From the IMG/VR virus record IMGVR_UViG_3300010400_000028, positions 1 through 45,963 of that record: a DNA stretch of 45,963 nt; one strand, written 5' to 3'. The translations under genes and the position numbers were made by a program. The stretch's first letter is position 1. Every line of letters starts with the position of its first letter. The notes under the pieces are model-generated. The model had not been told where the DNA came from, did not search any database, and saw only the letters and a list, made by a program, of their open reading frames with translations. Shown here one piece after another: positions 1-45,963 of this stretch. The DNA is from a virus.

Positions 1-123
1 CTGCGTCGGCGCCGGCGTCGGTTCGCTGGGCGGGTTGCTCGGCGGATGCGTCATCACGCGGATCTCCTCGCGGGGCGCGGCTGGAACGAGACGACCGAGG
101 CGTCGTCGGCCCGGCGGGGCACC
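1..123. repeat. Terminal direct repeat (circular closure), left copy
   Basis: These 123 bases are identical to 45841-45963. The repeat cuts through the start of the Pro-rich gene and the end of the excisionase-like gene. An exact overlap of roughly k-mer size is what an assembler leaves when it linearises a circular or circularly permuted molecule, so the unique genome is about 45,840 bp. It is less likely to be a physical terminal repeat, because it lies inside genes rather than next to the terminase. Confidence 0.95.
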
Positions 124-347
124 GGTGTGCGGGCAGCCCGAACCGCCCGGCCGCCAGTGGCGGGGGTCGGGTTCTCGTGGCCCGCAGCAACGATCTCGGC
201 CCGGTCCTCGGGCGAGAACCGGGCGTGCCGGCCTACCCAGGTGATGGGGATGACGCGGCGGGCGATGGCGTCGCGGACCCAGCCAACCGGCACGCCGAGC
301 CAGTCGGCGAGCTCCTGCTTGTCGTAGAGGCGGTCCGGTGCCGTCAT
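54..347 (-). CDS. Excisionase-like MerR/Xis HTH protein
   Basis: A 97-residue protein with a winged-HTH of the excisionase/MerR type at about residues 5-50: 'LYDKQELADWLGVPVGWVRD' is followed by basic residues and 'WVGRHARFSPED', the usual beta-hairpin wing. The tail is Arg/Pro-rich. The ATG at 347 overlaps the stop of the upstream HTH gene in an ATGA junction, so I prefer it to an upstream start. Its stop overlaps the GTG of the Pro-rich gene. It sits in the leftward early operon opposite the integrase, which fits a recombination directionality factor. A plain DNA-binding regulator is the alternative. The role is inferred from fold and position. Confidence 0.7.
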   Translation of the reverse strand: MTAPDRLYDKQELADWLGVPVGWVRDAIARRVIPITWVGRHARFSPEDRAEIVAAGHENPTPATGGRAVRAARTPVPRRADDASVVSFQPRPARRSA

Positions 348-631
348 GCAGCCACGACCTCGAACAGCTCGTCGAGCGTCGGCGCCAAGCCGCACGCGCC
401 GAGGGCTTCGCTGTGCCGACGCAACGCGGCGACGGTCTGGGCCATGAACTTGTCACCGGGCCGACCCTTCAGCGCCCGGTTGAGGGTCCGGCGGTGAACG
501 CCGATCAGTTCGGCTCGGGCGTCCGGCGTCGTCGCGCCGACGATGCGGGTCATCAGGTCGAAGCGGTCCCGGCGCACCCGGATGGTGGCGACGACGTCAC
601 GCGAAGGTGGGGCGTCTACGTCACGTGGCAT
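344..631 (-). CDS. Cro-like HTH regulator, first gene of the leftward early operon
   Basis: A 95-residue protein with a probable HTH at about residues 35-60 ('ARAELIGVHRRTLNRALKG'), similar in style to the HTH of the divergent repressor ('ILGVDRRTITRWL'). I chose the ATG at 631 because a promoter (TTGACA, 18 bp, CATAGT) ends 7 nt upstream, the leaderless spacing usual in actinobacteria. A GTG at 640 is the alternative. It is divergent from the repressor and overlaps the excisionase-like gene (ATGA). Position, size and shared HTH style suggest a Cro-type switch partner that turns down lysogenic transcription. Operator binding is inferred. Confidence 0.7.
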   Translation of the reverse strand: MPRDVDAPPSRDVVATIRVRRDRFDLMTRIVGATTPDARAELIGVHRRTLNRALKGRPGDKFMAQTVAALRRHSEALGACGLAPTLDELFEVVAA

Positions 632-668
632 GCGCCCCACTATGCCGGGGCGTCGTCGCCCATGTCAA
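632..668 (-). promoter_or_regulatory. Leftward early promoter with operator-like repeat
   Basis: On the minus strand TTGACA (668-663) and CATAGT (644-639) are separated by 18 bp, and the ATG at 631 follows 7 nt after the -10, predicting a leaderless transcript. GCCCC and GGGGC flank the -10 as an inverted repeat (651-647 and 638-634), and a GGGGCGCATGCC element continues to 627. These resemble the GGGGC/TGC palindromes at 729-744 and 863-878. This should be the main early lytic promoter. Confidence 0.65.
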
Positions 669-723
669 CGGTGGCACGGGAAGTTGTCTGGCCAGCCGAA
701 CCGCCGAACTTCGGTGCAACGTC

Positions 724-752
724 TTGCCGGGGCATGCACGCCCCGCTACAGT
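724..752 (+). promoter_or_regulatory. Rightward promoter with palindromic operator in its spacer
   Basis: TTGCCG (724-729), a 17-bp spacer and TACAGT (747-752) form a good rightward promoter. The spacer is almost filled by the palindrome GGGGCATGCACGCCCC (729-744), so a bound dimer would block polymerase. An ATG at 760 lies 7 nt after the -10, but the reading frame from there to 891 has poor third-position GC, so I treat this stretch as a leader of the repressor gene. Confidence 0.5.
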
Positions 753-831
753 GGCCCGTATGTCGGTGGGAATCATTCAGCGGCGTCGACGCCAAGTGCG
801 GCGCAGCCTGCGCAAACCGCCACCAGCGGTG

Positions 832-891
832 TTGACACAGCGCCCGGTCGCCAAGCTAGGGCGGGGCGTGCATGTCCTATATCCTCTGGAC
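832..891 (+). promoter_or_regulatory. Proximal repressor promoter region and second palindrome
   Basis: This stretch holds a consensus TTGACA (832-837) without a convincing -10 at 17-18 bp, the imperfect palindrome GGGGCGTGCATGTCCT (863-878), and TATCCT (880-885) placed 6 nt before the GTG at 892. There is no Shine-Dalgarno sequence before that GTG. A leaderless repressor transcript from TATCCT is the simplest reading. The palindrome shares its half-site with 729-744. Confidence 0.45.
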
Positions 892-1347
892 GTGCCGCCA
901 AGACCAGCCGCGATCGACAGGGACGCCTGGGCTGCCGTGCTGTCCGAGCTGATCGAGCAGGAGACCGGGGGCAACAAGGCCCGATTCGCCGCCATCCTCG
1001 GCGTCGACCGACGCACGATCACCCGCTGGCTCGACCGCTCCTCCGCAGTGTCGGAGGAAAGCGTTCGCGGCGTGGCCCGCCACCTTGGGCTGCCAGTCGG
1101 CGACCTGCTGGTGCGGTTGGGCTACTACACCGCCGAGGACCTGCCGGCGGAGCCGATCGCGGAGCGGCTGCTGGTCGAGGACGACGCCGCGATCAAGCTG
1201 ATCCGCGAGTCCGAGGCCCCGCCCAGCCTCAAGCGGGAGCTGATCGAGCACCTGCTCGCCCAGCGCGCTGAGCACGAGCGTCAGCGCCTGGCCGAAGCCC
1301 AGCGCATGCTCGAGCTCGCCACCCGTGGCCGCCGGCGGGCTGGCTGA
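892..1347 (+). CDS. Phage repressor-like HTH protein
   Basis: A 151-residue protein, DNA-binding at the N-terminus. The HTH lies at about residues 25-65 ('NKARFAAILGVDRRTITRWL', then 'SVRGVARHLGLPVGDLLVRLGYY'). The C-terminal third is a charged, probably coiled-coil helix rich in Glu, Arg and Leu, suited to dimerisation. The GTG at 892 is preferred over the ATG at 760, because codon third positions change from mixed to strongly GC there. The stop overlaps the integrase ATG (TGATG), so repressor and integrase are translationally coupled. It faces the Cro-like gene across a region with palindromes. Immunity repressor is inferred from architecture; no protease or lysogeny peptide motif is visible. 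Confidence 0.75.
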   Translation: MPPRPAAIDRDAWAAVLSELIEQETGGNKARFAAILGVDRRTITRWLDRSSAVSEESVRGVARHLGLPVGDLLVRLGYYTAEDLPAEPIAERLLVEDDAAIKLIRESEAPPSLKRELIEHLLAQRAEHERQRLAEAQRMLELATRGRRRAG

Positions 1348-2549
1348 TGTGGGTCGAGAAGCACCGCGGTACGTACCGCGTCCGTGACCGGGTCGGCGGC
1401 CGCATCACCACCCTCGCCGGCGGCTTCCCCACCAAGCAGGGCGCCGTCGACCGGATGACCCTGCTGCGGTCGGACCAGCTGCGCGGCGACATGCTCATGC
1501 CCGGCGGAGGCAAGGCCACGCTCGGCGAGTTCATCGCCGAGTGGTGGCCGATCCACGAGAAGTCGCTGCGACCCAACTCGCGCCACTCCGAGGGCGGCCG
1601 GGTCCGCAACCACGTCGACGACCTGCTCGGCGGCTACACCCTCGACGAGCTCGAGCAGAACCCGATGATCGTCGCGAAGTGGGTGGCCTACCTCGGCGTC
1701 GGCGTGCGCGACGAAGCCCGGTCGACCGAGCAGAAGACGGTGTGGAAGCGCCGGCCGCTCGGGCCGAAGACCGTACGGAACTGCCACGGCGTGCTGCACA
1801 CCATCCTCGACGCGGCGGTGGCCGCGAAGCGGATCCGGTCCAATCCGTGCGCCGTGTCCAAGAAGTCGCTGCCGGAGCGGGTCGACCGGGAGATGCGCTT
1901 CCTCACCGACCCGGAGATCGGCCGCCTGGTCGCCGCGATGCCCTCGCACTGGCGGCCGCTCATCCTGCTGCTGGTCGCGACCGGCCTGCGCTGGGGCGAG
2001 GCCATCGGGCTGCGCGTGAAGAGCGTCGACCCGCTGGCGAAGCGGCCCCTGCTGCGGGTGGTTGAGCAGCTGCAGGAGCGGTCCGGTACGGCCGAGCTGG
2101 TGTGGTCGGCGCCGAAGACGGCGAAGTCGCGCCGCACGGTGAGCTTCACCCGCCAGATCGCGCTCGCGCTGACCGGGCTGGTCGCCGGGAAGAGCCGCGA
2201 CGAGGTCGTGTTCACCACGCCGACCGGCCTGCTGGTGCGCACCCGCAACTTCCGCCGGGTGTGGCTGAAGGCATGCGTCGAGGCGGGGCTCGAGGGGCTG
2301 CGTGTACACGACCTGCGCCACACCCATGCCGCCATGCTGATCTCGGCCGGGCGTCCGCTGTAGGCGATCAGCCGACGGCTGGGCCACTCGTCCATCGCGG
2401 TGACCGACACGCTGTACGGGCATCTGCGCGAGGAGGTCGACGAGGGCATCCTGGCCGCGGTCGACGAGGCGCTGGCCGGGATCGACCTCGAGGACCTGGC
2501 CGCGGAGGTGGCGGAGGAGCTCGTCGACGAGCTAGCGCTCGTCGCCTGA
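1347..2549 (+). pseudogene. int: Tyrosine integrase interrupted by an in-frame amber codon
   Basis: Tyrosine recombinase of 400 codons. It has an N-terminal arm-binding region, a SAM-like core-binding domain (about 50-150), then the catalytic domain: first Arg in 'ATGLRWGEA' (near 213), 'HDLRHTHA' (near 321), then 'LGHSSI' and the Tyr nucleophile in 'TDTLYGHL'. A TAG at 2361-2363 (codon 339) stops translation before the last two motifs, so the 338-residue product lacks the nucleophile. The frame continues cleanly for 61 more codons to a TGA at 2547-2549, which means a single recent nonsense change or a sequence error. TAG is a normal stop elsewhere in this genome (tail gene, membrane gene), which argues against recoding. 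It overlaps the repressor stop by one base. Confidence 0.9.
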
Positions 2550-2572
2550 CCACAGACCAGGAGGATGGACTG

Positions 2573-2806
2573 ATGCAGATCTACCGCGAGAGCGAGAAGG
2601 GCCGGTATGAGCCGCCGGCCTGCCCAGATTGCGGCGCCCGGGTGGATCAGGAGTGGTTGGACGTGACGACTTCCTGGAGCCTCGCCGAAACGGGAGAGCG
2701 GAGCGTCACGCCGGGTCGGTGGGCGTGCCGCACGGTCGGGTGCCCGAAGGGTCCGCCGGCCGCCCGCCTTCCACAGCGGGGAGCAGGAGGGGAGCAACGG
2801 ACCTGA
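2573..2806 (+). CDS. Small zinc-ribbon protein
   Basis: A 77-residue protein with two Cys pairs, 'CPDCG' at 17-20 and 'CRTVGC' near 52-57, spaced as in a zinc ribbon. An excellent AGGAGG (2559-2564) lies 8 nt before the ATG. It follows the integrase by 23 bp in the same direction. Its last codons contain the left copy of the 19-bp arm-type repeat of the attP candidate (2778-2796), so its reading frame and the attachment site overlap. Integration at the core downstream would leave the gene intact. The function is unknown; a regulator or recombination accessory is possible from position only. Confidence 0.7.
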   Translation: MQIYRESEKGRYEPPACPDCGARVDQEWLDVTTSWSLAETGERSVTPGRWACRTVGCPKGPPAARLPQRGAGGEQRT

Positions 2807-2992
2807 TCCAGCCTGCTCCGCTCGGACTCAACCAGGCCGAACCTGCAGGTCAGCCCGCATGCCGGACCGTCCACCTGGGACTGAGAGAGGTTTCGAGTCC
2901 CTTCAGTCACCCCACCCTTCGATCTCCAAATACGCAGGTCAGCGGCCCGGGGTCTCGGGGCTGCCGACCGCGTGGGGAGCAGGAGGGGAGCA
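2778..2992. other. attP: attP candidate: tRNA-like core with paired arm repeats
   Basis: The core at about 2889-2914 reads like a tRNA 3' end: T-loop TTCGAGT, then CCCTTCAGTCACCCCA. It is bracketed by GCAGGTCAGC at 2845-2854 and 2934-2943, and outside these by the 19-bp repeat GGGGAGCAGGAGGGGAGCA at 2778-2796 and 2974-2992, each holding two GGGGAGCA units. This is the nested arm-core-arm arrangement of tyrosine-integrase attachment sites, directly downstream of the integrase and between convergent genes. The T-stem 5' half does not pair, as expected if only the 3' part of a tRNA gene is copied. The identity of the host tRNA is not resolved. Confidence 0.72.
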
Positions 2993-2995
2993 GCG

Positions 2996-3430
2996 CTACT
3001 CGCGGCGGGTGTCCCGCTCGACCTTGCGACCGAGCTCAAACGCCCTCACGTTGTCCGGTGGCAGCTCCGCCGGCGGCTGCCGTACCACCGCCGTGGCGAC
3101 CACAGTGCCGGCCACGCTCAGCCGCGGCCTCGGTAACGCCTGAGTGCGCTCTTCGTCCAGTTCGTCGAGCCGGGCCACGAGCTTGCCGACCATGTCCCGC
3201 AGCGCCGTCACGTCGGCGCGCAGCGGCCGGTTGGTCTCCAGCGCGATGACCACCGCAATCCAGATCGCGGCAAGGATCACGGCGGTGGCGAACAGGATAC
3301 GGAGATCGCCGAGGAGCTGGTCGTTGTTGCCGTGCTCGATGGCGGCGGAGACGTTGGTAGCGAAGAGCGCGACCGCGAGCAGCAGGCTTATGGCCAGAAT
3401 CGCCAGCGGTGTGCGGATGCGCTTGAACAT
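2996..3430 (-). CDS. Two-TM membrane protein with coiled-coil tail
   Basis: A 144-residue protein. Residues 8-30 and 45-65 are hydrophobic helices separated by a short polar loop with an acidic stretch. Residues 70-97 are a heptad-like charged helix ('LRDMVGKLVARLDELDEER'), followed by a Pro-containing C-terminal region. GGAGGTG stands 10 nt before the ATG. The gene converges on the integrase side of attP, separately from the lytic operons. A palindrome identical in 17 of 18 bases to the GntR-linked sites lies upstream (3594-3611), so it may be under the same regulator. A moron expressed in the lysogen, for example for superinfection exclusion, is possible. The fold gives no specific function. 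Confidence 0.7.
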   Translation of the reverse strand: MFKRIRTPLAILAISLLLAVALFATNVSAAIEHGNNDQLLGDLRILFATAVILAAIWIAVVIALETNRPLRADVTALRDMVGKLVARLDELDEERTQALPRPRLSVAGTVVATAVVRQPPAELPPDNVRAFELGRKVERDTRRE

Positions 3431-3593
3431 GCGGTTGATTCACCTCCGGGACCTGGGCGTCGTGGCTGCATCCACGGCGTGAGGTCTCTGTCTACTCGCA
3501 GTGAGGTCAGCAGCGCAGCCCGAGAACATAGATCGGCGACGTCCGGTAGTCAGTTGCGCACACACGGACCACGTTCGATCAGCCGTTCGGCTG

Positions 3594-3611
3594 AACCTAC
3601 GTCAGTAGGAT
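3594..3611. promoter_or_regulatory. GntR-type palindromic site upstream of the membrane protein gene
   Basis: AACCTACGTCAGTAGGAT matches the perfect palindrome AACCTAC-GTCA-GTAGGTT at 3974-3991 in 17 of 18 positions. It lies between the gntR-like stop (3633) and the start of the leftward membrane-protein gene (3430), in a 202-bp gap (3431-3632) that otherwise shows only possible weak -10 elements. Confidence 0.6.
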
Positions 3612-3632
3612 GGCGAGCCGACGCTGTCGCAT

Positions 3633-3854
3633 TCATGCATCGTTGGGGCCGCCGGAAACGTAACGCGCCTTTCCGGCGCGTCCGACGAGAATGCCGCGGT
3701 CGACGAGCAGGCTCAACGCCCGGTAGGCGGTCGCCTCGGATACGTCGTACTCGTCGCCGACGGCCTTGGTCGACGGCAGCCGGTCGCCTGGCTTCCACTC
3801 GCCGGCGGCGATCCTGTCGGCGATGGCGTTGGCGATCTCCCTGTAGGTAGGCAT
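3633..3854 (-). CDS. GntR-family winged-HTH regulator
   Basis: A 73-residue stand-alone GntR DNA-binding domain: 'YREIANAIADRIAAGEWKPG', 'DRLPSTKAVGDEYDVSEATAYRALSLL', then the wing 'GILVGRAGKARYV'. No effector-binding domain follows, as in the short GntR regulators of actinomycete elements, although KorSA and TraR of integrative plasmids are longer. The ATG at 3854 is preferred because it starts exactly at the domain and has a purine-rich GAGAGAG upstream. Four copies of a palindrome lie on its two sides (3594, 3899, 3944, 3974), which suggests autoregulation and control of both neighbours. This binding is inferred. Confidence 0.8.
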   Translation of the reverse strand: MPTYREIANAIADRIAAGEWKPGDRLPSTKAVGDEYDVSEATAYRALSLLVDRGILVGRAGKARYVSGGPNDA

Positions 3855-3867
3855 GTGTGATCTCTCT

Positions 3868-3885
3868 CTGTCCACGCGCGGACAG
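3868..3885. promoter_or_regulatory. Inverted repeat just upstream of gntR-like gene
   Basis: CTGTCC-ACGCGC-GGACAG is a perfect 6-bp inverted repeat 13 bp before the regulator ATG. It may be an operator, or a hairpin in the leader. Its half-site is also present, in the opposite arrangement, in the palindrome at 32341-32356 before the late genes. Confidence 0.4.
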
Positions 3886-3898
3886 GAGATCACGGATT

Positions 3899-3991
3899 CA
3901 CCTGCGTCAGCAAGTTGGCTCGCGGCCACGGCTTGACCCTAGCAACCTACGTCAGTAGCTTGGAGCCACGGCGAACCTACGTCAGTAGGTT
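3899..3991. promoter_or_regulatory. Cluster of three GntR-type palindromes
   Basis: Three 18-bp sites: CACCTGCGTCAGCAAGTT (3899-3916, degenerate), AACCTACGTCAGTAGCTT (3944-3961, one mismatch) and AACCTACGTCAGTAGGTT (3974-3991, perfect inverted repeat of 7 bp with a GTCA centre). They lie between the divergent gntR-like gene and the rightward gene at 4170. The rest of 3992-4169 is GC-rich with overlapping inverted repeats, and I see no gene in it. Confidence 0.65.
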
Positions 3992-4169
3992 GGTTGGGGT
4001 GGCCCGGGCGCTCTGTCCACGCAAACGCAGGCATGCGGGTCGCCGGCCGGTCGCGGGTCGCGTCCCACCGGGGCTGTGGGACCGCGGCCGGCCCCAACGA
4101 CGAAGGCGGCCCCCGGCCGGCGAGGAAGCGCCAACCGAGGGCCTTGATCGCCCACTAGGGAGGCGACCC

Positions 4170-4388
4170 ATGAGCACTCTAGATCCCAACAAGTACCCGG
4201 TGCCCGAGGCCCGGGACACCCGACCCGAGTACTCCCCGGCGTCCGTGGTCCTCGACGTGCGAGCCGCCATGCAGCGGGCCGGAGTTCAGACTGACGTCAG
4301 CCCCAACCAGCTGTTCACGGCCTCGATCGCCGCGGCCGACCTGCTGCGCGCGCTCGGGGTACGGCCGACCACCGTTCCATTGCGATGA
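4170..4388 (+). CDS. Small hypothetical protein
   Basis: A 72-residue protein starting at an ATG with AGGGAGG (4157-4163) 6 nt upstream. The N-terminal 30 residues are polar with Pro and charged residues. The C-terminal half forms probable helices ('VVLDVRAAMQRAG', 'LFTASIAAADLLRALG'). It has no Cys, membrane segment or motif that I recognise. It is the first rightward gene after the GntR palindromes and precedes a membrane-anchored protein by 7 bp, so the two are probably co-transcribed. Confidence 0.6.
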   Translation: MSTLDPNKYPVPEARDTRPEYSPASVVLDVRAAMQRAGVQTDVSPNQLFTASIAAADLLRALGVRPTTVPLR

Positions 4389-4395
4389 GTCTCCC

Positions 4396-4920
4396 GTGGC
4401 CGATCATCCGAAGCGGGCCGATGCCTCGATCTGCAACCCTGCCGTCATGACCGTGCCGCCGATCATTCCCGGCCCGCAGGCCCCAGGCCCCGAACCGGCC
4501 GCGCAGTACCTGCCGGCCGCCCCCGCACCGCGCAAGAAGGGCCTGTCGAACGGGGCGATCATCGCCATCATCTTCGGCAGCGTCGCCGTCTTGGGCCTGG
4601 TCCTCGTCGTCTGCCTGGGGGGAGTCCTCGCGGGCGGCCTGGGCGGCAACGCCGCAGCCGCCGACGAGATCAGCATCGCGTCGTGCGGGGCGACCGCGGC
4701 GGGCAACATGGTGGCCGAGCTGCGGGTGGAGAACAAGTCGAAGTCGGACAAGACCTACTTCATCACCGTGGAGTTCGTCTCCGGCAACGAGCGCCTCGGC
4801 GACGGCCACATCGTCATCAATGACCTGCACCCGGGCCAGTCGACCCACGAGAGGGCGATCGCCCTCGTCCAGTCCAACGGCCACTTCTCGTGCCGGGTGA
4901 CCGACGTGAACCGCTACTGA
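4396..4920 (+). CDS. Membrane-anchored protein with extracytoplasmic C-terminal domain
   Basis: Up to 174 residues. A Pro/Ala-rich cytoplasmic N-terminus (about 20-50) is followed by a transmembrane helix (53-80, 'AIIAIIFGSVAVLGLVLVV'), then a small beta-rich domain of about 90 residues with two Cys (near 97 and 165), which could form a disulfide. The layout resembles actinobacterial FxLYD-type surface proteins. The start is uncertain: a GTG at 4396 or an ATG at 4447 (17 residues shorter); neither has a clear ribosome site. It is probably expressed in the lysogen with the gene at 4170. The role is unknown; a surface change of the lysogen is a guess. Confidence 0.65.
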   Translation: MADHPKRADASICNPAVMTVPPIIPGPQAPGPEPAAQYLPAAPAPRKKGLSNGAIIAIIFGSVAVLGLVLVVCLGGVLAGGLGGNAAAADEISIASCGATAAGNMVAELRVENKSKSDKTYFITVEFVSGNERLGDGHIVINDLHPGQSTHERAIALVQSNGHFSCRVTDVNRY

Positions 4921-4923
4921 CCC

Positions 4924-5136
4924 TCACCGCATTGGGTGGCCGAGGCGCCGGTACACCGTCTTGGTGGTGACCGACGCGGCCCGGGCGATGTGCTCGATCG
5001 GCACCTTCTGCTCGTTCGCCTTGGCGATCAGCGCGGTGAGTTGCAGGTTCGCCGATGTGAGCCGCTCGGCGACGCGCTCGAGCTCGCGGATGGTGCGGCG
5101 TTGTTCGGTGTCTGGGTAGAACGGCGGTCGGGCCAT
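4924..5136 (-). CDS. Small HTH regulator
   Basis: A 70-residue protein. Residues 10-40 form a heptad-like helix ('IRELERVAERLTSANLQLTA'), and the C-terminus is an HTH of the resolvase/transposase style ('IEHIARAASVTTKTVYRRLG'). The ATG at 5136 is placed 6 nt after TACGCT of a TTGACC-17-TACGCT promoter, so the message is probably leaderless. It is transcribed away from the DUF2637 gene. The ACCATGTACA repeats in the shared promoter region are likely its operators. It is a good candidate for a two-way local switch that is independent of the phage repressor. Confidence 0.7.
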   Translation of the reverse strand: MARPPFYPDTEQRRTIRELERVAERLTSANLQLTALIAKANEQKVPIEHIARAASVTTKTVYRRLGHPMR

Positions 5137-5142
5137 GCCGCG

Positions 5143-5192
5143 AGCGTAACCATGTACATTGACATGGTCAAGCCATCGTGTTACCATGTACA
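5143..5192. promoter_or_regulatory. Overlapping divergent promoters with ACCATGTACA repeats
   Basis: Rightward: TTGACA (5159-5164), 17 bp, TACCAT (5182-5187). Leftward: TTGACC (5171-5166), 17 bp, TACGCT (5148-5143). The two -35 boxes are only 1 bp apart. ACCATGTACA occurs at 5149-5158, in the spacer of the leftward promoter, and at 5183-5192, over the rightward -10, with TGACATGGTCA between them. A protein bound at one copy would block one promoter and spare the other. The following 182 bp (5193-5374) is a leader with a GCCCCTC-GAGGGGC hairpin (5336-5354) just before the ribosome site of the next gene. Confidence 0.65.
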
Positions 5193-5374
5193 AGTAAGCG
5201 AGAAACGGTAGCTTGAAAATTTGATCCGACGCACACAGTCGGGAAGACCAGCCCGGGAACGCAGCGCAAGAGCGCGCGGCCGGGCAGCAGGCAGAGACAT
5301 CTCCCCGTCGCCTTCAGTGGCGCGCCTGCACTCCCGCCCCTCAACCGGAGGGGCCAGTGGGAGGGAGACCCACA

Positions 5375-5908
5375 ATGTCATGGAACTGGACGCGCATCGC
5401 GCGCAACGTCTCGGCCGGTGTCGTCGCCGGCATCGCCGGGTACGCCAGTTACTGGCACCAGGTCGCCGTAGCCAAGCTGGCCGGCGAGCGTGATGAACTC
5501 GCGCACGTACTTCCGTTCTCGGTGGACGGGTTGCTGGTGGTCGCGTCGATTGCCATGGTCGACGCGCGACAGGAGGGCCGCAAGCCCTCGTGGAAGACGA
5601 AGGTTGGGTTCGCGGCTGGTATCGCGGCCAGCATCGGGGCGAACGTGATGAGCGCTCACCCGACGCTTCTCGGTAGGGGTGTCGCCGCTTGGCCGGCGCT
5701 GGCCCTGCTGTTGGTCGTCGAGATCCTCTCGAGCAAGGGCCGACTGCTGAAGGAAGCCCGCACAACCCCAGTCCAGCAGGTCGAGCAGCAGGCACAGCAA
5801 GCCGTCGACGAGGCGGCCGCCTCGCTGCCGGTGCCGGTGTCCCCGGCGCCGACATCAGAGCAGGGGTACTCCGAGCGTCACGAGCGTCGGCTCCGGCGCG
5901 GTAAGTAA
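5375..5908 (+). CDS. DUF2637 membrane protein
   Basis: A 177-residue protein with four hydrophobic segments, at about 10-30, 48-65, 80-100 and 105-125, and the conserved 'SYWHQVAVA...LPFSVDGLLVVASIAMVDAR' core of the DUF2637 family. The tail (130-177) is polar, with Gln- and Arg-rich helices. DUF2637 proteins occur in actinobacterial plasmids, integrative elements and phages, and are sometimes linked to plasmid spread functions; the activity is not known. GGAGGGA lies 8 nt before the ATG at 5375. It is driven by the regulated divergent promoter and ends just before two strong terminators. Confidence 0.75.
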   Translation: MSWNWTRIARNVSAGVVAGIAGYASYWHQVAVAKLAGERDELAHVLPFSVDGLLVVASIAMVDARQEGRKPSWKTKVGFAAGIAASIGANVMSAHPTLLGRGVAAWPALALLLVVEILSSKGRLLKEARTTPVQQVEQQAQQAVDEAAASLPVPVSPAPTSEQGYSERHERRLRRGK

Positions 5909-5955
5909 CCGAGTGGCCCAGCGGACCCGCTGACCGCTCGGTACGGTGGACCAGG

Positions 5956-6003
5956 AAGGGCGTTCGGCCATTCTCAGCGGGATGGCCGGGCGCCCTTTCT
6001 TCG
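5956..6003 (+). terminator. Rho-independent-type terminator after DUF2637 gene
   Basis: AAGGGCG...GGCCAT...ATGGCC..CGCCCTT followed by TCTTCGT. The long GC-rich stem with an internal bulge ends in a T-containing run on the plus strand. It lies 47 bp beyond the DUF2637 stop. Between here and 6118 I see no gene or clear signal. Confidence 0.75.
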
Positions 6004-6118
6004 TGTCCGCTTCCGGTCCACTGTGGATTCCATGGTGGCCGTTTAGGTTTGCTTACAGCGGCCATTCCGCAGGTCGGATGGCCGGTTCGATCATGGACGT
6101 TCGCATGCAGCAAGAAGC

Positions 6119-6154
6119 GCCCCGGCCCCCTCCATTGTGGAGGGAAGCCGGGGC
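6119..6154. terminator. Strong hairpin at the end of the late operon
   Basis: GCCCCGGC (6119-6126) pairs with GCCGGGGC (6147-6154), and CCCTCC (6128-6133) pairs with GGAGGG (6139-6144) around ATTGT. The hairpin stands 25 bp beyond the stop of the last late gene (holin-like, 6179) and is read on the minus strand before CTTCTTG. With the preceding terminator it insulates the convergent late and accessory transcripts. Confidence 0.75.
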
Positions 6155-6178
6155 GTCTGTGTTTGGGGCTGGCGCGAA

Positions 6179-6538
6179 CTAGCGGGTGAGCGCCGGATCC
6201 GGGTCGTGGTCCGGCGTCACCTGCGAGCGGGTCAGCAGCGTCATCACCGCGGTCACACCGGCCACCACGAGCGACACCTGCGTCTGCGGCAGGTCGAACC
6301 CGAACGCGGCCGCCAGCGCGGCGCCGGTGGTGATGACGCCGGTGAAGATGGCCGGCGACACCGGCCGCACGGCCCAGGCAGTGTAGACGCCGGCGGCGGC
6401 GGTGAGCAGCGCGGTGATGCCGGCGGCGGTGCCGTCGTTGAGGCCGGGCAGGCCGAAGCCGATCGCGACGGCGAGCAGGGCCGAGATGGTCTGGATGACG
6501 ATGGCCGGCTCGCGGCCGAACCACTGGCGGCTGGGCAT
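6179..6538 (-). CDS. Holin-like membrane protein
   Basis: A 119-residue protein with three to four hydrophobic helices (about 13-30, 33-52, 58-80, 85-103), short polar loops and a charged C-terminus ('TRSQVTPDHDPDPALTR'). It is the last gene of the late operon, close to the lysin, which fits a holin forming membrane lesions for endolysin release. GGAGAT stands 7 nt before the ATG. The small opposite-strand gene at 6563 starts just upstream and its start region overlaps this ribosome site. The assignment rests on topology and position, since actinophage holins share little sequence. Confidence 0.65.
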   Translation of the reverse strand: MPSRQWFGREPAIVIQTISALLAVAIGFGLPGLNDGTAAGITALLTAAAGVYTAWAVRPVSPAIFTGVITTGAALAAAFGFDLPQTQVSLVVAGVTAVMTLLTRSQVTPDHDPDPALTR

Positions 6539-6562
6539 GGAGGTATCTCCTACGGTGTGGTG

Positions 6563-6835
6563 ATGGCGGAAGAGGAGCGGCCGGTACGTCCGGCGTGGTG
6601 GCCGGACTGGGTGCCTCTGACGGATGGTGCCGGGCACGAGCTCGCGCCCGGAACGGTGTCGCTGCACCGGTGCGACTGCGTCGACGAGGTGCACCATATG
6701 TACCGGTGCCGGGTGAACGGGTGCCGGGCCGACCCGGCCAGGCCGCCCGGGTGCGTGGGTCAGGAACGCTCCGACGGCGCAACCGGGTCGGGCGGCACCG
6801 GGTCGATGCCGGCGCGGGCCAGCTGGCCGGAGTAG
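6563..6835 (+). CDS. Opposite-strand Cys-rich small protein in the lysis cassette
   Basis: A 90-residue protein read against the surrounding late genes. It has a Trp-rich start ('RPAWWPDWVPLTDGAG') and Cys/His residues 'HRCDCVDEVHHMYRCRVNGC' at about 35-54, which could bind a metal. It fills the only sizeable gap (6539-6759) in the lysis cassette, and its third codon positions are strongly GC there. Its last 25 codons overlap the 3' end of the convergent gene 6760-7053 and may be passive. TACGGT lies 6 nt before the ATG, compatible with a leaderless start, although no -35 is evident. Likely a moron; the function is unknown. Confidence 0.5.
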   Translation: MAEEERPVRPAWWPDWVPLTDGAGHELAPGTVSLHRCDCVDEVHHMYRCRVNGCRADPARPPGCVGQERSDGATGSGGTGSMPARASWPE

Positions 6836-7053
6836 CGGGCGGCGACCTGCCGCCAGTAGTCCCGGTCGCGCTCGGCCCACCGCAGCCGCTCGTCCAGGTC
6901 GTCGCGCATCCGGCCCAGGTCGTCGATGGCTTCACGCTCCCGGGCGTGCGCACCGGAGCGGATGGTCGACCAGCCGCGGATGACGGTGGTGAGGAACGCG
7001 ACGCCGCCGCCGCCGAGCAGCAGCCCGATGACGGTGGTCAGCCACCCGTCCAC
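6760..7053 (-). CDS. Membrane-anchored coiled-coil protein of the lysis cassette
   Basis: A 97-residue protein. One N-terminal transmembrane helix (4-25, glycine-rich 'IGLLLGGGGVAFLTTVI') is followed by a highly charged helix (35-75, 'EREAIDDLGRMRDDLDERLRW') and a short Pro-rich tail. The topology resembles a spanin-like or antiholin-like lysis accessory, but a single-TM protein with a coiled coil is all that can be seen. Start GTG at 7053. It lies between two multi-TM proteins, downstream of the lysin. Confidence 0.65.
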   Translation of the reverse strand: MDGWLTTVIGLLLGGGGVAFLTTVIRGWSTIRSGAHAREREAIDDLGRMRDDLDERLRWAERDRDYWRQVAARYSGQLARAGIDPVPPDPVAPSERS

Positions 7054-7056
7054 CCG

Positions 7057-7461
7057 CTACCCCCCATGATGCTCGGCGTGGTACCGGGCCGCCTCCCGCC
7101 GGATCAGGGCAACGTCGCGCCACCGGGCGAGGAGCAGGAACGCGATCGCGCCGAGCGCGCAGGAGGCGGCGATCGACGTGAGCCGGCCCGTCGCGGCCGC
7201 GGCGAGGGCGTAGACGGCCCAGGTGGCGATCAGTGGCCACAGGCCGGCGTACTCGCCGAGCCACCGGTCCATCGCCGCGCCCCAGGCTGACGCCAGACCG
7301 CCGAGCGCGAGCATGCCGGCCCAGAAGTAGGCCAGCGGCGCGAGCGGGCTGGTGGCGGCCCGTACGGACGGCGCCGGCCACACCATGGCGGCGAAGCCGG
7401 CGGCGGCCATCAGGCTGTAGCCGACGGCGCGGGTCCACCGCCTCACCGACAGGGGCAGCAT
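7057..7461 (-). CDS. Four-TM membrane protein, holin candidate
   Basis: A 134-residue protein with four hydrophobic helices (about 12-30, 40-60, 70-92, 98-112). The basic N-terminus ('LSVRRWTRAVG') and the charged C-terminus with several His suggest both ends inside. Its ATG overlaps the lysin TGA (TGATG), so the two are translationally coupled. A holin is the natural reading. With 6179-6538 this gives two multi-TM candidates, of which one may be an antiholin. Confidence 0.65.
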   Translation of the reverse strand: MLPLSVRRWTRAVGYSLMAAAGFAAMVWPAPSVRAATSPLAPLAYFWAGMLALGGLASAWGAAMDRWLGEYAGLWPLIATWAVYALAAAATGRLTSIAASCALGAIAFLLLARWRDVALIRREAARYHAEHHGG

Positions 7462-8375
7462 CAGGTGTCGCGGCCGTCGCGTTCGGGGTCGGCGGCGAGC
7501 TCGTCGGCGGTGGCGTCGGCTACTGCGGCGATGGCCTCGTCGGTGAGGCCGACCTTGGCCGCCACCTCGACTCCGCCCTCGAGCGCGGCGAGGACCTGGT
7601 CCAGCTTGGCGTTGAGCGCGGCCAGGTCCTGGAACAGCGCCCATGGGCTGGCCGAGTCCTCGCCGCCCCACCCGGTTTTACGGGTCACCAGCGCGGCGTG
7701 GATGTCGGCCAGCATCACGTCCGGGTGGGCGTGGGCGTACTCGGGCTCGTTCGGCGGTGGACCGAGGGATCCGTAATCGGCCATGTCTGGCTCCTCTCCT
7801 GGTTTCCATTGGCCGAAGTCGTCGACCATCGCCCGGTTCAGGTCGAGGTCGCCGCCGGCGACGATGACGCCGTTGTGGTACTGCTGCACGTGCGCGCCCG
7901 GATGCCAGCGGCCGCCGGACCAGGCGTAGGTCTGCCACGCCCACCGGATCAACCCCGCGGAGAGGAGGTGGGCGATGGTGCCGTACCCGCCGTAGGCGCC
8001 GATCTGCCCGATTGGCAGGACCGAGCCGATGCCCTGGAAGTACGCCTCGACTGGGCCGTACGCGCCGGCCGGGTCGTAGTCGACGGAGAAGTAGATGGGT
8101 CGGCCGGCGGGCATGCCGCACGCTGCGGCCTGCCGGACGGCCTCCTGGGCGTACTCGGCGCCGGCGGCGAAGCCGAGCTTCGCGTCGCCGGCCCGCCACT
8201 CCCAGTTCGCCACGACCGCGAGGCCGGCCGCCGCCAACTCCTCCGCCTCGGCCAGGGTCAGGTTTTTGCCGGTCCGGTCGTACGACAGGTAGCGGCTCGC
8301 GAAACGGTAGCCCGCCGCGTACAGCCCGGCCGGGTCCGGTCGCGACCAGGCGTAGTCGACGCCTTCGGTGGTCAC
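7461..8375 (-). CDS. Endolysin with DUF1906 glycoside-hydrolase-like domain
   Basis: A 304-residue protein. Residues 1-200 match the DUF1906 (Rv2525c-like) TIM-barrel family: 'GVDYAWSRPDPAGLYAAGYRF', 'YLSYDRTGKNLT', 'IYFSVDYDP', 'IGAYGGYGTI', 'WQTYAW' and 'QYHNG...DLDLNRA'. The acidic residues in 'SVDYD' and 'DLDLN' are candidate catalytic positions. The C-terminal 100 residues carry 'WGGEDSASPWALFQDLAALNAKLDQ', a helical segment that may bind the wall or oligomerise. No signal peptide, as for a holin-dependent lysin. The following gene overlaps its stop. It is probably the main peptidoglycan hydrolase for host lysis. Confidence 0.8.
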   Translation of the reverse strand: MTTEGVDYAWSRPDPAGLYAAGYRFASRYLSYDRTGKNLTLAEAEELAAAGLAVVANWEWRAGDAKLGFAAGAEYAQEAVRQAAACGMPAGRPIYFSVDYDPAGAYGPVEAYFQGIGSVLPIGQIGAYGGYGTIAHLLSAGLIRWAWQTYAWSGGRWHPGAHVQQYHNGVIVAGGDLDLNRAMVDDFGQWKPGEEPDMADYGSLGPPPNEPEYAHAHPDVMLADIHAALVTRKTGWGGEDSASPWALFQDLAALNAKLDQVLAALEGGVEVAAKVGLTDEAIAAVADATADELAADPERDGRDT

Positions 8376-8384
8376 CGCGAAGCC

Positions 8385-8672
8385 TTACAGGACGCCGGTG
8401 AGGAACTTGGCGAACTGGCGGAAGTCCAACGGGGTAGCCTGCACGTCGGTGCCGAGGTAGATGCGGGCCAGCTTGTCCAGGTCGCTGAAGGCGCCGCGCA
8501 GCCTGGCGATGTCGGTCCCGTCGTAGCCGAGTGTTGTGAGCTCCGGGTCGGTGATGGCGTCGAGCCAGTACTTGAAGTTGCGGATCTCGGCGAGCTTGTC
8601 GCGAAGGTCGACGACGATACTGCCGGCGCGGGTGTCGATGTTCGACTTCACCGCCACGTAGCCAACGGCCAT
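8385..8672 (-). CDS. Conserved hypothetical, tail-lysis junction
   Basis: A 95-residue soluble protein with predicted helices ('VDLRDKLAEIRNFKYWLDAI', 'DIARLRGAFSDLDKLARIYL'). No Cys or membrane segments. Proteins of this size and character often lie between the last tail gene and the lysin in actinophages, where they are treated as virion-associated or tail accessory proteins. It follows the tail protein gene by 20 bp. I recognise no enzymatic motif. Confidence 0.65.
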   Translation of the reverse strand: MAVGYVAVKSNIDTRAGSIVVDLRDKLAEIRNFKYWLDAITDPELTTLGYDGTDIARLRGAFSDLDKLARIYLGTDVQATPLDFRQFAKFLTGVL

Positions 8673-8691
8673 GCCCTGCTCCTTTCCTGCT

Positions 8692-9342
8692 TCAGCGCAG
8701 TCCTTCGAGGTAGAACCCGGAGCCGATGATGAAGTTACCGGCCTGCGGCATGAGGGTGATGGACGTGTATGGGCCGGCGGCGAGGTACTGGAACTGCGCC
8801 ATCACCACGACGCTGTTGGCAATCGCCGAGACGGCGCCGGCGTCGCCCTGGCCGATGAGGCAGGCGGAATGGGGGGAGTTCCAGCCAGGGAAGGCGACGC
8901 GGCCGCCCCCGTACTTCCCGGCCGTTGCGCTGGCGGCCATGCAGGTGCCGACCTGTCCGGACGTACCGGCTATTCCGTTGCCTGCACTCGGGGCGCCGGC
9001 GTTGACACTGAACAGGAGGGCGTGGTTGTAGTTGGCGCCGGCGTCGCCGTTGATGCGGCAGTAGACGTCGACGGTGTGGGCGGCGGTGTCCCCGCGGGCC
9101 GTGTAGTCGATCCGGACCAACCGTAGCGTCGACGGGATGCCGCTGAACGTGACCGATCCGACGGTCCCGACGGTGACGATGCTGTCGCGGTACACACCGA
9201 CCGCCTCGAGCGCGGCGACTCGGCCGTCCACACCGGACACGGTGCCCTCGACGGCAACGGCCAGGTTCGCGCCGAGGTTCGGCCCGTCTGGCGGGTCGAA
9301 CAGGCCCTGGTACGGCCAGCCGTAGGTCGGTGTTGTTGCCAC
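8692..9342 (-). CDS. Minor tail / tail-tip protein
   Basis: A 216-residue protein. The N-terminus 'YGWPYQGLFDPPDGPNLGANL' has the form of actinophage tail-tip proteins, followed by a helical linker to about residue 50 and a beta-rich Gly/Ala/Ser domain of jelly-roll type to the C-terminus. It is the most distal tail gene before the lysis block, where receptor-binding proteins usually lie, so it is a candidate host-recognition protein. Specificity cannot be read from sequence. Confidence 0.65.
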   Translation of the reverse strand: MATTPTYGWPYQGLFDPPDGPNLGANLAVAVEGTVSGVDGRVAALEAVGVYRDSIVTVGTVGSVTFSGIPSTLRLVRIDYTARGDTAAHTVDVYCRINGDAGANYNHALLFSVNAGAPSAGNGIAGTSGQVGTCMAASATAGKYGGGRVAFPGWNSPHSACLIGQGDAGAVSAIANSVVVMAQFQYLAAGPYTSITLMPQAGNFIIGSGFYLEGLR

Positions 9343-9354
9343 CCCGGATCCCTT

Positions 9355-10098
9355 CTATAGCTTGAAGACGGTCAGGACGCGGCGGAAGAACTGGGTGTCC
9401 TGGGAGGCGGCGGCGCTCCGGCGGTACTTCATCGTGATCGTGGTGTTACCGGGATTCAGCGAACCAAACACGGCCTGCGTTGTCGTCGATACGGCCATGA
9501 AAGTGCCGTTGTTCCCGGCGGTTGTGGCGACCACCAGGTCCAGAATGCCTACCAGCGGGTCCACGGCCTCGTCGGGCGTGCGGGTGTTCGCGCCGGTGAA
9601 CTCGACGTCGAACCGGCCGTCTCCCTGCGTGTTCGGCAGCGTCGCGCCCGTCCACTGAATCTGCGCAGTCGCTACGACGAGGATCCGGCCGGACGCTCCC
9701 ACGGGAACGGTGACGCGCGGCCCGACCGTGGCCAGGTCGCCGTAGGTCGCACTCGAACAGGTCTCGCCCGTGACGACGAAGTCGGTGTAGATCTGGCTGT
9801 TGAGCAGCGCCGTCGCGCTGGCCGCGTCGGCTGTGTTCGGGGTGACGACCCGGCCGGCGATGAACATGGTTTTGGTTGAGTCGCCGACCGAGGCGATGCC
9901 CACTACCGCACCCGGGACCAGCAGCGTCGCCTCACCGACACCCAGTAGGGGTAGGTCGGTCATGAGGGTGCCGCCGACCAGGACCGTGTTCTGCAACGTG
10001 ATCTGGTTGAACGCGACAATGACGCCCTGCCGGAAGCGCCAATCCTGGCTTGGTTGCTCGGGCGGCTCCGCGAACAGGGGAGCCAGGTCATCGTTCAT
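9355..10098 (-). CDS. Minor tail protein
   Basis: A 247-residue protein. The first 100 residues form a small beta domain ('GVIVAFNQITLQNTVLVGGTLMTDLPLLGVGEATLLVPGAVVGI' region, an OB-like baseplate element). The C-terminal 130 residues form a beta-sandwich with 'FTGANTRT' and 'STTTQAVFGSLNPGNTTITMKYRRS'-type strands. Start overlaps the stop of the DUF5047 gene (ATGA). Part of the tail tip by position. Confidence 0.65.
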   Translation of the reverse strand: MNDDLAPLFAEPPEQPSQDWRFRQGVIVAFNQITLQNTVLVGGTLMTDLPLLGVGEATLLVPGAVVGIASVGDSTKTMFIAGRVVTPNTADAASATALLNSQIYTDFVVTGETCSSATYGDLATVGPRVTVPVGASGRILVVATAQIQWTGATLPNTQGDGRFDVEFTGANTRTPDEAVDPLVGILDLVVATTAGNNGTFMAVSTTTQAVFGSLNPGNTTITMKYRRSAAASQDTQFFRRVLTVFKL

Positions 10099-11222
10099 AA
10101 CGCTCCAATGAGGACGACTGTCTGTTCCCGGGTTGTGCCGGTCATGGGGTCACCGGAGACGAGCGGGATGCGGAGTTGGTCGATGATGTGCTTCTCGGAG
10201 CCGTAGCGGCTGCTGTATCGGATGCGGATCGTGTCCCACGGCTCCAGCGCCGCGTTCGGGACGGCCGTGAAGTCGATCGTGTAGGGCAGGCCCAGTTGCT
10301 TACGCAGCATCGTCTGCGCGGCAGTGGTGGCCGACGATGTCGACAGCAGAAGCGGCGAGGCGAAGAACCGCGGCACCGGACCGAACCGGCCGTAGAAGTA
10401 CGTCGGCGAGTTCGGGTTGTTGTCGACCGCGACAGCACGCACCGGCGTGTTCGTGTCGGCGGCTTCGCCGGTTGCGACGACCGCGTTGTAGACCCGCTCC
10501 CGCGTCAGGCGGCGGGCCAGGTCGACCAGCACGCCGCCTGCCCCGGAATCGACGTCGAACACCGGCGCCGCCGTCGAGTCGGGCTGGTCGCGGATGACCA
10601 GCACCCCGCGGTAGTCCCAGTACCAGATCTTGCCCTTGGCGGTGACGAGGTCGTCGAGGAATCCGAACCGGTCCTCCTCGGCAACGAGCGCCCGGCCAAC
10701 CTGGCTCGTGTCGCCGGAATCCCATTGGATGGTGGCGGTCGGGTACACGCCGAGGACGAGCTGCGAGACGACACTGCCGTAGGTGGCGCTGGCGCCGAAC
10801 TGCACCGGGGCGAGCAGCCGTGCGTCGACGATGCCGGCCATGCGGTCGCGACCGAGGATGTGAATGGGCCCGTCCGGCGGCGTGGACTGCTGCTCCGGCG
10901 ATTCGATGCGGTAGTAGCCCAGCGACACCCACTCGGTGGTGCCGTTGCCGTACTGGATTCCCCGCTCCACGAAGATCTCGTTGCCGTACGGGGCCAGCAG
11001 ACTGTTCGCCCGCGTCGGCCACATGCTGTGCCCGTCCGTGGTCATGTCGAGGGTGGCCCGGACGTCGGCGTGGGCGTCGAAGAACACGTCCCCGGAGAAG
11101 AGGGGGATGATCGTTCCGGTGGGTTGGGTGCCGGTCTGGAACGTCGTGCACACCCGGGCCCGGGCCGTCATGGTGTGCGACCCGCGGACGGTGCGTAGAT
11201 ACGCGGCCGAGACGGGCCTCAC
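10095..11222 (-). CDS. DUF5047 tail protein
   Basis: A 375-residue protein beginning 'MRPVSAAYLRTVRGSHTMTA', the characteristic start of the DUF5047 family of actinophage tail proteins. The middle carries 'GYYRIESPEQQ' and 'RDRMAGIVDARL', then 'DDLVTAKGKIWYWDYRGVLV', which resembles baseplate hub / tail-associated modules. The C-terminus 'EPWDTIRIRY...HIIDQLRIPL' is like the final domain of hub proteins. Likely the central tail-tip (Dit/Tal-like) component. Confidence 0.75.
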   Translation of the reverse strand: MRPVSAAYLRTVRGSHTMTARARVCTTFQTGTQPTGTIIPLFSGDVFFDAHADVRATLDMTTDGHSMWPTRANSLLAPYGNEIFVERGIQYGNGTTEWVSLGYYRIESPEQQSTPPDGPIHILGRDRMAGIVDARLLAPVQFGASATYGSVVSQLVLGVYPTATIQWDSGDTSQVGRALVAEEDRFGFLDDLVTAKGKIWYWDYRGVLVIRDQPDSTAAPVFDVDSGAGGVLVDLARRLTRERVYNAVVATGEAADTNTPVRAVAVDNNPNSPTYFYGRFGPVPRFFASPLLLSTSSATTAAQTMLRKQLGLPYTIDFTAVPNAALEPWDTIRIRYSSRYGSEKHIIDQLRIPLVSGDPMTGTTREQTVVLIGAL

Positions 11223-11223
11223 G

Positions 11224-12168
11224 TCAGGGCACCACGACTTCCGAAGGGCTGCCCACGAGTTCGAGCAGATTGGCCCACGTAGCGTTGGCGGCCATGACGT
11301 CCGCCCACGTGGCGTAGGTGTTGAGCACGGTCTGCCAGGTGGAGGTGGCTCCGACGACGTCTGGTCCCGGCGCGGCCACCTCGGTTAGGTCGATTCTGGT
11401 GAACCGCATTTGGTCGGGCGGCATCGGGTACTCGGATGCGACCCGGCCGGCGGCGACGTGGACACCGCCGGCGGGGACGACCATGCCGGGCGGAGCGTGT
11501 AGGAACAGCACGTCGCCGGAGGCGAGGAGAAGGTCGAGGTTGGTTGATGCGCCGTCGGTGTCGGTGCGGACGAAGATCGGGTACTGGCGGGAGCCGCGCA
11601 CGTCGGTGACCGCGATCGGCAGGGACCGGCCAACCACGGCGAACGTGCCGGTGCGTTCGGGCCGCTCGTAGGAGAAGGTTTGCCCGAGCAGCGAAACGGT
11701 GAGGTTGAGGAACGGCCGGGCGACGGACTTGAGCCATACCGCCGTGAGGACCGGGGTGATCGTGGCGATAACGGTCTCGGTGAACGGTGCGCGGGTGCGC
11801 ATCCGGTAGTAGTTGACGACGTTCGGGGCGAACTCGTAGTCGTCGACGCGGGCGGTGTCGCCGGCGACGGTGACGCTCGCGCCGCCGCGGATGGTGGTCC
11901 AGGAAACGAGGTCGGTGGACCGTTCGAAACTGACGGTGATGAACCCGGTCAACGCGGTGCCGACCGCCCGGACCCGGGACAGGGTGGCGTCGTAGGTGAG
12001 GGTGAGGACAATGTCGCCCCGCAGCGCGCCGCCGGAAGGCCACAGGTCGTAGGTGAGCAGGTCACCGTCGAAGACGAAGACACGCGGCCAGGCGTTGCCG
12101 AACATCTGGACGTCGCCACCGGCCGACCCAGGGATCGTGGCGATCTCCGGGTCGACCTGGATGGGCAC
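11224..12168 (-). CDS. Minor tail protein
   Basis: A 314-residue, mostly beta-rich protein with a fibronectin-like repeat at about 50-140 ('FITVSFERSTDLVSWTTIRGG', 'VNYYRMRTRAPFTETVI') and a C-terminal helix-rich segment with 'TWQTVLNTYATWADVMAANATWANLL', three near-repeats of a Trp motif that also occurs in other actinophage tail-tip proteins. It lies between the DUF5047 protein and the tape-measure region. Probably distal tail-like. Confidence 0.65.
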   Translation of the reverse strand: MPIQVDPEIATIPGSAGGDVQMFGNAWPRVFVFDGDLLTYDLWPSGGALRGDIVLTLTYDATLSRVRAVGTALTGFITVSFERSTDLVSWTTIRGGASVTVAGDTARVDDYEFAPNVVNYYRMRTRAPFTETVIATITPVLTAVWLKSVARPFLNLTVSLLGQTFSYERPERTGTFAVVGRSLPIAVTDVRGSRQYPIFVRTDTDGASTNLDLLLASGDVLFLHAPPGMVVPAGGVHVAAGRVASEYPMPPDQMRFTRIDLTEVAAPGPDVVGATSTWQTVLNTYATWADVMAANATWANLLELVGSPSEVVVP

Positions 12169-12174
12169 GGCGGG

Positions 12175-12642
12175 TCAGCCCCGCTCGAAGTTGAACGTGG
12201 CGCGGACGTTCACGTTGTTGGGCGCGTTGCCGCGCAGGACGAACCCGTTCGACACCGCCGAGTCCGGGGTGCGGTCGCGCGGGAAGTTGTAGAAGATCGC
12301 GCCACCGTTGGGGGTGAGGAGGAACTCCTTGATCGGGGTGAGCACGGTCGGCTCGGCCGACCAGGCCCGCGCCGCGGTCATTCCCGGTGTGACCGCGCGT
12401 CCGTAGGTCGTGTCGACGGTGACGCTGGTCGAGTTCGTGCCGGGCGGGTTGGTCGCGAACGTGGCGTAGCACAGCTCGAGCAGCACCGGCACGTTCGCTG
12501 CGGTGACGCCGTCGAAGCCGCAGTCGAAGCCGATGAAGTCGACGCCGAACGCGGCGTTGCCGAGCACGCCGAGGATCGACTTCGGGGTGGCCGCGACGAG
12601 GGCCACCGCCGCCTCGGTGCTGCACGAATAGCCGGTCTTCAT
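12175..12642 (-). CDS. Small tail protein downstream of tape measure
   Basis: A 155-residue beta-rich protein. The start at 12642 (MKTGYSC) has GAGGGGA upstream. Residues 40-60 contain 'FGVDFIGFDCGFDGV'; Cys at 7, 43 and near 62. The C-terminal half has 'VLTPIKEFLLTPNGGAIFYNFPRDRTPD' and ends in 'VNVRATFNFERG'. It resembles virion surface beta-sandwich proteins and could be a tail-tip or decoration component. Function assigned by position only. Confidence 0.55.
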   Translation of the reverse strand: MKTGYSCSTEAAVALVAATPKSILGVLGNAAFGVDFIGFDCGFDGVTAANVPVLLELCYATFATNPPGTNSTSVTVDTTYGRAVTPGMTAARAWSAEPTVLTPIKEFLLTPNGGAIFYNFPRDRTPDSAVSNGFVLRGNAPNNVNVRATFNFERG

Positions 12643-12664
12643 GGACGGTCCCCTCTTCGGTCGG

Positions 12665-14608
12665 TCATCGTGTGGTGGAGCCGGCGTAGACGCGGCGGCG
12701 GACGTCGCGGTTCTGCGTCGAGATCTCGGTGCGCACGACGCGCACGACCTCGCCGCCGACCTCAATGTGGTTCTCGACGATGAGGGGACCGCCGTCGCCG
12801 GCCGCCTCCCTCATCTGGGCGGCGGTGGCGACGAAGTGCTCCCGCGAGGAGAACATCAGCTCGGGCCCACGCTCGCCCACCCAGAACGGCTCGTTGGCCG
12901 GCGAGGTACCGCCTTCGGCGAGGCCCTTCAGGAACGGGCTGACGTCACCGGACAGGTAGGCGACGCCCTGTGAGCCGCGGCCTTCGATCGTGATCGTGAC
13001 GAACTTTTCGATGTCCTGCAGCTGGCCCAGCGCGAGCCACTTGTCGACGAGCTCCTGCGCCTTCTCAGCGGTGAACCCGGCCTGGATGGCCGTGTCGTAC
13101 AGCTTCTGCCGGTACGTGTCGTAGACGGCGTTGGCCTCGTCGACCGAGTGAGTTTCGGCGAGCTTCTTCTCCGTCGCGTCGAGCGCCGACTCGGCGATGT
13201 CCTTCAGGATGGTCAGGTTGTCCCGGCCGGCCTGCGTGTCCACATCGAGGGTCGTGCCGTGCTTGGCGAACGCGTCCGCCAGGTCGTCGATGGCCTGCTC
13301 GGCTGAGATCTCGGCGCCGACGAAGTCGAGGAACGCGTTGTACGACTCGCCGAGTGCGGCGTTGAGGATGTTCGTCTCCTCGGTGGCGCGGTCGACGGCC
13401 TCGCCGAACACTCCCACCCCGTACGAGGCTTCGGTCGCGCCGTCGCGCGCCCGGAACAGTTCGTCCACCCAGCGCTGCATTGCCTGCGCGGGCTCTGCGG
13501 ACATGCCAGCCGTGAGGAACTTGATGAACCCCGAGTTGCCGGCGTTCGCGGCGATCACGAGCAGCCCGGCGAACGCATCCGACAGGAACTTGATCTCCTT
13601 GCCGAGGAACACGACCGTCCCACCGATGAGCGTGAACGTAGCCCGCAGTCCGAGCACCGCGCCCGGCGAGGCGGTCACATCGTCCATGAACTGGCCGAGC
13701 TCGTCACCGAGCTCGGCGAAGCCGTCGGCGGCCGCGTTCGCGAACGGCCCCATCCGGTCGAACGCGGCATTGAGCCCAGGCATGATGTTGCGGCCCAGGT
13801 CGCCCAGGCCCTCGGCGATGATCCCCACCGACGGCGCCATTTTCGCGAACGCCTCCGGCAGCTTCATGTCCATGAACGCCTGCTCGATGATGTGCAGACC
13901 CTCGATCGCCGGCCCGACGAACCGGTCGCCGCCACGGAAGAACTCCGCCGAGATCACATCGCCGAAGTCCTGCGCCGCCCCGATGACCCGCGGGTCCTTC
14001 GCCGCCATGGCCAGCCCGCCGGCCACGCCGACGGTGCCGATCGCGCCCGCCACGATGCCGCCGACCGCCGCACCGATCGCAGGCCCGGCCGCCGTCACGG
14101 CGGTGAGGATCCCGGCGATCACGTACGGATTCGTGGCGCTCAAACGGCCAAGGCCCCCGCCGGCGCCGCCACCGGCGGGGCCCAGGGCGTTCACGCTGCG
14201 GTAGATGTTCGACCCGCCGGCGTCGGGTACGAGCGTCTTACGGAGCCGCTCGAGCGCCGCCAGAGCGCGCTGCTCGGCGTGGAACGCGACCTGGTCCGCC
14301 TTGGAACCCGACCGGGCCCACTCCTCACCCAGGTTGCGTACAGACAGCCGCATGGCCTTGATTCGGGCATCCAGGGCGGTGAGCGAGGCCGCCGAGCCGC
14401 GGGCCTGGTCGCCGAGATTGTCGACCTGCTTGGCGGCCACCGCCGACGACGTGGCCAGCTCTGCCATGTCCCGGTCTACCTTGTCGACGGACCGGTCCAG
14501 CTGGTCCATCTCGGCGTCGACGGCGGCGGTCGTCTTCTCCACGACCTTCGCCTCAGCGAGGTACTGCGCGGCGTCAAGGGTGAGCTCCGCAGCGACGCGA
14601 CGAGCCAT
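12665..14608 (-). CDS. Tape measure protein
   Basis: A 647-residue protein, the longest of the tail genes, right after the tail chaperones. N-terminus with coiled coils (15-120, 'VDAEMDQLDRSVDKVDRDMAEL'), then Gly/Ala hydrophobic segments at about 160-205 ('AGILTAVTAAGPAIGAAVGG'), 315-345 and further helices. The end has 'VGERGPELMFSSREHFVA', a motif seen near the C-termini of many tape measure proteins. At 0.15 nm per residue it predicts a tail of near 100 nm. No peptidase or lysozyme domain is visible. Confidence 0.88.
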   Translation of the reverse strand: MARRVAAELTLDAAQYLAEAKVVEKTTAAVDAEMDQLDRSVDKVDRDMAELATSSAVAAKQVDNLGDQARGSAASLTALDARIKAMRLSVRNLGEEWARSGSKADQVAFHAEQRALAALERLRKTLVPDAGGSNIYRSVNALGPAGGGAGGGLGRLSATNPYVIAGILTAVTAAGPAIGAAVGGIVAGAIGTVGVAGGLAMAAKDPRVIGAAQDFGDVISAEFFRGGDRFVGPAIEGLHIIEQAFMDMKLPEAFAKMAPSVGIIAEGLGDLGRNIMPGLNAAFDRMGPFANAAADGFAELGDELGQFMDDVTASPGAVLGLRATFTLIGGTVVFLGKEIKFLSDAFAGLLVIAANAGNSGFIKFLTAGMSAEPAQAMQRWVDELFRARDGATEASYGVGVFGEAVDRATEETNILNAALGESYNAFLDFVGAEISAEQAIDDLADAFAKHGTTLDVDTQAGRDNLTILKDIAESALDATEKKLAETHSVDEANAVYDTYRQKLYDTAIQAGFTAEKAQELVDKWLALGQLQDIEKFVTITIEGRGSQGVAYLSGDVSPFLKGLAEGGTSPANEPFWVGERGPELMFSSREHFVATAAQMREAAGDGGPLIVENHIEVGGEVVRVVRTEISTQNRDVRRRVYAGSTTR

Positions 14609-14621
14609 GGCTGTTCTCCCG

Positions 14622-15520
14622 TCACGTCAGTCGGGTGCTCAACACCACGCCGTTACGGCCTGCCCGGGCGACGTCCTTCGCCACGGCCTGGGCGACCCGC
14701 GTCGGCTGGCACACGTCCTCGATGACCTGCCACGACCCGGCCGTCTTCTTGTCCCGGCACTGTGACATCGGATGGCCGCGCTGCGAACACGTCTCGCGCC
14801 GCTCGGCCAGCAGCGCCAAGAGCAGCCCGCGGTCGAAGTCGGTCCACCGCGGCTCGGCCACCGTCACGCTGCGGACCAGCAGCCCGTTCTCGTACTCGTA
14901 CGTCGTCTCGGTGAGGACCTGGGCGCCGAGGAACTCGCTGTAGGGCACCCCGGCCTCGGTAGCCGCCTCTACGTCTGCTCGGAGTCCCGGGTCAGTTCGG
15001 AGGCGGCCACGGAGTTTGGGACGTCGACCTCGCCCATGTTCAGCAGGTACGCGTGCGTGGACAGCTGCGCCCAGGCCCGGTGGTGCAGTAGGTCGACCAG
15101 CTCGCCTACCTGTTCCGCAGTCATCGCCGGGTCGACGCAGGTCCGCGACACCATCTCGGACCACCACGCGAAGTGGCGAGGTTCCCAGTCCTCGGCCGAC
15201 TCGTTCTCCTTGCGCTCGGGTCGGTCGGCGAAGAACACCGACCACTCCCGCGCCGGCAGGGCCCGGAGGTGGAAGTCGACCATCGCCTCACGCATCTGGT
15301 CCTGCAGGGCCAGGATGGCCTCGGCGATGGTCCGCTTCGGTGACGCGTCGCCGAGGCTGGTGGGGGCTTGCGCCTGCGCCAGCTGCCGCTCGAGGTCGTC
15401 GATCTGCTCGACCAGCTCCCCGGCCAGACACAGCGACACGATCCGGGTGGGGCGGGAGGCGAGCTTCTTGACGTCGTCGAAGTGCCGGCCGGTGGCGGTG
15501 CGGGACTTGGCGGCGGCCAC
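14622..15520 (-). CDS. Tail assembly chaperone, -1 frameshift fusion product
   Basis: The short chaperone frame (from GTG 15520) can shift -1 at the heptamer CCCAAAC (15020-15014) and continue in the next frame to 14622, giving about 299 residues. The extension has 'GVPYSEFLGAQV', 'RWTDFDRGLLLALLAERRETC' and the metal-site-like 'CSQRGHPMSQC', which is the usual look of the second chaperone frame in actinophages. The extension frame has no good start of its own. Members bind the tape measure during tail assembly (lambda gpG/gpGT). Confidence 0.8.
14969..15520 (-). CDS. Tail assembly chaperone, short form
   Basis: A 183-residue product of the zero frame. GTG at 15520 overlaps the TAG of the major tail protein (TAGTG). 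It is helical and acidic toward the C-terminus ('TIAEAILALQDQMREAMVDF', 'VSRTCVDPAMTAEQVGELVDLLHH'), the gpG-like half of the pair. It ends soon after the slippery heptamer, and the longer product shares its first 168 or so residues. Confidence 0.82.
   Translation of the reverse strand: MAAAKSRTATGRHFDDVKKLASRPTRIVSLCLAGELVEQIDDLERQLAQAQAPTSLGDASPKRTIAEAILALQDQMREAMVDFHLRALPAREWSVFFADRPERKENESAEDWEPRHFAWWSEMVSRTCVDPAMTAEQVGELVDLLHHRAWAQLSTHAYLLNMGEVDVPNSVAASELTRDSEQT
15014..15020 (-). promoter_or_regulatory. Programmed -1 frameshift site CCCAAAC
   Basis: Read on the minus strand, the zero-frame codons are GTC CCA AAC, so C CCA AAC fits the X XXY YYZ rule exactly. After a -1 slip the frame runs open to 14622, whereas the zero frame stops 42 bp further on at 14969. 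Location between major tail and tape measure genes is the conserved place for this signal. The 42 bp that follow are GC-rich and may form a stimulatory structure; I have not proved one. Confidence 0.8.
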
Positions 15521-15993
15521 TACGCCACCACGGCCCGCTGGTTGGGGTCGGCGGTGACGAACAGCGGAACCATGAAGTCCCACGTCGAGTCCGGCGCCGG
15601 CTTGGTTTCGTTGCCTTCCCCGGCCTCGATCGGGTAGACGCCGACCTTGTCGCCGATCGTCCACGCCGTGGTGCGGTCGACGCCGCGGCGCACGATGAGG
15701 AAGCCGACGGTCCGGTAGGGCAGCAGGTTCCAGGGGGTGTCGGTCGGCGAGTCGTGGTGGAACGTGACGCTGATCTCCGGGGTCTTGCGGCCGGCCCGGT
15801 TGGTGGTGAACGTCGACGCCAGGTTCGACGTGTCCACCTTGTTCGTGCCGACGGCGATGTCGAGCCCGTCCGGGGTGATGAACGTTTCCAGGGCGGTGCC
15901 GGCGTTCAGCTCCGCCACGGTCGGAGCCGCGACGTTGCCGATCGAGGTGGCGAACGTGACGCGGACCCGGCCGTCGATGATGACGACGCTCAT
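15520..15993 (-). CDS. Major tail protein
   Basis: A 157-residue beta-rich protein beginning 'MSVVIIDGRVRVTFATSIGNVAAP', with 'DGLDIAVGTNKVDTSNL' and 'TPEISVTFHHDSPTD', as in the compact tail-tube proteins of actinophages. It directly precedes the frameshifted chaperones and tape measure, the usual site of the tail-tube gene. It ends in TAG, one of the genuine amber stops here. ATGA overlap with the small gene upstream. Confidence 0.78.
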   Translation of the reverse strand: MSVVIIDGRVRVTFATSIGNVAAPTVAELNAGTALETFITPDGLDIAVGTNKVDTSNLASTFTTNRAGRKTPEISVTFHHDSPTDTPWNLLPYRTVGFLIVRRGVDRTTAWTIGDKVGVYPIEAGEGNETKPAPDSTWDFMVPLFVTADPNQRAVVA

Positions 15994-16229
15994 TCGCTGC
16001 TCTCCTTGGTCGTCTTGGCCGGGGCCTTCTTGGGCTCCTGCTCGGGCTCGGGGGCGGGCGCGTCCAGGTCGGGCGCGCCGGCGAAGTCGGGAAGGTGGAA
16101 CTCGGACGGTTCGGCGCGGTACTCGCTGACCCGCACCCAGCCGTTGGCCAGGTGAAGTTCCATGGCGTCGGCGGGGACGGTGCCGATCCCGCCGGTCTGG
16201 GGGTGCCGGACCACGGCGAAGCCGGTCAT
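15990..16229 (-). CDS. Small head-tail region protein
   Basis: A 79-residue protein. The first 40 residues ('FAVVRHPQTGGIGTVPADAMELHLANGWVRVSE') form the short beta-helix unit found in small proteins of actinophage structural operons that recognise a 'W' or 'GW' motif. The remainder is an acidic then Lys-rich Pro/Ala tail. Overlaps its neighbours at both ends by 4 bp. Role unknown, probably in assembly. Confidence 0.6.
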   Translation of the reverse strand: MTGFAVVRHPQTGGIGTVPADAMELHLANGWVRVSEYRAEPSEFHLPDFAGAPDLDAPAPEPEQEPKKAPAKTTKESSE

Positions 16230-16573
16230 GCGCGGAACGCGTTGTAGGTCACGCCGGTCAGCGCACCGGAGAAGGTGATGGAGGCCAGGTTCGTTGCTGG
16301 GTTGATCGCGGCCCGCGGGACGAACAGGTAGCGGGTCCCGGTCGCGGTTCCCGCCAGCGACGGAACGGTCCCGGCGTCGCCCAGCGGGGTCACGCCCGGG
16401 TCCAGGACCGTGAGGTTGGTCAGGGTGCCGGTGGTGATGACGGCCAGGATCAGCCCGGTCGGGCCGAAGCTGCTCTCGGCGAAGGTGTCGGTGGCGGCGG
16501 GCGTGAGCGGGGTCGGCGTGGTCAGGACGCCGCTGGCGGGCGCCGAGATCGACTGCGAAACTTGAAGCGTCAT
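16226..16573 (-). CDS. Hypothetical beta-rich structural protein
   Basis: A 115-residue protein of low charge, rich in Thr, Gly, Ala and Leu, with predicted strands throughout and no Cys. The composition resembles virion surface or decoration proteins. It lies between the tail terminator-like gene and the small protein before the major tail protein. An ATGA junction joins it to the next gene. Confidence 0.6.
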   Translation of the reverse strand: MTLQVSQSISAPASGVLTTPTPLTPAATDTFAESSFGPTGLILAVITTGTLTNLTVLDPGVTPLGDAGTVPSLAGTATGTRYLFVPRAAINPATNLASITFSGALTGVTYNAFRA

Positions 16574-16607
16574 CCGACGCGCCTCCTATGTGGATGGTTG
16601 GTGTGAC

Positions 16608-17030
16608 TCAGCCGGTCGAGCTGTAGGAGAAGACCGACACCGCGTCCATGACCAACTTGCCGGTGGACTCGTCGCGGTCGGGGTCCGTCGCGTCGTCCTG
16701 CTTGATCGGTGAGCAGATCCGCCCGGCGATGACCGGCTTGAGGTTGAGGAGCGATGTGCGGACCTGCATCTGCACGGCCCGCGCGGCGGCGGCGTTGAGC
16801 CCGACGCAGTGGCACGTGTAGGTGGTGGTGATGGTCACCTGCTGCGCCGACAGGGCCGTGCCGACGCCGTCACGCGGCCACGCCACGCGGGTGTAGACGA
16901 GCACGTAGGGCGGCGTGGGTGTGGGGTCGGGGACCTTGCCGTCGAAGACCCGGGCGCTGGTCAGGTCCGGGTTCGCGGCCAGGGCGGCGAGGCCGACCTG
17001 GGCGTGGGTCTCGTCGAGGGTGTCGGTCAA
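16608..17030 (-). CDS. Tail terminator / tail completion-like protein
   Basis: A 140-residue protein with 'VFDGKVPDPTPTPPYVLVYTRV' and a beta-alpha layout 'QVTITTTYTCHCVGLNAAAARAVQMQVRTSLLNLKPVIAGR' typical of lambda gpU / DUF3168-like tail terminators in actinophages. It follows the HK97 gp10-like gene with an ATGA overlap, as in the canonical connector order. Confidence 0.7.
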   Translation of the reverse strand: MTDTLDETHAQVGLAALAANPDLTSARVFDGKVPDPTPTPPYVLVYTRVAWPRDGVGTALSAQQVTITTTYTCHCVGLNAAAARAVQMQVRTSLLNLKPVIAGRICSPIKQDDATDPDRDESTGKLVMDAVSVFSYSSTG

Positions 17031-17428
17031 GACGATTCCTCGAGCAGGTCCTGCGCGACCTTCGACATCGCGGCGAGGAACTTCGGCACCTCGGCGTCGA
17101 GCGACTCCTGCCCGGCCGGATGCGGCGCGGAGGTGAGGGTGCCGTACTCGATGAAACTCGCCAACCGGGACTGCGGCCGGTTCGACGCGACGCCGACCGT
17201 GACGGCGAACAGCGTGCCCTTCTGCGACAGGTCGTAGCCGAGGCTACGGATCAGGTGCGGAATGTGACCCACCGTCGGCGACCCGGCCTCAGTCCAGCGC
17301 CGCTTCCAATCGAGCTTGATCTGGACCCCGGCTCGGGACATGACTGGCTTGATCGCCTTCTCGGCACGCTCGGGCAGCGTCCGCAGGTCGCGCCGCCAAC
17401 TGTCCATGCCCTGCCTGTGGAGGCCCAT
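17027..17428 (-). CDS. HK97 gp10-like head-tail joining protein
   Basis: A 133-residue basic protein. 'LPERAEKAIKPVMSRAGVQIKLDWKRRW' then 'HIPHLIRSLGYDL' and 'FIEYGTLTSAPHPAGQESLDAEVPKFLAAM' match the gp10-like family (neck protein, 'IEFGT...P.P'). Start ATG overlaps the TAA of the upstream DUF6093 gene (TAATG). Confidence 0.75.
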   Translation of the reverse strand: MGLHRQGMDSWRRDLRTLPERAEKAIKPVMSRAGVQIKLDWKRRWTEAGSPTVGHIPHLIRSLGYDLSQKGTLFAVTVGVASNRPQSRLASFIEYGTLTSAPHPAGQESLDAEVPKFLAAMSKVAQDLLEESS

Positions 17429-17889
17429 TACGACAGCACCTCCAGCAGCGGCAGTTTCCGTGTGGTGGCGTCGGACTTGCGCGACGCGCCCGTGATGGTG
17501 AAGACGCGGCCGACCAGGTCGGCGTCGTTGCGGCAGGCCGTGATCGTGACCCGGTCGTCGATGCGCAGTCCTTCCGAACCGGCGACCGGCAGCTGCAGCT
17601 CGAACGACGCCAACCGCAGCGCCGCCTCAGCCACGGTGGTCGGGCCGGCCCAGTTCGCCGAGGCGGCCTGGACGCGGCACGCCCCAGCAAACAGCTGCGT
17701 GTACATGGGCGTCACGACCCCGTTGGCTGGGTTGGTCGTCTCGCCGGTCTTGCGTGTGATCGTGCAGGCGTCGTTCAGGCCTCGCCCGGCGGCCGCCCGG
17801 CCCGCGGCGAGCACGGTTGCGGCACGTGCGGCGGCGACCACGCTGCCCGGGTTGGCGGTGGAGCCGGTGTCGGGCCGCAGCGTGTCCAC
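17428..17889 (-). CDS. DUF6093-type head-tail connector
   Basis: A 153-residue protein with 'LNDACTITRKTGETTNPANGVVTPMYTQLFAGACRVQ' and a C-terminal beta domain ('RIDDRVTITACRNDADLVGRVFTITGASRKSDATTRKLPL'), the pattern of the DUF6093 family, which sits in the neck gene cluster of actinophages. GTG start. Likely the stopper or adaptor between portal ring and tail. Confidence 0.72.
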   Translation of the reverse strand: MDTLRPDTGSTANPGSVVAAARAATVLAAGRAAAGRGLNDACTITRKTGETTNPANGVVTPMYTQLFAGACRVQAASANWAGPTTVAEAALRLASFELQLPVAGSEGLRIDDRVTITACRNDADLVGRVFTITGASRKSDATTRKLPLLEVLS

Positions 17890-17896
17890 CGGTACC

Positions 17897-18286
17897 TCAG
17901 AACGTGAAGAGGTCGATGGTGGAGGTGACGTTCGTGTTGGCCGACATGGTCACCCGCAGGAACCGCCACGGGTGGTTCGGCCGCAGGATCACCAGCGTCG
18001 TGGTCGCGGTCGTGATCGCGAACGTGGCGATGGCCACTGTCTCCGGCGTGGCCGGAAGGGCGTACGGTGCCGCGAACCAGTTGACCCCGTCGGCTGAGCC
18101 CTCGATGAGGTAGGTGCATGTTGGGGTCGCGCCGACCGTTGTGGTGATGCGCAGCAGCGCCGGCCCGGTCATGCCCAGCGTCAGACCGCGGTCGATGATG
18201 TTGGTCGTCACGCCGTTGCCGGTCTGCGCGGTGCACAGGTTGGCGGTGCCGTTGACGAGGGTGCCGACGCTGGTGAGGGTGCTCAT
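17897..18286 (-). CDS. Hypothetical beta-sandwich structural protein
   Basis: A 129-residue protein, beta-rich, with 'CTYLIEGSADGVNWFAAPYALPATPETVAIATFAITT' and a C-terminal 'RPNHPWRFLRVTMSANTNVTSTIDLFTF', which resembles carbohydrate-binding or fibronectin-like folds used in virion decoration. The ATG at 18286 has GCAGGA 5 nt before it. Placed between two connector genes. Confidence 0.6.
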   Translation of the reverse strand: MSTLTSVGTLVNGTANLCTAQTGNGVTTNIIDRGLTLGMTGPALLRITTTVGATPTCTYLIEGSADGVNWFAAPYALPATPETVAIATFAITTATTTLVILRPNHPWRFLRVTMSANTNVTSTIDLFTF

Positions 18287-18297
18287 GGGTCCTGCTT

Positions 18298-18681
18298 TCA
18301 GCCGGTCAGCGGATCTGCTACCGGCACGGTGTCCCAGTGCCAGTCGGGGGCCGGGAAGCTGTACGACGGAGCGCCGGCCCCGGAATAGGCCGCGCGGGCG
18401 GAGTCGAGGATCTGCTGGCGCCGCTCGGCGTCGTAGGAGACGTTGTAGTCGTCGATGGACTCCGACGCCGCGCCGGCCGGGTTGCGGAAGGCGATCGCGG
18501 CGAGTTCGATCGCCCAGGCCCAGATGTCGTCCGGCACCGGGGCCGGCGGCCACGGCGACAGGCGGGTCGCGTTGAGCAACCATCCTGACGCGTACCGCCG
18601 GACCCGGGTTGCGGTCTCCGTGTCGACGCTCGGCACCTGCAGGTACGAGGGCAGGTCGGCGAGGTCGAACAGATCAGCCAC
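18298..18681 (-). CDS. Head-tail connector (gp6-like helical protein)
   Basis: A 127-residue mainly helical protein: 'LADLPSYLQVPSVDTETATRVRRYASGWLLNAT', 'DDIWAWAIELAAIAFRNPAGAASESIDDYN' and 'ERRQQILDSARAAY'. The size, helicity and 'ALE...RNP.G..S...' layout match the HK97 gp6-like adaptor proteins that bind the portal. Start ATG; ends just before the beta-sandwich protein. Confidence 0.72.
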   Translation of the reverse strand: MADLFDLADLPSYLQVPSVDTETATRVRRYASGWLLNATRLSPWPPAPVPDDIWAWAIELAAIAFRNPAGAASESIDDYNVSYDAERRQQILDSARAAYSGAGAPSYSFPAPDWHWDTVPVADPLTG

Positions 18682-18691
18682 GGACTACGCC

Positions 18692-19093
18692 TCAGCCGTT
18701 CTTGGCGGTCTTCGCGCCGGGCGAGGAGTCGGCCGCCTTGATCAGCGGAGTGCCGGACTTCTTGGCCGCCGCCTCCTCCTCGGCTGCGGCCTTGTCCGCC
18801 GCAGCCTTCTCGGCCTCGGCCGCCTTGATGGCCTCCTGGCCCTCCTTGTCGTCGGCCTTGTCCTCGGCCGCCTCGGCCTTCGCCTGGTCGGCCTGCTGCT
18901 TCTGCACGGCCTTGAGTTCGGCGCCCTCGACCTTTTCCACCATGCCCTTGCGGATGTGGCGGGCCAGGTCCTCGGCGTCGACGGTCTCGGGCACGATCGC
19001 GCCCTCGTAGTAGCCGAGCACCACGTCGCCGCCGAGTTCGGACTTCGACTTGAGCGTGACGTAGGGCGCTGTGACCCGGTAGATGTCGCTCAC
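18692..19093 (-). CDS. Small protein downstream of capsid with Ala/Lys/Glu-rich helix
   Basis: A 133-residue protein starting at a GTG that overlaps the capsid stop (GTGA). N-terminal 60 residues form a small beta domain ('YRVTAPYVTLKSKSELGGDVVLGYYEGAIVPETV'). Residues 60-115 form a long charged helix of Ala, Lys, Glu and Asp, followed by a short tail. Similar proteins lie after the capsid gene in many actinophages. Role unknown; assembly or head filling is possible. Confidence 0.62.
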   Translation of the reverse strand: MSDIYRVTAPYVTLKSKSELGGDVVLGYYEGAIVPETVDAEDLARHIRKGMVEKVEGAELKAVQKQQADQAKAEAAEDKADDKEGQEAIKAAEAEKAAADKAAAEEEAAAKKSGTPLIKAADSSPGAKTAKNG

Positions 19094-20013
19094 GACGTCA
19101 CCCCTGTGATCTCCTGGCCCGCACCGGGCTCCTGAACGACGGGCACGGTCTTGCGGCGGGCCTGCAGGTCCCAGGCGTCGTTCGCGTCGAGACGGATCGA
19201 CTTGACCTGCACCGCCAGGTCGGCCACCGAGTAGCCCGGCGCGACCTCCATCTCGTCGGCCATGCCGCCCAGCGCCTTCGAGTCGAGCACGAAGCACGAC
19301 GTCGGCACGGGGAGGTTCGGCGTGACGATGACCGCCATGCCGGCGATCTGCTCCACCTGCCCGGTGTAGACCGGGTTGTCGGTGGTCTCACGCCGCCACA
19401 GGGTCGAGATCACCGTGTCGGTCATCATCGACATGTAGCCCAGGTCGGACACCACGATGGTGTCCGGCTTGTAGCCCAGGTTGCGGGCCAGGATGATCCG
19501 GCGCGCGTTGAGGATGTCGTTGAGGATCTTCGGGGAGCCCGCGTCCCACTTGCCCAGCGTCGCCGTGTCGGCCAGCGCCGACCCGACCGCCGACATGGTC
19601 ACGGAGTCGACCTGCGAGATGATCGAGTTGATGACCTTCTGCAGGGTCCGGTCGACCGCCGCCCCCGCGTACACGTTGCGGGCGATCTCCTCGTCGGTCA
19701 GCCGCGCCTTCTGGCCCCACTTGCTCACCGCGGCCAGGGCGGCGGTGCCGGTGGGCAGGTTGGCGAACGGGTACTCCGAACCGGCCGACACCGCTTCCAC
19801 GGTGCGGTCGGTCACGAACGGCTCGGTCATCTCGTAGAGCACCGCGCCGCCGCTGGAGCGGAACCGCTGGGTCAGGATCTGGTCCGAAACGAACCGCAGG
19901 TCCTTGAAGTCGCGCAGCCGCCGCTGCAGGGACGTGGGGCTCTGCAGGAACCGGCTGATGGCCAGCGAGTCACCCGTGAGGACGGGCGCCGCAGCCGGGT
20001 AGGTACCAGGCAT
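19090..20013 (-). CDS. Major capsid protein, HK97 fold
   Basis: A 307-residue protein. The order of motifs fits an HK97-type capsid: N-arm to about 60, E-loop ('YEMTEPFVTDRTVEAVSAGSEYPFANL'), P-domain long helix ('LTDEEIARNVYAGAAVDRTLQKVINSI'), and 'DILNARRIILARNLGYKPDTIVVSDLGYMSM' in the A-domain. No separate delta domain is obvious; the scaffold is the C-terminal part of the protease gene upstream. Confidence 0.85.
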   Translation of the reverse strand: MPGTYPAAAPVLTGDSLAISRFLQSPTSLQRRLRDFKDLRFVSDQILTQRFRSSGGAVLYEMTEPFVTDRTVEAVSAGSEYPFANLPTGTAALAAVSKWGQKARLTDEEIARNVYAGAAVDRTLQKVINSIISQVDSVTMSAVGSALADTATLGKWDAGSPKILNDILNARRIILARNLGYKPDTIVVSDLGYMSMMTDTVISTLWRRETTDNPVYTGQVEQIAGMAVIVTPNLPVPTSCFVLDSKALGGMADEMEVAPGYSVADLAVQVKSIRLDANDAWDLQARRKTVPVVQEPGAGQEITGVTS

Positions 20014-20034
20014 GTGCTATCTCCTCTCGGGGTG

Positions 20035-20424
20035 TTAGTGCCGGCCCTGGAAACGGACCTTGGCGGGTGCCGTCGCCGTGGTGAGTGCGGTGCCGATCAG
20101 GGTGCCGGCGGCCGAACCGGCGGCGATCGACGTGGCGACCGGGTCGATCTGACCCGACGCCGCGGCCTGCACGCCGCCGGCGGCTGTCACGTTGTTCGCC
20201 GTGACGATCTCGTGGATCACGCCGTCGAGCGGCCAGATCGTCACCTTCGCGCCGGAGGCCGCGTCGTGGGCGAACACGCCGCACACGACCGTGGACGCCG
20301 CGCCGGCGGTGGCGACGGTGCCGGCGCCCGAGACCGCGGCGAGGGTCCCGCCGGTGACGGCGCCCGAGGTGGTCGACGTGAACGGGACCGCTCCGCCGGA
20401 GTAGACGGGTGAGTAGTCAGCCAC
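20035..20424 (-). CDS. DUF2190-like capsid decoration protein
   Basis: A 129-residue Gly/Ala/Thr-rich protein with 'YSGGAVPFTSTTSGAVTGGTLAAVSGAGTVA' and 'VCGVFAHDAASGAKVTIWPLDGVIHEIVTANNVTAAGGVQAAASGQI', the pattern of DUF2190 head decoration proteins. It lies between scaffold and capsid genes, where the lambda gpD analog lies in related phages. Confidence 0.75.
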   Translation of the reverse strand: MADYSPVYSGGAVPFTSTTSGAVTGGTLAAVSGAGTVATAGAASTVVCGVFAHDAASGAKVTIWPLDGVIHEIVTANNVTAAGGVQAAASGQIDPVATSIAAGSAAGTLIGTALTTATAPAKVRFQGRH

Positions 20425-20427
20425 GGG

Positions 20428-20898
20428 TCAGCCCGCCTTCCGCGCGTCGGGCGCGCCGTAGAGTGCCGAGTATTCGGGGTCGGCCTCGACGCCCTCGCCG
20501 GCGTAGCCGGACGCCACCACCGCGAGCGCGGAGTTGGGCGTCAGGGTGTCGATGAGGTTGCGCGTCCCGTCCGGGTCGGCGTCCCACAGCCGCGAGAAGT
20601 GCAGCTTCTGCGCGGGCGTGAACTTGCCGGCCTGCACGGCCTTCGCGATGACCTCGTCGCGCTCGTCGCGCTTGGTCTTCGCGACGTGGTCGGTGAGAAC
20701 CTTGATGTCGCGCTGCAGCTGCTCGTACGTCGAGCTCGCCAGCACGACCGTGCCCGGGGCCGCGCCGGCGGCAACCGGCGCGGGCGCGCCCTCGGGAGGT
20801 GCGATTTCGGCGTCGAACGCCGTCCTCACCTCGTCGTCGGAGGCGTCCGGGTCCAGGCCCAGCGCCTCTCGGATCTTGGCCTTGTCCAGATTGGACAT
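20428..20898 (-). CDS. Nested scaffold protein from an internal start
   Basis: Within the protease frame an ATG at 20898 is preceded by AAGGAG with a 6-nt spacing, a strong ribosome site in a place where none is needed for the long product. It gives 156 residues: helical start 'MSNLDKAKIREALGLDPDAS', acidic Pro-rich linker, then 'LQRDIKVLTDHVAKTKRDERDE' and the capsid-binding-type C-terminus. This mirrors lambda C/Nu3 and similar nested protease-scaffold genes. Expression of the short form is predicted only. Confidence 0.65.
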   Translation of the reverse strand: MSNLDKAKIREALGLDPDASDDEVRTAFDAEIAPPEGAPAPVAAGAAPGTVVLASSTYEQLQRDIKVLTDHVAKTKRDERDEVIAKAVQAGKFTPAQKLHFSRLWDADPDGTRNLIDTLTPNSALAVVASGYAGEGVEADPEYSALYGAPDARKAG

Positions 20899-21732
20899 AC
20901 GGACTCCTTGGTTGGGTGATGGTGCGACCGCCTCCGCGGCGGGGACTGTGGTGTCGCCGAAGCTGGCGACAATGCGGGTGCCGGACGGCTCCAGCGGGCC
21001 GGACGCGGCCACACCGAGGGCGCCCGGCAGGTCGCGCAGGCTCCTGATGGACGACATGCCGGGCGGGGTGATGCCGAGCAGCGCCAGGGCCTCGACGACC
21101 AGGCCGTACTTTTCGCCGTCGTGCTCGTAGTCGGCCCAGCCTTCGATGGATCGGTCGGGCCAGTGGTGCGGCATGGCCGCGGCCAGCCATTCGGGCATGC
21201 CGGCCAGGTCGCCCTTGAGGACGTGGTCCTGGTCATCCTGCTCGACCCGCACGTTGTGGACCCAGCCCAGCGCCGGTTCACCGTCGCCCGGCGCGAACCG
21301 CTTGTCGGTGTGGCCGATCTTCAGGTAGGCCGGGCGGGCGCCGTCGCGGTTGGCGAAGCGGGCGGCGTCGTCGAGCATCCGCGGCGTCACCGTGAGCGGC
21401 CCGGATGCGAGCTTCCACGTGCCCGGCCGGGCGAGCTCCACGTCGCGCAGCTCGGCGGCGGCGGTCACCTGGTCGGCGACGCGGATGCCGAGGCGCCGGG
21501 CCGCCGCCCGGATCTTCGGCATCGCTTTGTCGCCGAACGGCGACTGCGGTGCCCGGGCGAGCGCGTTGCGGACGTGGGGCTCGTCGTGGATCGGGAAGTG
21601 CCGCAGCGACCGGGGGACGGTCCTGCCCTGTTCGTCCTTCGTGCCGCCCGGTTCGATGTAGGCGAACGCGCTGTCGGGCAGGTCGTTGATGGCGGCTGAG
21701 GACATCTGCGCGCCGGTCACGGCATGCGTCAT
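20428..21732 (-). CDS. Prohead protease with C-terminal scaffold (Mu I-like)
   Basis: A 434-residue protein. Residues 1-90 have the conserved head of Mu gpI-type protease fusions ('LPDSAFAYIEPGG', 'RSLRHFPIHDEPHVRNALAR'). Residues 95-260 hold the protease core, including 'YLKIGHTDKRFAPGDGEPALGWVHNVRVEQ' and 'DRSIEGWADYEH', with candidate catalytic Ser and His residues. The C-terminal 156 residues form charged helices typical of a scaffold. The ATG at 21732 has AAAGGTGG 5-8 nt upstream. An in-frame internal ATG at 20898 could make the scaffold alone. Confidence 0.8.
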   Translation of the reverse strand: MTHAVTGAQMSSAAINDLPDSAFAYIEPGGTKDEQGRTVPRSLRHFPIHDEPHVRNALARAPQSPFGDKAMPKIRAAARRLGIRVADQVTAAAELRDVELARPGTWKLASGPLTVTPRMLDDAARFANRDGARPAYLKIGHTDKRFAPGDGEPALGWVHNVRVEQDDQDHVLKGDLAGMPEWLAAAMPHHWPDRSIEGWADYEHDGEKYGLVVEALALLGITPPGMSSIRSLRDLPGALGVAASGPLEPSGTRIVASFGDTTVPAAEAVAPSPNQGVRMSNLDKAKIREALGLDPDASDDEVRTAFDAEIAPPEGAPAPVAAGAAPGTVVLASSTYEQLQRDIKVLTDHVAKTKRDERDEVIAKAVQAGKFTPAQKLHFSRLWDADPDGTRNLIDTLTPNSALAVVASGYAGEGVEADPEYSALYGAPDARKAG

Positions 21733-21778
21733 CGCCCGCACCACCTTTCGGTATGCGGGCTAGCGCCCGGGGATCAGA

Positions 21779-21871
21779 TCAGTAGGTCGACTTCTTCGGC
21801 GCGGCCTTCTTCGTAGGCCGCTTCACCGGTGTGGCCTTCTTGGCCGGCCGTGGGGTGCTCTTCTTCGCCAT
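21779..21871 (-). CDS. 30-residue Lys/Pro-rich basic peptide
   Basis: A short peptide of Lys, Pro, Ala, Thr and Arg with 10 Lys and 2-3 Arg, no acidic residue, ending in Tyr. It has 'PAKKATP' and 'PTKKAAPKK' units like histone H1 tails. GAGGGGGG stands a few bases before the ATG. It is alone in a 160-bp gap between two late genes in the head operon. A role in DNA condensation or as an internal head protein is plausible from composition; nothing proves it. Confidence 0.6.
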   Translation of the reverse strand: MAKKSTPRPAKKATPVKRPTKKAAPKKSTY

Positions 21872-21895
21872 CGAGTCACCCCCCTCGAGGCGAGG

Positions 21896-22399
21896 TCAGC
21901 CGGGGCCGACGACGTCGCCGCGCGGCGGCTTGCCGTGCGTGACCCGGTTCAGGTCGCTGCCTGCCGCGAACCCGAAGACCTCAATGAACCACCGGCTGGC
22001 GAACGTCTTGGCCTTGACCGGGCCAACTTCCGGGATCTTCGACAGCAGCGCCACCAGCGTGGTCCAGGGCGTGGGCGAATCGGCCCAGCGCGCCAGGCCC
22101 TCGCCCCGGGTCCAGTAGTGGTGCAGCTCGTCGTGGCCCGGGGTGACGTCGTGGCCGGCCGCGGCGGCAACGGGCGCTGGCTCGTCGTCGTCGATCTCGG
22201 CGAGGATCGCGACGATCGCGGCGTTGAGCTCGTCCTCCGCCTCCGCGGGCGCATACAGGTCGACGGCGTGCAGGCCGCGATCGGCCATGCCGGCGTACGG
22301 ATCCTGGTCCAGGGGCGGAACCGTCACCGAGTCGGCGTGCTTGAGCGCCCACTCCGAGTGCAGGTCGGCGATGCGGCGCATCGCCTCGGCCCGCTTCAC
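21896..22399 (-). CDS. Conserved hypothetical with HhH-like motif
   Basis: A 167-residue protein. The N-terminus is a charged helix ('AEAMRRIADLHSEWALKHAD'), then an acidic middle, then 'PWTTLVALLSKIPEVGPVKAKTFASRWF', which looks like a helix-hairpin-helix DNA-binding turn ('IPEVGPVKA'). I chose GTG at 22399 because it overlaps the stop of the preceding gene (GTGA) and has GGAGAG upstream; a GTG at 22420 would add 7 residues. Position between portal-linked genes and protease suggests a head protein or packaging accessory. Function unknown. Confidence 0.58.
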   Translation of the reverse strand: MKRAEAMRRIADLHSEWALKHADSVTVPPLDQDPYAGMADRGLHAVDLYAPAEAEDELNAAIVAILAEIDDDEPAPVAAAAGHDVTPGHDELHHYWTRGEGLARWADSPTPWTTLVALLSKIPEVGPVKAKTFASRWFIEVFGFAAGSDLNRVTHGKPPRGDVVGPG

Positions 22400-24084
22400 A
22401 GCTGCTTCTCTCCGGACCACATGCTGCCGAGCATAATTTGCTTCCCCGGCCAGGTCGATGCCCCCGGCACCCAGCCGATCATGGCGAAGTCGATCGGTTC
22501 GGCGTTGAGGTTGTTGGCCACCCGGCGGATCTGGTCCTGCACCTCGGGGCTGAACCGGCGGCCGATCTCCAGCGCCCGCTCGGCGACGTCTCGGCGGCTG
22601 TGGAAGTCGCCGAAGCTGAAGCCGGCCTTGGCCCAGGCGTAGCCTCCGACCTCGGTGGTGCGCAGTCGGATCTGTTCGATGCCGTGCTGGCGGAACGCGT
22701 CCTCGAGCTGCCCCAGGTAGCGGCGGGCGAAGCCGTGCTTCTGGTGCTCCGGCTCGAGCACGATCGCGGCCAGGTCGACGATGCGGGCGGCCGCCGGGCG
22801 GATGTTGTGGTCGACGACGCCGACCACGTTGCCGTCGCCGTCGAGGATGTGCGCCGACACGTACGTGCCGCTGCGGTTGCGGCTGATGCTCTTCACGCGG
22901 GCCCGCAGGCCGGTGCGCTCGTCGTCGAGGTTGAACGTTGCCCGGATGGTCGCCTCGTCGTGCAGGTCCTCCGGCCGGCGCCCGCCGCCGCCACGGCTAC
23001 GGCCGCCCAGCCCGGGGCCGGGACCGCGCAGCGGCACCCAACCGTGCTTGTACCGCTGGCCCGGGTACGGGTGCCCGGCCGCCACCGGCGCACCGCCGGC
23101 GAGCGGGTAGTCGATGACCTCGTCGCCGAACGCAACCCGGATCCGGTCGAAACGCACCGGCCCGGTCCGGTCGGTCAGCTCCGCCACCATCTCCGGTTCC
23201 GCGTCGTAGACCAGGGTGATGTGCGGGATCCACGGCTCGTGCTGCTCCGGCGACGCCTCGACCTCGCCGGCGACGGCGTCGTGCACGTCGGCCAGCTCGG
23301 CGCCGGAAAGGCCGAGCACGATGCACGGGTCGCGCTCGTCGGACTCAGGGTTGAACAGCGAGATCGCGAACCCGTCCGCGTCGAACGGCGCGAACCCGGC
23401 CGCGACGTCGGCCACGGCCGCGGTGACCGCGTCGCGGGCATCGTCGTCGTAGTCGGCCGCCTCACCGAGGTACAGCAGCGTGCAGTGCAGCTCGTCGACG
23501 GGCTCGCCGGCGTCGACGGCCAGGCGCTCCGCGTCGTCGTCGGCGGGCACCAGCGCCACCATCGCGCCGGTGTGCTCCTCCTCGGACCCGGACGAGTCAT
23601 AGGCGGCGGTCACCTGCGACGCCGAACGGTCCACGCACGGCGACAGCGTGTGCGCGTCCTTCAGCCGCCGCATCAGCGCCGGGCTGACCGAGCCGGTCGG
23701 CTTCATGCCGAGCTTGGCCTGGATCGCCTTCACCGCGGCGTCGGTGTGCGGCCCGAACACACCGTCGACCGCGACGTTCGCCAGGCCCAGCTCGGCGATG
23801 AGCGCCTGCAGCTGCTTGACGGCCGCCGGGTCGTTGTTGCGGCCCATCTTCAGCGTGGTCGTGCTCGCCGGCGGCGCGGCCGCCTTGGACCCTCCGCCGC
23901 TGGAGCGTTGGGTGCCCTGGCGCTTGCCCGAGTAGGTGAGCTTCCCGCGAGGTACGGAACCGCTCGTGCCGCCGCCTCCGCCGCCGGTGCTGGTGAATTG
24001 ACCGCCGGCAGGGCTGCCGGCCGGGGCGTGGGGGTGCTGGGAGTCGTCGTACTCGGTGGCTCGGGCGGCGACCGGACTCGACAC
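22396..24084 (-). CDS. Polyvalent head protein: PG-binding, 2H phosphoesterase, GNAT
   Basis: About 562 residues. After 'DSQHPHAPAGSPAGGQF', a motif common in phage head and MuF-type proteins, come: a peptidoglycan-binding repeat (about 80-145, 'VKQLQALIAEL...VDGVFGPHTDAAVKAIQ'); a 2H phosphoesterase domain with two HxT motifs, 'HCTLLYLG' near 200 and 'HITLVYD' near 288; a conserved 'YKHGWVPL' linker; and a GNAT acetyltransferase-like C-terminus (about 390-495, 'LAAIVLEPEHQKHGFARRYL', 'WAKAGF'). GTG at 24084 is chosen for the GGGGGTGA upstream; ATG at 24102 would add 6 residues. Related 2H enzymes degrade cyclic nucleotides, including Acb1 against CBASS. Enzyme activity is not shown here. Confidence 0.72.
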   Translation of the reverse strand: MSSPVAARATEYDDSQHPHAPAGSPAGGQFTSTGGGGGGTSGSVPRGKLTYSGKRQGTQRSSGGGSKAAAPPASTTTLKMGRNNDPAAVKQLQALIAELGLANVAVDGVFGPHTDAAVKAIQAKLGMKPTGSVSPALMRRLKDAHTLSPCVDRSASQVTAAYDSSGSEEEHTGAMVALVPADDDAERLAVDAGEPVDELHCTLLYLGEAADYDDDARDAVTAAVADVAAGFAPFDADGFAISLFNPESDERDPCIVLGLSGAELADVHDAVAGEVEASPEQHEPWIPHITLVYDAEPEMVAELTDRTGPVRFDRIRVAFGDEVIDYPLAGGAPVAAGHPYPGQRYKHGWVPLRGPGPGLGGRSRGGGGRRPEDLHDEATIRATFNLDDERTGLRARVKSISRNRSGTYVSAHILDGDGNVVGVVDHNIRPAAARIVDLAAIVLEPEHQKHGFARRYLGQLEDAFRQHGIEQIRLRTTEVGGYAWAKAGFSFGDFHSRRDVAERALEIGRRFSPEVQDQIRRVANNLNAEPIDFAMIGWVPGASTWPGKQIMLGSMWSGEKQL

Positions 24085-24106
24085 GCGATCACCCCCGGAC
24101 ATGACG

Positions 24107-24129
24107 AAGGCCCGCCGACGGCGGGCCTT
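24107..24129. terminator. Perfect hairpin between portal-linked genes
   Basis: AAGGCCCGCC-GAC-GGCGGGCCTT, a 10-bp perfect stem with a 3-nt loop, 23 bp before the start of the next late gene. It is inside a long co-directional operon. It may attenuate late transcription between the portal block and the following gene, or protect an mRNA end. On the minus strand it is not followed by a T-run, so full termination is not expected. Confidence 0.55.
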
Positions 24130-24150
24130 TCTGGGCAGTGAGCGGTGCGG

Positions 24151-24369
24151 TCAGAGGTCGTCGGGCACGTCGGCCGGGTCGGCCCACGACTGCGCCGGCA
24201 GCTGCTCGTTCTCGATGATCAGCTGCTGCACGTCCGGGGACAGGCTGTCCCAGGTGACGTTCTCGACCATCGCCTCGCGGATCGTCTTGCGGTCGTTGGG
24301 GTGCACGTCGCGGGTGCCGAGCAGCCGCTCGACCCGGTGGATCACTTCGGCGGTTTCCGCTGCAAGCAT
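24151..24369 (-). CDS. Small acidic hypothetical protein
   Basis: A 72-residue helical, acidic protein ('AAETAEVIHRVERLLG', 'DRKTIREAMVENVTWDSLSPDVQQLIIENEQL'). No Cys or membrane segment. Its ATG overlaps the last codon or stop of the portal gene by one base, so it is likely translated by coupling. A hairpin separates it from the next gene. Possibly an assembly partner of the portal fusion; no known family. Confidence 0.55.
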   Translation of the reverse strand: MLAAETAEVIHRVERLLGTRDVHPNDRKTIREAMVENVTWDSLSPDVQQLIIENEQLPAQSWADPADVPDDL

Positions 24370-27300
24370 CAGGCCTCCTCAATGATGAGGATAGACCGGT
24401 TGAGCACTGTGAACGACACGTCGCCCCTGTTCGGGTTGATGTGGCTGCTGCCCCTCGTGCCGTACGGGATCTCGATGGCGTCCAGTCCGATCGCGGCCGC
24501 GTACCGGCCCTCGTCGTACAGCGTGGCTTCCTCGCCGGAGCTCGAGTAGGCGCTTGCGATCGAGTGGGCGTCGCCGGCGACGTCTGTGTGCTTGCGGGTC
24601 ACGGCCGTCTTCGGGATCAGTGCCCGGGCGACGCTGCCGCGTGTGCCGTCGGAGTAATCGTCCTTCACAACCTGCTTGTTGCTGGCGAAGTAGTAGCCGT
24701 TGCCGAACATACCCGTCCCGTAGTACGCCGCCCCGCTGCGCATCTCCTCGTTGATCTGGGCCGCCGTCTTCGACTGGCTGACCGACGAGCCGGACCGGTT
24801 CGGCCCCGAGATCCGCTGCGCGCCGACGCCGCGGACGCCGCGGAAGACCTCGATGTAGTCGCCGGTGGCGAGGAGGTCGTCGATTTCCTGCTTGGTTGCC
24901 ACGGTCGGCACGTCGTCGAAGCCCTGCATCGCGCCGATCGCGGCCAGCCGGTCGTCGGCCGCCTTGCCGGCGTACGCCCGCCGTTGGCCCTGAACGTCGT
25001 GCAGCAGGCGGGACCGGGTCTGTGCGTCGGGCATGAGGTTCCTGCCAGTGGACGGCTTGTGCCGCACGGGTGCCGCGTGCACGGTCGGCGTGCCCGTCAG
25101 CCGCGCAGGCCGCTTCGTGGTCGCCCCGGGCCGGGTGGCCTGCGTCGGGAACAGCGTCATGACGTTCTGCTGCAGCTTCCCGCCGGCGAGCGGGCTGAGC
25201 AGCTTGCCCTGCTGGTCGAGCTGGTCGATTTCGGCGCGGGTCATCCATTTCGCGTCCGCGGTCTCCATGCGGGCGTGGTGGCTGGAGAGGTCCGGCTTGA
25301 TCTGCTTCGGCACGGTGGCGGCGACGCTGATGTACGCCCATGGGACCTGGCCGCCGTGCAGGCCGGGTACCTGCACCCTCGCGTCCTCGTGGGTGTGGGT
25401 GCCATGCACCCGCGCCTGGTCGAGGTCGGCGGCCTGGAACCCCAGCTCCTCGATGACCTCACGTGCGGCGCCCTGGTAGAAGCTCTCCTTCTCCTCCTTG
25501 GCCCCGCCGGGGAACTGCCACTTGCCCGGGTCGGAGATGCCCGGGCCGCGCTGCACCATCAGGAACCGCTCGTCGCCGGTGGCCGGGTCGACGTGGCGGA
25601 GCATCAGCCCGGCCGCGCCGTACTGGCCCCATGGCCCTGAACCGCCGGCCGAGGTGCGGGTCCAGCCGTCTCCGCTCGCCCCGCGTCGGCCAGCGGGCAG
25701 CATTGTGAGCAGGTTCGGTGTGCCGAGTGGGTCGGCGACGCGGGTCTGTGCGGAGACGGCGCCGGGCGGCGGGACGATCGCCTGCGGCGGGAGGGTGCCT
25801 GGCGCCGTGCCTGCCGGCGTGAACCGGTTGATGATCTGCTCGGCCTTGGCCTTGTTCGGGCCCTTCGACGTGGTCGCGATGTACGACAGGTCGCCGAGCA
25901 TGACCTGCTGCTCGGCCAGGTCGAGGCTGTCGAAGTGGCTGCGGCGAAGGTCGCCGTACACCTTCAGCTGCTGGCTGGCGGTCTTGCCCTTCGGGTCGAG
26001 GCCGTAGATCACGTCCTGGGCGGCCTTCACGGCCGGGTCGACGTGTACGGTGCGCGGCCGCGGCGCCGGCGGTGGGGGTGGCGGCGGCGGGGCCAGGGTG
26101 AGTATGAGGGCCGATGAAAGGTTGCGGGTGGTCATCCGCGGCGGGATGGCCATGTTGTTCTTCCGCGCCGCGGTCATCAGCTGCGCGCGGCTGAACCCCG
26201 ACAGCGGGTCGTTCGGGTCGTGGGCGCCGCCGCCCTCGGCGATGTGCAGGTTGACCGCGTGCTGCACGCGCTCCGGAACCGTCGGCTGCCGCCCCCACGA
26301 CGGAGCCATGGGGCTGGCGGTTGGCGCCGGCCAACCCGTAGTCGTGAATTCGGTGCGCAGCGCATCGAGGGCGTCGGCCTGGGTGGCGTAGTGCTGGCGG
26401 GTGAACGGCCACGAGTAGCTGCCGGGGCTCTGGAATGCCATCCAGTCGCCGGTCGCCATTTCGTGAACGCCGCCGATGTACTGCCCGCCGTAGAACGCGT
26501 GGGCGGACGACTGGATGCCGGCGCCGTTGGACCTGAACGGCGCGATGGTGATGCCGTTCGGCAGGCCCGGCGCGACGCCCGCGACCGCCGCGGTCGGCAG
26601 CGGGACGCCGTGGTAGATGAACACCGCGCGGGCCGCGTCGTCGCGGGTCGCGTAGGGCGGCGTACCGACCGGGTTCCGGTTCGCGTCGTACGCGAGCCAG
26701 CCGAGGCCTGAGTTGTGGACCTCACCGATCTGCGTGCCGTTGAAGTCGACTGCGTCGCCTCCGGCTGCCAACGACCGCAGCGACCCGCCGGGCGGGAACG
26801 GCGGCGGCGGTGGAGGCGTCGGCGCCTGGCCGGTGCCGTGCGCCTGGGCGAGCTGGTTGAGGTTGTGTGCGTCGACGAGCGCCCGCACCGCGTCGTCCTT
26901 GTTCGGGTAGAAATTCCCGCTCGGACCGGTGCCACCCTGCAGCGCGTAGCCCGCGCTAACGGGCGGCACGGCCATCCACTGACCGCTCACGCCGGTGCTG
27001 TGGACGTGGCCGACGTAGTTGGTGCCGAGATCTACGTTGAGATCATTCGTGTTGGAGGCGGCGGAGTTGATGAGCGAGAGCGTCACTCCGGGCACGCTGG
27101 TGCTCAGGGCGACGCGGCGCTGGTGGCGGTTGACGAGCGCCTGCACCGCGTTCGCCTTGTGCTGGCTGTTGCCCTGCACGGCGACGTGGGTGCCGGCAGC
27201 GTCCTCGGCGGTCCAGTAGCCGCCCGACCACTGGTGGATCGCGCCGATGTCGGTCGTGCCGATCCGCAACTTCAGCGACTGCCGCGACGGACCCCACGTG

Positions 27301-29558
27301 CCCTGCTGCGGCGTGGTTGGCGTCTGCCAGACGTCGGGCACCCCGCCGGTCAGGTTCGTCGTCAACTTCCGGGCGGTAGGAGCGGCGCCCGCCGGACCCG
27401 CCGAGGGCGCGTTGTGCTGCAGGTGCGCGGACACCAGCGCGGCCATCGCGTCGCCGCCGCTCGGGAAGCCCTGGCCACGATTCGGCACCGAGTACCCGGC
27501 GCCGGTCGGTCCGATTACCCGCCAGAACCCTGACCCCGGCCGCGTTTCGTACAGCTGGCCGACGTCCGCGCCGTTGAAACGCACCTGGATCGAACCGCGG
27601 CCGGAGCCGGGAATCTGCTGCGCGGTGATCTGCGCGACATGGTTGTCGAGCATCTGCTCGAGGCGGGAGTGTGGCGTGCGCGGCGGCACATGCAGGCCCA
27701 ACGACCGCGCGGCCGACCGCAGCTGCGCCGGCGTGAACTGGGCCAGCGCCCCGGCCGGCGCCGACTTGCCGGACCCAACGTGCAGGGCAGACATGAACCG
27801 GCCGATGACGGTCCGGAACCGGCCGTGGGAACCGCGCGGGTGCAGCGAGGGGTTCCAGTTCGCCGCCGCCACCGGCTCGCCCGACTCCGCGGCGAACTCG
27901 GCCATGTCCCGCAGCGCCTCAACGAAGACGTCCGCCTCGTCCGGGTCGAGCGTGATCCCCTCGCCGTCAGCCCACCGCGCCGACACGTCACCGGTCGGCT
28001 CCTCCAGCACGACCAGACCGTCCTCGGAGGACTCCTCGCCCTCGTCAACGGCGGCCTCGACCATGTCGGCCCACGCCCAGGCCTCGTCGGCATCAGGTGC
28101 GGCCAGGACCTCGCCGGAGCTGCCCCGGATGGTGACGGCCCCGCCGCGGTGGGCGATGACCGCGCAGCTGGCCGTGACCTGAATCCGCTCGATCTCCTCG
28201 CCGTAGCCGTCAGCGTCGGAAGTACCGGCCGCGGCCGGACCTTTTGGGTCGACACCACCGGCCGCCGCAACCCAAGGGGTATCCGGCGGCGGCGCCATCT
28301 GCCCGGCCGCGCCTGCGTCGCCGCTACGCGTGCTGTCCGGGTCCTTCGGCGGCAGCCCGTACTGCTGGCGGGTCGACTCCTCCAACACCTCGTCCGGCTG
28401 CAGGATCCCGGCGTCCACAAGGGACTTGATCGCCGCCGCCGTCGCCGCTTGACGCGACCCGATCTCATCGAACACGATCTTCGGTGCCGGTTCGTCCGTG
28501 CCCCAGTTCACGTCGACCAGGTCCTCGACCACGTGCTGCGTCGCGACGTCGGCAACCTGCTCCGCAAGCGTCTGCAGCGACATCGTGAAGAAGTCGGCGA
28601 ACGTCGTGCCCAACGCCCAGCTGCCGGTCTGCGTCCCGAGGTTGAGGAAGTGCGCCAGGACCGCACGGCCGATCTGCTCGTCGTGGTAGCGCACCGCCGG
28701 TTCCGCGTCGGGCAGCGTGCCGGACACCCCCACCAGCGTCAGGTCGGCACCGAACGGAATCGCCGACCCGGCCGCCTCACCCGAACGCCACGCCTTCGCC
28801 ATCGCCAGCCCGGACGCGTGCGCGTCCGGTGTGGCGCCCTCGGCATCCTTGTACAGCGGGATGCCCATGCCGTTGCGTTCGATCGTCTGCGCCTGCACCC
28901 GCAGCAGCCGGTCCTTGAGCAGCCAGTTCTTGTACGCCGGCCGCAGGATCGACTGACCCAGCCAGTTCCCGCCCTCCTTCTCGTGCACGTACGCGACGAG
29001 ACGATCGACCGGGATCGGCTGCGGGCTCGTGTTCGTGGTCGTCCAGTACTGCTTGATCGACTCCAGTCCGCCGTCGGCCGCGACGTCGATGCGCTCGATC
29101 GTGTTCGGCATGCGCGGGCCCAGCTTGCGCAGGTGCGCCCGGCCGCCGTCGTCGTCGACCCGGTACGTCTGCTCGAAGTACATGTGCCCGAACGGCAGCA
29201 TCAGCAACGCCAGCCGCAGGTGCTCGGCCCACGAGAAGCGGTCCTTCGTGCGCGGCGGCGCGGCCGGGTTGCGGCCCACGATCGGCAACCCCAGGTCGTC
29301 CGCGACGAAACGCACCACCTCGTCGCGGGCCCCGTTCGGATCCAACCGCCACGTCGTGCGCCGCACCGGCAGCGTCATGGCCCGCAGCACCGACGTCACC
29401 TGCGAGTCGGTGCGGCGCATCGTGTCATACACGCCGATCGACTGCGGCCACATCAACTCGGGCGTGGTCTCGTTCTGGTACAGCCACCAGTTGTAGTTCG
29501 GGGCCTGCGCGTAGCCGATCTCGTGCGTCGGGGCGAGCGGCTTGGTCGTGGTGGTCAT
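24369..29558 (-). CDS. Giant portal fusion: portal, repeats, Nudix, ADP-ribosyltransferase-like
   Basis: About 1,729 residues. 1-430: portal of the DUF935/Mu gp29 type ('FGHMYFEQTYRV', 'LGQSILRPAYKNWLLKDR'). 570-582: 'NPSLHPRGSHGRFRT'. 608-645 and 1122-1157: SAP-like helices ('FTPAQLRSAARSLGLHVPPR', 'FSRAQLMTAARKNNMAIPPR'). Five repeats of about 55 residues, near 655-715, 760-815, 840-900, 935-985 and 1020-1072, each with a 'G..VG.vh' strand, W and a 'DA..AL...H' helix. Poly-Pro linkers follow. Nudix domain 1315-1475 with box 'GGAKEEKESFYQGAAREVIEELGF' region. 1568-1729: ADP-ribosyltransferase-like fold, 'EVFRGVRG' and 'GMFGNGYYFAS', then 'VLNRSILII'. ATG at 29558 has GGGGGG upstream. Normal portals are 450-550 residues. 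The portal call is firm; the C-terminal activity is inferred. Confidence 0.85.
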   Translation of the reverse strand: MTTTTKPLAPTHEIGYAQAPNYNWWLYQNETTPELMWPQSIGVYDTMRRTDSQVTSVLRAMTLPVRRTTWRLDPNGARDEVVRFVADDLGLPIVGRNPAAPPRTKDRFSWAEHLRLALLMLPFGHMYFEQTYRVDDDGGRAHLRKLGPRMPNTIERIDVAADGGLESIKQYWTTTNTSPQPIPVDRLVAYVHEKEGGNWLGQSILRPAYKNWLLKDRLLRVQAQTIERNGMGIPLYKDAEGATPDAHASGLAMAKAWRSGEAAGSAIPFGADLTLVGVSGTLPDAEPAVRYHDEQIGRAVLAHFLNLGTQTGSWALGTTFADFFTMSLQTLAEQVADVATQHVVEDLVDVNWGTDEPAPKIVFDEIGSRQAATAAAIKSLVDAGILQPDEVLEESTRQQYGLPPKDPDSTRSGDAGAAGQMAPPPDTPWVAAAGGVDPKGPAAAGTSDADGYGEEIERIQVTASCAVIAHRGGAVTIRGSSGEVLAAPDADEAWAWADMVEAAVDEGEESSEDGLVVLEEPTGDVSARWADGEGITLDPDEADVFVEALRDMAEFAAESGEPVAAANWNPSLHPRGSHGRFRTVIGRFMSALHVGSGKSAPAGALAQFTPAQLRSAARSLGLHVPPRTPHSRLEQMLDNHVAQITAQQIPGSGRGSIQVRFNGADVGQLYETRPGSGFWRVIGPTGAGYSVPNRGQGFPSGGDAMAALVSAHLQHNAPSAGPAGAAPTARKLTTNLTGGVPDVWQTPTTPQQGTWGPSRQSLKLRIGTTDIGAIHQWSGGYWTAEDAAGTHVAVQGNSQHKANAVQALVNRHQRRVALSTSVPGVTLSLINSAASNTNDLNVDLGTNYVGHVHSTGVSGQWMAVPPVSAGYALQGGTGPSGNFYPNKDDAVRALVDAHNLNQLAQAHGTGQAPTPPPPPPFPPGGSLRSLAAGGDAVDFNGTQIGEVHNSGLGWLAYDANRNPVGTPPYATRDDAARAVFIYHGVPLPTAAVAGVAPGLPNGITIAPFRSNGAGIQSSAHAFYGGQYIGGVHEMATGDWMAFQSPGSYSWPFTRQHYATQADALDALRTEFTTTGWPAPTASPMAPSWGRQPTVPERVQHAVNLHIAEGGGAHDPNDPLSGFSRAQLMTAARKNNMAIPPRMTTRNLSSALILTLAPPPPPPPPAPRPRTVHVDPAVKAAQDVIYGLDPKGKTASQQLKVYGDLRRSHFDSLDLAEQQVMLGDLSYIATTSKGPNKAKAEQIINRFTPAGTAPGTLPPQAIVPPPGAVSAQTRVADPLGTPNLLTMLPAGRRGASGDGWTRTSAGGSGPWGQYGAAGLMLRHVDPATGDERFLMVQRGPGISDPGKWQFPGGAKEEKESFYQGAAREVIEELGFQAADLDQARVHGTHTHEDARVQVPGLHGGQVPWAYISVAATVPKQIKPDLSSHHARMETADAKWMTRAEIDQLDQQGKLLSPLAGGKLQQNVMTLFPTQATRPGATTKRPARLTGTPTVHAAPVRHKPSTGRNLMPDAQTRSRLLHDVQGQRRAYAGKAADDRLAAIGAMQGFDDVPTVATKQEIDDLLATGDYIEVFRGVRGVGAQRISGPNRSGSSVSQSKTAAQINEEMRSGAAYYGTGMFGNGYYFASNKQVVKDDYSDGTRGSVARALIPKTAVTRKHTDVAGDAHSIASAYSSSGEEATLYDEGRYAAAIGLDAIEIPYGTRGSSHINPNRGDVSFTVLNRSILIIEEA

Positions 29559-29573
29559 GCGCACCCCCCGCGA

Positions 29574-31205
29574 CTAGAAGCCAACCGTCATCAGATCCGA
29601 CGACTCCGAGTAGAAGTCCCTGGTCTCGTGCGCAGCGAACGACGGCGGCAGCGGCGCCCGGCGCAGCTCCGGCATCGTCATCGCCGCCTCAAGCGCCAAC
29701 ACCGCCCCGATACCGGCGTCGATCTTCCCCCGGTTGGGGCCCTTCACGAACACGTACTTCGTCCGGCCGTCGTCGTCCTCGTCGCGCACCCGCACCTTGC
29801 GCTTGTGCATCGCCAGCACGTGCGCGGTCAACGTCGACGACCCGTCGTGCCACAGACCGCCCTCAGTGGACAGAGCCGTCGAGAACCGGTCGCACGCCCG
29901 CCACATCCGCGTCGGCTGGTTGGTGTCGAAGAGCACCACCCGGTCCTCGCCGTGCTCCTCGGCCATGTACTCGAGCTCCGTCTGCCACTTCGCCGGGTCG
30001 GCCAACATCAGCCCGACCGAGTAGTAGCCGAACACCTCGGCGACCCGCTCGCGGATCTCCTTACGGGGCATCCGCCAGCCGCGCGGCGCGTCGTCCGGCC
30101 GCTGCCACACCTCGATCTCGAACAGGAACGGCACCCCGTCGACGAGCGTGCAACCGATCAACGAGGTGCAGTCATCGGAGATCGAACCGTCGAACCCGAG
30201 CCCGACGTGCGCCCCGGCCGGCACCAGAATGTCCGGCCTAGCCCGGGTCTCCCAACGCGCGAGCTCCACCGCCCGGGCTCGGTCGCCCACGTTGTGGTTG
30301 AAGAAGAACCGCTCCGACTCGTCCCACGGCGTCTCCGGGTCCCGGATGTCCTGCAGCAGCCGCGCCTTGTCCACCCACCACGAGTCGCCGTACGCCACGC
30401 CCAACGCGGCCAGCAGCGTCTCGTCCGGGTCGTCCTGTTTCACCGGCGGCGCCTCGACTGCGTCGTAGTAGATGCCCTCGCCCTCCTGGAAGGCCCGGTG
30501 TGTGCCCTCCATGACCGAACCCTCGCCCGGCACGAAGCTGTTGCCGGTCTCGTACGAGCGGCCGCCCATCTTCGCCACGTTGCGGCGCAGCGTCCGCGCG
30601 AGTCGCACGCCGCCGTTGGTCGGCAGCCACAGCTGCGTCTCGTCGAGGTGGGCGTCGGTGATCGGCTGCCCCTCGCGCGTGCCGGCCGACGCCGTCACCG
30701 GCTCCAGCTTGCCCGGACGGTTGCGCAGGAAGCAGCGCGTCAGCCCGACGTCGATGCGCAGGTCGTCGGCGGCGCGCCCGTCGTTCGCCGTGAGGAGCTC
30801 GTGAATGACCGAGTACGTGTTCTCGGTCTGGTCCTGCGACACCGCGGCGATCTGCACCCACGGATTCGGGTCGCCCTTCGTGCCCCACGGCCGGCCGACC
30901 GGCTCGCCCGAGGAGTCGAACCCGTCCGGGCGCACATCGCCGGCGAGCTCGGCGACCGCCTTCGCCGCCTCACGCGGCGACTTGCCCCAGCCCTTCGCCC
31001 GGCGCGACGCACCACGCCGATACACGTACCGAAGCGTCACCGGGTCGAACGTGTACCACTCGATGAACCCGAGCGCCTGCTCATCGGTGAAGATCAGCGG
31101 CTCGTCGTGGTTACGCGGCGAGGGCAGGAAGTCCGCGAACCAGTCCAGCAGCGACCAGCCCAGCGACGGCAGCTCACCCTCGTACTGGGCGCCACGCCAC
31201 GGCAT
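29574..31205 (-). CDS. terL: Terminase large subunit
   Basis: A 543-residue protein. ATPase domain with an atypical Walker A around 66-76 ('GASRRAKGWGKSP') and Walker B near 180-190 ('ITDAHLDET'). The C-terminal nuclease domain has 'GLGFDGSISDDCTSLIG' near 335-350, with candidate metal-binding Asp residues, and a second acidic segment 'KIDAGIGAVLALEAAM' near the C-terminus. It lies between the small subunit and the portal, and starts 3 bp after the small subunit stop. It drives DNA packaging. Sequence alone does not tell cos from headful packaging. Confidence 0.9.
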   Translation of the reverse strand: MPWRGAQYEGELPSLGWSLLDWFADFLPSPRNHDEPLIFTDEQALGFIEWYTFDPVTLRYVYRRGASRRAKGWGKSPREAAKAVAELAGDVRPDGFDSSGEPVGRPWGTKGDPNPWVQIAAVSQDQTENTYSVIHELLTANDGRAADDLRIDVGLTRCFLRNRPGKLEPVTASAGTREGQPITDAHLDETQLWLPTNGGVRLARTLRRNVAKMGGRSYETGNSFVPGEGSVMEGTHRAFQEGEGIYYDAVEAPPVKQDDPDETLLAALGVAYGDSWWVDKARLLQDIRDPETPWDESERFFFNHNVGDRARAVELARWETRARPDILVPAGAHVGLGFDGSISDDCTSLIGCTLVDGVPFLFEIEVWQRPDDAPRGWRMPRKEIRERVAEVFGYYSVGLMLADPAKWQTELEYMAEEHGEDRVVLFDTNQPTRMWRACDRFSTALSTEGGLWHDGSSTLTAHVLAMHKRKVRVRDEDDDGRTKYVFVKGPNRGKIDAGIGAVLALEAAMTMPELRRAPLPPSFAAHETRDFYSESSDLMTVGF

Positions 31206-31208
31206 CGG

Positions 31209-31652
31209 CTACGCCGACGGCGGCTCGACGGCGCGCAGGTGACCGTAGCGGCCCCGGCCGCCCGGCGCCTGGTCAGGCTTCGCAGGCTCGTCGGCCTCAG
31301 GCCCGCGGACGTGCATCCGCAGCCGCGCCCGGTCCTCCGGCGTCGCGCCGAACTTCGACAACCGCAGCCGCAGCTCCGTCGCCGCCGTCAGGTTGCCCTG
31401 CCACAGCGCCGCGTGCAGCAGCGCCGTGTCCAGCAGGAAATCCCAGTCGCTCTTGGTGAACGTCTGCGACTGCGCCGACGCGCGCCAGCTCGTCCACCAG
31501 GCCTTCGTCTCGACCGGCCAGTCCCGGTTCAGCGGCAGCGCCGGGCCCCGCAGCTGCCCGTCCTCGGACACGTACGTCGTCGCGACCGGGTCCGCGTTAC
31601 GCCGGCGACGCTGCTGCGGATCCTTCGGGATCGTGTTCCCATGCCCGGCCAT
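31209..31652 (-). CDS. terS: Terminase small subunit
   Basis: A 147-residue protein. Start ATG at 31652 (GGGGG 5 nt upstream); a GTG at 31673 is the alternative. Basic N-terminus ('KDPQQRRRRNADP'), then 'TYVSEDGQLRGPALP', followed by helices 'WPVETKAWWTSWRASAQSQTFTKSDWDFLLDTALLHAALWQG', a common pattern of actinophage small terminase proteins. It directly precedes the large subunit. DNA recognition at the packaging site is the family role. Confidence 0.78.
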   Translation of the reverse strand: MAGHGNTIPKDPQQRRRRNADPVATTYVSEDGQLRGPALPLNRDWPVETKAWWTSWRASAQSQTFTKSDWDFLLDTALLHAALWQGNLTAATELRLRLSKFGATPEDRARLRMHVRGPEADEPAKPDQAPGGRGRYGHLRAVEPPSA

Positions 31653-31789
31653 CGTCACCCCCGACTTGATCACCCAACGTCGTCACTGTGAGTAGCCCTC
31701 GGCCGTACACAAGGGCTGGTGGGTGGCCCGGGGGTCCCGGAGTCGTGGATCTTGGATTTTTTGTGACTCTGCGTTACCGGCGGGCTGGG
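31653..31789. other. Non-coding gap beside terS; packaging-site candidate
   Basis: 137 bp between the small terminase and the HNH gene, a rare non-coding stretch in the late operon. It contains AGCCCT/AGGGCT (near 31692-31713) and other short GC-rich inverted repeats, and an A/T run TTGGATTTTTTGTG on the plus strand near 31752. In phages with an HNH gene next to the terminase, the cohesive end site often lies here. No promoter could be defined with confidence. Confidence 0.4.
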
Positions 31790-32146
31790 TCACGGGCCCT
31801 GGGCGTGGCCCCCGGGCTGTCGTCCGCCCCTGTTGCATGAGGCGTGCTCGATGCGATCGCCTCGAGCGTGGGGGTCGAGGCGCAGGTCGACGCTGTGCCC
31901 CAGGTCCAGGTCCTGGTCGGGGCGCATCGGTTCGCCACAGCGGGGGCAGGGCTGGCCGTAGGCGTGGGGTAGCAGGGCTGCCCGCACTGCGTCGTGGTCG
32001 GTGTCGTAGCCGCGTTGCCGTGCGGTGCCGCGGCGGGCGTCGCGCTGCTGGTGCCATTCGGTGGCGCAGTTGGTGCAGCGGTGGTCGGGCCGGTCGGTGA
32101 GGCGGCCGCAGGCCCGGCCGTTGACGCCGAGGCAGGGCCGCTTCAC
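31790..32146 (-). CDS. HNH endonuclease
   Basis: A 118-residue protein. Cys at 'CLGVNGRACGRL' and 'HRCTNCATEWHQQRD' form a zinc site at the N-terminus, and the HNH-like core follows: 'CPRCGEPM', 'DLDLGHSVDLRLDPHARGD' and 'IEHASCNRGGR'. GTG at 32146 follows the acidic peptide stop by 14 bp, so it is probably coupled. HNH proteins next to the terminase are part of the packaging machine in many phages with cohesive ends. Confidence 0.82.
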   Translation of the reverse strand: MKRPCLGVNGRACGRLTDRPDHRCTNCATEWHQQRDARRGTARQRGYDTDHDAVRAALLPHAYGQPCPRCGEPMRPDQDLDLGHSVDLRLDPHARGDRIEHASCNRGGRQPGGHAQGP

Positions 32147-32160
32147 CGTGGTCGGTTCGG

Positions 32161-32271
32161 TCAGGCTTCGTCGTCCTCGCCGGCCGCGTCGCCGGCGGTG
32201 TCGGCCGGCTGCTCGTCGGCCTGGGTGGCCTCGTCGGTCTCGACGGCGTCGGTCTGCTCGGGGTCGGTCAT
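32161..32271 (-). CDS. 36-residue highly acidic peptide
   Basis: A short peptide (40 residues if the ATG at 32283 is used), made of Asp, Glu, Ala, Thr, Gln and Pro, with about 15 acidic and no basic residue. GGAG stands 6 nt before the ATG at 32271. It is the first gene of the late operon, just before the HNH gene. An acidic decoy or DNA mimic acting on a DNA-binding host protein is conceivable; the sequence shows only composition. Confidence 0.5.
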   Translation of the reverse strand: MTDPEQTDAVETDEATQADEQPADTAGDAAGEDDEA

Positions 32272-32304
32272 GGTCGGCTCCATCGTTCGGGGTCAGACAC
32301 GGCG

Positions 32305-32396
32305 GAAGCCCGGCCTCGAGGAGGTCCGGGCTTCGGGTGTGGACAGAGTTCTGTCCGGGTGCTTCCGAGCCTGACACGCGTTTGATCTCTCGTCAA
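32305..32396 (-). promoter_or_regulatory. Late promoter, palindrome and hairpin before the late genes
   Basis: On the minus strand TTGACG (32396-32391), a 17-bp spacer and CAGGCT (32373-32368) make a possible promoter. Just downstream is the palindrome GGACAGAACTCTGTCC (32356-32341), then a hairpin of 9 bp (GAAGCCCGG with CCGGGCTTC, 32334-32305), then the late genes. The hairpin may end early transcription, or, with the promoter in front, may act as an early terminator that must be passed for late expression. Confidence 0.5.
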
Positions 32397-33364
32397 GCAG
32401 CCTTGCCCGCGGCGGCATGTTCGCCCTCCTTGGCGGCCCGCTGCGCGGCTTTGCGTTCGCGTTCGTGCTCGCGCCGCTCGGCCTCGAGGACGGTGGCCCG
32501 AACCTCGCCGAGGCGGTAGACGGGCCGGCCTTGACCATCGTGCCCGTGGGGTACGACGATTCCGCGTTCGGCCCACTTCCACACGGTGGCCGCCTTGACG
32601 GGGCAGCCGAGGCGGGTGAGCGTCGACGCGATCCAGGTTGCATGGGCGAGCTGGTCGTCGGCCTGGTCGAGCAGCCACGCCTTGCGGGCTTCGCCGTCGT
32701 GGGTGGCGCCGCAGGCGTAGCAGCGGATGGTGGTGGCGCCTGCGACGGGGTGCAGCTCGGCGTCGCAGCCGTCGGCGCCGCACGGGCCGGCATACCAGCG
32801 GTCGGGGCGGCTGTCGACGAGGTTGATCAGTTGGGTGCATCCGTAGTGGAGCTCGTCGAACGCTTCGTGGGCTTCGCGGCGGTGGCGTAGCCAGTCGAGG
32901 TTGGACGGTGTGCCGGGCCGGGGCGGCGGCGCGGCGAGCCACAGCGCGACGGCGGCCTGCTGCGACTGCGGGGCGCGGCCCAGGGTGCGGGTCTGGGCGC
33001 AGGTGCCGTGTTCGCAGCCGCGGTCGACCCAGGTGCAGGGTGGGCCGAGGACCGGGCCGAGGGGCACCGGTAGGGCTACGCCGCGGATGCTGCTGATGTG
33101 GCGGGCCCAGGTGGTGAGCGTGTTCATGCCGGCCCAGTAGTCGTCGGCGGCCTGCCACGAGAACGGCAGCGCTGCTTCGCCGGAGGTCCGCCCGCCTCTG
33201 CCGGTGCGGGAGAGGCGGGCGATGGTTTCCTGGGTGGCGTCGGCGACGGCGGCGACGAGCTCGAGGCGGCTGCGGAGCCGGCCGGGGCAGACGGCGCAGA
33301 CGTAACCCTGGTCGTGGATGAGCCGGCCGCAGCCGGGCATGGGGCAGGTCGGCTGGTCGGTCAA
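32393..33364 (-). CDS. Zinc-finger and HTH DNA-binding protein
   Basis: A 323-residue protein. N-terminal zinc finger 'CPMPGCGRLIHDQGYVCAVC', middle helical domain, second zinc site 'CGADGCDAELHPVAGATTIRCYACG', and C-terminal MerR-like HTH 'LGCPVKAATVWKWAERGIVVP' with wing 'DGQGRPVYRLGEVRATV'. A TTG at 33364 overlaps the stop of the preceding gene (TTGA) and has GGGGGG upstream. It is the last gene of the early operon, next to the late promoter region, so a regulator of late genes is plausible. Related proteins are common in actinophages; target unknown. Confidence 0.7.
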   Translation of the reverse strand: MTDQPTCPMPGCGRLIHDQGYVCAVCPGRLRSRLELVAAVADATQETIARLSRTGRGGRTSGEAALPFSWQAADDYWAGMNTLTTWARHISSIRGVALPVPLGPVLGPPCTWVDRGCEHGTCAQTRTLGRAPQSQQAAVALWLAAPPPRPGTPSNLDWLRHRREAHEAFDELHYGCTQLINLVDSRPDRWYAGPCGADGCDAELHPVAGATTIRCYACGATHDGEARKAWLLDQADDQLAHATWIASTLTRLGCPVKAATVWKWAERGIVVPHGHDGQGRPVYRLGEVRATVLEAERREHERERKAAQRAAKEGEHAAAGKAA

Positions 33365-33624
33365 CCGCGCCCCCCGTCGTGGACAGGAGTGGACCCCCAA
33401 TGGACGGGGATGGCGACCTCGTCGTAGACGGGGGTGTTGTCGGGCCCCAGCACGATGCCGCCCTTGTCGCCGCGCCGGAAGAGGGTGAACGTCACCGCGG
33501 CGTTGGTGATGAGGACCTGGCGTACGGACTTGAGGTCGTCGACGCCGAGGACGGCGAGCGCGGCCCGAAGATGGTGGCCTTGGATGCCGATTGGGAGGGC
33601 CCGCGGCTGTGTGGGCTCGGCCAT
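33361..33624 (-). CDS. Small hypothetical protein
   Basis: An 87-residue protein. Helix 'HHLRAALAVLGVDDLKSVRQVLITNAAVTFTLF' followed by strands and 'VAIPVHWGSTPVHDGGRG'. Start ATG overlaps the TAA of the upstream gene (TAATG); its stop overlaps the following TTG. No motif that I recognise; it is likely co-translated with the secreted beta-helix protein. Confidence 0.55.
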   Translation of the reverse strand: MAEPTQPRALPIGIQGHHLRAALAVLGVDDLKSVRQVLITNAAVTFTLFRRGDKGGIVLGPDNTPVYDEVAIPVHWGSTPVHDGGRG

Positions 33625-34727
33625 TACGCCGCCCCGAGGGTGGCGCCGTCGACGTCGCGCACGTTGCCGAACCACGTCTCGCCCGAGTTGCACGCGTTGG
33701 CGTAGCCGAACTCAAACGGCCCGAACCGGTTGTTCGTCACCCGAATGTTGTCCACCACACCGGTCCGGCCACAGTAGACGGTGTAGGTGCCGCCGGCGAG
33801 CAGGTTGTTGTCGATCGTCACGCGCCGGTTCTGCGGATCGCCTTCGTCCCACATGATGATGGCCGAGGTGGCGCCGTTGCCGGGGCCGACGTCGATGGTG
33901 TTGTGCCGGAACGTGATGTCCGACGCGCCCTGGTTGAACTGGGCGCCGTCGGTGTGGGCGCCGCCCTGGCTGCCGTTCATGGCGTGGATCCACGTGTCGG
34001 CGACCAGCGTGGAGCCGGACACGTTGAAGCCGTTCTCGCAGCCGGTGATCTCGACGCGAGACAGAGTGAGACTGTTTGAGCCGACGGCGGTGCCGTTGGT
34101 GCCGCCGCAGGTGATGGCCGAGTCGATGATCTGCAGGTTGGTGGAGAAGTTGTTGACGCCCCAGAAGCAGCCGTTGGCGTTGATCTGCACGTTGCGGAAG
34201 GTCACGTTGGCGGCGCGGACTTCGACGCAGCCGGTGATGACGGTGTCGGTGATCTGCTGGCCGGCGGTGGTGAATGTGCGGCTGCCGACCCAGGGCTGCA
34301 GCGGTCCGGTGGGGCCGGTGTTGTTGGCGTTGGGGTAGCCGCAGGCGGCGAGCTGGTGGTAGCAGTCACGCAGCGGTGCCGTGGCGGTGGGCGATGGTGT
34401 CGGTTGGGTCACAGTCGGGCTGGGGGTTGGGGGCTGCGTGGCGGTCGGCGACATAGAAGCCGACGGGGTCGGTACAACGGTGGGGCTCGAACTAGGCGAC
34501 GGGGTCGCGGTTGGGCTGGCCGTCGGCGCCACGATGGGGTCGCAGTCGAGGACCTGGCCGCCGTTGGCCTTCGCCGTGACGACGCATTGGGCGTTGTAGG
34601 TCGGGGTGGCGGCGGCGACTGCGACGCTGCCGGTGAGCACGACGGTGGCGACCGCGCCAACGGCGATGAGCCATGGCGGGACGGGCACGGGGCGGCGCCA
34701 GAACGAGAGGCGGGTGTGCTTGGGCAT
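33624..34727 (-). CDS. Secreted or membrane-anchored right-handed beta-helix protein
   Basis: A 367-residue protein. A basic N-terminus followed by a hydrophobic helix (15-40, 'PPWLIAVGAVATVVLTGSVAVAA') is a signal peptide or anchor. About residues 58-115 form a Ser/Thr/Pro linker ('SPTATPSPSSSPTVVPTPSA'). The C-terminal 240 residues are a parallel beta-helix with 'N' and 'V' ladders ('VEVRAANVTFRNVQINANGCFWG', 'SLTLSRVEITGCENGFNVSGS', 'VTIDNNLLAGGTYTVY') as in pectate-lyase-like glycan enzymes. AAGGAG stands 5 nt before the ATG. Being in the early operon, it is unlike a virion spike. A surface glycan-modifying enzyme is inferred. Confidence 0.72.
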   Translation of the reverse strand: MPKHTRLSFWRRPVPVPPWLIAVGAVATVVLTGSVAVAAATPTYNAQCVVTAKANGGQVLDCDPIVAPTASPTATPSPSSSPTVVPTPSASMSPTATQPPTPSPTVTQPTPSPTATAPLRDCYHQLAACGYPNANNTGPTGPLQPWVGSRTFTTAGQQITDTVITGCVEVRAANVTFRNVQINANGCFWGVNNFSTNLQIIDSAITCGGTNGTAVGSNSLTLSRVEITGCENGFNVSGSTLVADTWIHAMNGSQGGAHTDGAQFNQGASDITFRHNTIDVGPGNGATSAIIMWDEGDPQNRRVTIDNNLLAGGTYTVYCGRTGVVDNIRVTNNRFGPFEFGYANACNSGETWFGNVRDVDGATLGAA

Positions 34728-34948
34728 CAGAACTCCTTCGGTGTGGACAGTTGGCTGCGGTACCAACCGAGCGCGGCCTGCACGGCCTGGCGGTGGCCGA
34801 CCGGGTCGAGCTCGCGTCGGCGGTAGGCGAGGTTGACGGTCCGCTGCAGCTCGGCGGGGAGGCGCCGCCAGCACGGGCCGCAGGCCAACAGGTGGAGCGG
34901 GACGGTGCGTCCACAGTGGCCGGGGCACTCGTGGCGACGGTCAGGCAT
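34727..34948 (-). CDS. Small zinc-finger protein
   Basis: A 73-residue protein with Cys/His at 'HECPGHCGRTVPLHLLACGPCWRRLP', then a helix 'ELQRTVNLAYRRRELDPVGHRQAVQAALGWYRSQL'. The same architecture of short zinc finger plus amphipathic helix is common in actinophage early operons. Overlaps both neighbours (TGATG at 34727). Role unknown. Confidence 0.65.
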   Translation of the reverse strand: MPDRRHECPGHCGRTVPLHLLACGPCWRRLPAELQRTVNLAYRRRELDPVGHRQAVQAALGWYRSQLSTPKEF

Positions 34949-35573
34949 CGTTGCCCTCCTTGCCAGCCGTACCGTCGAGGGCGTCGACAGCGGCGAGCAG
35001 CGCGCGCAACTTTGCCTCCCACTTGCCGTCCCATTTGCGCTCAGTGGCGACGAACGCCCGCGCCGCCTCGACCACCCGCTCGACTTGTGCCAGCCGCGCA
35101 GCGAGGGCGTCGCGCTCGGCCTGGAGTGCGAGCTGCCTTTCTGCGAATCGCTCGACCTGCTCGCGTGCGAGGTCGTACTCGAACATCACGTGCGCGTCGG
35201 CGAGGCCGGGTAGGCGGGCTGCCGAGATGAGCGCAGTGAGCGCGACGTCGGCCAGGCTGCCCGCAGACTCGGCGGTGACGAGCCAACTCTCGTCGCCCTC
35301 CTCGCCGCACTCCTGCAGGTATGGCCGCAGTGCGTCGGCCACGAAGTCGTGCAGGTCGTCCGCGAACGCCGGCACGGGATAGCGCTCGGCCTCGGTTCGC
35401 AGCTGGTCCCGTTCGGCGGTGAGGGTGGCGACCTCGGCGACCAGGCGCTGCGTCTTACGCCGCTGCCGGCACGCCGAGACGGATGCGCACACGCTGCGCT
35501 TGAAGCCGGACTTGGACGACAGCGCCAACGGCACGCCGGTCGCGCCGCAGAGCGCGCAACGCTCGTCAGCCAC
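34941..35573 (-). CDS. Zinc-finger coiled-coil protein
   Basis: A 210-residue protein. N-terminal zinc site 'CALCGATGVPL' plus 'CASVSAC', then coiled coils at 40-65 ('LVAEVATLTAERDQLRTEAER') and 130-185 ('LALQAERDALAARLAQVERVVEAARAF'), with a helical middle 'DDLHDFVADALRPYLQECG'. Similar to Ea22/Ead-like early proteins with a coiled coil. Overlaps the DNA of the next gene by 8 bp. Function unknown. Confidence 0.6.
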   Translation of the reverse strand: MADERCALCGATGVPLALSSKSGFKRSVCASVSACRQRRKTQRLVAEVATLTAERDQLRTEAERYPVPAFADDLHDFVADALRPYLQECGEEGDESWLVTAESAGSLADVALTALISAARLPGLADAHVMFEYDLAREQVERFAERQLALQAERDALAARLAQVERVVEAARAFVATERKWDGKWEAKLRALLAAVDALDGTAGKEGNDA

Positions 35574-35940
35574 GGGTCGGCTCCTCGGGACGCCGAGTGT
35601 TCAGCGGTCCCCAGGACAGCACGACGGGCCACGGCACGATGGCGGCATCGTCGGCCAGGTCCGCATCGCCGACATGCGCCCATCCGTAGTCGCGACGGAC
35701 CCACCGGCCGCCGTCCTCGTCCCAGACCTCGACCACGTCAGGCCCGGGTTCGCGCCCGCAGATGTGGGTTTCGCCGCCGGGCGGCAGGAGCAGACCGGCG
35801 TCGGCGAGGGCGGTGAGCACCTCGCGCGCCCATTCCCTGCAACTCAGGCATCGGGCTCGGCTGGTCTGACTCGGATCGGCATGCGGGCCGAACTGGGCGA
35901 CCAGCCCTTCGGTCTCGTCCGTCCAGCGTTCGTCAGCCAC
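35566..35940 (-). CDS. Hypothetical protein
   Basis: A 124-residue acidic protein with 'CLSCREWAREVLTALADAG' (a CxxC) and a C-terminal Trp-rich segment 'VEVWDEDGGRWVRRDYGWAHVGDAD'. Overlaps its neighbours on both sides. No family assignment; a small early protein. Confidence 0.55.
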   Translation of the reverse strand: MADERWTDETEGLVAQFGPHADPSQTSRARCLSCREWAREVLTALADAGLLLPPGGETHICGREPGPDVVEVWDEDGGRWVRRDYGWAHVGDADLADDAAIVPWPVVLSWGPLNTRRPEEPTRG

Positions 35941-36334
35941 GGTCGTTCTCCTCGATCTCGTAGCGGCGCGCGAGCGACAGCACCTCGGCGCACGGCCACG
36001 GCTCGACGCAACGGCACTCGTCGTGACTCGCGAGCGGGGCGCCGCCGAGCGTGGCCTGCTGATGCCGCTCCAGCACGTCGAGGTCTTCGGCGCAGTGGCG
36101 CACGACGGTGGCCGGGTTCTCGGCGGCGATGTGGTCCATGACGGCCTGGGTGCCGTCCATGGCCAGCCACAGCACCGGCTCCTCGTCGGCGTCGAAGATC
36201 TGCGGGTGCGGGTGTTTCGCCTCGACGTAGCGCTCGTAGCGGTACCACTCGGCGGCGCTGTCCGTCGCCGCTGCCTGTGCTCGTTCCCGGCGTGCTTCGA
36301 TCGCGGCGCGGATCCGGTCGTGAAGGTCGGTCAT
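35933..36334 (-). CDS. DUF6221 family protein
   Basis: A 133-residue protein. 'MTDLHDRIRAAIEARRERAQAA', then 'YVEAKHPHPQIFDADEEPVLWLAMDGTQAVMDHIAAENPATVVRHCAEDLDVLERHQQA' and 'CRCVEPWPCAEVLSLARRY' fit the DUF6221 family, found in Streptomyces phages and genomes. ATG at 36334 overlaps the ParB-like stop (ATGA). Function unknown. Confidence 0.75.
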   Translation of the reverse strand: MTDLHDRIRAAIEARRERAQAAATDSAAEWYRYERYVEAKHPHPQIFDADEEPVLWLAMDGTQAVMDHIAAENPATVVRHCAEDLDVLERHQQATLGGAPLASHDECRCVEPWPCAEVLSLARRYEIEENDRG

Positions 36335-36957
36335 ACGGCCTCCTGGAAGCAGCTGCACGAGGCGCAGTGCGGGCGCTGCGCCGCCGAGGCGCGCTGGGCC
36401 GGCTCCTCGGGCCGGGCCTCGCGGTGGTCACGTTCGGCGCGGCGTTGCGCCACCGTGGCCAGCGCGTACCGCACCGGCATCCGCCCGGCCGACACCTCGG
36501 CCCGCTCCCGTTCGTCGAGCATCAGCAGCGACAGCCGGTCCGACACCCACCGCGGCGCATGCCCTACCGCCCGGGCCACGTCTTCGAGGCGTCGCTTGTG
36601 GACGAACACGAGCTCGTGCAGGGCGTGCGCTTCGGCGATCGGGTCGAACGCGCGGGCCAGGGCGTGCATCGCCAGCTGTCGGGTGATGCGGGTGGCGTGG
36701 TCGGCGCCGTTGCGGATGACCGCGTCGACGTAGTCGAGTCCGGCGTGGTCGCAGGCGGCGAGGCGGCGGTGGCCGTCGAAGACGGTGAATGTGCCGTCGC
36801 CGTTGTCGGCCACGATCAGCGGGTCCTGTTGGCCGATGGTGCGCATCGACGTGGCCAGGTCGGTGACGTCGCCCAGGTCGCCGCGGGCGTTGGCGCCGGG
36901 CCTGACGCGGTCGATGGGGATGCGCAGCACGGCGCCGATCTGCACCGGGGCGGTCAT
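36331..36957 (-). CDS. ParB-like nuclease-domain protein
   Basis: A 208-residue protein. The ParB/Srx N-domain at 10-95 ('IPIDRVRPGANARGDLGDVTDLATSMRTIGQQDPLIVADNGDGTFTVFDGHRRLAAC') has the GHRR box. An HTH-like segment follows at 120-150 ('LEDVARAVGHAPRWVSDRLSLL'). The C-terminus has 'CASCSC'. ParB-like proteins bind DNA and CTP in partition, or act as nucleases or regulators in phages. ATGA overlap with its neighbour in the replication cluster. Confidence 0.78.
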   Translation of the reverse strand: MTAPVQIGAVLRIPIDRVRPGANARGDLGDVTDLATSMRTIGQQDPLIVADNGDGTFTVFDGHRRLAACDHAGLDYVDAVIRNGADHATRITRQLAMHALARAFDPIAEAHALHELVFVHKRRLEDVARAVGHAPRWVSDRLSLLMLDERERAEVSAGRMPVRYALATVAQRRAERDHREARPEEPAQRASAAQRPHCASCSCFQEAV

Positions 36958-37778
36958 GGCGCGTCCTGCGCGGGTTCGGCGGTGAGCTCGCCGAGGAGCT
37001 CGGCGAGGGGTGCGACGTCGGGTGTGGCGGCCCGGAGCTCGTCGAATGCGCCGTTGGGGCCGCGGGTTGCCCGGGCGGCCTTCGACCGGGCGGTGGCGAG
37101 GGTGGCCCGTAGCCCGGACAGGTCGGGCGGTGGTGCCGCGGCTCGGCCGTTCGCTTGGTTGTGATCTTCTTCGCGTCCGCCGTCCGCGCGCCCCGCCGCC
37201 GCGAGGCGGGCGGCGGGCGCTTGTTCGGGACGGGCCCCGCCCGTCCCGCTTCCTTCGGGGCGGGACGGGACGGGACGGGAAACGCGCGCGCGGGGGGCAG
37301 CGTCTCCAGGGGCGTTACGCGACGCGTCTACACCACCGTCGCGTAACGCGTCATGTGATGTGTCGCGTAACGCGTCGCGTGTAGCGTCGCGAGACGCTCT
37401 ACCTCCGCGTCTCGCGTCGCGCCACCGTTTCTGCCGTTCGGCCTTGGCCTTCTTGTCGGCCTTCACCTGCTGGGAGGACGGGTTGAAGTCGAGGTAGTCG
37501 TGGATGACCCACCCGTCCGGGCCTGCCTCGGCGCACGTCTCGCTCGGACACGGTGGGTCCTCAGCTCGGTGCCACCGGCCGCGGCGCACCAGCTCGTCGG
37601 CGTTCTTGACGATGCCGCGCTTGCTGACGGCGTCGAGTTCGTCGGCGGCGATGCGTCCGTCGGTGCCGTTGCGGCTGGCCCAGCAGATCGCCTCGTCGTC
37701 GAGGCGGTAGGCGGCGTCGGACAGCGGCGCGACCTTGCGGTTGATGGGCATTTGGTCGTCCTTGCGGACCCACGTCAT
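36954..37778 (-). CDS. Replication initiator-like protein
   Basis: A 274-residue protein. The start 'MTWVRKDDQMPINRKVAPLSDAAYRLDDEAICWASRNGTDGRIAADELDAVSKRG' is the winged-helix opening seen in phage O/DnaD-like initiators. Residues 125-150 ('SRDATRDALRDTSHDALRDGG') are encoded by a cluster of DNA repeats (37314-37436). The remainder is disordered, Arg/Pro-rich, with a helical C-terminus. Position between ParB-like and zinc-finger proteins, and the repeats inside the frame, echo lambda O, where the origin is inside the initiator gene. Initiator role is inferred. Confidence 0.65.
   Translation of the reverse strand: MTWVRKDDQMPINRKVAPLSDAAYRLDDEAICWASRNGTDGRIAADELDAVSKRGIVKNADELVRRGRWHRAEDPPCPSETCAEAGPDGWVIHDYLDFNPSSQQVKADKKAKAERQKRWRDARRGGRASRDATRDALRDTSHDALRDGGVDASRNAPGDAAPRARVSRPVPSRPEGSGTGGARPEQAPAARLAAAGRADGGREEDHNQANGRAAAPPPDLSGLRATLATARSKAARATRGPNGAFDELRAATPDVAPLAELLGELTAEPAQDAP
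37227..37436. other. Iteron cluster, probable replication origin
   Basis: GTCGCGTAACGCGT occurs at 37338-37351 and 37362-37375, and an inverted relative, GTTACGCGACGCGT, at 37314-37327. Further GTAGCGTCGCG / GTCTCGCGTCGCG units run to 37421. Just upstream are GGGAC tandem units (37262-37280) and the inverted repeat GGGACGGGC-GCCCGTCCC (37227-37248). The whole lies inside the initiator-like gene. This is the arrangement of iteron origins in lambdoid phages; an A/T-rich melting element is not evident, which is common in GC-rich replicons. Confidence 0.6.
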
Positions 37779-38116
37779 GAGGCGCCTCCCGTGCTGTTCT
37801 TGAGTGCGTGCATGCGTTGGTCCCACCAGCCGCCGGGCATCTCGTTGTGGGCGCTGGAGCGGCGCAGCACGCGGCCGCCCGGGGCGGTGTAGGTCTGGCC
37901 GCAGCCGATGCAGGCGGCTTCGTAGTCGAAGCGGTGGCCGCGTTGGTCGGGGTGACGTGGGCTGAGGTGCCCGCCGCAGCGGCGGCATTCGCCGACCGTG
38001 GCGTGTTCGGCGCAGGCCCGCAGCCACTGGTTGTGGTTGATGGCGTCGAAGGTGATGAGGTGCCGGTAGAGCCCGGCGGCGAGCGGGTCGTGAACGAGGG
38101 CGGCCTGGTCGGTCAT
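37775..38116 (-). CDS. Zinc-binding hypothetical protein
   Basis: A 113-residue protein with two CxxC units, 'CRRCGGHLSPRHPDQRGHRFDYEAACIGCG', in the form of a zinc ribbon, and N-terminal 'LITFDAINHNQWLRACAEHATVGE'. Overlaps its upstream and downstream neighbours by ATGA. It lies between the XRE regulator and the initiator-like gene. Function not known. Confidence 0.65.
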   Translation of the reverse strand: MTDQAALVHDPLAAGLYRHLITFDAINHNQWLRACAEHATVGECRRCGGHLSPRHPDQRGHRFDYEAACIGCGQTYTAPGGRVLRRSSAHNEMPGGWWDQRMHALKNSTGGAS

Positions 38117-38409
38117 GGCGCCTCCCGGGGCGGCGGCGCGGGTGCCCGGTGCCCTGGCGGGTGGTCTTCCCGCGCCGCCGTGTCCTCGTGCTCGTCGACG
38201 AGCTGCGCTCTGGGTGCGGCGGCGATGTCGTAGCCGAGAACGGCGGCCCAGAGTCGCACCGTTGCAAGGCTGGGGCTGTTATGGCCGGACTCGAGGTGGG
38301 AGATCCGGTTGGCGGCGACGTGCATCCGGTGCCCGACCGCCGCCTGGGTGAGGCCGAGCTCGACTCGCCGTGCCTTCAGCGCGGCGACGATCGGGTCAAC
38401 GGATGGCAT
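38113..38409 (-). CDS. XRE-family HTH regulator
   Basis: A 98-residue protein. Classical lambda-Cro/XRE HTH at 5-65 ('VAALKARRVELGLTQAAVGHRMHVAANRISHLESGHNSPSLATVRLWAAVLG'), followed by a Pro-rich charged tail. AGGAGAA stands 5 nt before the ATG. It lies within the replication cluster of the early operon and may tune early expression or replication. A second regulator besides the Cro-like and repressor pair. Confidence 0.82.
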   Translation of the reverse strand: MPSVDPIVAALKARRVELGLTQAAVGHRMHVAANRISHLESGHNSPSLATVRLWAAVLGYDIAAAPRAQLVDEHEDTAAREDHPPGHRAPAPPPREAP

Positions 38410-38417
38410 CGGTTCTC

Positions 38418-39242
38418 CTAGCAGCCGAGTCGCACGCCGCGGGCGGCCATGAACGGGACGGGGTCGATCTGCGACCCGAGCACTCCGGAGCTCGTCGCGA
38501 CCTCGAAGTGCAGGTGCGGTCCGGTGACGTCGCCGGTGGCGCCGACGTAGCCGATGACCTGCCCGGCGTCGACGTGTTGCCCGACGGCGACCGCGGTGCG
38601 GGACTGGTGGGCGTAGTGCGTGGACACGTTGCCGTGGTTGACGGTGACGGAGATGCCGTAGCCGGACCAGATCCAGCCGGCGCGGGTGACGGTGCCGGCG
38701 GCCGCGGCGTGGATCGCGACGCCGTAGCCGGCGCCGAGGTCGACGCCCTGGTGGGTGTAGGCGCCGGGGCCGGTCGGGTTCTGCCGCCAGCCGTAGGGCG
38801 AGGTGATGCAGGCGCCGGGTGTGGGGTTGGCCCAGCCGGTCGCCGGCGCGGTTGCGGGCGGCGCTGGTGCCGGCTGGGCCGTCGTGCTCCCGGTAGAGGT
38901 GGAGCACGAGACGGTCAGGCGCTGGCCGAGCAGCACCAGGTAGGGCGGGCTGGAGTCGGCGCTGATGCCGTTGGCGGCGGCCACCTGCTGCCAGTTGTTG
39001 GCGTTGCCGCAGACGCGGGTGGTGATGCGGATGACGCCTTCGCCGGGCTGTGCGGTGGCGGCTGCGTCGGCTGCGGTGGCGATGACCACGACGGTGCGGG
39101 CCCAGCCGGCGCTGCCTGTGGATGGTGCTGTGGATGGTGTGGACAAGCTGCTGGCCGGTGCGGCGTGGGCCGGGCCGGTCTGGGTGGTGATGAGCAGTGC
39201 GGCGGCCGCGAGGGCCACGGCGATGCGTCTACCGGGGGACAT
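38418..39242 (-). CDS. Secreted M23 peptidase with LysM-like segment
   Basis: A 274-residue protein. Sec signal peptide at 1-27 ('RRIAVALAAAALLITTQTGPAHA', AHA-A cleavage). Ser/Thr linker. LysM-like segment around 75-112 ('CGNANNWQQVAAANGIS', 'YLVLLGQRLTVSC'). M23 domain at 140-270 with zinc motif residues in 'SPYGWRQ', 'THQGVDLG' (HxxxD) and 'HLHFEV' (HxH). It should cleave peptidoglycan cross-links in the cell envelope. It is encoded in the early operon, far from the lysin, and could act on the host wall before lysis or prevent superinfection. Its stop is adjacent to the XRE gene. Confidence 0.85.
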   Translation of the reverse strand: MSPGRRIAVALAAAALLITTQTGPAHAAPASSLSTPSTAPSTGSAGWARTVVVIATAADAAATAQPGEGVIRITTRVCGNANNWQQVAAANGISADSSPPYLVLLGQRLTVSCSTSTGSTTAQPAPAPPATAPATGWANPTPGACITSPYGWRQNPTGPGAYTHQGVDLGAGYGVAIHAAAAGTVTRAGWIWSGYGISVTVNHGNVSTHYAHQSRTAVAVGQHVDAGQVIGYVGATGDVTGPHLHFEVATSSGVLGSQIDPVPFMAARGVRLGC

Positions 39243-39871
39243 CAGGTCTCTTTCTCGAGCAGGTCACGCGCCGCGGTGAGGCGGACGAACGTGTCCGGGT
39301 CACCACCCGCGTCTGGATGGGCGCGGCGAGCCGCGGCCCGATACGCCGACGCCCGCAGCTGCGGGTCGCGGCGTACCGCTTCGGGGGTGTGGCCGTTGCC
39401 GGCCCATTCGGCGATCAGTCCGGCCGCCCGCTCGGGGGTCATCTGGTCGGGTCGGGAGGTGATGGCGGTCCAGCCGCGGTACTGCTCGCCGCGGCCGGCG
39501 ACGCCGTACCGGTCGACCTTGCGTAGCGCCTCGAGGCTGAGCGCGATGGCCCGCACGTTGGCCTGCCAGTGTGTGAACCGGTCGGTCGCGTAGACGAGGG
39601 GCCCGTGGCGGGAGTCGAAGCACACCCTGATCGCCGGCGAGAACGGCGTTGCGCGTTCGTAGACCCCGCCGTCCTTGCGGATGTGGCTTTCCATCACGTC
39701 CATCTGCAGCGCCCAGCGGTACTCGCGCTGGGCCCGCGTTTGCAGCGCCTCGATCTCCCGGTTCAGCAGGTCGATCGTGTCGGTCCACGACGCCTTGAAC
39801 GGCGAGGTGATGCGCGGGTTGGTGTGCGGCCCGATCCACGGGTCGAGCGGGCGCACCTGGTAGTAGGTCAC
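39242..39871 (-). CDS. J-domain-like protein
   Basis: A 209-residue protein. The C-terminal 60 residues look like a J-domain end: 'ASAYRAAARRAHPDAGGDPDTFVRLTAARDLLEKE', with the HPD triad and the Phe and Leu positions. The first 140 residues are unlike DnaJ. GTG at 39871 overlaps the stop of the preceding gene (GTGA). J-proteins stimulate host DnaK, which lambda needs for replication; a similar role in the early operon is plausible. Confidence 0.65.
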   Translation of the reverse strand: MTYYQVRPLDPWIGPHTNPRITSPFKASWTDTIDLLNREIEALQTRAQREYRWALQMDVMESHIRKDGGVYERATPFSPAIRVCFDSRHGPLVYATDRFTHWQANVRAIALSLEALRKVDRYGVAGRGEQYRGWTAITSRPDQMTPERAAGLIAEWAGNGHTPEAVRRDPQLRASAYRAAARRAHPDAGGDPDTFVRLTAARDLLEKET

Positions 39872-40176
39872 CGGCTGCTCCGGAAAGCCGGGGCAGCGGG
39901 GCAGGTCGCCCAATGGGTGGTGTGGAGCTTGCCGGCGTGCTGGTCACGCTCGACGGCCTTGACGACGATCGCGACCGGGACCCGGTCGCCGCGGTCGACG
40001 AGCAGGATGGTGCCGGCTGGACTGGGTTCGACGTCGACGGGCGTGTTCTTGCCCTTCGGGGTCTTGGCCCAGATGAGCTGCGCGCCGCACTGTGCGGACA
40101 GGCAGCGCTGCACCGGCCACCGTCGGTCGTCAGGTGGGGGCGCCGGTGGCCGCAGGGCGTCGGGTGAGACAACCAT
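39868..40176 (-). CDS. Small zinc-binding-like hypothetical protein
   Basis: A 102-residue protein. 'QRCLSAQCGAQLIWAKTPKGKNTPVDVEPSPAGTILL' with CxxxxC, and a C-terminal 'HAGKLHTTHWATCPAA'; the Cys and His spacing suggests metal binding. Proteins of this type lie in many actinophage early operons. Overlaps neighbours by TGATG at 40176 and GTGA at 39868-39871. Confidence 0.65.
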   Translation of the reverse strand: MVVSPDALRPPAPPPDDRRWPVQRCLSAQCGAQLIWAKTPKGKNTPVDVEPSPAGTILLVDRGDRVPVAIVVKAVERDQHAGKLHTTHWATCPAAPAFRSSR

Positions 40177-40526
40177 CAGGGCCGCCAGCCCTTCATCCAC
40201 GGCAGGGCCCGCTTGTCGTACGTGAGCCCGTCCTCGTGGGCCCGTACGCCCGGCCACTTGGCCTCGTAGGCGGTGCACAGTTCGCGCGCCTCGGTCTCCA
40301 ACTGGGCCAGGAACTCGTCGTGCGTGAACACGCCCTTGGCCATCAGCAGCTGCGCGAGCGCCGACACCTCGACCCGCAGCAGGATGGTGGTCTCGCGGTG
40401 GTCGCGCACGGCGTCGCTTTCGGGTTCGCCTTTGAGGCGTGTACCGAGCTGCCAGCCGGCGAAGTGGGCCCGCCACTTGACGACGATGTTGAGTGCCGCG
40501 TCGGTGCGCTCGCGCTGGCTGGCCAC
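40176..40526 (-). CDS. Conserved hypothetical early protein
   Basis: A 116-residue, mostly helical protein ('LNIVVKWRAHFAGWQLGTRLKGEPESDAVRDHRETTILLRVEVSALAQLLMAKGVFTHDEFLAQLETEARELCTAYEAKWPG'). No Cys motif. It lies between RusA-linked and J-domain genes. No known activity. Confidence 0.6.
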   Translation of the reverse strand: MASQRERTDAALNIVVKWRAHFAGWQLGTRLKGEPESDAVRDHRETTILLRVEVSALAQLLMAKGVFTHDEFLAQLETEARELCTAYEAKWPGVRAHEDGLTYDKRALPWMKGWRP

Positions 40527-40529
40527 CGG

Positions 40530-40880
40530 TCAGTCCTCGCCCTCGTCGTCGGCCTCGCCGCCGGCCTCGCCGCCGGCGTCCTGGGCTGGGAACAGCGGCT
40601 CCTGCATCGGGTTGCCGGTGCGGGCCTGGAACGCCTTGCGCTGCAGCTTCTTGGCCGACTCGGCCGCGCTGCCCTCCAGCGGCTCGATCTGCATGATGCG
40701 GATGGTGGGCGTCTCGGCGCCGCCGTTGGCGAAGTCGCGCTTGGAGAATCCGACGGCGTACGACACGACCGCGGTGCGGACGGTGGTGGGGTCGTCGAGG
40801 AGGTCCTCGACCATGGCGCCCAACCCGTTGTAGAGCGACGTGTCCTTGCCGAACTTGGCGGAGATGTTGACCTTTGCCAC
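40530..40880 (-). CDS. Conserved hypothetical downstream of RusA
   Basis: A 116-residue protein. GTG at 40880 with GAAAGGAAAG upstream. Contains 'KFGKDTSLYNGLGAMVEDLLDDPTTVRTAVVSYAVGFSKRDF', 'IRIMQIEPLEG' and a very acidic C-terminus. Found next to recombination genes in related actinophages, perhaps as an accessory of RecT or RusA; function unknown. Confidence 0.6.
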   Translation of the reverse strand: MAKVNISAKFGKDTSLYNGLGAMVEDLLDDPTTVRTAVVSYAVGFSKRDFANGGAETPTIRIMQIEPLEGSAAESAKKLQRKAFQARTGNPMQEPLFPAQDAGGEAGGEADDEGED

Positions 40881-40894
40881 TGGGCGCTTTCCTT

Positions 40895-41452
40895 TCAGAG
40901 TTGGACCGGGAACAGCGCCGGCGCGTCGGGCGTCGAGGCTGGGTCTGGGGTGTGCCACAGGAGCACGTCGGCGGCCCGCCAGACGCGGACGATGACGCCG
41001 GGCACGCCGAGCGCGTCGGGGTCCTCGTTCGGGAACACCTTGGCCAGGCGTCGGTAGTCGACGATGCGGGCGTCGTTGCTGTAGACGCCGGCCTCCTGCA
41101 GGGCGTCCTCTGTGGACCGTGCGAGCTTCGACAGGTCGGGCATCTTGTCGGGCCATGTCTTGCGCGACTTGGGTGCGCTGCCCGGCTTGGGCATGGTGAA
41201 CACCATGGTCAGGACGAGGGCCTCGTCGAGGGGGAAGCCGGGCGAGAGGTCGCGGCAGTCGGGCCGGCAGCTGCAGAGGATCTCGCCGACGGCGGCCTGG
41301 CGGACGTTGTCGCGCCAGCCGGGTAGCCGGGGTGACATTTCGACCTGTTGGATGCGGCCGGTGTGTCTGTTGAGGAACGCCTTCTTGCTGCCTTGTGGGG
41401 CGGGGTGGCCGCGCACCACGATGGTCGCGACCGGGTCGACGTCAGCGATCAC
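40895..41452 (-). CDS. rusA: RusA-like Holliday junction resolvase
   Basis: A 185-residue protein with the RusA pattern: N-terminal 'VVRGHPAPQGSKKAFLN', then 'PLDEALVLTMVFTMPKP', and the catalytic core 'MPDLSKLARSTEDALQEAGVYSNDARIVDYRRLAKVF' with conserved Asp residues. A Cys-containing segment ('CSCRPDC') lies in a loop. It cleaves branched DNA in phage recombination. Start GTG overlaps the small gene upstream. Confidence 0.85.
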   Translation of the reverse strand: MIADVDPVATIVVRGHPAPQGSKKAFLNRHTGRIQQVEMSPRLPGWRDNVRQAAVGEILCSCRPDCRDLSPGFPLDEALVLTMVFTMPKPGSAPKSRKTWPDKMPDLSKLARSTEDALQEAGVYSNDARIVDYRRLAKVFPNEDPDALGVPGVIVRVWRAADVLLWHTPDPASTPDAPALFPVQL

Positions 41453-41628
41453 GGCTGCGCCTCCCGTGTAAACAGGAGCTCCTTGATGCGTACATCGGTG
41501 CGGGCGTAGCGGTGCAGCCGCGGCCGGGTGTGCCCGGCGGGGCAGGTGGCCGGGTCGCAGTGCATCACGGCGTGGGTGACGATGGCGGCCTGGCCGGCGC
41601 GGGCCCGGCCTCGGCGTGCGTTACCCAC
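41449..41628 (-). CDS. Small basic protein with Cys pair
   Basis: A 59-residue protein. 'VMHCDPATCPAGHTRPRLHRYARTDVRIKELLF' has a Cys/His group that may bind zinc. GTG at 41628 has GGAGG 6 nt upstream and overlaps the RecT stop. Overlaps rusA by 4 bp. A small accessory between two recombination genes; function unknown. Confidence 0.6.
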   Translation of the reverse strand: MGNARRGRARAGQAAIVTHAVMHCDPATCPAGHTRPRLHRYARTDVRIKELLFTREAQP

Positions 41629-42484
41629 GGTCGGCCTCCGCATCGGCTGGCTGCGCCGCGGCGGGCCAGCCCTGCTCGTCGACGACCTCACCGTCCACCG
41701 TCTCCGGAGCCACGTACGAATCGGGCGGCGCCGGAAGGTCACGCTCCTGCGTGATGCGCGCCGCCTCAGCCTGCGCCCGCAGCTCCTCCCGCCGGAACTC
41801 GGCCGACGTCGGCACCCACTTCTGCAGCTGCCGCACCGCCGACTTGAGCCACATCGACGCCTCGTGCAGCCGCCACGGCGAGTAGTCCGAGTCCGAGCCC
41901 TGCGACGACGTCTTGATCCGGGCGATGTCTGCCCGGTTCAGCACGACGACGCGGGAGGTGGCGCCGTCCTTCATCCGCGCGTACGCGTACACCAGCCGCA
42001 GCGGGCCGCGGTCGTCAGAATCCCAGTCGATCTCGTGCTGCGGCACGTCGTCGACGCCGGGCCGGTAGGCGAACCGGTCGTTGCCGTACACGACCTCGGC
42101 GACGATCGACGACACCGCGCCGGCCCGGTACATGAGCTCGATATGGCCCTGGTATCCGGTGATGCCGAGGATCTCGAGGCGGCCCTTCACCTTGCGGGGC
42201 GTGAGGTAGTACTGCTCGGTGCCGGGTTCGAGGCCCTGCCGGGCGGCGTCGAGGAGGGCGGCGAGGAACGCGCCTGGGTTGTTGGCGGCGGCCTCCTCGA
42301 GTTCGAACCGGCCGGACTGGCCGCGCTTGCCCTTCTTGAGGGCGCCCTGCGCCAGCCGCACCCACGTTTCGGGCTTGACGTGGCTGGGCAGGACCGACGC
42401 GAAGTCGCCCGAGTAGGTGGCGATCATCCCGGCTGGAGTGTTGTCGCGGGTGGCGACGGCGTCGGAAACGGTCTGGCTGGTCAC
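41621..42484 (-). CDS. recT: RecT single-strand annealing protein
   Basis: A 287-residue protein with RecT features: 'MIATYSGDFASVLPSHVKPETWVRLAQGALKKG', 'NPGAFLAALLDAARQGLEPG', 'YYLTPRKVKGRLEILGITGYQGHIELMYRAG', 'YARMKDG' and 'SPWRLHEASMWLKSAVRQLQKWVP'. The C-terminal 50 residues are acidic and Pro-rich. It overlaps the exonuclease gene by ATGA, giving the usual exonuclease-annealing pair. Confidence 0.88.
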   Translation of the reverse strand: MTSQTVSDAVATRDNTPAGMIATYSGDFASVLPSHVKPETWVRLAQGALKKGKRGQSGRFELEEAAANNPGAFLAALLDAARQGLEPGTEQYYLTPRKVKGRLEILGITGYQGHIELMYRAGAVSSIVAEVVYGNDRFAYRPGVDDVPQHEIDWDSDDRGPLRLVYAYARMKDGATSRVVVLNRADIARIKTSSQGSDSDYSPWRLHEASMWLKSAVRQLQKWVPTSAEFRREELRAQAEAARITQERDLPAPPDSYVAPETVDGEVVDEQGWPAAAQPADAEADRG

Positions 42485-43446
42485 TTCGTACTCCTCGTGG
42501 GCAGCAGGTAGTCGCGGCGGTGCGCCGCGACGGTGCGGGTGGATTCGGCCACGTCGGTGACGATGCGGGTGACGACGTGCCGACCGTCCACAGTGGCGCG
42601 GCGGGCGTCGCCCATCTCGGCCCGCAGCAGCGCCTCGTACCGGTCCTTGAGCGCCTCAGCCTTGCGCTTCATCGCCGCCGCGCGCAGGTATCCGGCCGCG
42701 ACCGACGGCGCTACTTCAGCGGTCTCGTCGACGAGCACCGGGTGCAGCTGGCGGACGACGGCGAGAGTTGCCTGGTGGTCGTCGATGGGCGGCGGGTTGC
42801 CGGCCTCGAGCCGTGCCACGAACCGGCGGCCGTGCTCGCGCATGACTGACAGGTCGCGCTCGTCGCGTCGGCCGCGGTAGAGCCGGAACCCGGACGGGCC
42901 GAGCACGGCCAGGTACCAGTCGGCTACATCGAGGACGTCGCACTGCCACTGGACCTGGGCGCGGTAGTGGACGGGGATCTGGTCGGTGCCGTCGTCGCCC
43001 CAGCCGTGCCACGCGCCGGTCCACTTACACTCCAACACGGCCAGCAGCGGCGAGTTGGGGTGCAGCTGGTCGCAGCTGCACGGAAACGGCAGGCCGAGGT
43101 CGCACGGTCCGCAGTTGTTGCGCCAACCGACGACTCGGTCCGGGGTGGCGAGCTGCCATGGCCGGTTGGGATGGGCGACGAGTCCGTAAGCGGCGACGAT
43201 GACGTTCTCGTTGGGGTCGATCTGGTCGGCGGCCCAGTTGGCGATGGCCGGCTCGAGGATGGTGCCGGTGCGCATCTCGTCGCTGGACTCGACCTGCCAG
43301 CCGTTGACCTTCCGCCAGTACAACGAGAACGGCGACTCCCATGGGCTGATGCCGAGCACGGCGGCGATCTCGCTGGCGCCGATGCCGTGGCGGCGGGCCT
43401 CGTGCCACTCCGGTGTGAGCGGCTCCGCGAGCACGACCGCGGTCAT
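42481..43446 (-). CDS. YqaJ-type exonuclease (lambda Exo family)
   Basis: A 321-residue protein. 'EWHEARRHGIGASEIAAVLGISPWESPFSLYWRKVNGW' is the YqaJ N-terminal motif, followed by 'MRTGTILEPAIANWAADQ', 'TPDRVVG' and 'AVLECKWTGAWHGWG' (D..ExK nuclease core) and 'VHYRAQVQWQCDVLDVADWYLAVL'. A Cys-rich insert 'CGPCDLGLPFPCSC' lies before the ExK. It feeds 3' single strands to RecT. ATGA junctions at both ends. Confidence 0.85.
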   Translation of the reverse strand: MTAVVLAEPLTPEWHEARRHGIGASEIAAVLGISPWESPFSLYWRKVNGWQVESSDEMRTGTILEPAIANWAADQIDPNENVIVAAYGLVAHPNRPWQLATPDRVVGWRNNCGPCDLGLPFPCSCDQLHPNSPLLAVLECKWTGAWHGWGDDGTDQIPVHYRAQVQWQCDVLDVADWYLAVLGPSGFRLYRGRRDERDLSVMREHGRRFVARLEAGNPPPIDDHQATLAVVRQLHPVLVDETAEVAPSVAAGYLRAAAMKRKAEALKDRYEALLRAEMGDARRATVDGRHVVTRIVTDVAESTRTVAAHRRDYLLPTRSTK

Positions 43447-43736
43447 CGCGCACCAACCGGCTGCCCGGGGCACCGGCGCTTGGCCAGCGTCGGTGTGTAT
43501 CCCTGTTCGCAGTGCCAGCAGAACGGGGCGGTGATGGTCAGCAGGTTCTCGTGGTCCAGCACCGGCGTGTGGGTGCGGTCGGTCCACTGTTCGGGCTGGA
43601 CACGGAACCCGGTGGACACCATCCACAGGTGGTCGCCGCTGCGCGGGTCGAACTCGGGCAGGCGGTCGACCATCATGGACGGATCGATGTGCTGCTGGTG
43701 GCCGGTACCAGTCCACGCCCGCTGCGGCTCCGTCAT
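43443..43736 (-). CDS. Hypothetical protein with single CxxC
   Basis: A 97-residue protein with 'DRLPEFDPRSGDHLWMVSTGFRVQPEQW' and C-terminal 'FCWHCEQGYTPTLAKRRCPG', a Cys group that may be a zinc site. ATG at 43736 overlaps the upstream stop (ATGA). Precedes the exonuclease in the operon; function unknown. Confidence 0.6.
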   Translation of the reverse strand: MTEPQRAWTGTGHQQHIDPSMMVDRLPEFDPRSGDHLWMVSTGFRVQPEQWTDRTHTPVLDHENLLTITAPFCWHCEQGYTPTLAKRRCPGQPVGAR

Positions 43737-44167
43737 CGGTCGGCCCTCCGTACGGCGCGGGCGTCCTCGTCGGCGAAGCACTTGCCGCACTCGGGCCCGT
43801 CCGGCCCGCCGCAGATCCTGCACCGGCGGCCGAGGATGACCGGCCCGCCATACGGCTGCGGGCAGCACCGCGGCCCGCAGATGTGCTGAGGGTGCCGCCA
43901 GTCCGCCGGCTGCTCGAAGGGCAGCTGGTAGGGCTGAACCGCGTCGTTGGTCCTGGTCGGCGGCGGGCTGCCGGGCGCTCCATCTTGGACGGTCGGGACC
44001 GGGGCCGGGACATGTTCGGGGCCGAGGTCGTCGAACAGGTCATCAAGAGCCGAGTCGATGCGGCCTCGCCACTTCGTTGTGCGCCGCTCCCACCAGGTGA
44101 GCGCCACCAGCGCGGCCAGCAACACCGCGATCACGAGCGGGCCCCACACCTCTGCCCGGGTGATCAT
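43733..44167 (-). CDS. Membrane protein with C-terminal zinc-ribbon-like tail
   Basis: A 144-residue protein. One transmembrane helix at about 8-26 ('WGPLVIAVLLAALVALTWW'), a charged segment, a Pro-rich linker, then a Cys-rich end ('HICGPRCCPQPYGGPVILGRRCRICGGPDGPECGKCF') with at least eight Cys. ATGA overlaps at both ends. Anchoring of a zinc-binding domain at the membrane is an unusual layout; role unknown. Confidence 0.62.
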   Translation of the reverse strand: MITRAEVWGPLVIAVLLAALVALTWWERRTTKWRGRIDSALDDLFDDLGPEHVPAPVPTVQDGAPGSPPPTRTNDAVQPYQLPFEQPADWRHPQHICGPRCCPQPYGGPVILGRRCRICGGPDGPECGKCFADEDARAVRRADR

Positions 44168-44481
44168 GCAGCCACCACCGTGTGGCGCCGCAGCGCCGCC
44201 AGGTCCACATGCGCCCGCGCGGGTGGCACCCACGTCGGCACCGCCCGGTGCCGGCCGACGTACTCACCGCCGGGCCGGGGCCGGTAGAAGAGGCGCGCGG
44301 CGACGGCCAGCTCGGCGGTCTCACCGCGTGGTGCCGGCACGTGCCACATGGCCGGGAGGGCCGTGTCGGTGTTGGTGCGGGCCGGCGGGGCTGGGTTTCC
44401 GCCGGCCCGCCGGGCGCCGGGGAGGCGCTGGCGCCCGTGACCGTCGCCGGGGACGAGGCGACGGAGCTGCTCGAGAATCAT
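44164..44481 (-). CDS. Hypothetical basic protein
   Basis: A 105-residue Arg/Pro-rich protein ('MILEQLRRLVPGDGHGRQRLP', 'ETAELAVAARLFYRPRPGGEYVGRHRAVPTWVPPARAHVDLAALRRHTVVAA'). The ATG at 44481 overlaps the upstream stop (ATGA). No motif; early operon. Confidence 0.55.
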   Translation of the reverse strand: MILEQLRRLVPGDGHGRQRLPGARRAGGNPAPPARTNTDTALPAMWHVPAPRGETAELAVAARLFYRPRPGGEYVGRHRAVPTWVPPARAHVDLAALRRHTVVAA

Positions 44482-44897
44482 CGCAGGGCCCCCAGTTCGT
44501 CGACGGTCGCGATGCGCCGGATCGGGCCGTCGGGGCCGGTGTGGTAAGTCCGCCAGGGTTCGCCCCGGCCGCTGGTCGGGTCCATCAGCCAGGTGGTGCT
44601 GTTCTCGTTGCCGAACGAGAACAGCCGCTTGCCGCTCTGCGTGGACCACAGCTCACCGGGCCTCGGAATGCCGTCGGCCGGCTGCGACCGGGTGATGTTG
44701 AGGCCGACCTGGTGGCGGTTCAACCAGACCTGCGACCGCTTCGGTTCGCCGTCGGGCTGCGGGATTTCGACGTAGAACACGAAGTCGTCCTGATGGGTGT
44801 ACGCGACCCGCACGCCGCGCAGCTGGACGTCGACGACCTCGTCCGGCTGATACGAGTCGGCGTTGTCGGTGGTGGGTGCGATCGTCGTCTCGGACAC
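44478..44897 (-). CDS. Hypothetical early protein
   Basis: A 139-residue protein. 'VVDVQLRGVRVAYTHQDDFVFYVEIPQPDGEPKRSQVWLNRHQVGLNITRSQPADGIPRPGELWSTQSGKRLFSFGNE' is beta-rich. The GTG at 44897 has GAGGGGAC 5 nt before it; a GTG at 44936 would add 13 residues and overlap the sigma factor gene. It lies just after the sigma factor gene; function unknown. Confidence 0.58.
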   Translation of the reverse strand: MSETTIAPTTDNADSYQPDEVVDVQLRGVRVAYTHQDDFVFYVEIPQPDGEPKRSQVWLNRHQVGLNITRSQPADGIPRPGELWSTQSGKRLFSFGNENSTTWLMDPTSGRGEPWRTYHTGPDGPIRRIATVDELGALR

Positions 44898-44925
44898 GAG
44901 GTCCCCTCTCGTCGTCTCGGTCTGG

Positions 44926-45582
44926 TCAGCGGTCACGGTGGGCCGCCACTCGTGGGTCGCGGGCCAGCGCCCGGCACGCCCGGTACTGCAGCGCCTTGAT
45001 CGCGCCCTCCTGCATCCCCATGAGCGCCGCGGTCTCGGCGACCGAGTAGCCCTGCAGGAACCGGAGCACGATGCACTCCTGCTGGTGCTCGTTGAGCTTG
45101 CGGACGGCCGCCAGCAGCGCGGTGTTGGTGAGGTTGTCGACGGCGGTGTTCTCGGGGTTGCCCTCGGTGCTGTGGTCGGCCCGGTCCGGGCTGGTGTCGA
45201 GGACGTCGGCGACGGTGCGCTCGAGGCGGTACCGGCTGGACTTGAAGTGGTCGGCGACGAGGTTGCGGGCGATGGTCACCAGCCACGCGCCGATGTCGCG
45301 GCCCTGCCAGGTGAAGCTGCCAATCCGCTTGAGCGCCCGGAGGAACACGTCGGCGGTGAGGTCCTCGGCCAGCGGGCGGGAGCCGACCCGGAAGTAGATG
45401 AAGCGGAACACGGTGTCGAGGTACCGGTCGTAAAGGGCGGCGAACGCCTCCCCGTCGCCGGCCTGGGCCTGCTGGACCAGCGCCCACGCCTCGGCTGCGG
45501 CGGCGTCGGGTTCGGCTTCCCGCGGGCCCGGGATGCTCGTGCGAAGAGGTTCGGTCCCCAGATCGTTGGGTGTGGTGGACAT
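44926..45582 (-). CDS. ECF-type RNA polymerase sigma factor (BldN-like)
   Basis: A 218-residue protein with complete sigma regions. Region 2 near 38-110 ('GDGEAFAALYDRYLDTVFRFIYFRVGSRPLAEDLTADVFLRALKRIGSFTWQGRDIGAWLVTIARNLVADHFKSSRYRLE'), region 4 near 150-205 ('LLAAVRKLNEHQQECIVLRFLQGYSVAETAALMGMQEGAIKALQYRACRALAR'). The HTH in region 4 resembles actinobacterial BldN-type sigma factors. No anti-sigma gene lies next to it. AAAGGA stands 6 nt before the ATG. It heads the replication-recombination run, and may direct polymerase to a class of phage promoters, or alter host transcription. Confidence 0.9.
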   Translation of the reverse strand: MSTTPNDLGTEPLRTSIPGPREAEPDAAAAEAWALVQQAQAGDGEAFAALYDRYLDTVFRFIYFRVGSRPLAEDLTADVFLRALKRIGSFTWQGRDIGAWLVTIARNLVADHFKSSRYRLERTVADVLDTSPDRADHSTEGNPENTAVDNLTNTALLAAVRKLNEHQQECIVLRFLQGYSVAETAALMGMQEGAIKALQYRACRALARDPRVAAHRDR

Positions 45583-45711
45583 CGGTGGTCCTTTCACTGC
45601 TGTCCGTCGGGTCCCGGGTCGCTGCCCGGGGCCCTTTCTGTTGATGGCCCACCGCCCCGGCGGGATCTGGTCGTGGCTCGGCGCTTGTCCGGCGCCGGGG
45701 CGGCGGGTGGC
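45583..45711. other. Structured leader between Pro-rich and sigma genes
   Basis: 129 bp with two overlapping inverted repeats on the minus strand: CCGCCCCGGCG with CGCCGGGGCGG, about 35 bp apart, and CCCGGG-CAGCGA-CCCGGG near the sigma gene. There is no open frame in it. It could attenuate or stabilise the message before the sigma gene; a promoter is not evident. Confidence 0.4.
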
Positions 45712-45897
45712 TCAGGCGAATCCCGGGTTCGGCGGCGGACCCGGCGGCGGCTTCGGACCAGGGCTCGGCTGCGGCGTCGGCATCGGCGCTGGCCCCGAGG
45801 CCCGCGCGATGCGTCCCGGACCGGCCGGGCCCGGTCGGGGCTGCGTCGGCGCCGGCGTCGGTTCGCTGGGCGGGTTGCTCGGCGGATGCGTCATCAC
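45712..45897 (-). CDS. Pro-rich small protein (spans the circle junction)
   Basis: A 61-residue protein, about 40 percent Pro, with PP and PxP patches and no hydrophobic helix; predicted to be disordered. GTG at 45897 overlaps the excisionase-like stop (seen in the left copy at 54-57) and has GAGGAG 6 nt upstream; an ATG follows one codon later. Its 5' end lies in the terminal repeat. The function is unknown; such peptides can be linkers or simple small early proteins. Confidence 0.55.
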   Translation of the reverse strand: MMTHPPSNPPSEPTPAPTQPRPGPAGPGRIARASGPAPMPTPQPSPGPKPPPGPPPNPGFA

Positions 45898-45963
45898 GCG
45901 GATCTCCTCGCGGGGCGCGGCTGGAACGAGACGACCGAGGCGTCGTCGGCCCGGCGGGGCACC
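45841..45963. repeat. Terminal direct repeat (circular closure), right copy
   Basis: Identical to 1-123. It holds the 5' end of the Pro-rich gene and the 3' end of the excisionase-like gene. Removing one copy yields a continuous circle in which the leftward early operon runs from the Cro-like gene through the junction into the sigma factor gene. Confidence 0.95.

What the first reader, a model, noticed from the sequence alone, without database searches (positions are those of the whole stretch)
24369..29558. Giant portal protein fused to repeats, Nudix and an ADP-ribosyltransferase-like domain
A DUF935-type portal of normal length (about 430 residues) continues for 1,300 more. The extension has two SAP-like motifs, five divergent 55-residue repeats, poly-Pro linkers, a complete Nudix box and a C-terminal domain with 'FRG', a PARP-like 'GMFGNGYYFAS' and a terminal 'LNRSILII' strand. 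Polyvalent MuF and portal fusions with ART or other effector domains are known in phages (Iyer and co-workers), but this combination in a portal, together with five internal repeats, is unusual. With twelve copies per virion the C-terminal enzymes would sit at the portal vertex, either inside the head or released by proteolysis (the phage encodes a prohead protease), and could enter the host with DNA.
Basis: partly seen in the sequence, partly recalled or inferred. Interest (0 to 1): 0.92.

Follow-up and report, generated by a model that had tools for sequence, protein, structure and literature searches.

The report
Phage portal with swappable effector tail
A phage protein that forms the DNA gateway of the virus head carries a huge, exchangeable tail ending in two NAD-related enzyme-like domains, followed by a tiny gene that travels with the last domain like an antidote, which suggests that the gateway doubles as a carrier of weapons or counter-defence enzymes.

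Summary
Window 29558-24369 (minus) is one intact 1,729-codon ORF: Mu-type portal, five divergent beta-rich repeats, an intact Nudix domain and a C-terminal PARP-like ADP-ribosyltransferase (ART) fold.

(1) The last ~570 residues are a cassette found in over 35 other IMG/VR contigs, absent from 50,697 phage records and from the GTDB genomes as scanned, attached to or next to four different portal types. (2) Among 80 relatives of this portal (61-80% identical), 46 have no tail and 21 have tails of at least 300 residues with swapped modules; portals 80-89% identical can share no detectable tail. In the portal-selected set it occurs only with an ART (7 of 10 ART loci, 0 of 71 others): a candidate immunity gene.

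Best explanation: a portal-borne polymorphic effector, carried in the head, probably released into the host with DNA. Delivery, toxicity and immunity are inferred. The window ART lacks the PARP catalytic Glu. The Nudix is closest to RenU, an ADP-ribose/NADH/FAD pyrophosphatase. New variant of a known kind.

The parts
28329..29558 (-). Portal core (residues 1-410), Mu-type (PF06074 Portal_Mu / PHROG 113)
   Evidence: ~60% identical to Gordonia phage portals; 61-80% to 80 IMG/VR portals
27804..27854 (-). Junction motif WNPSLHPRGSHGRFRTV (residues 569-585), recurrent near head-module/effector boundaries in relatives
   Evidence: 9 occurrences in the protein set against 0.3 in shuffles; also in many relatives' tails and GodonK gp67
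27639..27743 (-). SAP-like segment 1 (residues 606-640), weak
   Evidence: by eye; residues 563-691 align with L091 589-725 (29%), where a local SAP profile hits; no SAP hit in the window protein itself
27411..27596 (-). Repeat 1 (residues 655-716)
27114..27281 (-). Repeat 2 (residues 760-815)
26853..27047 (-). Repeat 3 (residues 838-902)
26601..26756 (-). Repeat 4 (residues 935-986)
26343..26510 (-). Repeat 5 (residues 1017-1072)
26094..26198 (-). SAP-like segment 2 (residues 1121-1155), by eye only
   Evidence: sequence; not recognised by profile
25809..26033 (-). Helical domain at the start of the conserved cassette (residues 1176-1250)
   Evidence: conserved in cassette relatives; helices in the AF2 model; repeated several times in L067 and L074
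25134..25682 (-). RenU-like Nudix domain with N-terminal SGDGW..WGQYGAAG extension (residues 1293-1475)
   Evidence: Pfam NUDIX; best PDB relative RenU 6uuf by sequence and by fold
24372..25061 (-). PARP-like ART-fold domain (residues 1500-1729): Arg1573 (FRG), Tyr1623 (GNGYY), Ser1715 at the PARP Glu position
   Evidence: AF2 pLDDT 91.5; ART-PolyVal hits 26/34 and PARP 20/34 family members; BFVD fold hits
24151..24369 (-). 72-aa acidic ORF overlapping the ART stop codon (TGATG): candidate immunity/antitoxin gene
   Evidence: homologue directly behind all intact cassettes and most terminal ARTs; only with ART in the portal-selected set
22396..24102 (-). Second polyvalent protein: peptidoglycan-binding domain, 2H phosphoesterase (2'-5' RNA ligase/Acb1-like), GNAT
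   Evidence: no equivalent between portal and protease in Sahara/Sekhmet
20428..21744 (-). Head maturation protease
   Evidence: PHROG 3894, E 9e-55
29574..31205 (-). Terminase large subunit, directly upstream of the portal fusion
   Evidence: PHROG 9, E 5.9e-42

Best explanation
This is a portal protein whose C-terminus is an exchangeable effector slot. The portal core builds the head's DNA gateway. The tail (junction motif, five beta-rich repeats, a helical domain) places a RenU-like Nudix domain and a PARP-like ART-fold domain in the head interior or at the portal, from where they would reach the new host with the DNA, whole or after cleavage. The ART-fold domain would act on a host macromolecule or on NAD+. 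The Nudix domain would cleave ADP-ribose, NADH or related molecules, possibly the ART's own product. The overlapping 72-aa acidic gene would encode an immunity protein that holds the ART in check while virions are made. Shown: the fusion, the intact Nudix box, the conserved ART-like residues, the exchange of tails and cassettes, and the co-travelling small ORF. Inferred: packaging, delivery, ART catalysis, Nudix substrate and the immunity role.
For: Intact fusion. Independent fusions of the same cassette to other portals: L003/L004 PHROG 776, L006 PHROG 2662 plus MuF, L030 PHROG 12; as a separate ORF next to portal/MuF and before the protease in many others. Exchange: the L007 cassette is 64% identical to the window but 50% to L030, while the L007 portal is 63% identical to L030 with no blastp match to the window portal. 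Tail swapping in one portal lineage. Purifying selection on Nudix and ART, dN/dS 0.04-0.58. Nudix closest to RenU, which hydrolyses ADP-ribose, FAD and NADH but not NAD+ (PMC4401782). Of 38 Nudix loci whose C-terminus is in view, 37 carry an ART on the same polypeptide. Small ORF behind the ART. Precedents: T4 Alt and head-packaged ART/Nudix fusions (PMC9503650, PMC5512222), MuF polymorphic toxins with immunity ORFs (PMC5576092), Bxa and its immunity proteins (PMC11699363).
Against: No experiment. No ART hit in the PDB by fold or by sequence at E<=10 with the cassette-clade profile; hhalign to PARP1 is weak, probability 4% and 21%. The PARP catalytic Glu is absent in every Nudix-linked ART. 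A dozen such tails per portal may be hard to accommodate, and no cleavage site is known. The small ORF could serve another purpose. All relatives except GodonK are uncultivated contigs.
Confidence: 0.62

Rival explanations
1. Counter-defence reading: the ART-fold domain has lost transferase activity and binds NAD+ or ADP-ribose derivatives, and the RenU-like Nudix domain destroys NAD-derived immune signals early in infection.
For: The PARP Glu is replaced by Ala/Asn/Ser/Gly in all 36 scored Nudix-linked ARTs, while 10 of the Nudix-less ARTs keep Glu. RenU chemistry fits ADP-ribose or NADH. The neighbouring 2H/Acb1-like protein also fits nucleotide-signal degradation. Iyer and co-workers propose this role for phage Nudix domains.
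Against: The Arg and Tyr of the NAD site stay invariant. An immunity-like ORF would be unnecessary for a harmless binding domain. PARPs lacking Glu can still mono-ADP-ribosylate (general knowledge, not tested here). Nudix linkage is a single event on the ART tree, so the link with Glu loss is not independent evidence.
Confidence: 0.25
2. Structural reading: the tail organises DNA or the portal vertex inside the head, and the enzyme-like domains are decorative or inactive.
For: SAP domains in relatives, beta-rich repeats and repeated helical domains suggest binding or spacing functions.
Against: 46 related portals have no tail at all. Tail content is swapped between close relatives. Nudix catalytic residues are invariant.
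Confidence: 0.08
3. The small ORF is not an immunity gene but a chaperone, packaging adaptor or activator of the ART-fold domain.
For: It is small, acidic and translationally coupled, features that also fit a chaperone. It is missing next to 3 of 10 ART loci in the portal lineage.
Against: It tracks the terminal ART across unrelated portals and with or without Nudix, as immunity genes do.
Confidence: 0.25
4. Assembly artefact: portal and cassette come from different genomes joined in the contig.
For: The window is a metagenomic contig; no second contig with the same junction was found.
Against: The frame stays open, with steady codon composition. Similar portal-cassette fusions exist in independent contigs. 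The closest portals in the lineage also carry 1.1-1.3 kaa tails.
Confidence: 0.02

Closest known systems
Phage polyvalent proteins and portal/MuF fusions with ART, Nudix or 2H domains (Iyer and co-workers, PMC5512222, PMC9503650)
   Same: Large multidomain protein in the head module; ART and Nudix each reported fused to portal or MuF; proposed to be packaged and injected.
   Different: Here ART and Nudix form one conserved cassette shared by unrelated portals, with a co-travelling small ORF. I did not find either described in the passages read.
MuF polymorphic toxins of temperate phages (PMC5576092)
   Same: Head-module carrier with short and long forms, variable C-terminal effectors including ARTs, small ORF directly downstream.
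   Different: In the window the carrier is the portal itself, with no MuF domain.
Bxa, prophage-encoded ART of Bacteroides stercoris (PMC11699363)
   Same: Prophage-encoded ART in a polymorphic toxin arrangement, neutralised by cognate immunity proteins.
   Different: Different carrier; no sequence comparison was made here.
T4 Alt
   Same: ART packaged in the head and injected with DNA (as reported in PMC5512222).
   Different: Separate protein of the R-S-E clade; the window domain has Arg-Tyr and Ser at the Glu position.
RenU (PDB 6uuf, M. smegmatis)
   Same: Closest solved relative of the Nudix domain in sequence and fold, including the GDGW/WG.hGAAG N-terminal extension.
   Different: Stand-alone host enzyme. 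The 6uuf sequence has Ala at Nudix-box Glu positions, which matches the inactive mutant of the RenU paper, whereas the phage box is intact.
Gordonia phage GodonK gp67 (MK620899)
   Same: Cultured phage; 1,479-aa protein directly after the portal, HPRG motif at the N-terminus, related ART region near the C-terminus.
   Different: No Pfam Nudix hit; separate from the portal; the ART region is interrupted by extra sequence.

Membership tests
Mu-type portal (PF06074 / PHROG 113) | full-length portal profile match | tested here: met
   E 1.3e-59 and 6.6e-96
Nudix hydrolase | Nudix box GX5EX7REUXEEXGU | tested here: met
   intact; acidic residues invariant in the family
Nudix hydrolase | Nudix fold | tested here: met
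   AF2 model matches RenU, E 6.5e-10, probability 1.00
RenU-like ADP-ribose/NADH/FAD pyrophosphatase | substrate preference | not testable with these tools
   inferred from the closest relative only
ART superfamily (ART-PolyVal / PARP) | profile match above the curated cut-off | tested here: not met
   26/34 and 20/34 members hit, best E 6.7e-4 and 9.6e-5, but contig-scale scores stay below cut-off; window protein not hit
ART superfamily (ART-PolyVal / PARP) | ART fold | tested here: inconclusive
   BFVD ART-PolyVal/PARP hits at probability 0.90-0.94; no PDB ART hit
ART superfamily, H-Y-[EDQ] clade | first residue His | tested here: not met
   Arg in all (FRG/WRG/YRG)
ART superfamily, H-Y-[EDQ] clade | Tyr in the GxYFA motif | tested here: met
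   Y1623 invariant
ART superfamily, H-Y-[EDQ] clade | Glu/Asp/Gln at the third position | tested here: not met
   Ser1715 in the window; Glu in Nudix-less relatives, e.g. NEYIVLN in L091 against NEYIVYD in PARP1
Phage polyvalent protein (Iyer) | several effector-type domains in one head-module protein | tested here: met
MuF polymorphic toxin (Jamet) | MuF domain | tested here: not met
   no MuF hit in the window protein; MuF is present in L005, L006 and L040
Polymorphic toxin system (general) | constant carrier with exchangeable C-terminal modules | tested here: met
Polymorphic toxin system (general) | small ORF directly downstream, cognate to the effector | tested here: met
   position and co-occurrence only
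Polymorphic toxin system (general) | effector toxic and neutralised by the small ORF product | not testable with these tools
   needs expression assays

The most novel reading that the evidence does not exclude
The portal vertex itself is the carrier of a polymorphic toxin/effector system: one portal lineage has an effector slot at its C-terminus filled with exchangeable cassettes, most ARTs of this family accompanied by a dedicated immunity gene, so that about twelve effector copies sit at the DNA exit. A previously undescribed R-Y-[E/Q] PARP-like ART family supplies many of them. One branch has lost the catalytic Glu and gained a RenU-like ADP-ribose pyrophosphatase, giving a two-step NAD-targeting machine.
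Probability: 0.4. Interest if true: 0.82.

Novelty: new variant of a known kind. Interest (0 to 1): 0.74.

Why it matters
It gives a concrete, recurring example in which a structural head protein with fixed copy number and position is the carrier for swapped effector cassettes, and it names a candidate immunity partner that makes toxicity testable at once. It extends the polyvalent-protein and MuF-toxin ideas to the portal in uncultivated phages whose portals resemble those of Gordonia phages. It also predicts a specific NAD chemistry (ART fold plus RenU-like pyrophosphatase) that can be assayed with purified domains.

Tried and rejected
Frame error or chimera: rejected (independent fusions). 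Foldseek of the ART model against the PDB: no ART match. Sequence profile of the cassette ARTs against the PDB: nothing; with distant members added, 29 of 34 hits with E up to 10 are PARPs, but the best E is only 0.16. hhalign to PARP1: weak. GTDB genome scan: 72 pattern matches, no relative. Plasmids: Nudix-only similarity. Enterococcus phage nattely hit: a thymidylate synthase, chance. Motif scan hits L072 and L078: no convincing ART. Nudix gain and Glu loss as independent correlates: rejected as evidence, because Nudix-linked ARTs are one clade and some Nudix-less relatives also lack Glu. Tailless portals inside the long-tail clade having the known effector modules in the next ORF: checked for L101, L103, L109 and L114, only a SAP hit in L114. 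Structure of the repeats was not predicted; the second AF2 job went to the ART.
Full report
Observation. The window is an uncultivated IMG/VR virus record of 45,963 bases. On the minus strand, bases 29558-24369 are a single open frame of 1,729 codons. Codon-position-3 G+C is 0.86-0.98 throughout. The N-terminus is a Mu-type portal (Pfam E 1.3e-59, PHROG E 6.6e-96), about 60% identical to portals of Gordonia phages, which are normal 445-446 aa proteins immediately followed by the protease gene. The window therefore has about 1,300 extra codons on the portal, a 72-aa ORF and a 568-aa ORF (peptidoglycan-binding, 2H and GNAT domains) between portal and protease. The five repeats are real: each held-out copy beat 2,000 of 2,000 shuffles.

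The conserved unit. A first search with the whole protein found five contigs sharing mainly the last 570 residues. A search with their alignment found 40 loci. The cassette consists of a helical domain, a Nudix domain with an N-terminal SGDGW...WGxyGAAG extension, a linker (HKPSxGxNL) and a terminal ART-like domain. It is absent from 50,697 phage records apart from a weak Nudix hit, from the GTDB genomes as scanned, and from plasmids except for Nudix similarity. It is fused to a PHROG 776 portal (L003/L004), a PHROG 2662 portal plus MuF (L006), a PHROG 12 portal (L030) and the window's PHROG 113 portal. Elsewhere it sits on a separate giant ORF between portal/MuF and the head protease. Exchange is direct: the L007 cassette is 64% identical to the window and 50% to L030, while the L007 portal is 63% identical to L030 and has no blastp match to the window portal. 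Nudix and ART evolve under purifying selection.

Nudix. The catalytic box is intact and its acidic residues are invariant. The closest solved protein by sequence (E 1.9e-13) and by fold (E 6.5e-10, target TM-score 0.73-0.75) is RenU of M. smegmatis, which hydrolyses ADP-ribose, FAD and NADH but not NAD+ (PMC4401782). This makes an NAD/ADP-ribose-type substrate the best guess, by inference. Of the 40 loci found (the patterns used lie in the Nudix part), L035 and L037 are cut before the C-terminus; of the other 38, 35 have the PARP-like ART, L039 and L040 have an ADPrib_exo_Tox ART instead, and only L041 has none detected. L002 has both ART types.

ART-like domain. AF2 gives a confident model (pLDDT 91.5, pTM 0.88). 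Foldseek finds no ART in the PDB but finds ART-PolyVal and PARP proteins of viruses in BFVD at probability 0.90-0.94, and uncharacterised phage proteins at 1.00. ART-PolyVal hits 26 and PARP 20 of 34 family members; at contig scale these profiles stay below their curated cut-offs but hit only this place. With distant members added, 29 of 34 PDB chains with E up to 10 are PARPs, all weak. The conserved pattern is Arg (FRG/WRG/YRG), Tyr (GNGYY, equivalent to GKGIY in PARP1) and a C-terminal strand. In Nudix-less relatives that strand reads EEWVVLN, EEFVILN or NEYIVLN against NEYIVYD in PARP1, so the PARP catalytic Glu is present there. In all 36 scored Nudix-linked ARTs it is Ala, Asn, Ser or Gly; the window has Ser1715. 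Nudix-linked ARTs form one clade (support 100/99), so this is one evolutionary event, not 36. I conclude that the ART fold is likely (about 0.85) and that transferase activity in the window protein is open.

The portal tail as an exchangeable slot. The portal alone finds 124 relatives, of which 80 were kept. Of 69 with the stop codon in view, 46 end within 100 residues of the core and 21 have tails of at least 300 residues. Tails contain this ART family (nine contigs besides the window, two of them with two copies), ADPrib_exo_Tox domains (L157 has three), SAP domains, the window's repeat (L143) and a Nudix domain with an ADPrib_exo_Tox domain (L102). The long-tailed portals sit in one clade of the portal tree, 31 of its 36 rows. 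Portals 80% identical (window and L099) or 89% identical (L102 and L110) share no detectable tail sequence.

The co-travelling small ORF. A 72-aa acidic ORF (24369-24151) starts inside the ART stop codon (TGATG). Homologues of 54-90 aa (in a few cases the start of a longer ORF) lie immediately behind the ART, mostly overlapping its stop codon, in every cassette locus whose C-terminus is intact, whatever the portal, and behind Nudix-less ARTs in L066, L068, L075, L087, L091, L093/L121, L100, L107, L113 and L126. In the set chosen only by portal similarity it occurs in 7 of 10 contigs with an ART and in none of 71 without (the hypergeometric chance by my arithmetic is about 3e-8, ignoring shared ancestry). 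A small ORF directly downstream is where immunity genes of polymorphic toxins lie (PMC5576092). A prophage ART with neutralising immunity proteins is known experimentally (Bxa, PMC11699363). I therefore propose an immunity role. Co-occurrence does not prove it.

Mechanism. Portal C-termini generally point into the head (established knowledge of portal structures, not tested here), so the tail is most likely inside the capsid near the DNA exit. The repeats, helical domain and SAP-like parts would act as spacers or DNA contacts. The HPRG..GRF motif near the boundary (9 occurrences against 0.3 expected; also in cultured GodonK gp67) is a candidate processing or docking signal, of unknown function. 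Entry with DNA follows the T4 Alt precedent (PMC5512222, PMC9503650).

Comparison and novelty. Portal or MuF fusions with ART, Nudix and 2H domains, and their proposed injection, are published. MuF toxins are published as polymorphic. What I did not find in the papers read: a conserved Nudix-ART cassette shared by four portal types, a single portal lineage with many interchangeable effector tails, and a small gene that tracks this ART family. The literature library held here is incomplete, so this is not proof of priority. Rated as a new variant of a known kind.

Noticed in passing
window 22396-24102 (-): A 568-aa neighbour combines a peptidoglycan-binding domain, a 2H phosphoesterase with weak similarity to anti-CBASS Acb1 (E 4.5e-4) and a GNAT domain. 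Parts of it recur in many loci of the same portal lineage.
   Followed up: partly
window 27804-27854 and P0002 residues ~18-35; L005, L006, L010, L030, L040, L052: A motif [FWY]xxxxHPRGxxGKF/RF recurs near head-domain/effector junctions and at N-termini of polyvalent proteins; its function is unknown and it could be a cleavage or docking signal.
   Followed up: partly
L039:1191-12356: A 3,722-codon open frame with 2H, an intein-like splicing domain, SAP/HeH, ADPrib_exo_Tox, Rho_N repeats, Nudix and a weak GNAT hit.
   Followed up: no
L002:2480-5953: The portal gene next to the cassette appears to be interrupted by two intein/LAGLIDADG insertions, one resembling inteins found in terminase families.
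   Followed up: no
L157 (portal tail): A portal tail carrying three separate ADPrib_exo_Tox-like domains.
   Followed up: no
L067, L074: The helical domain at the start of the cassette is repeated about four to five times in the N-terminal parts of these proteins, so it may be a general spacer or stalk unit.
   Followed up: no
L052:4707-9146 (Gordonia phage GodonK gp67): A cultured phage encodes a related ART in a 1,479-aa protein directly after the portal; annotated only as hypothetical and suited to laboratory work.
   Followed up: partly
L149 and L099 (portal tails of 1,701 and 1,431 aa): Very long portal tails in which, apart from a weak SAP hit in L099, none of the effector profiles used here matches; possible unrecognised effectors.
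   Followed up: no
window 36331-36957 (-): ParB-like partition/nuclease domain protein.
   Followed up: no
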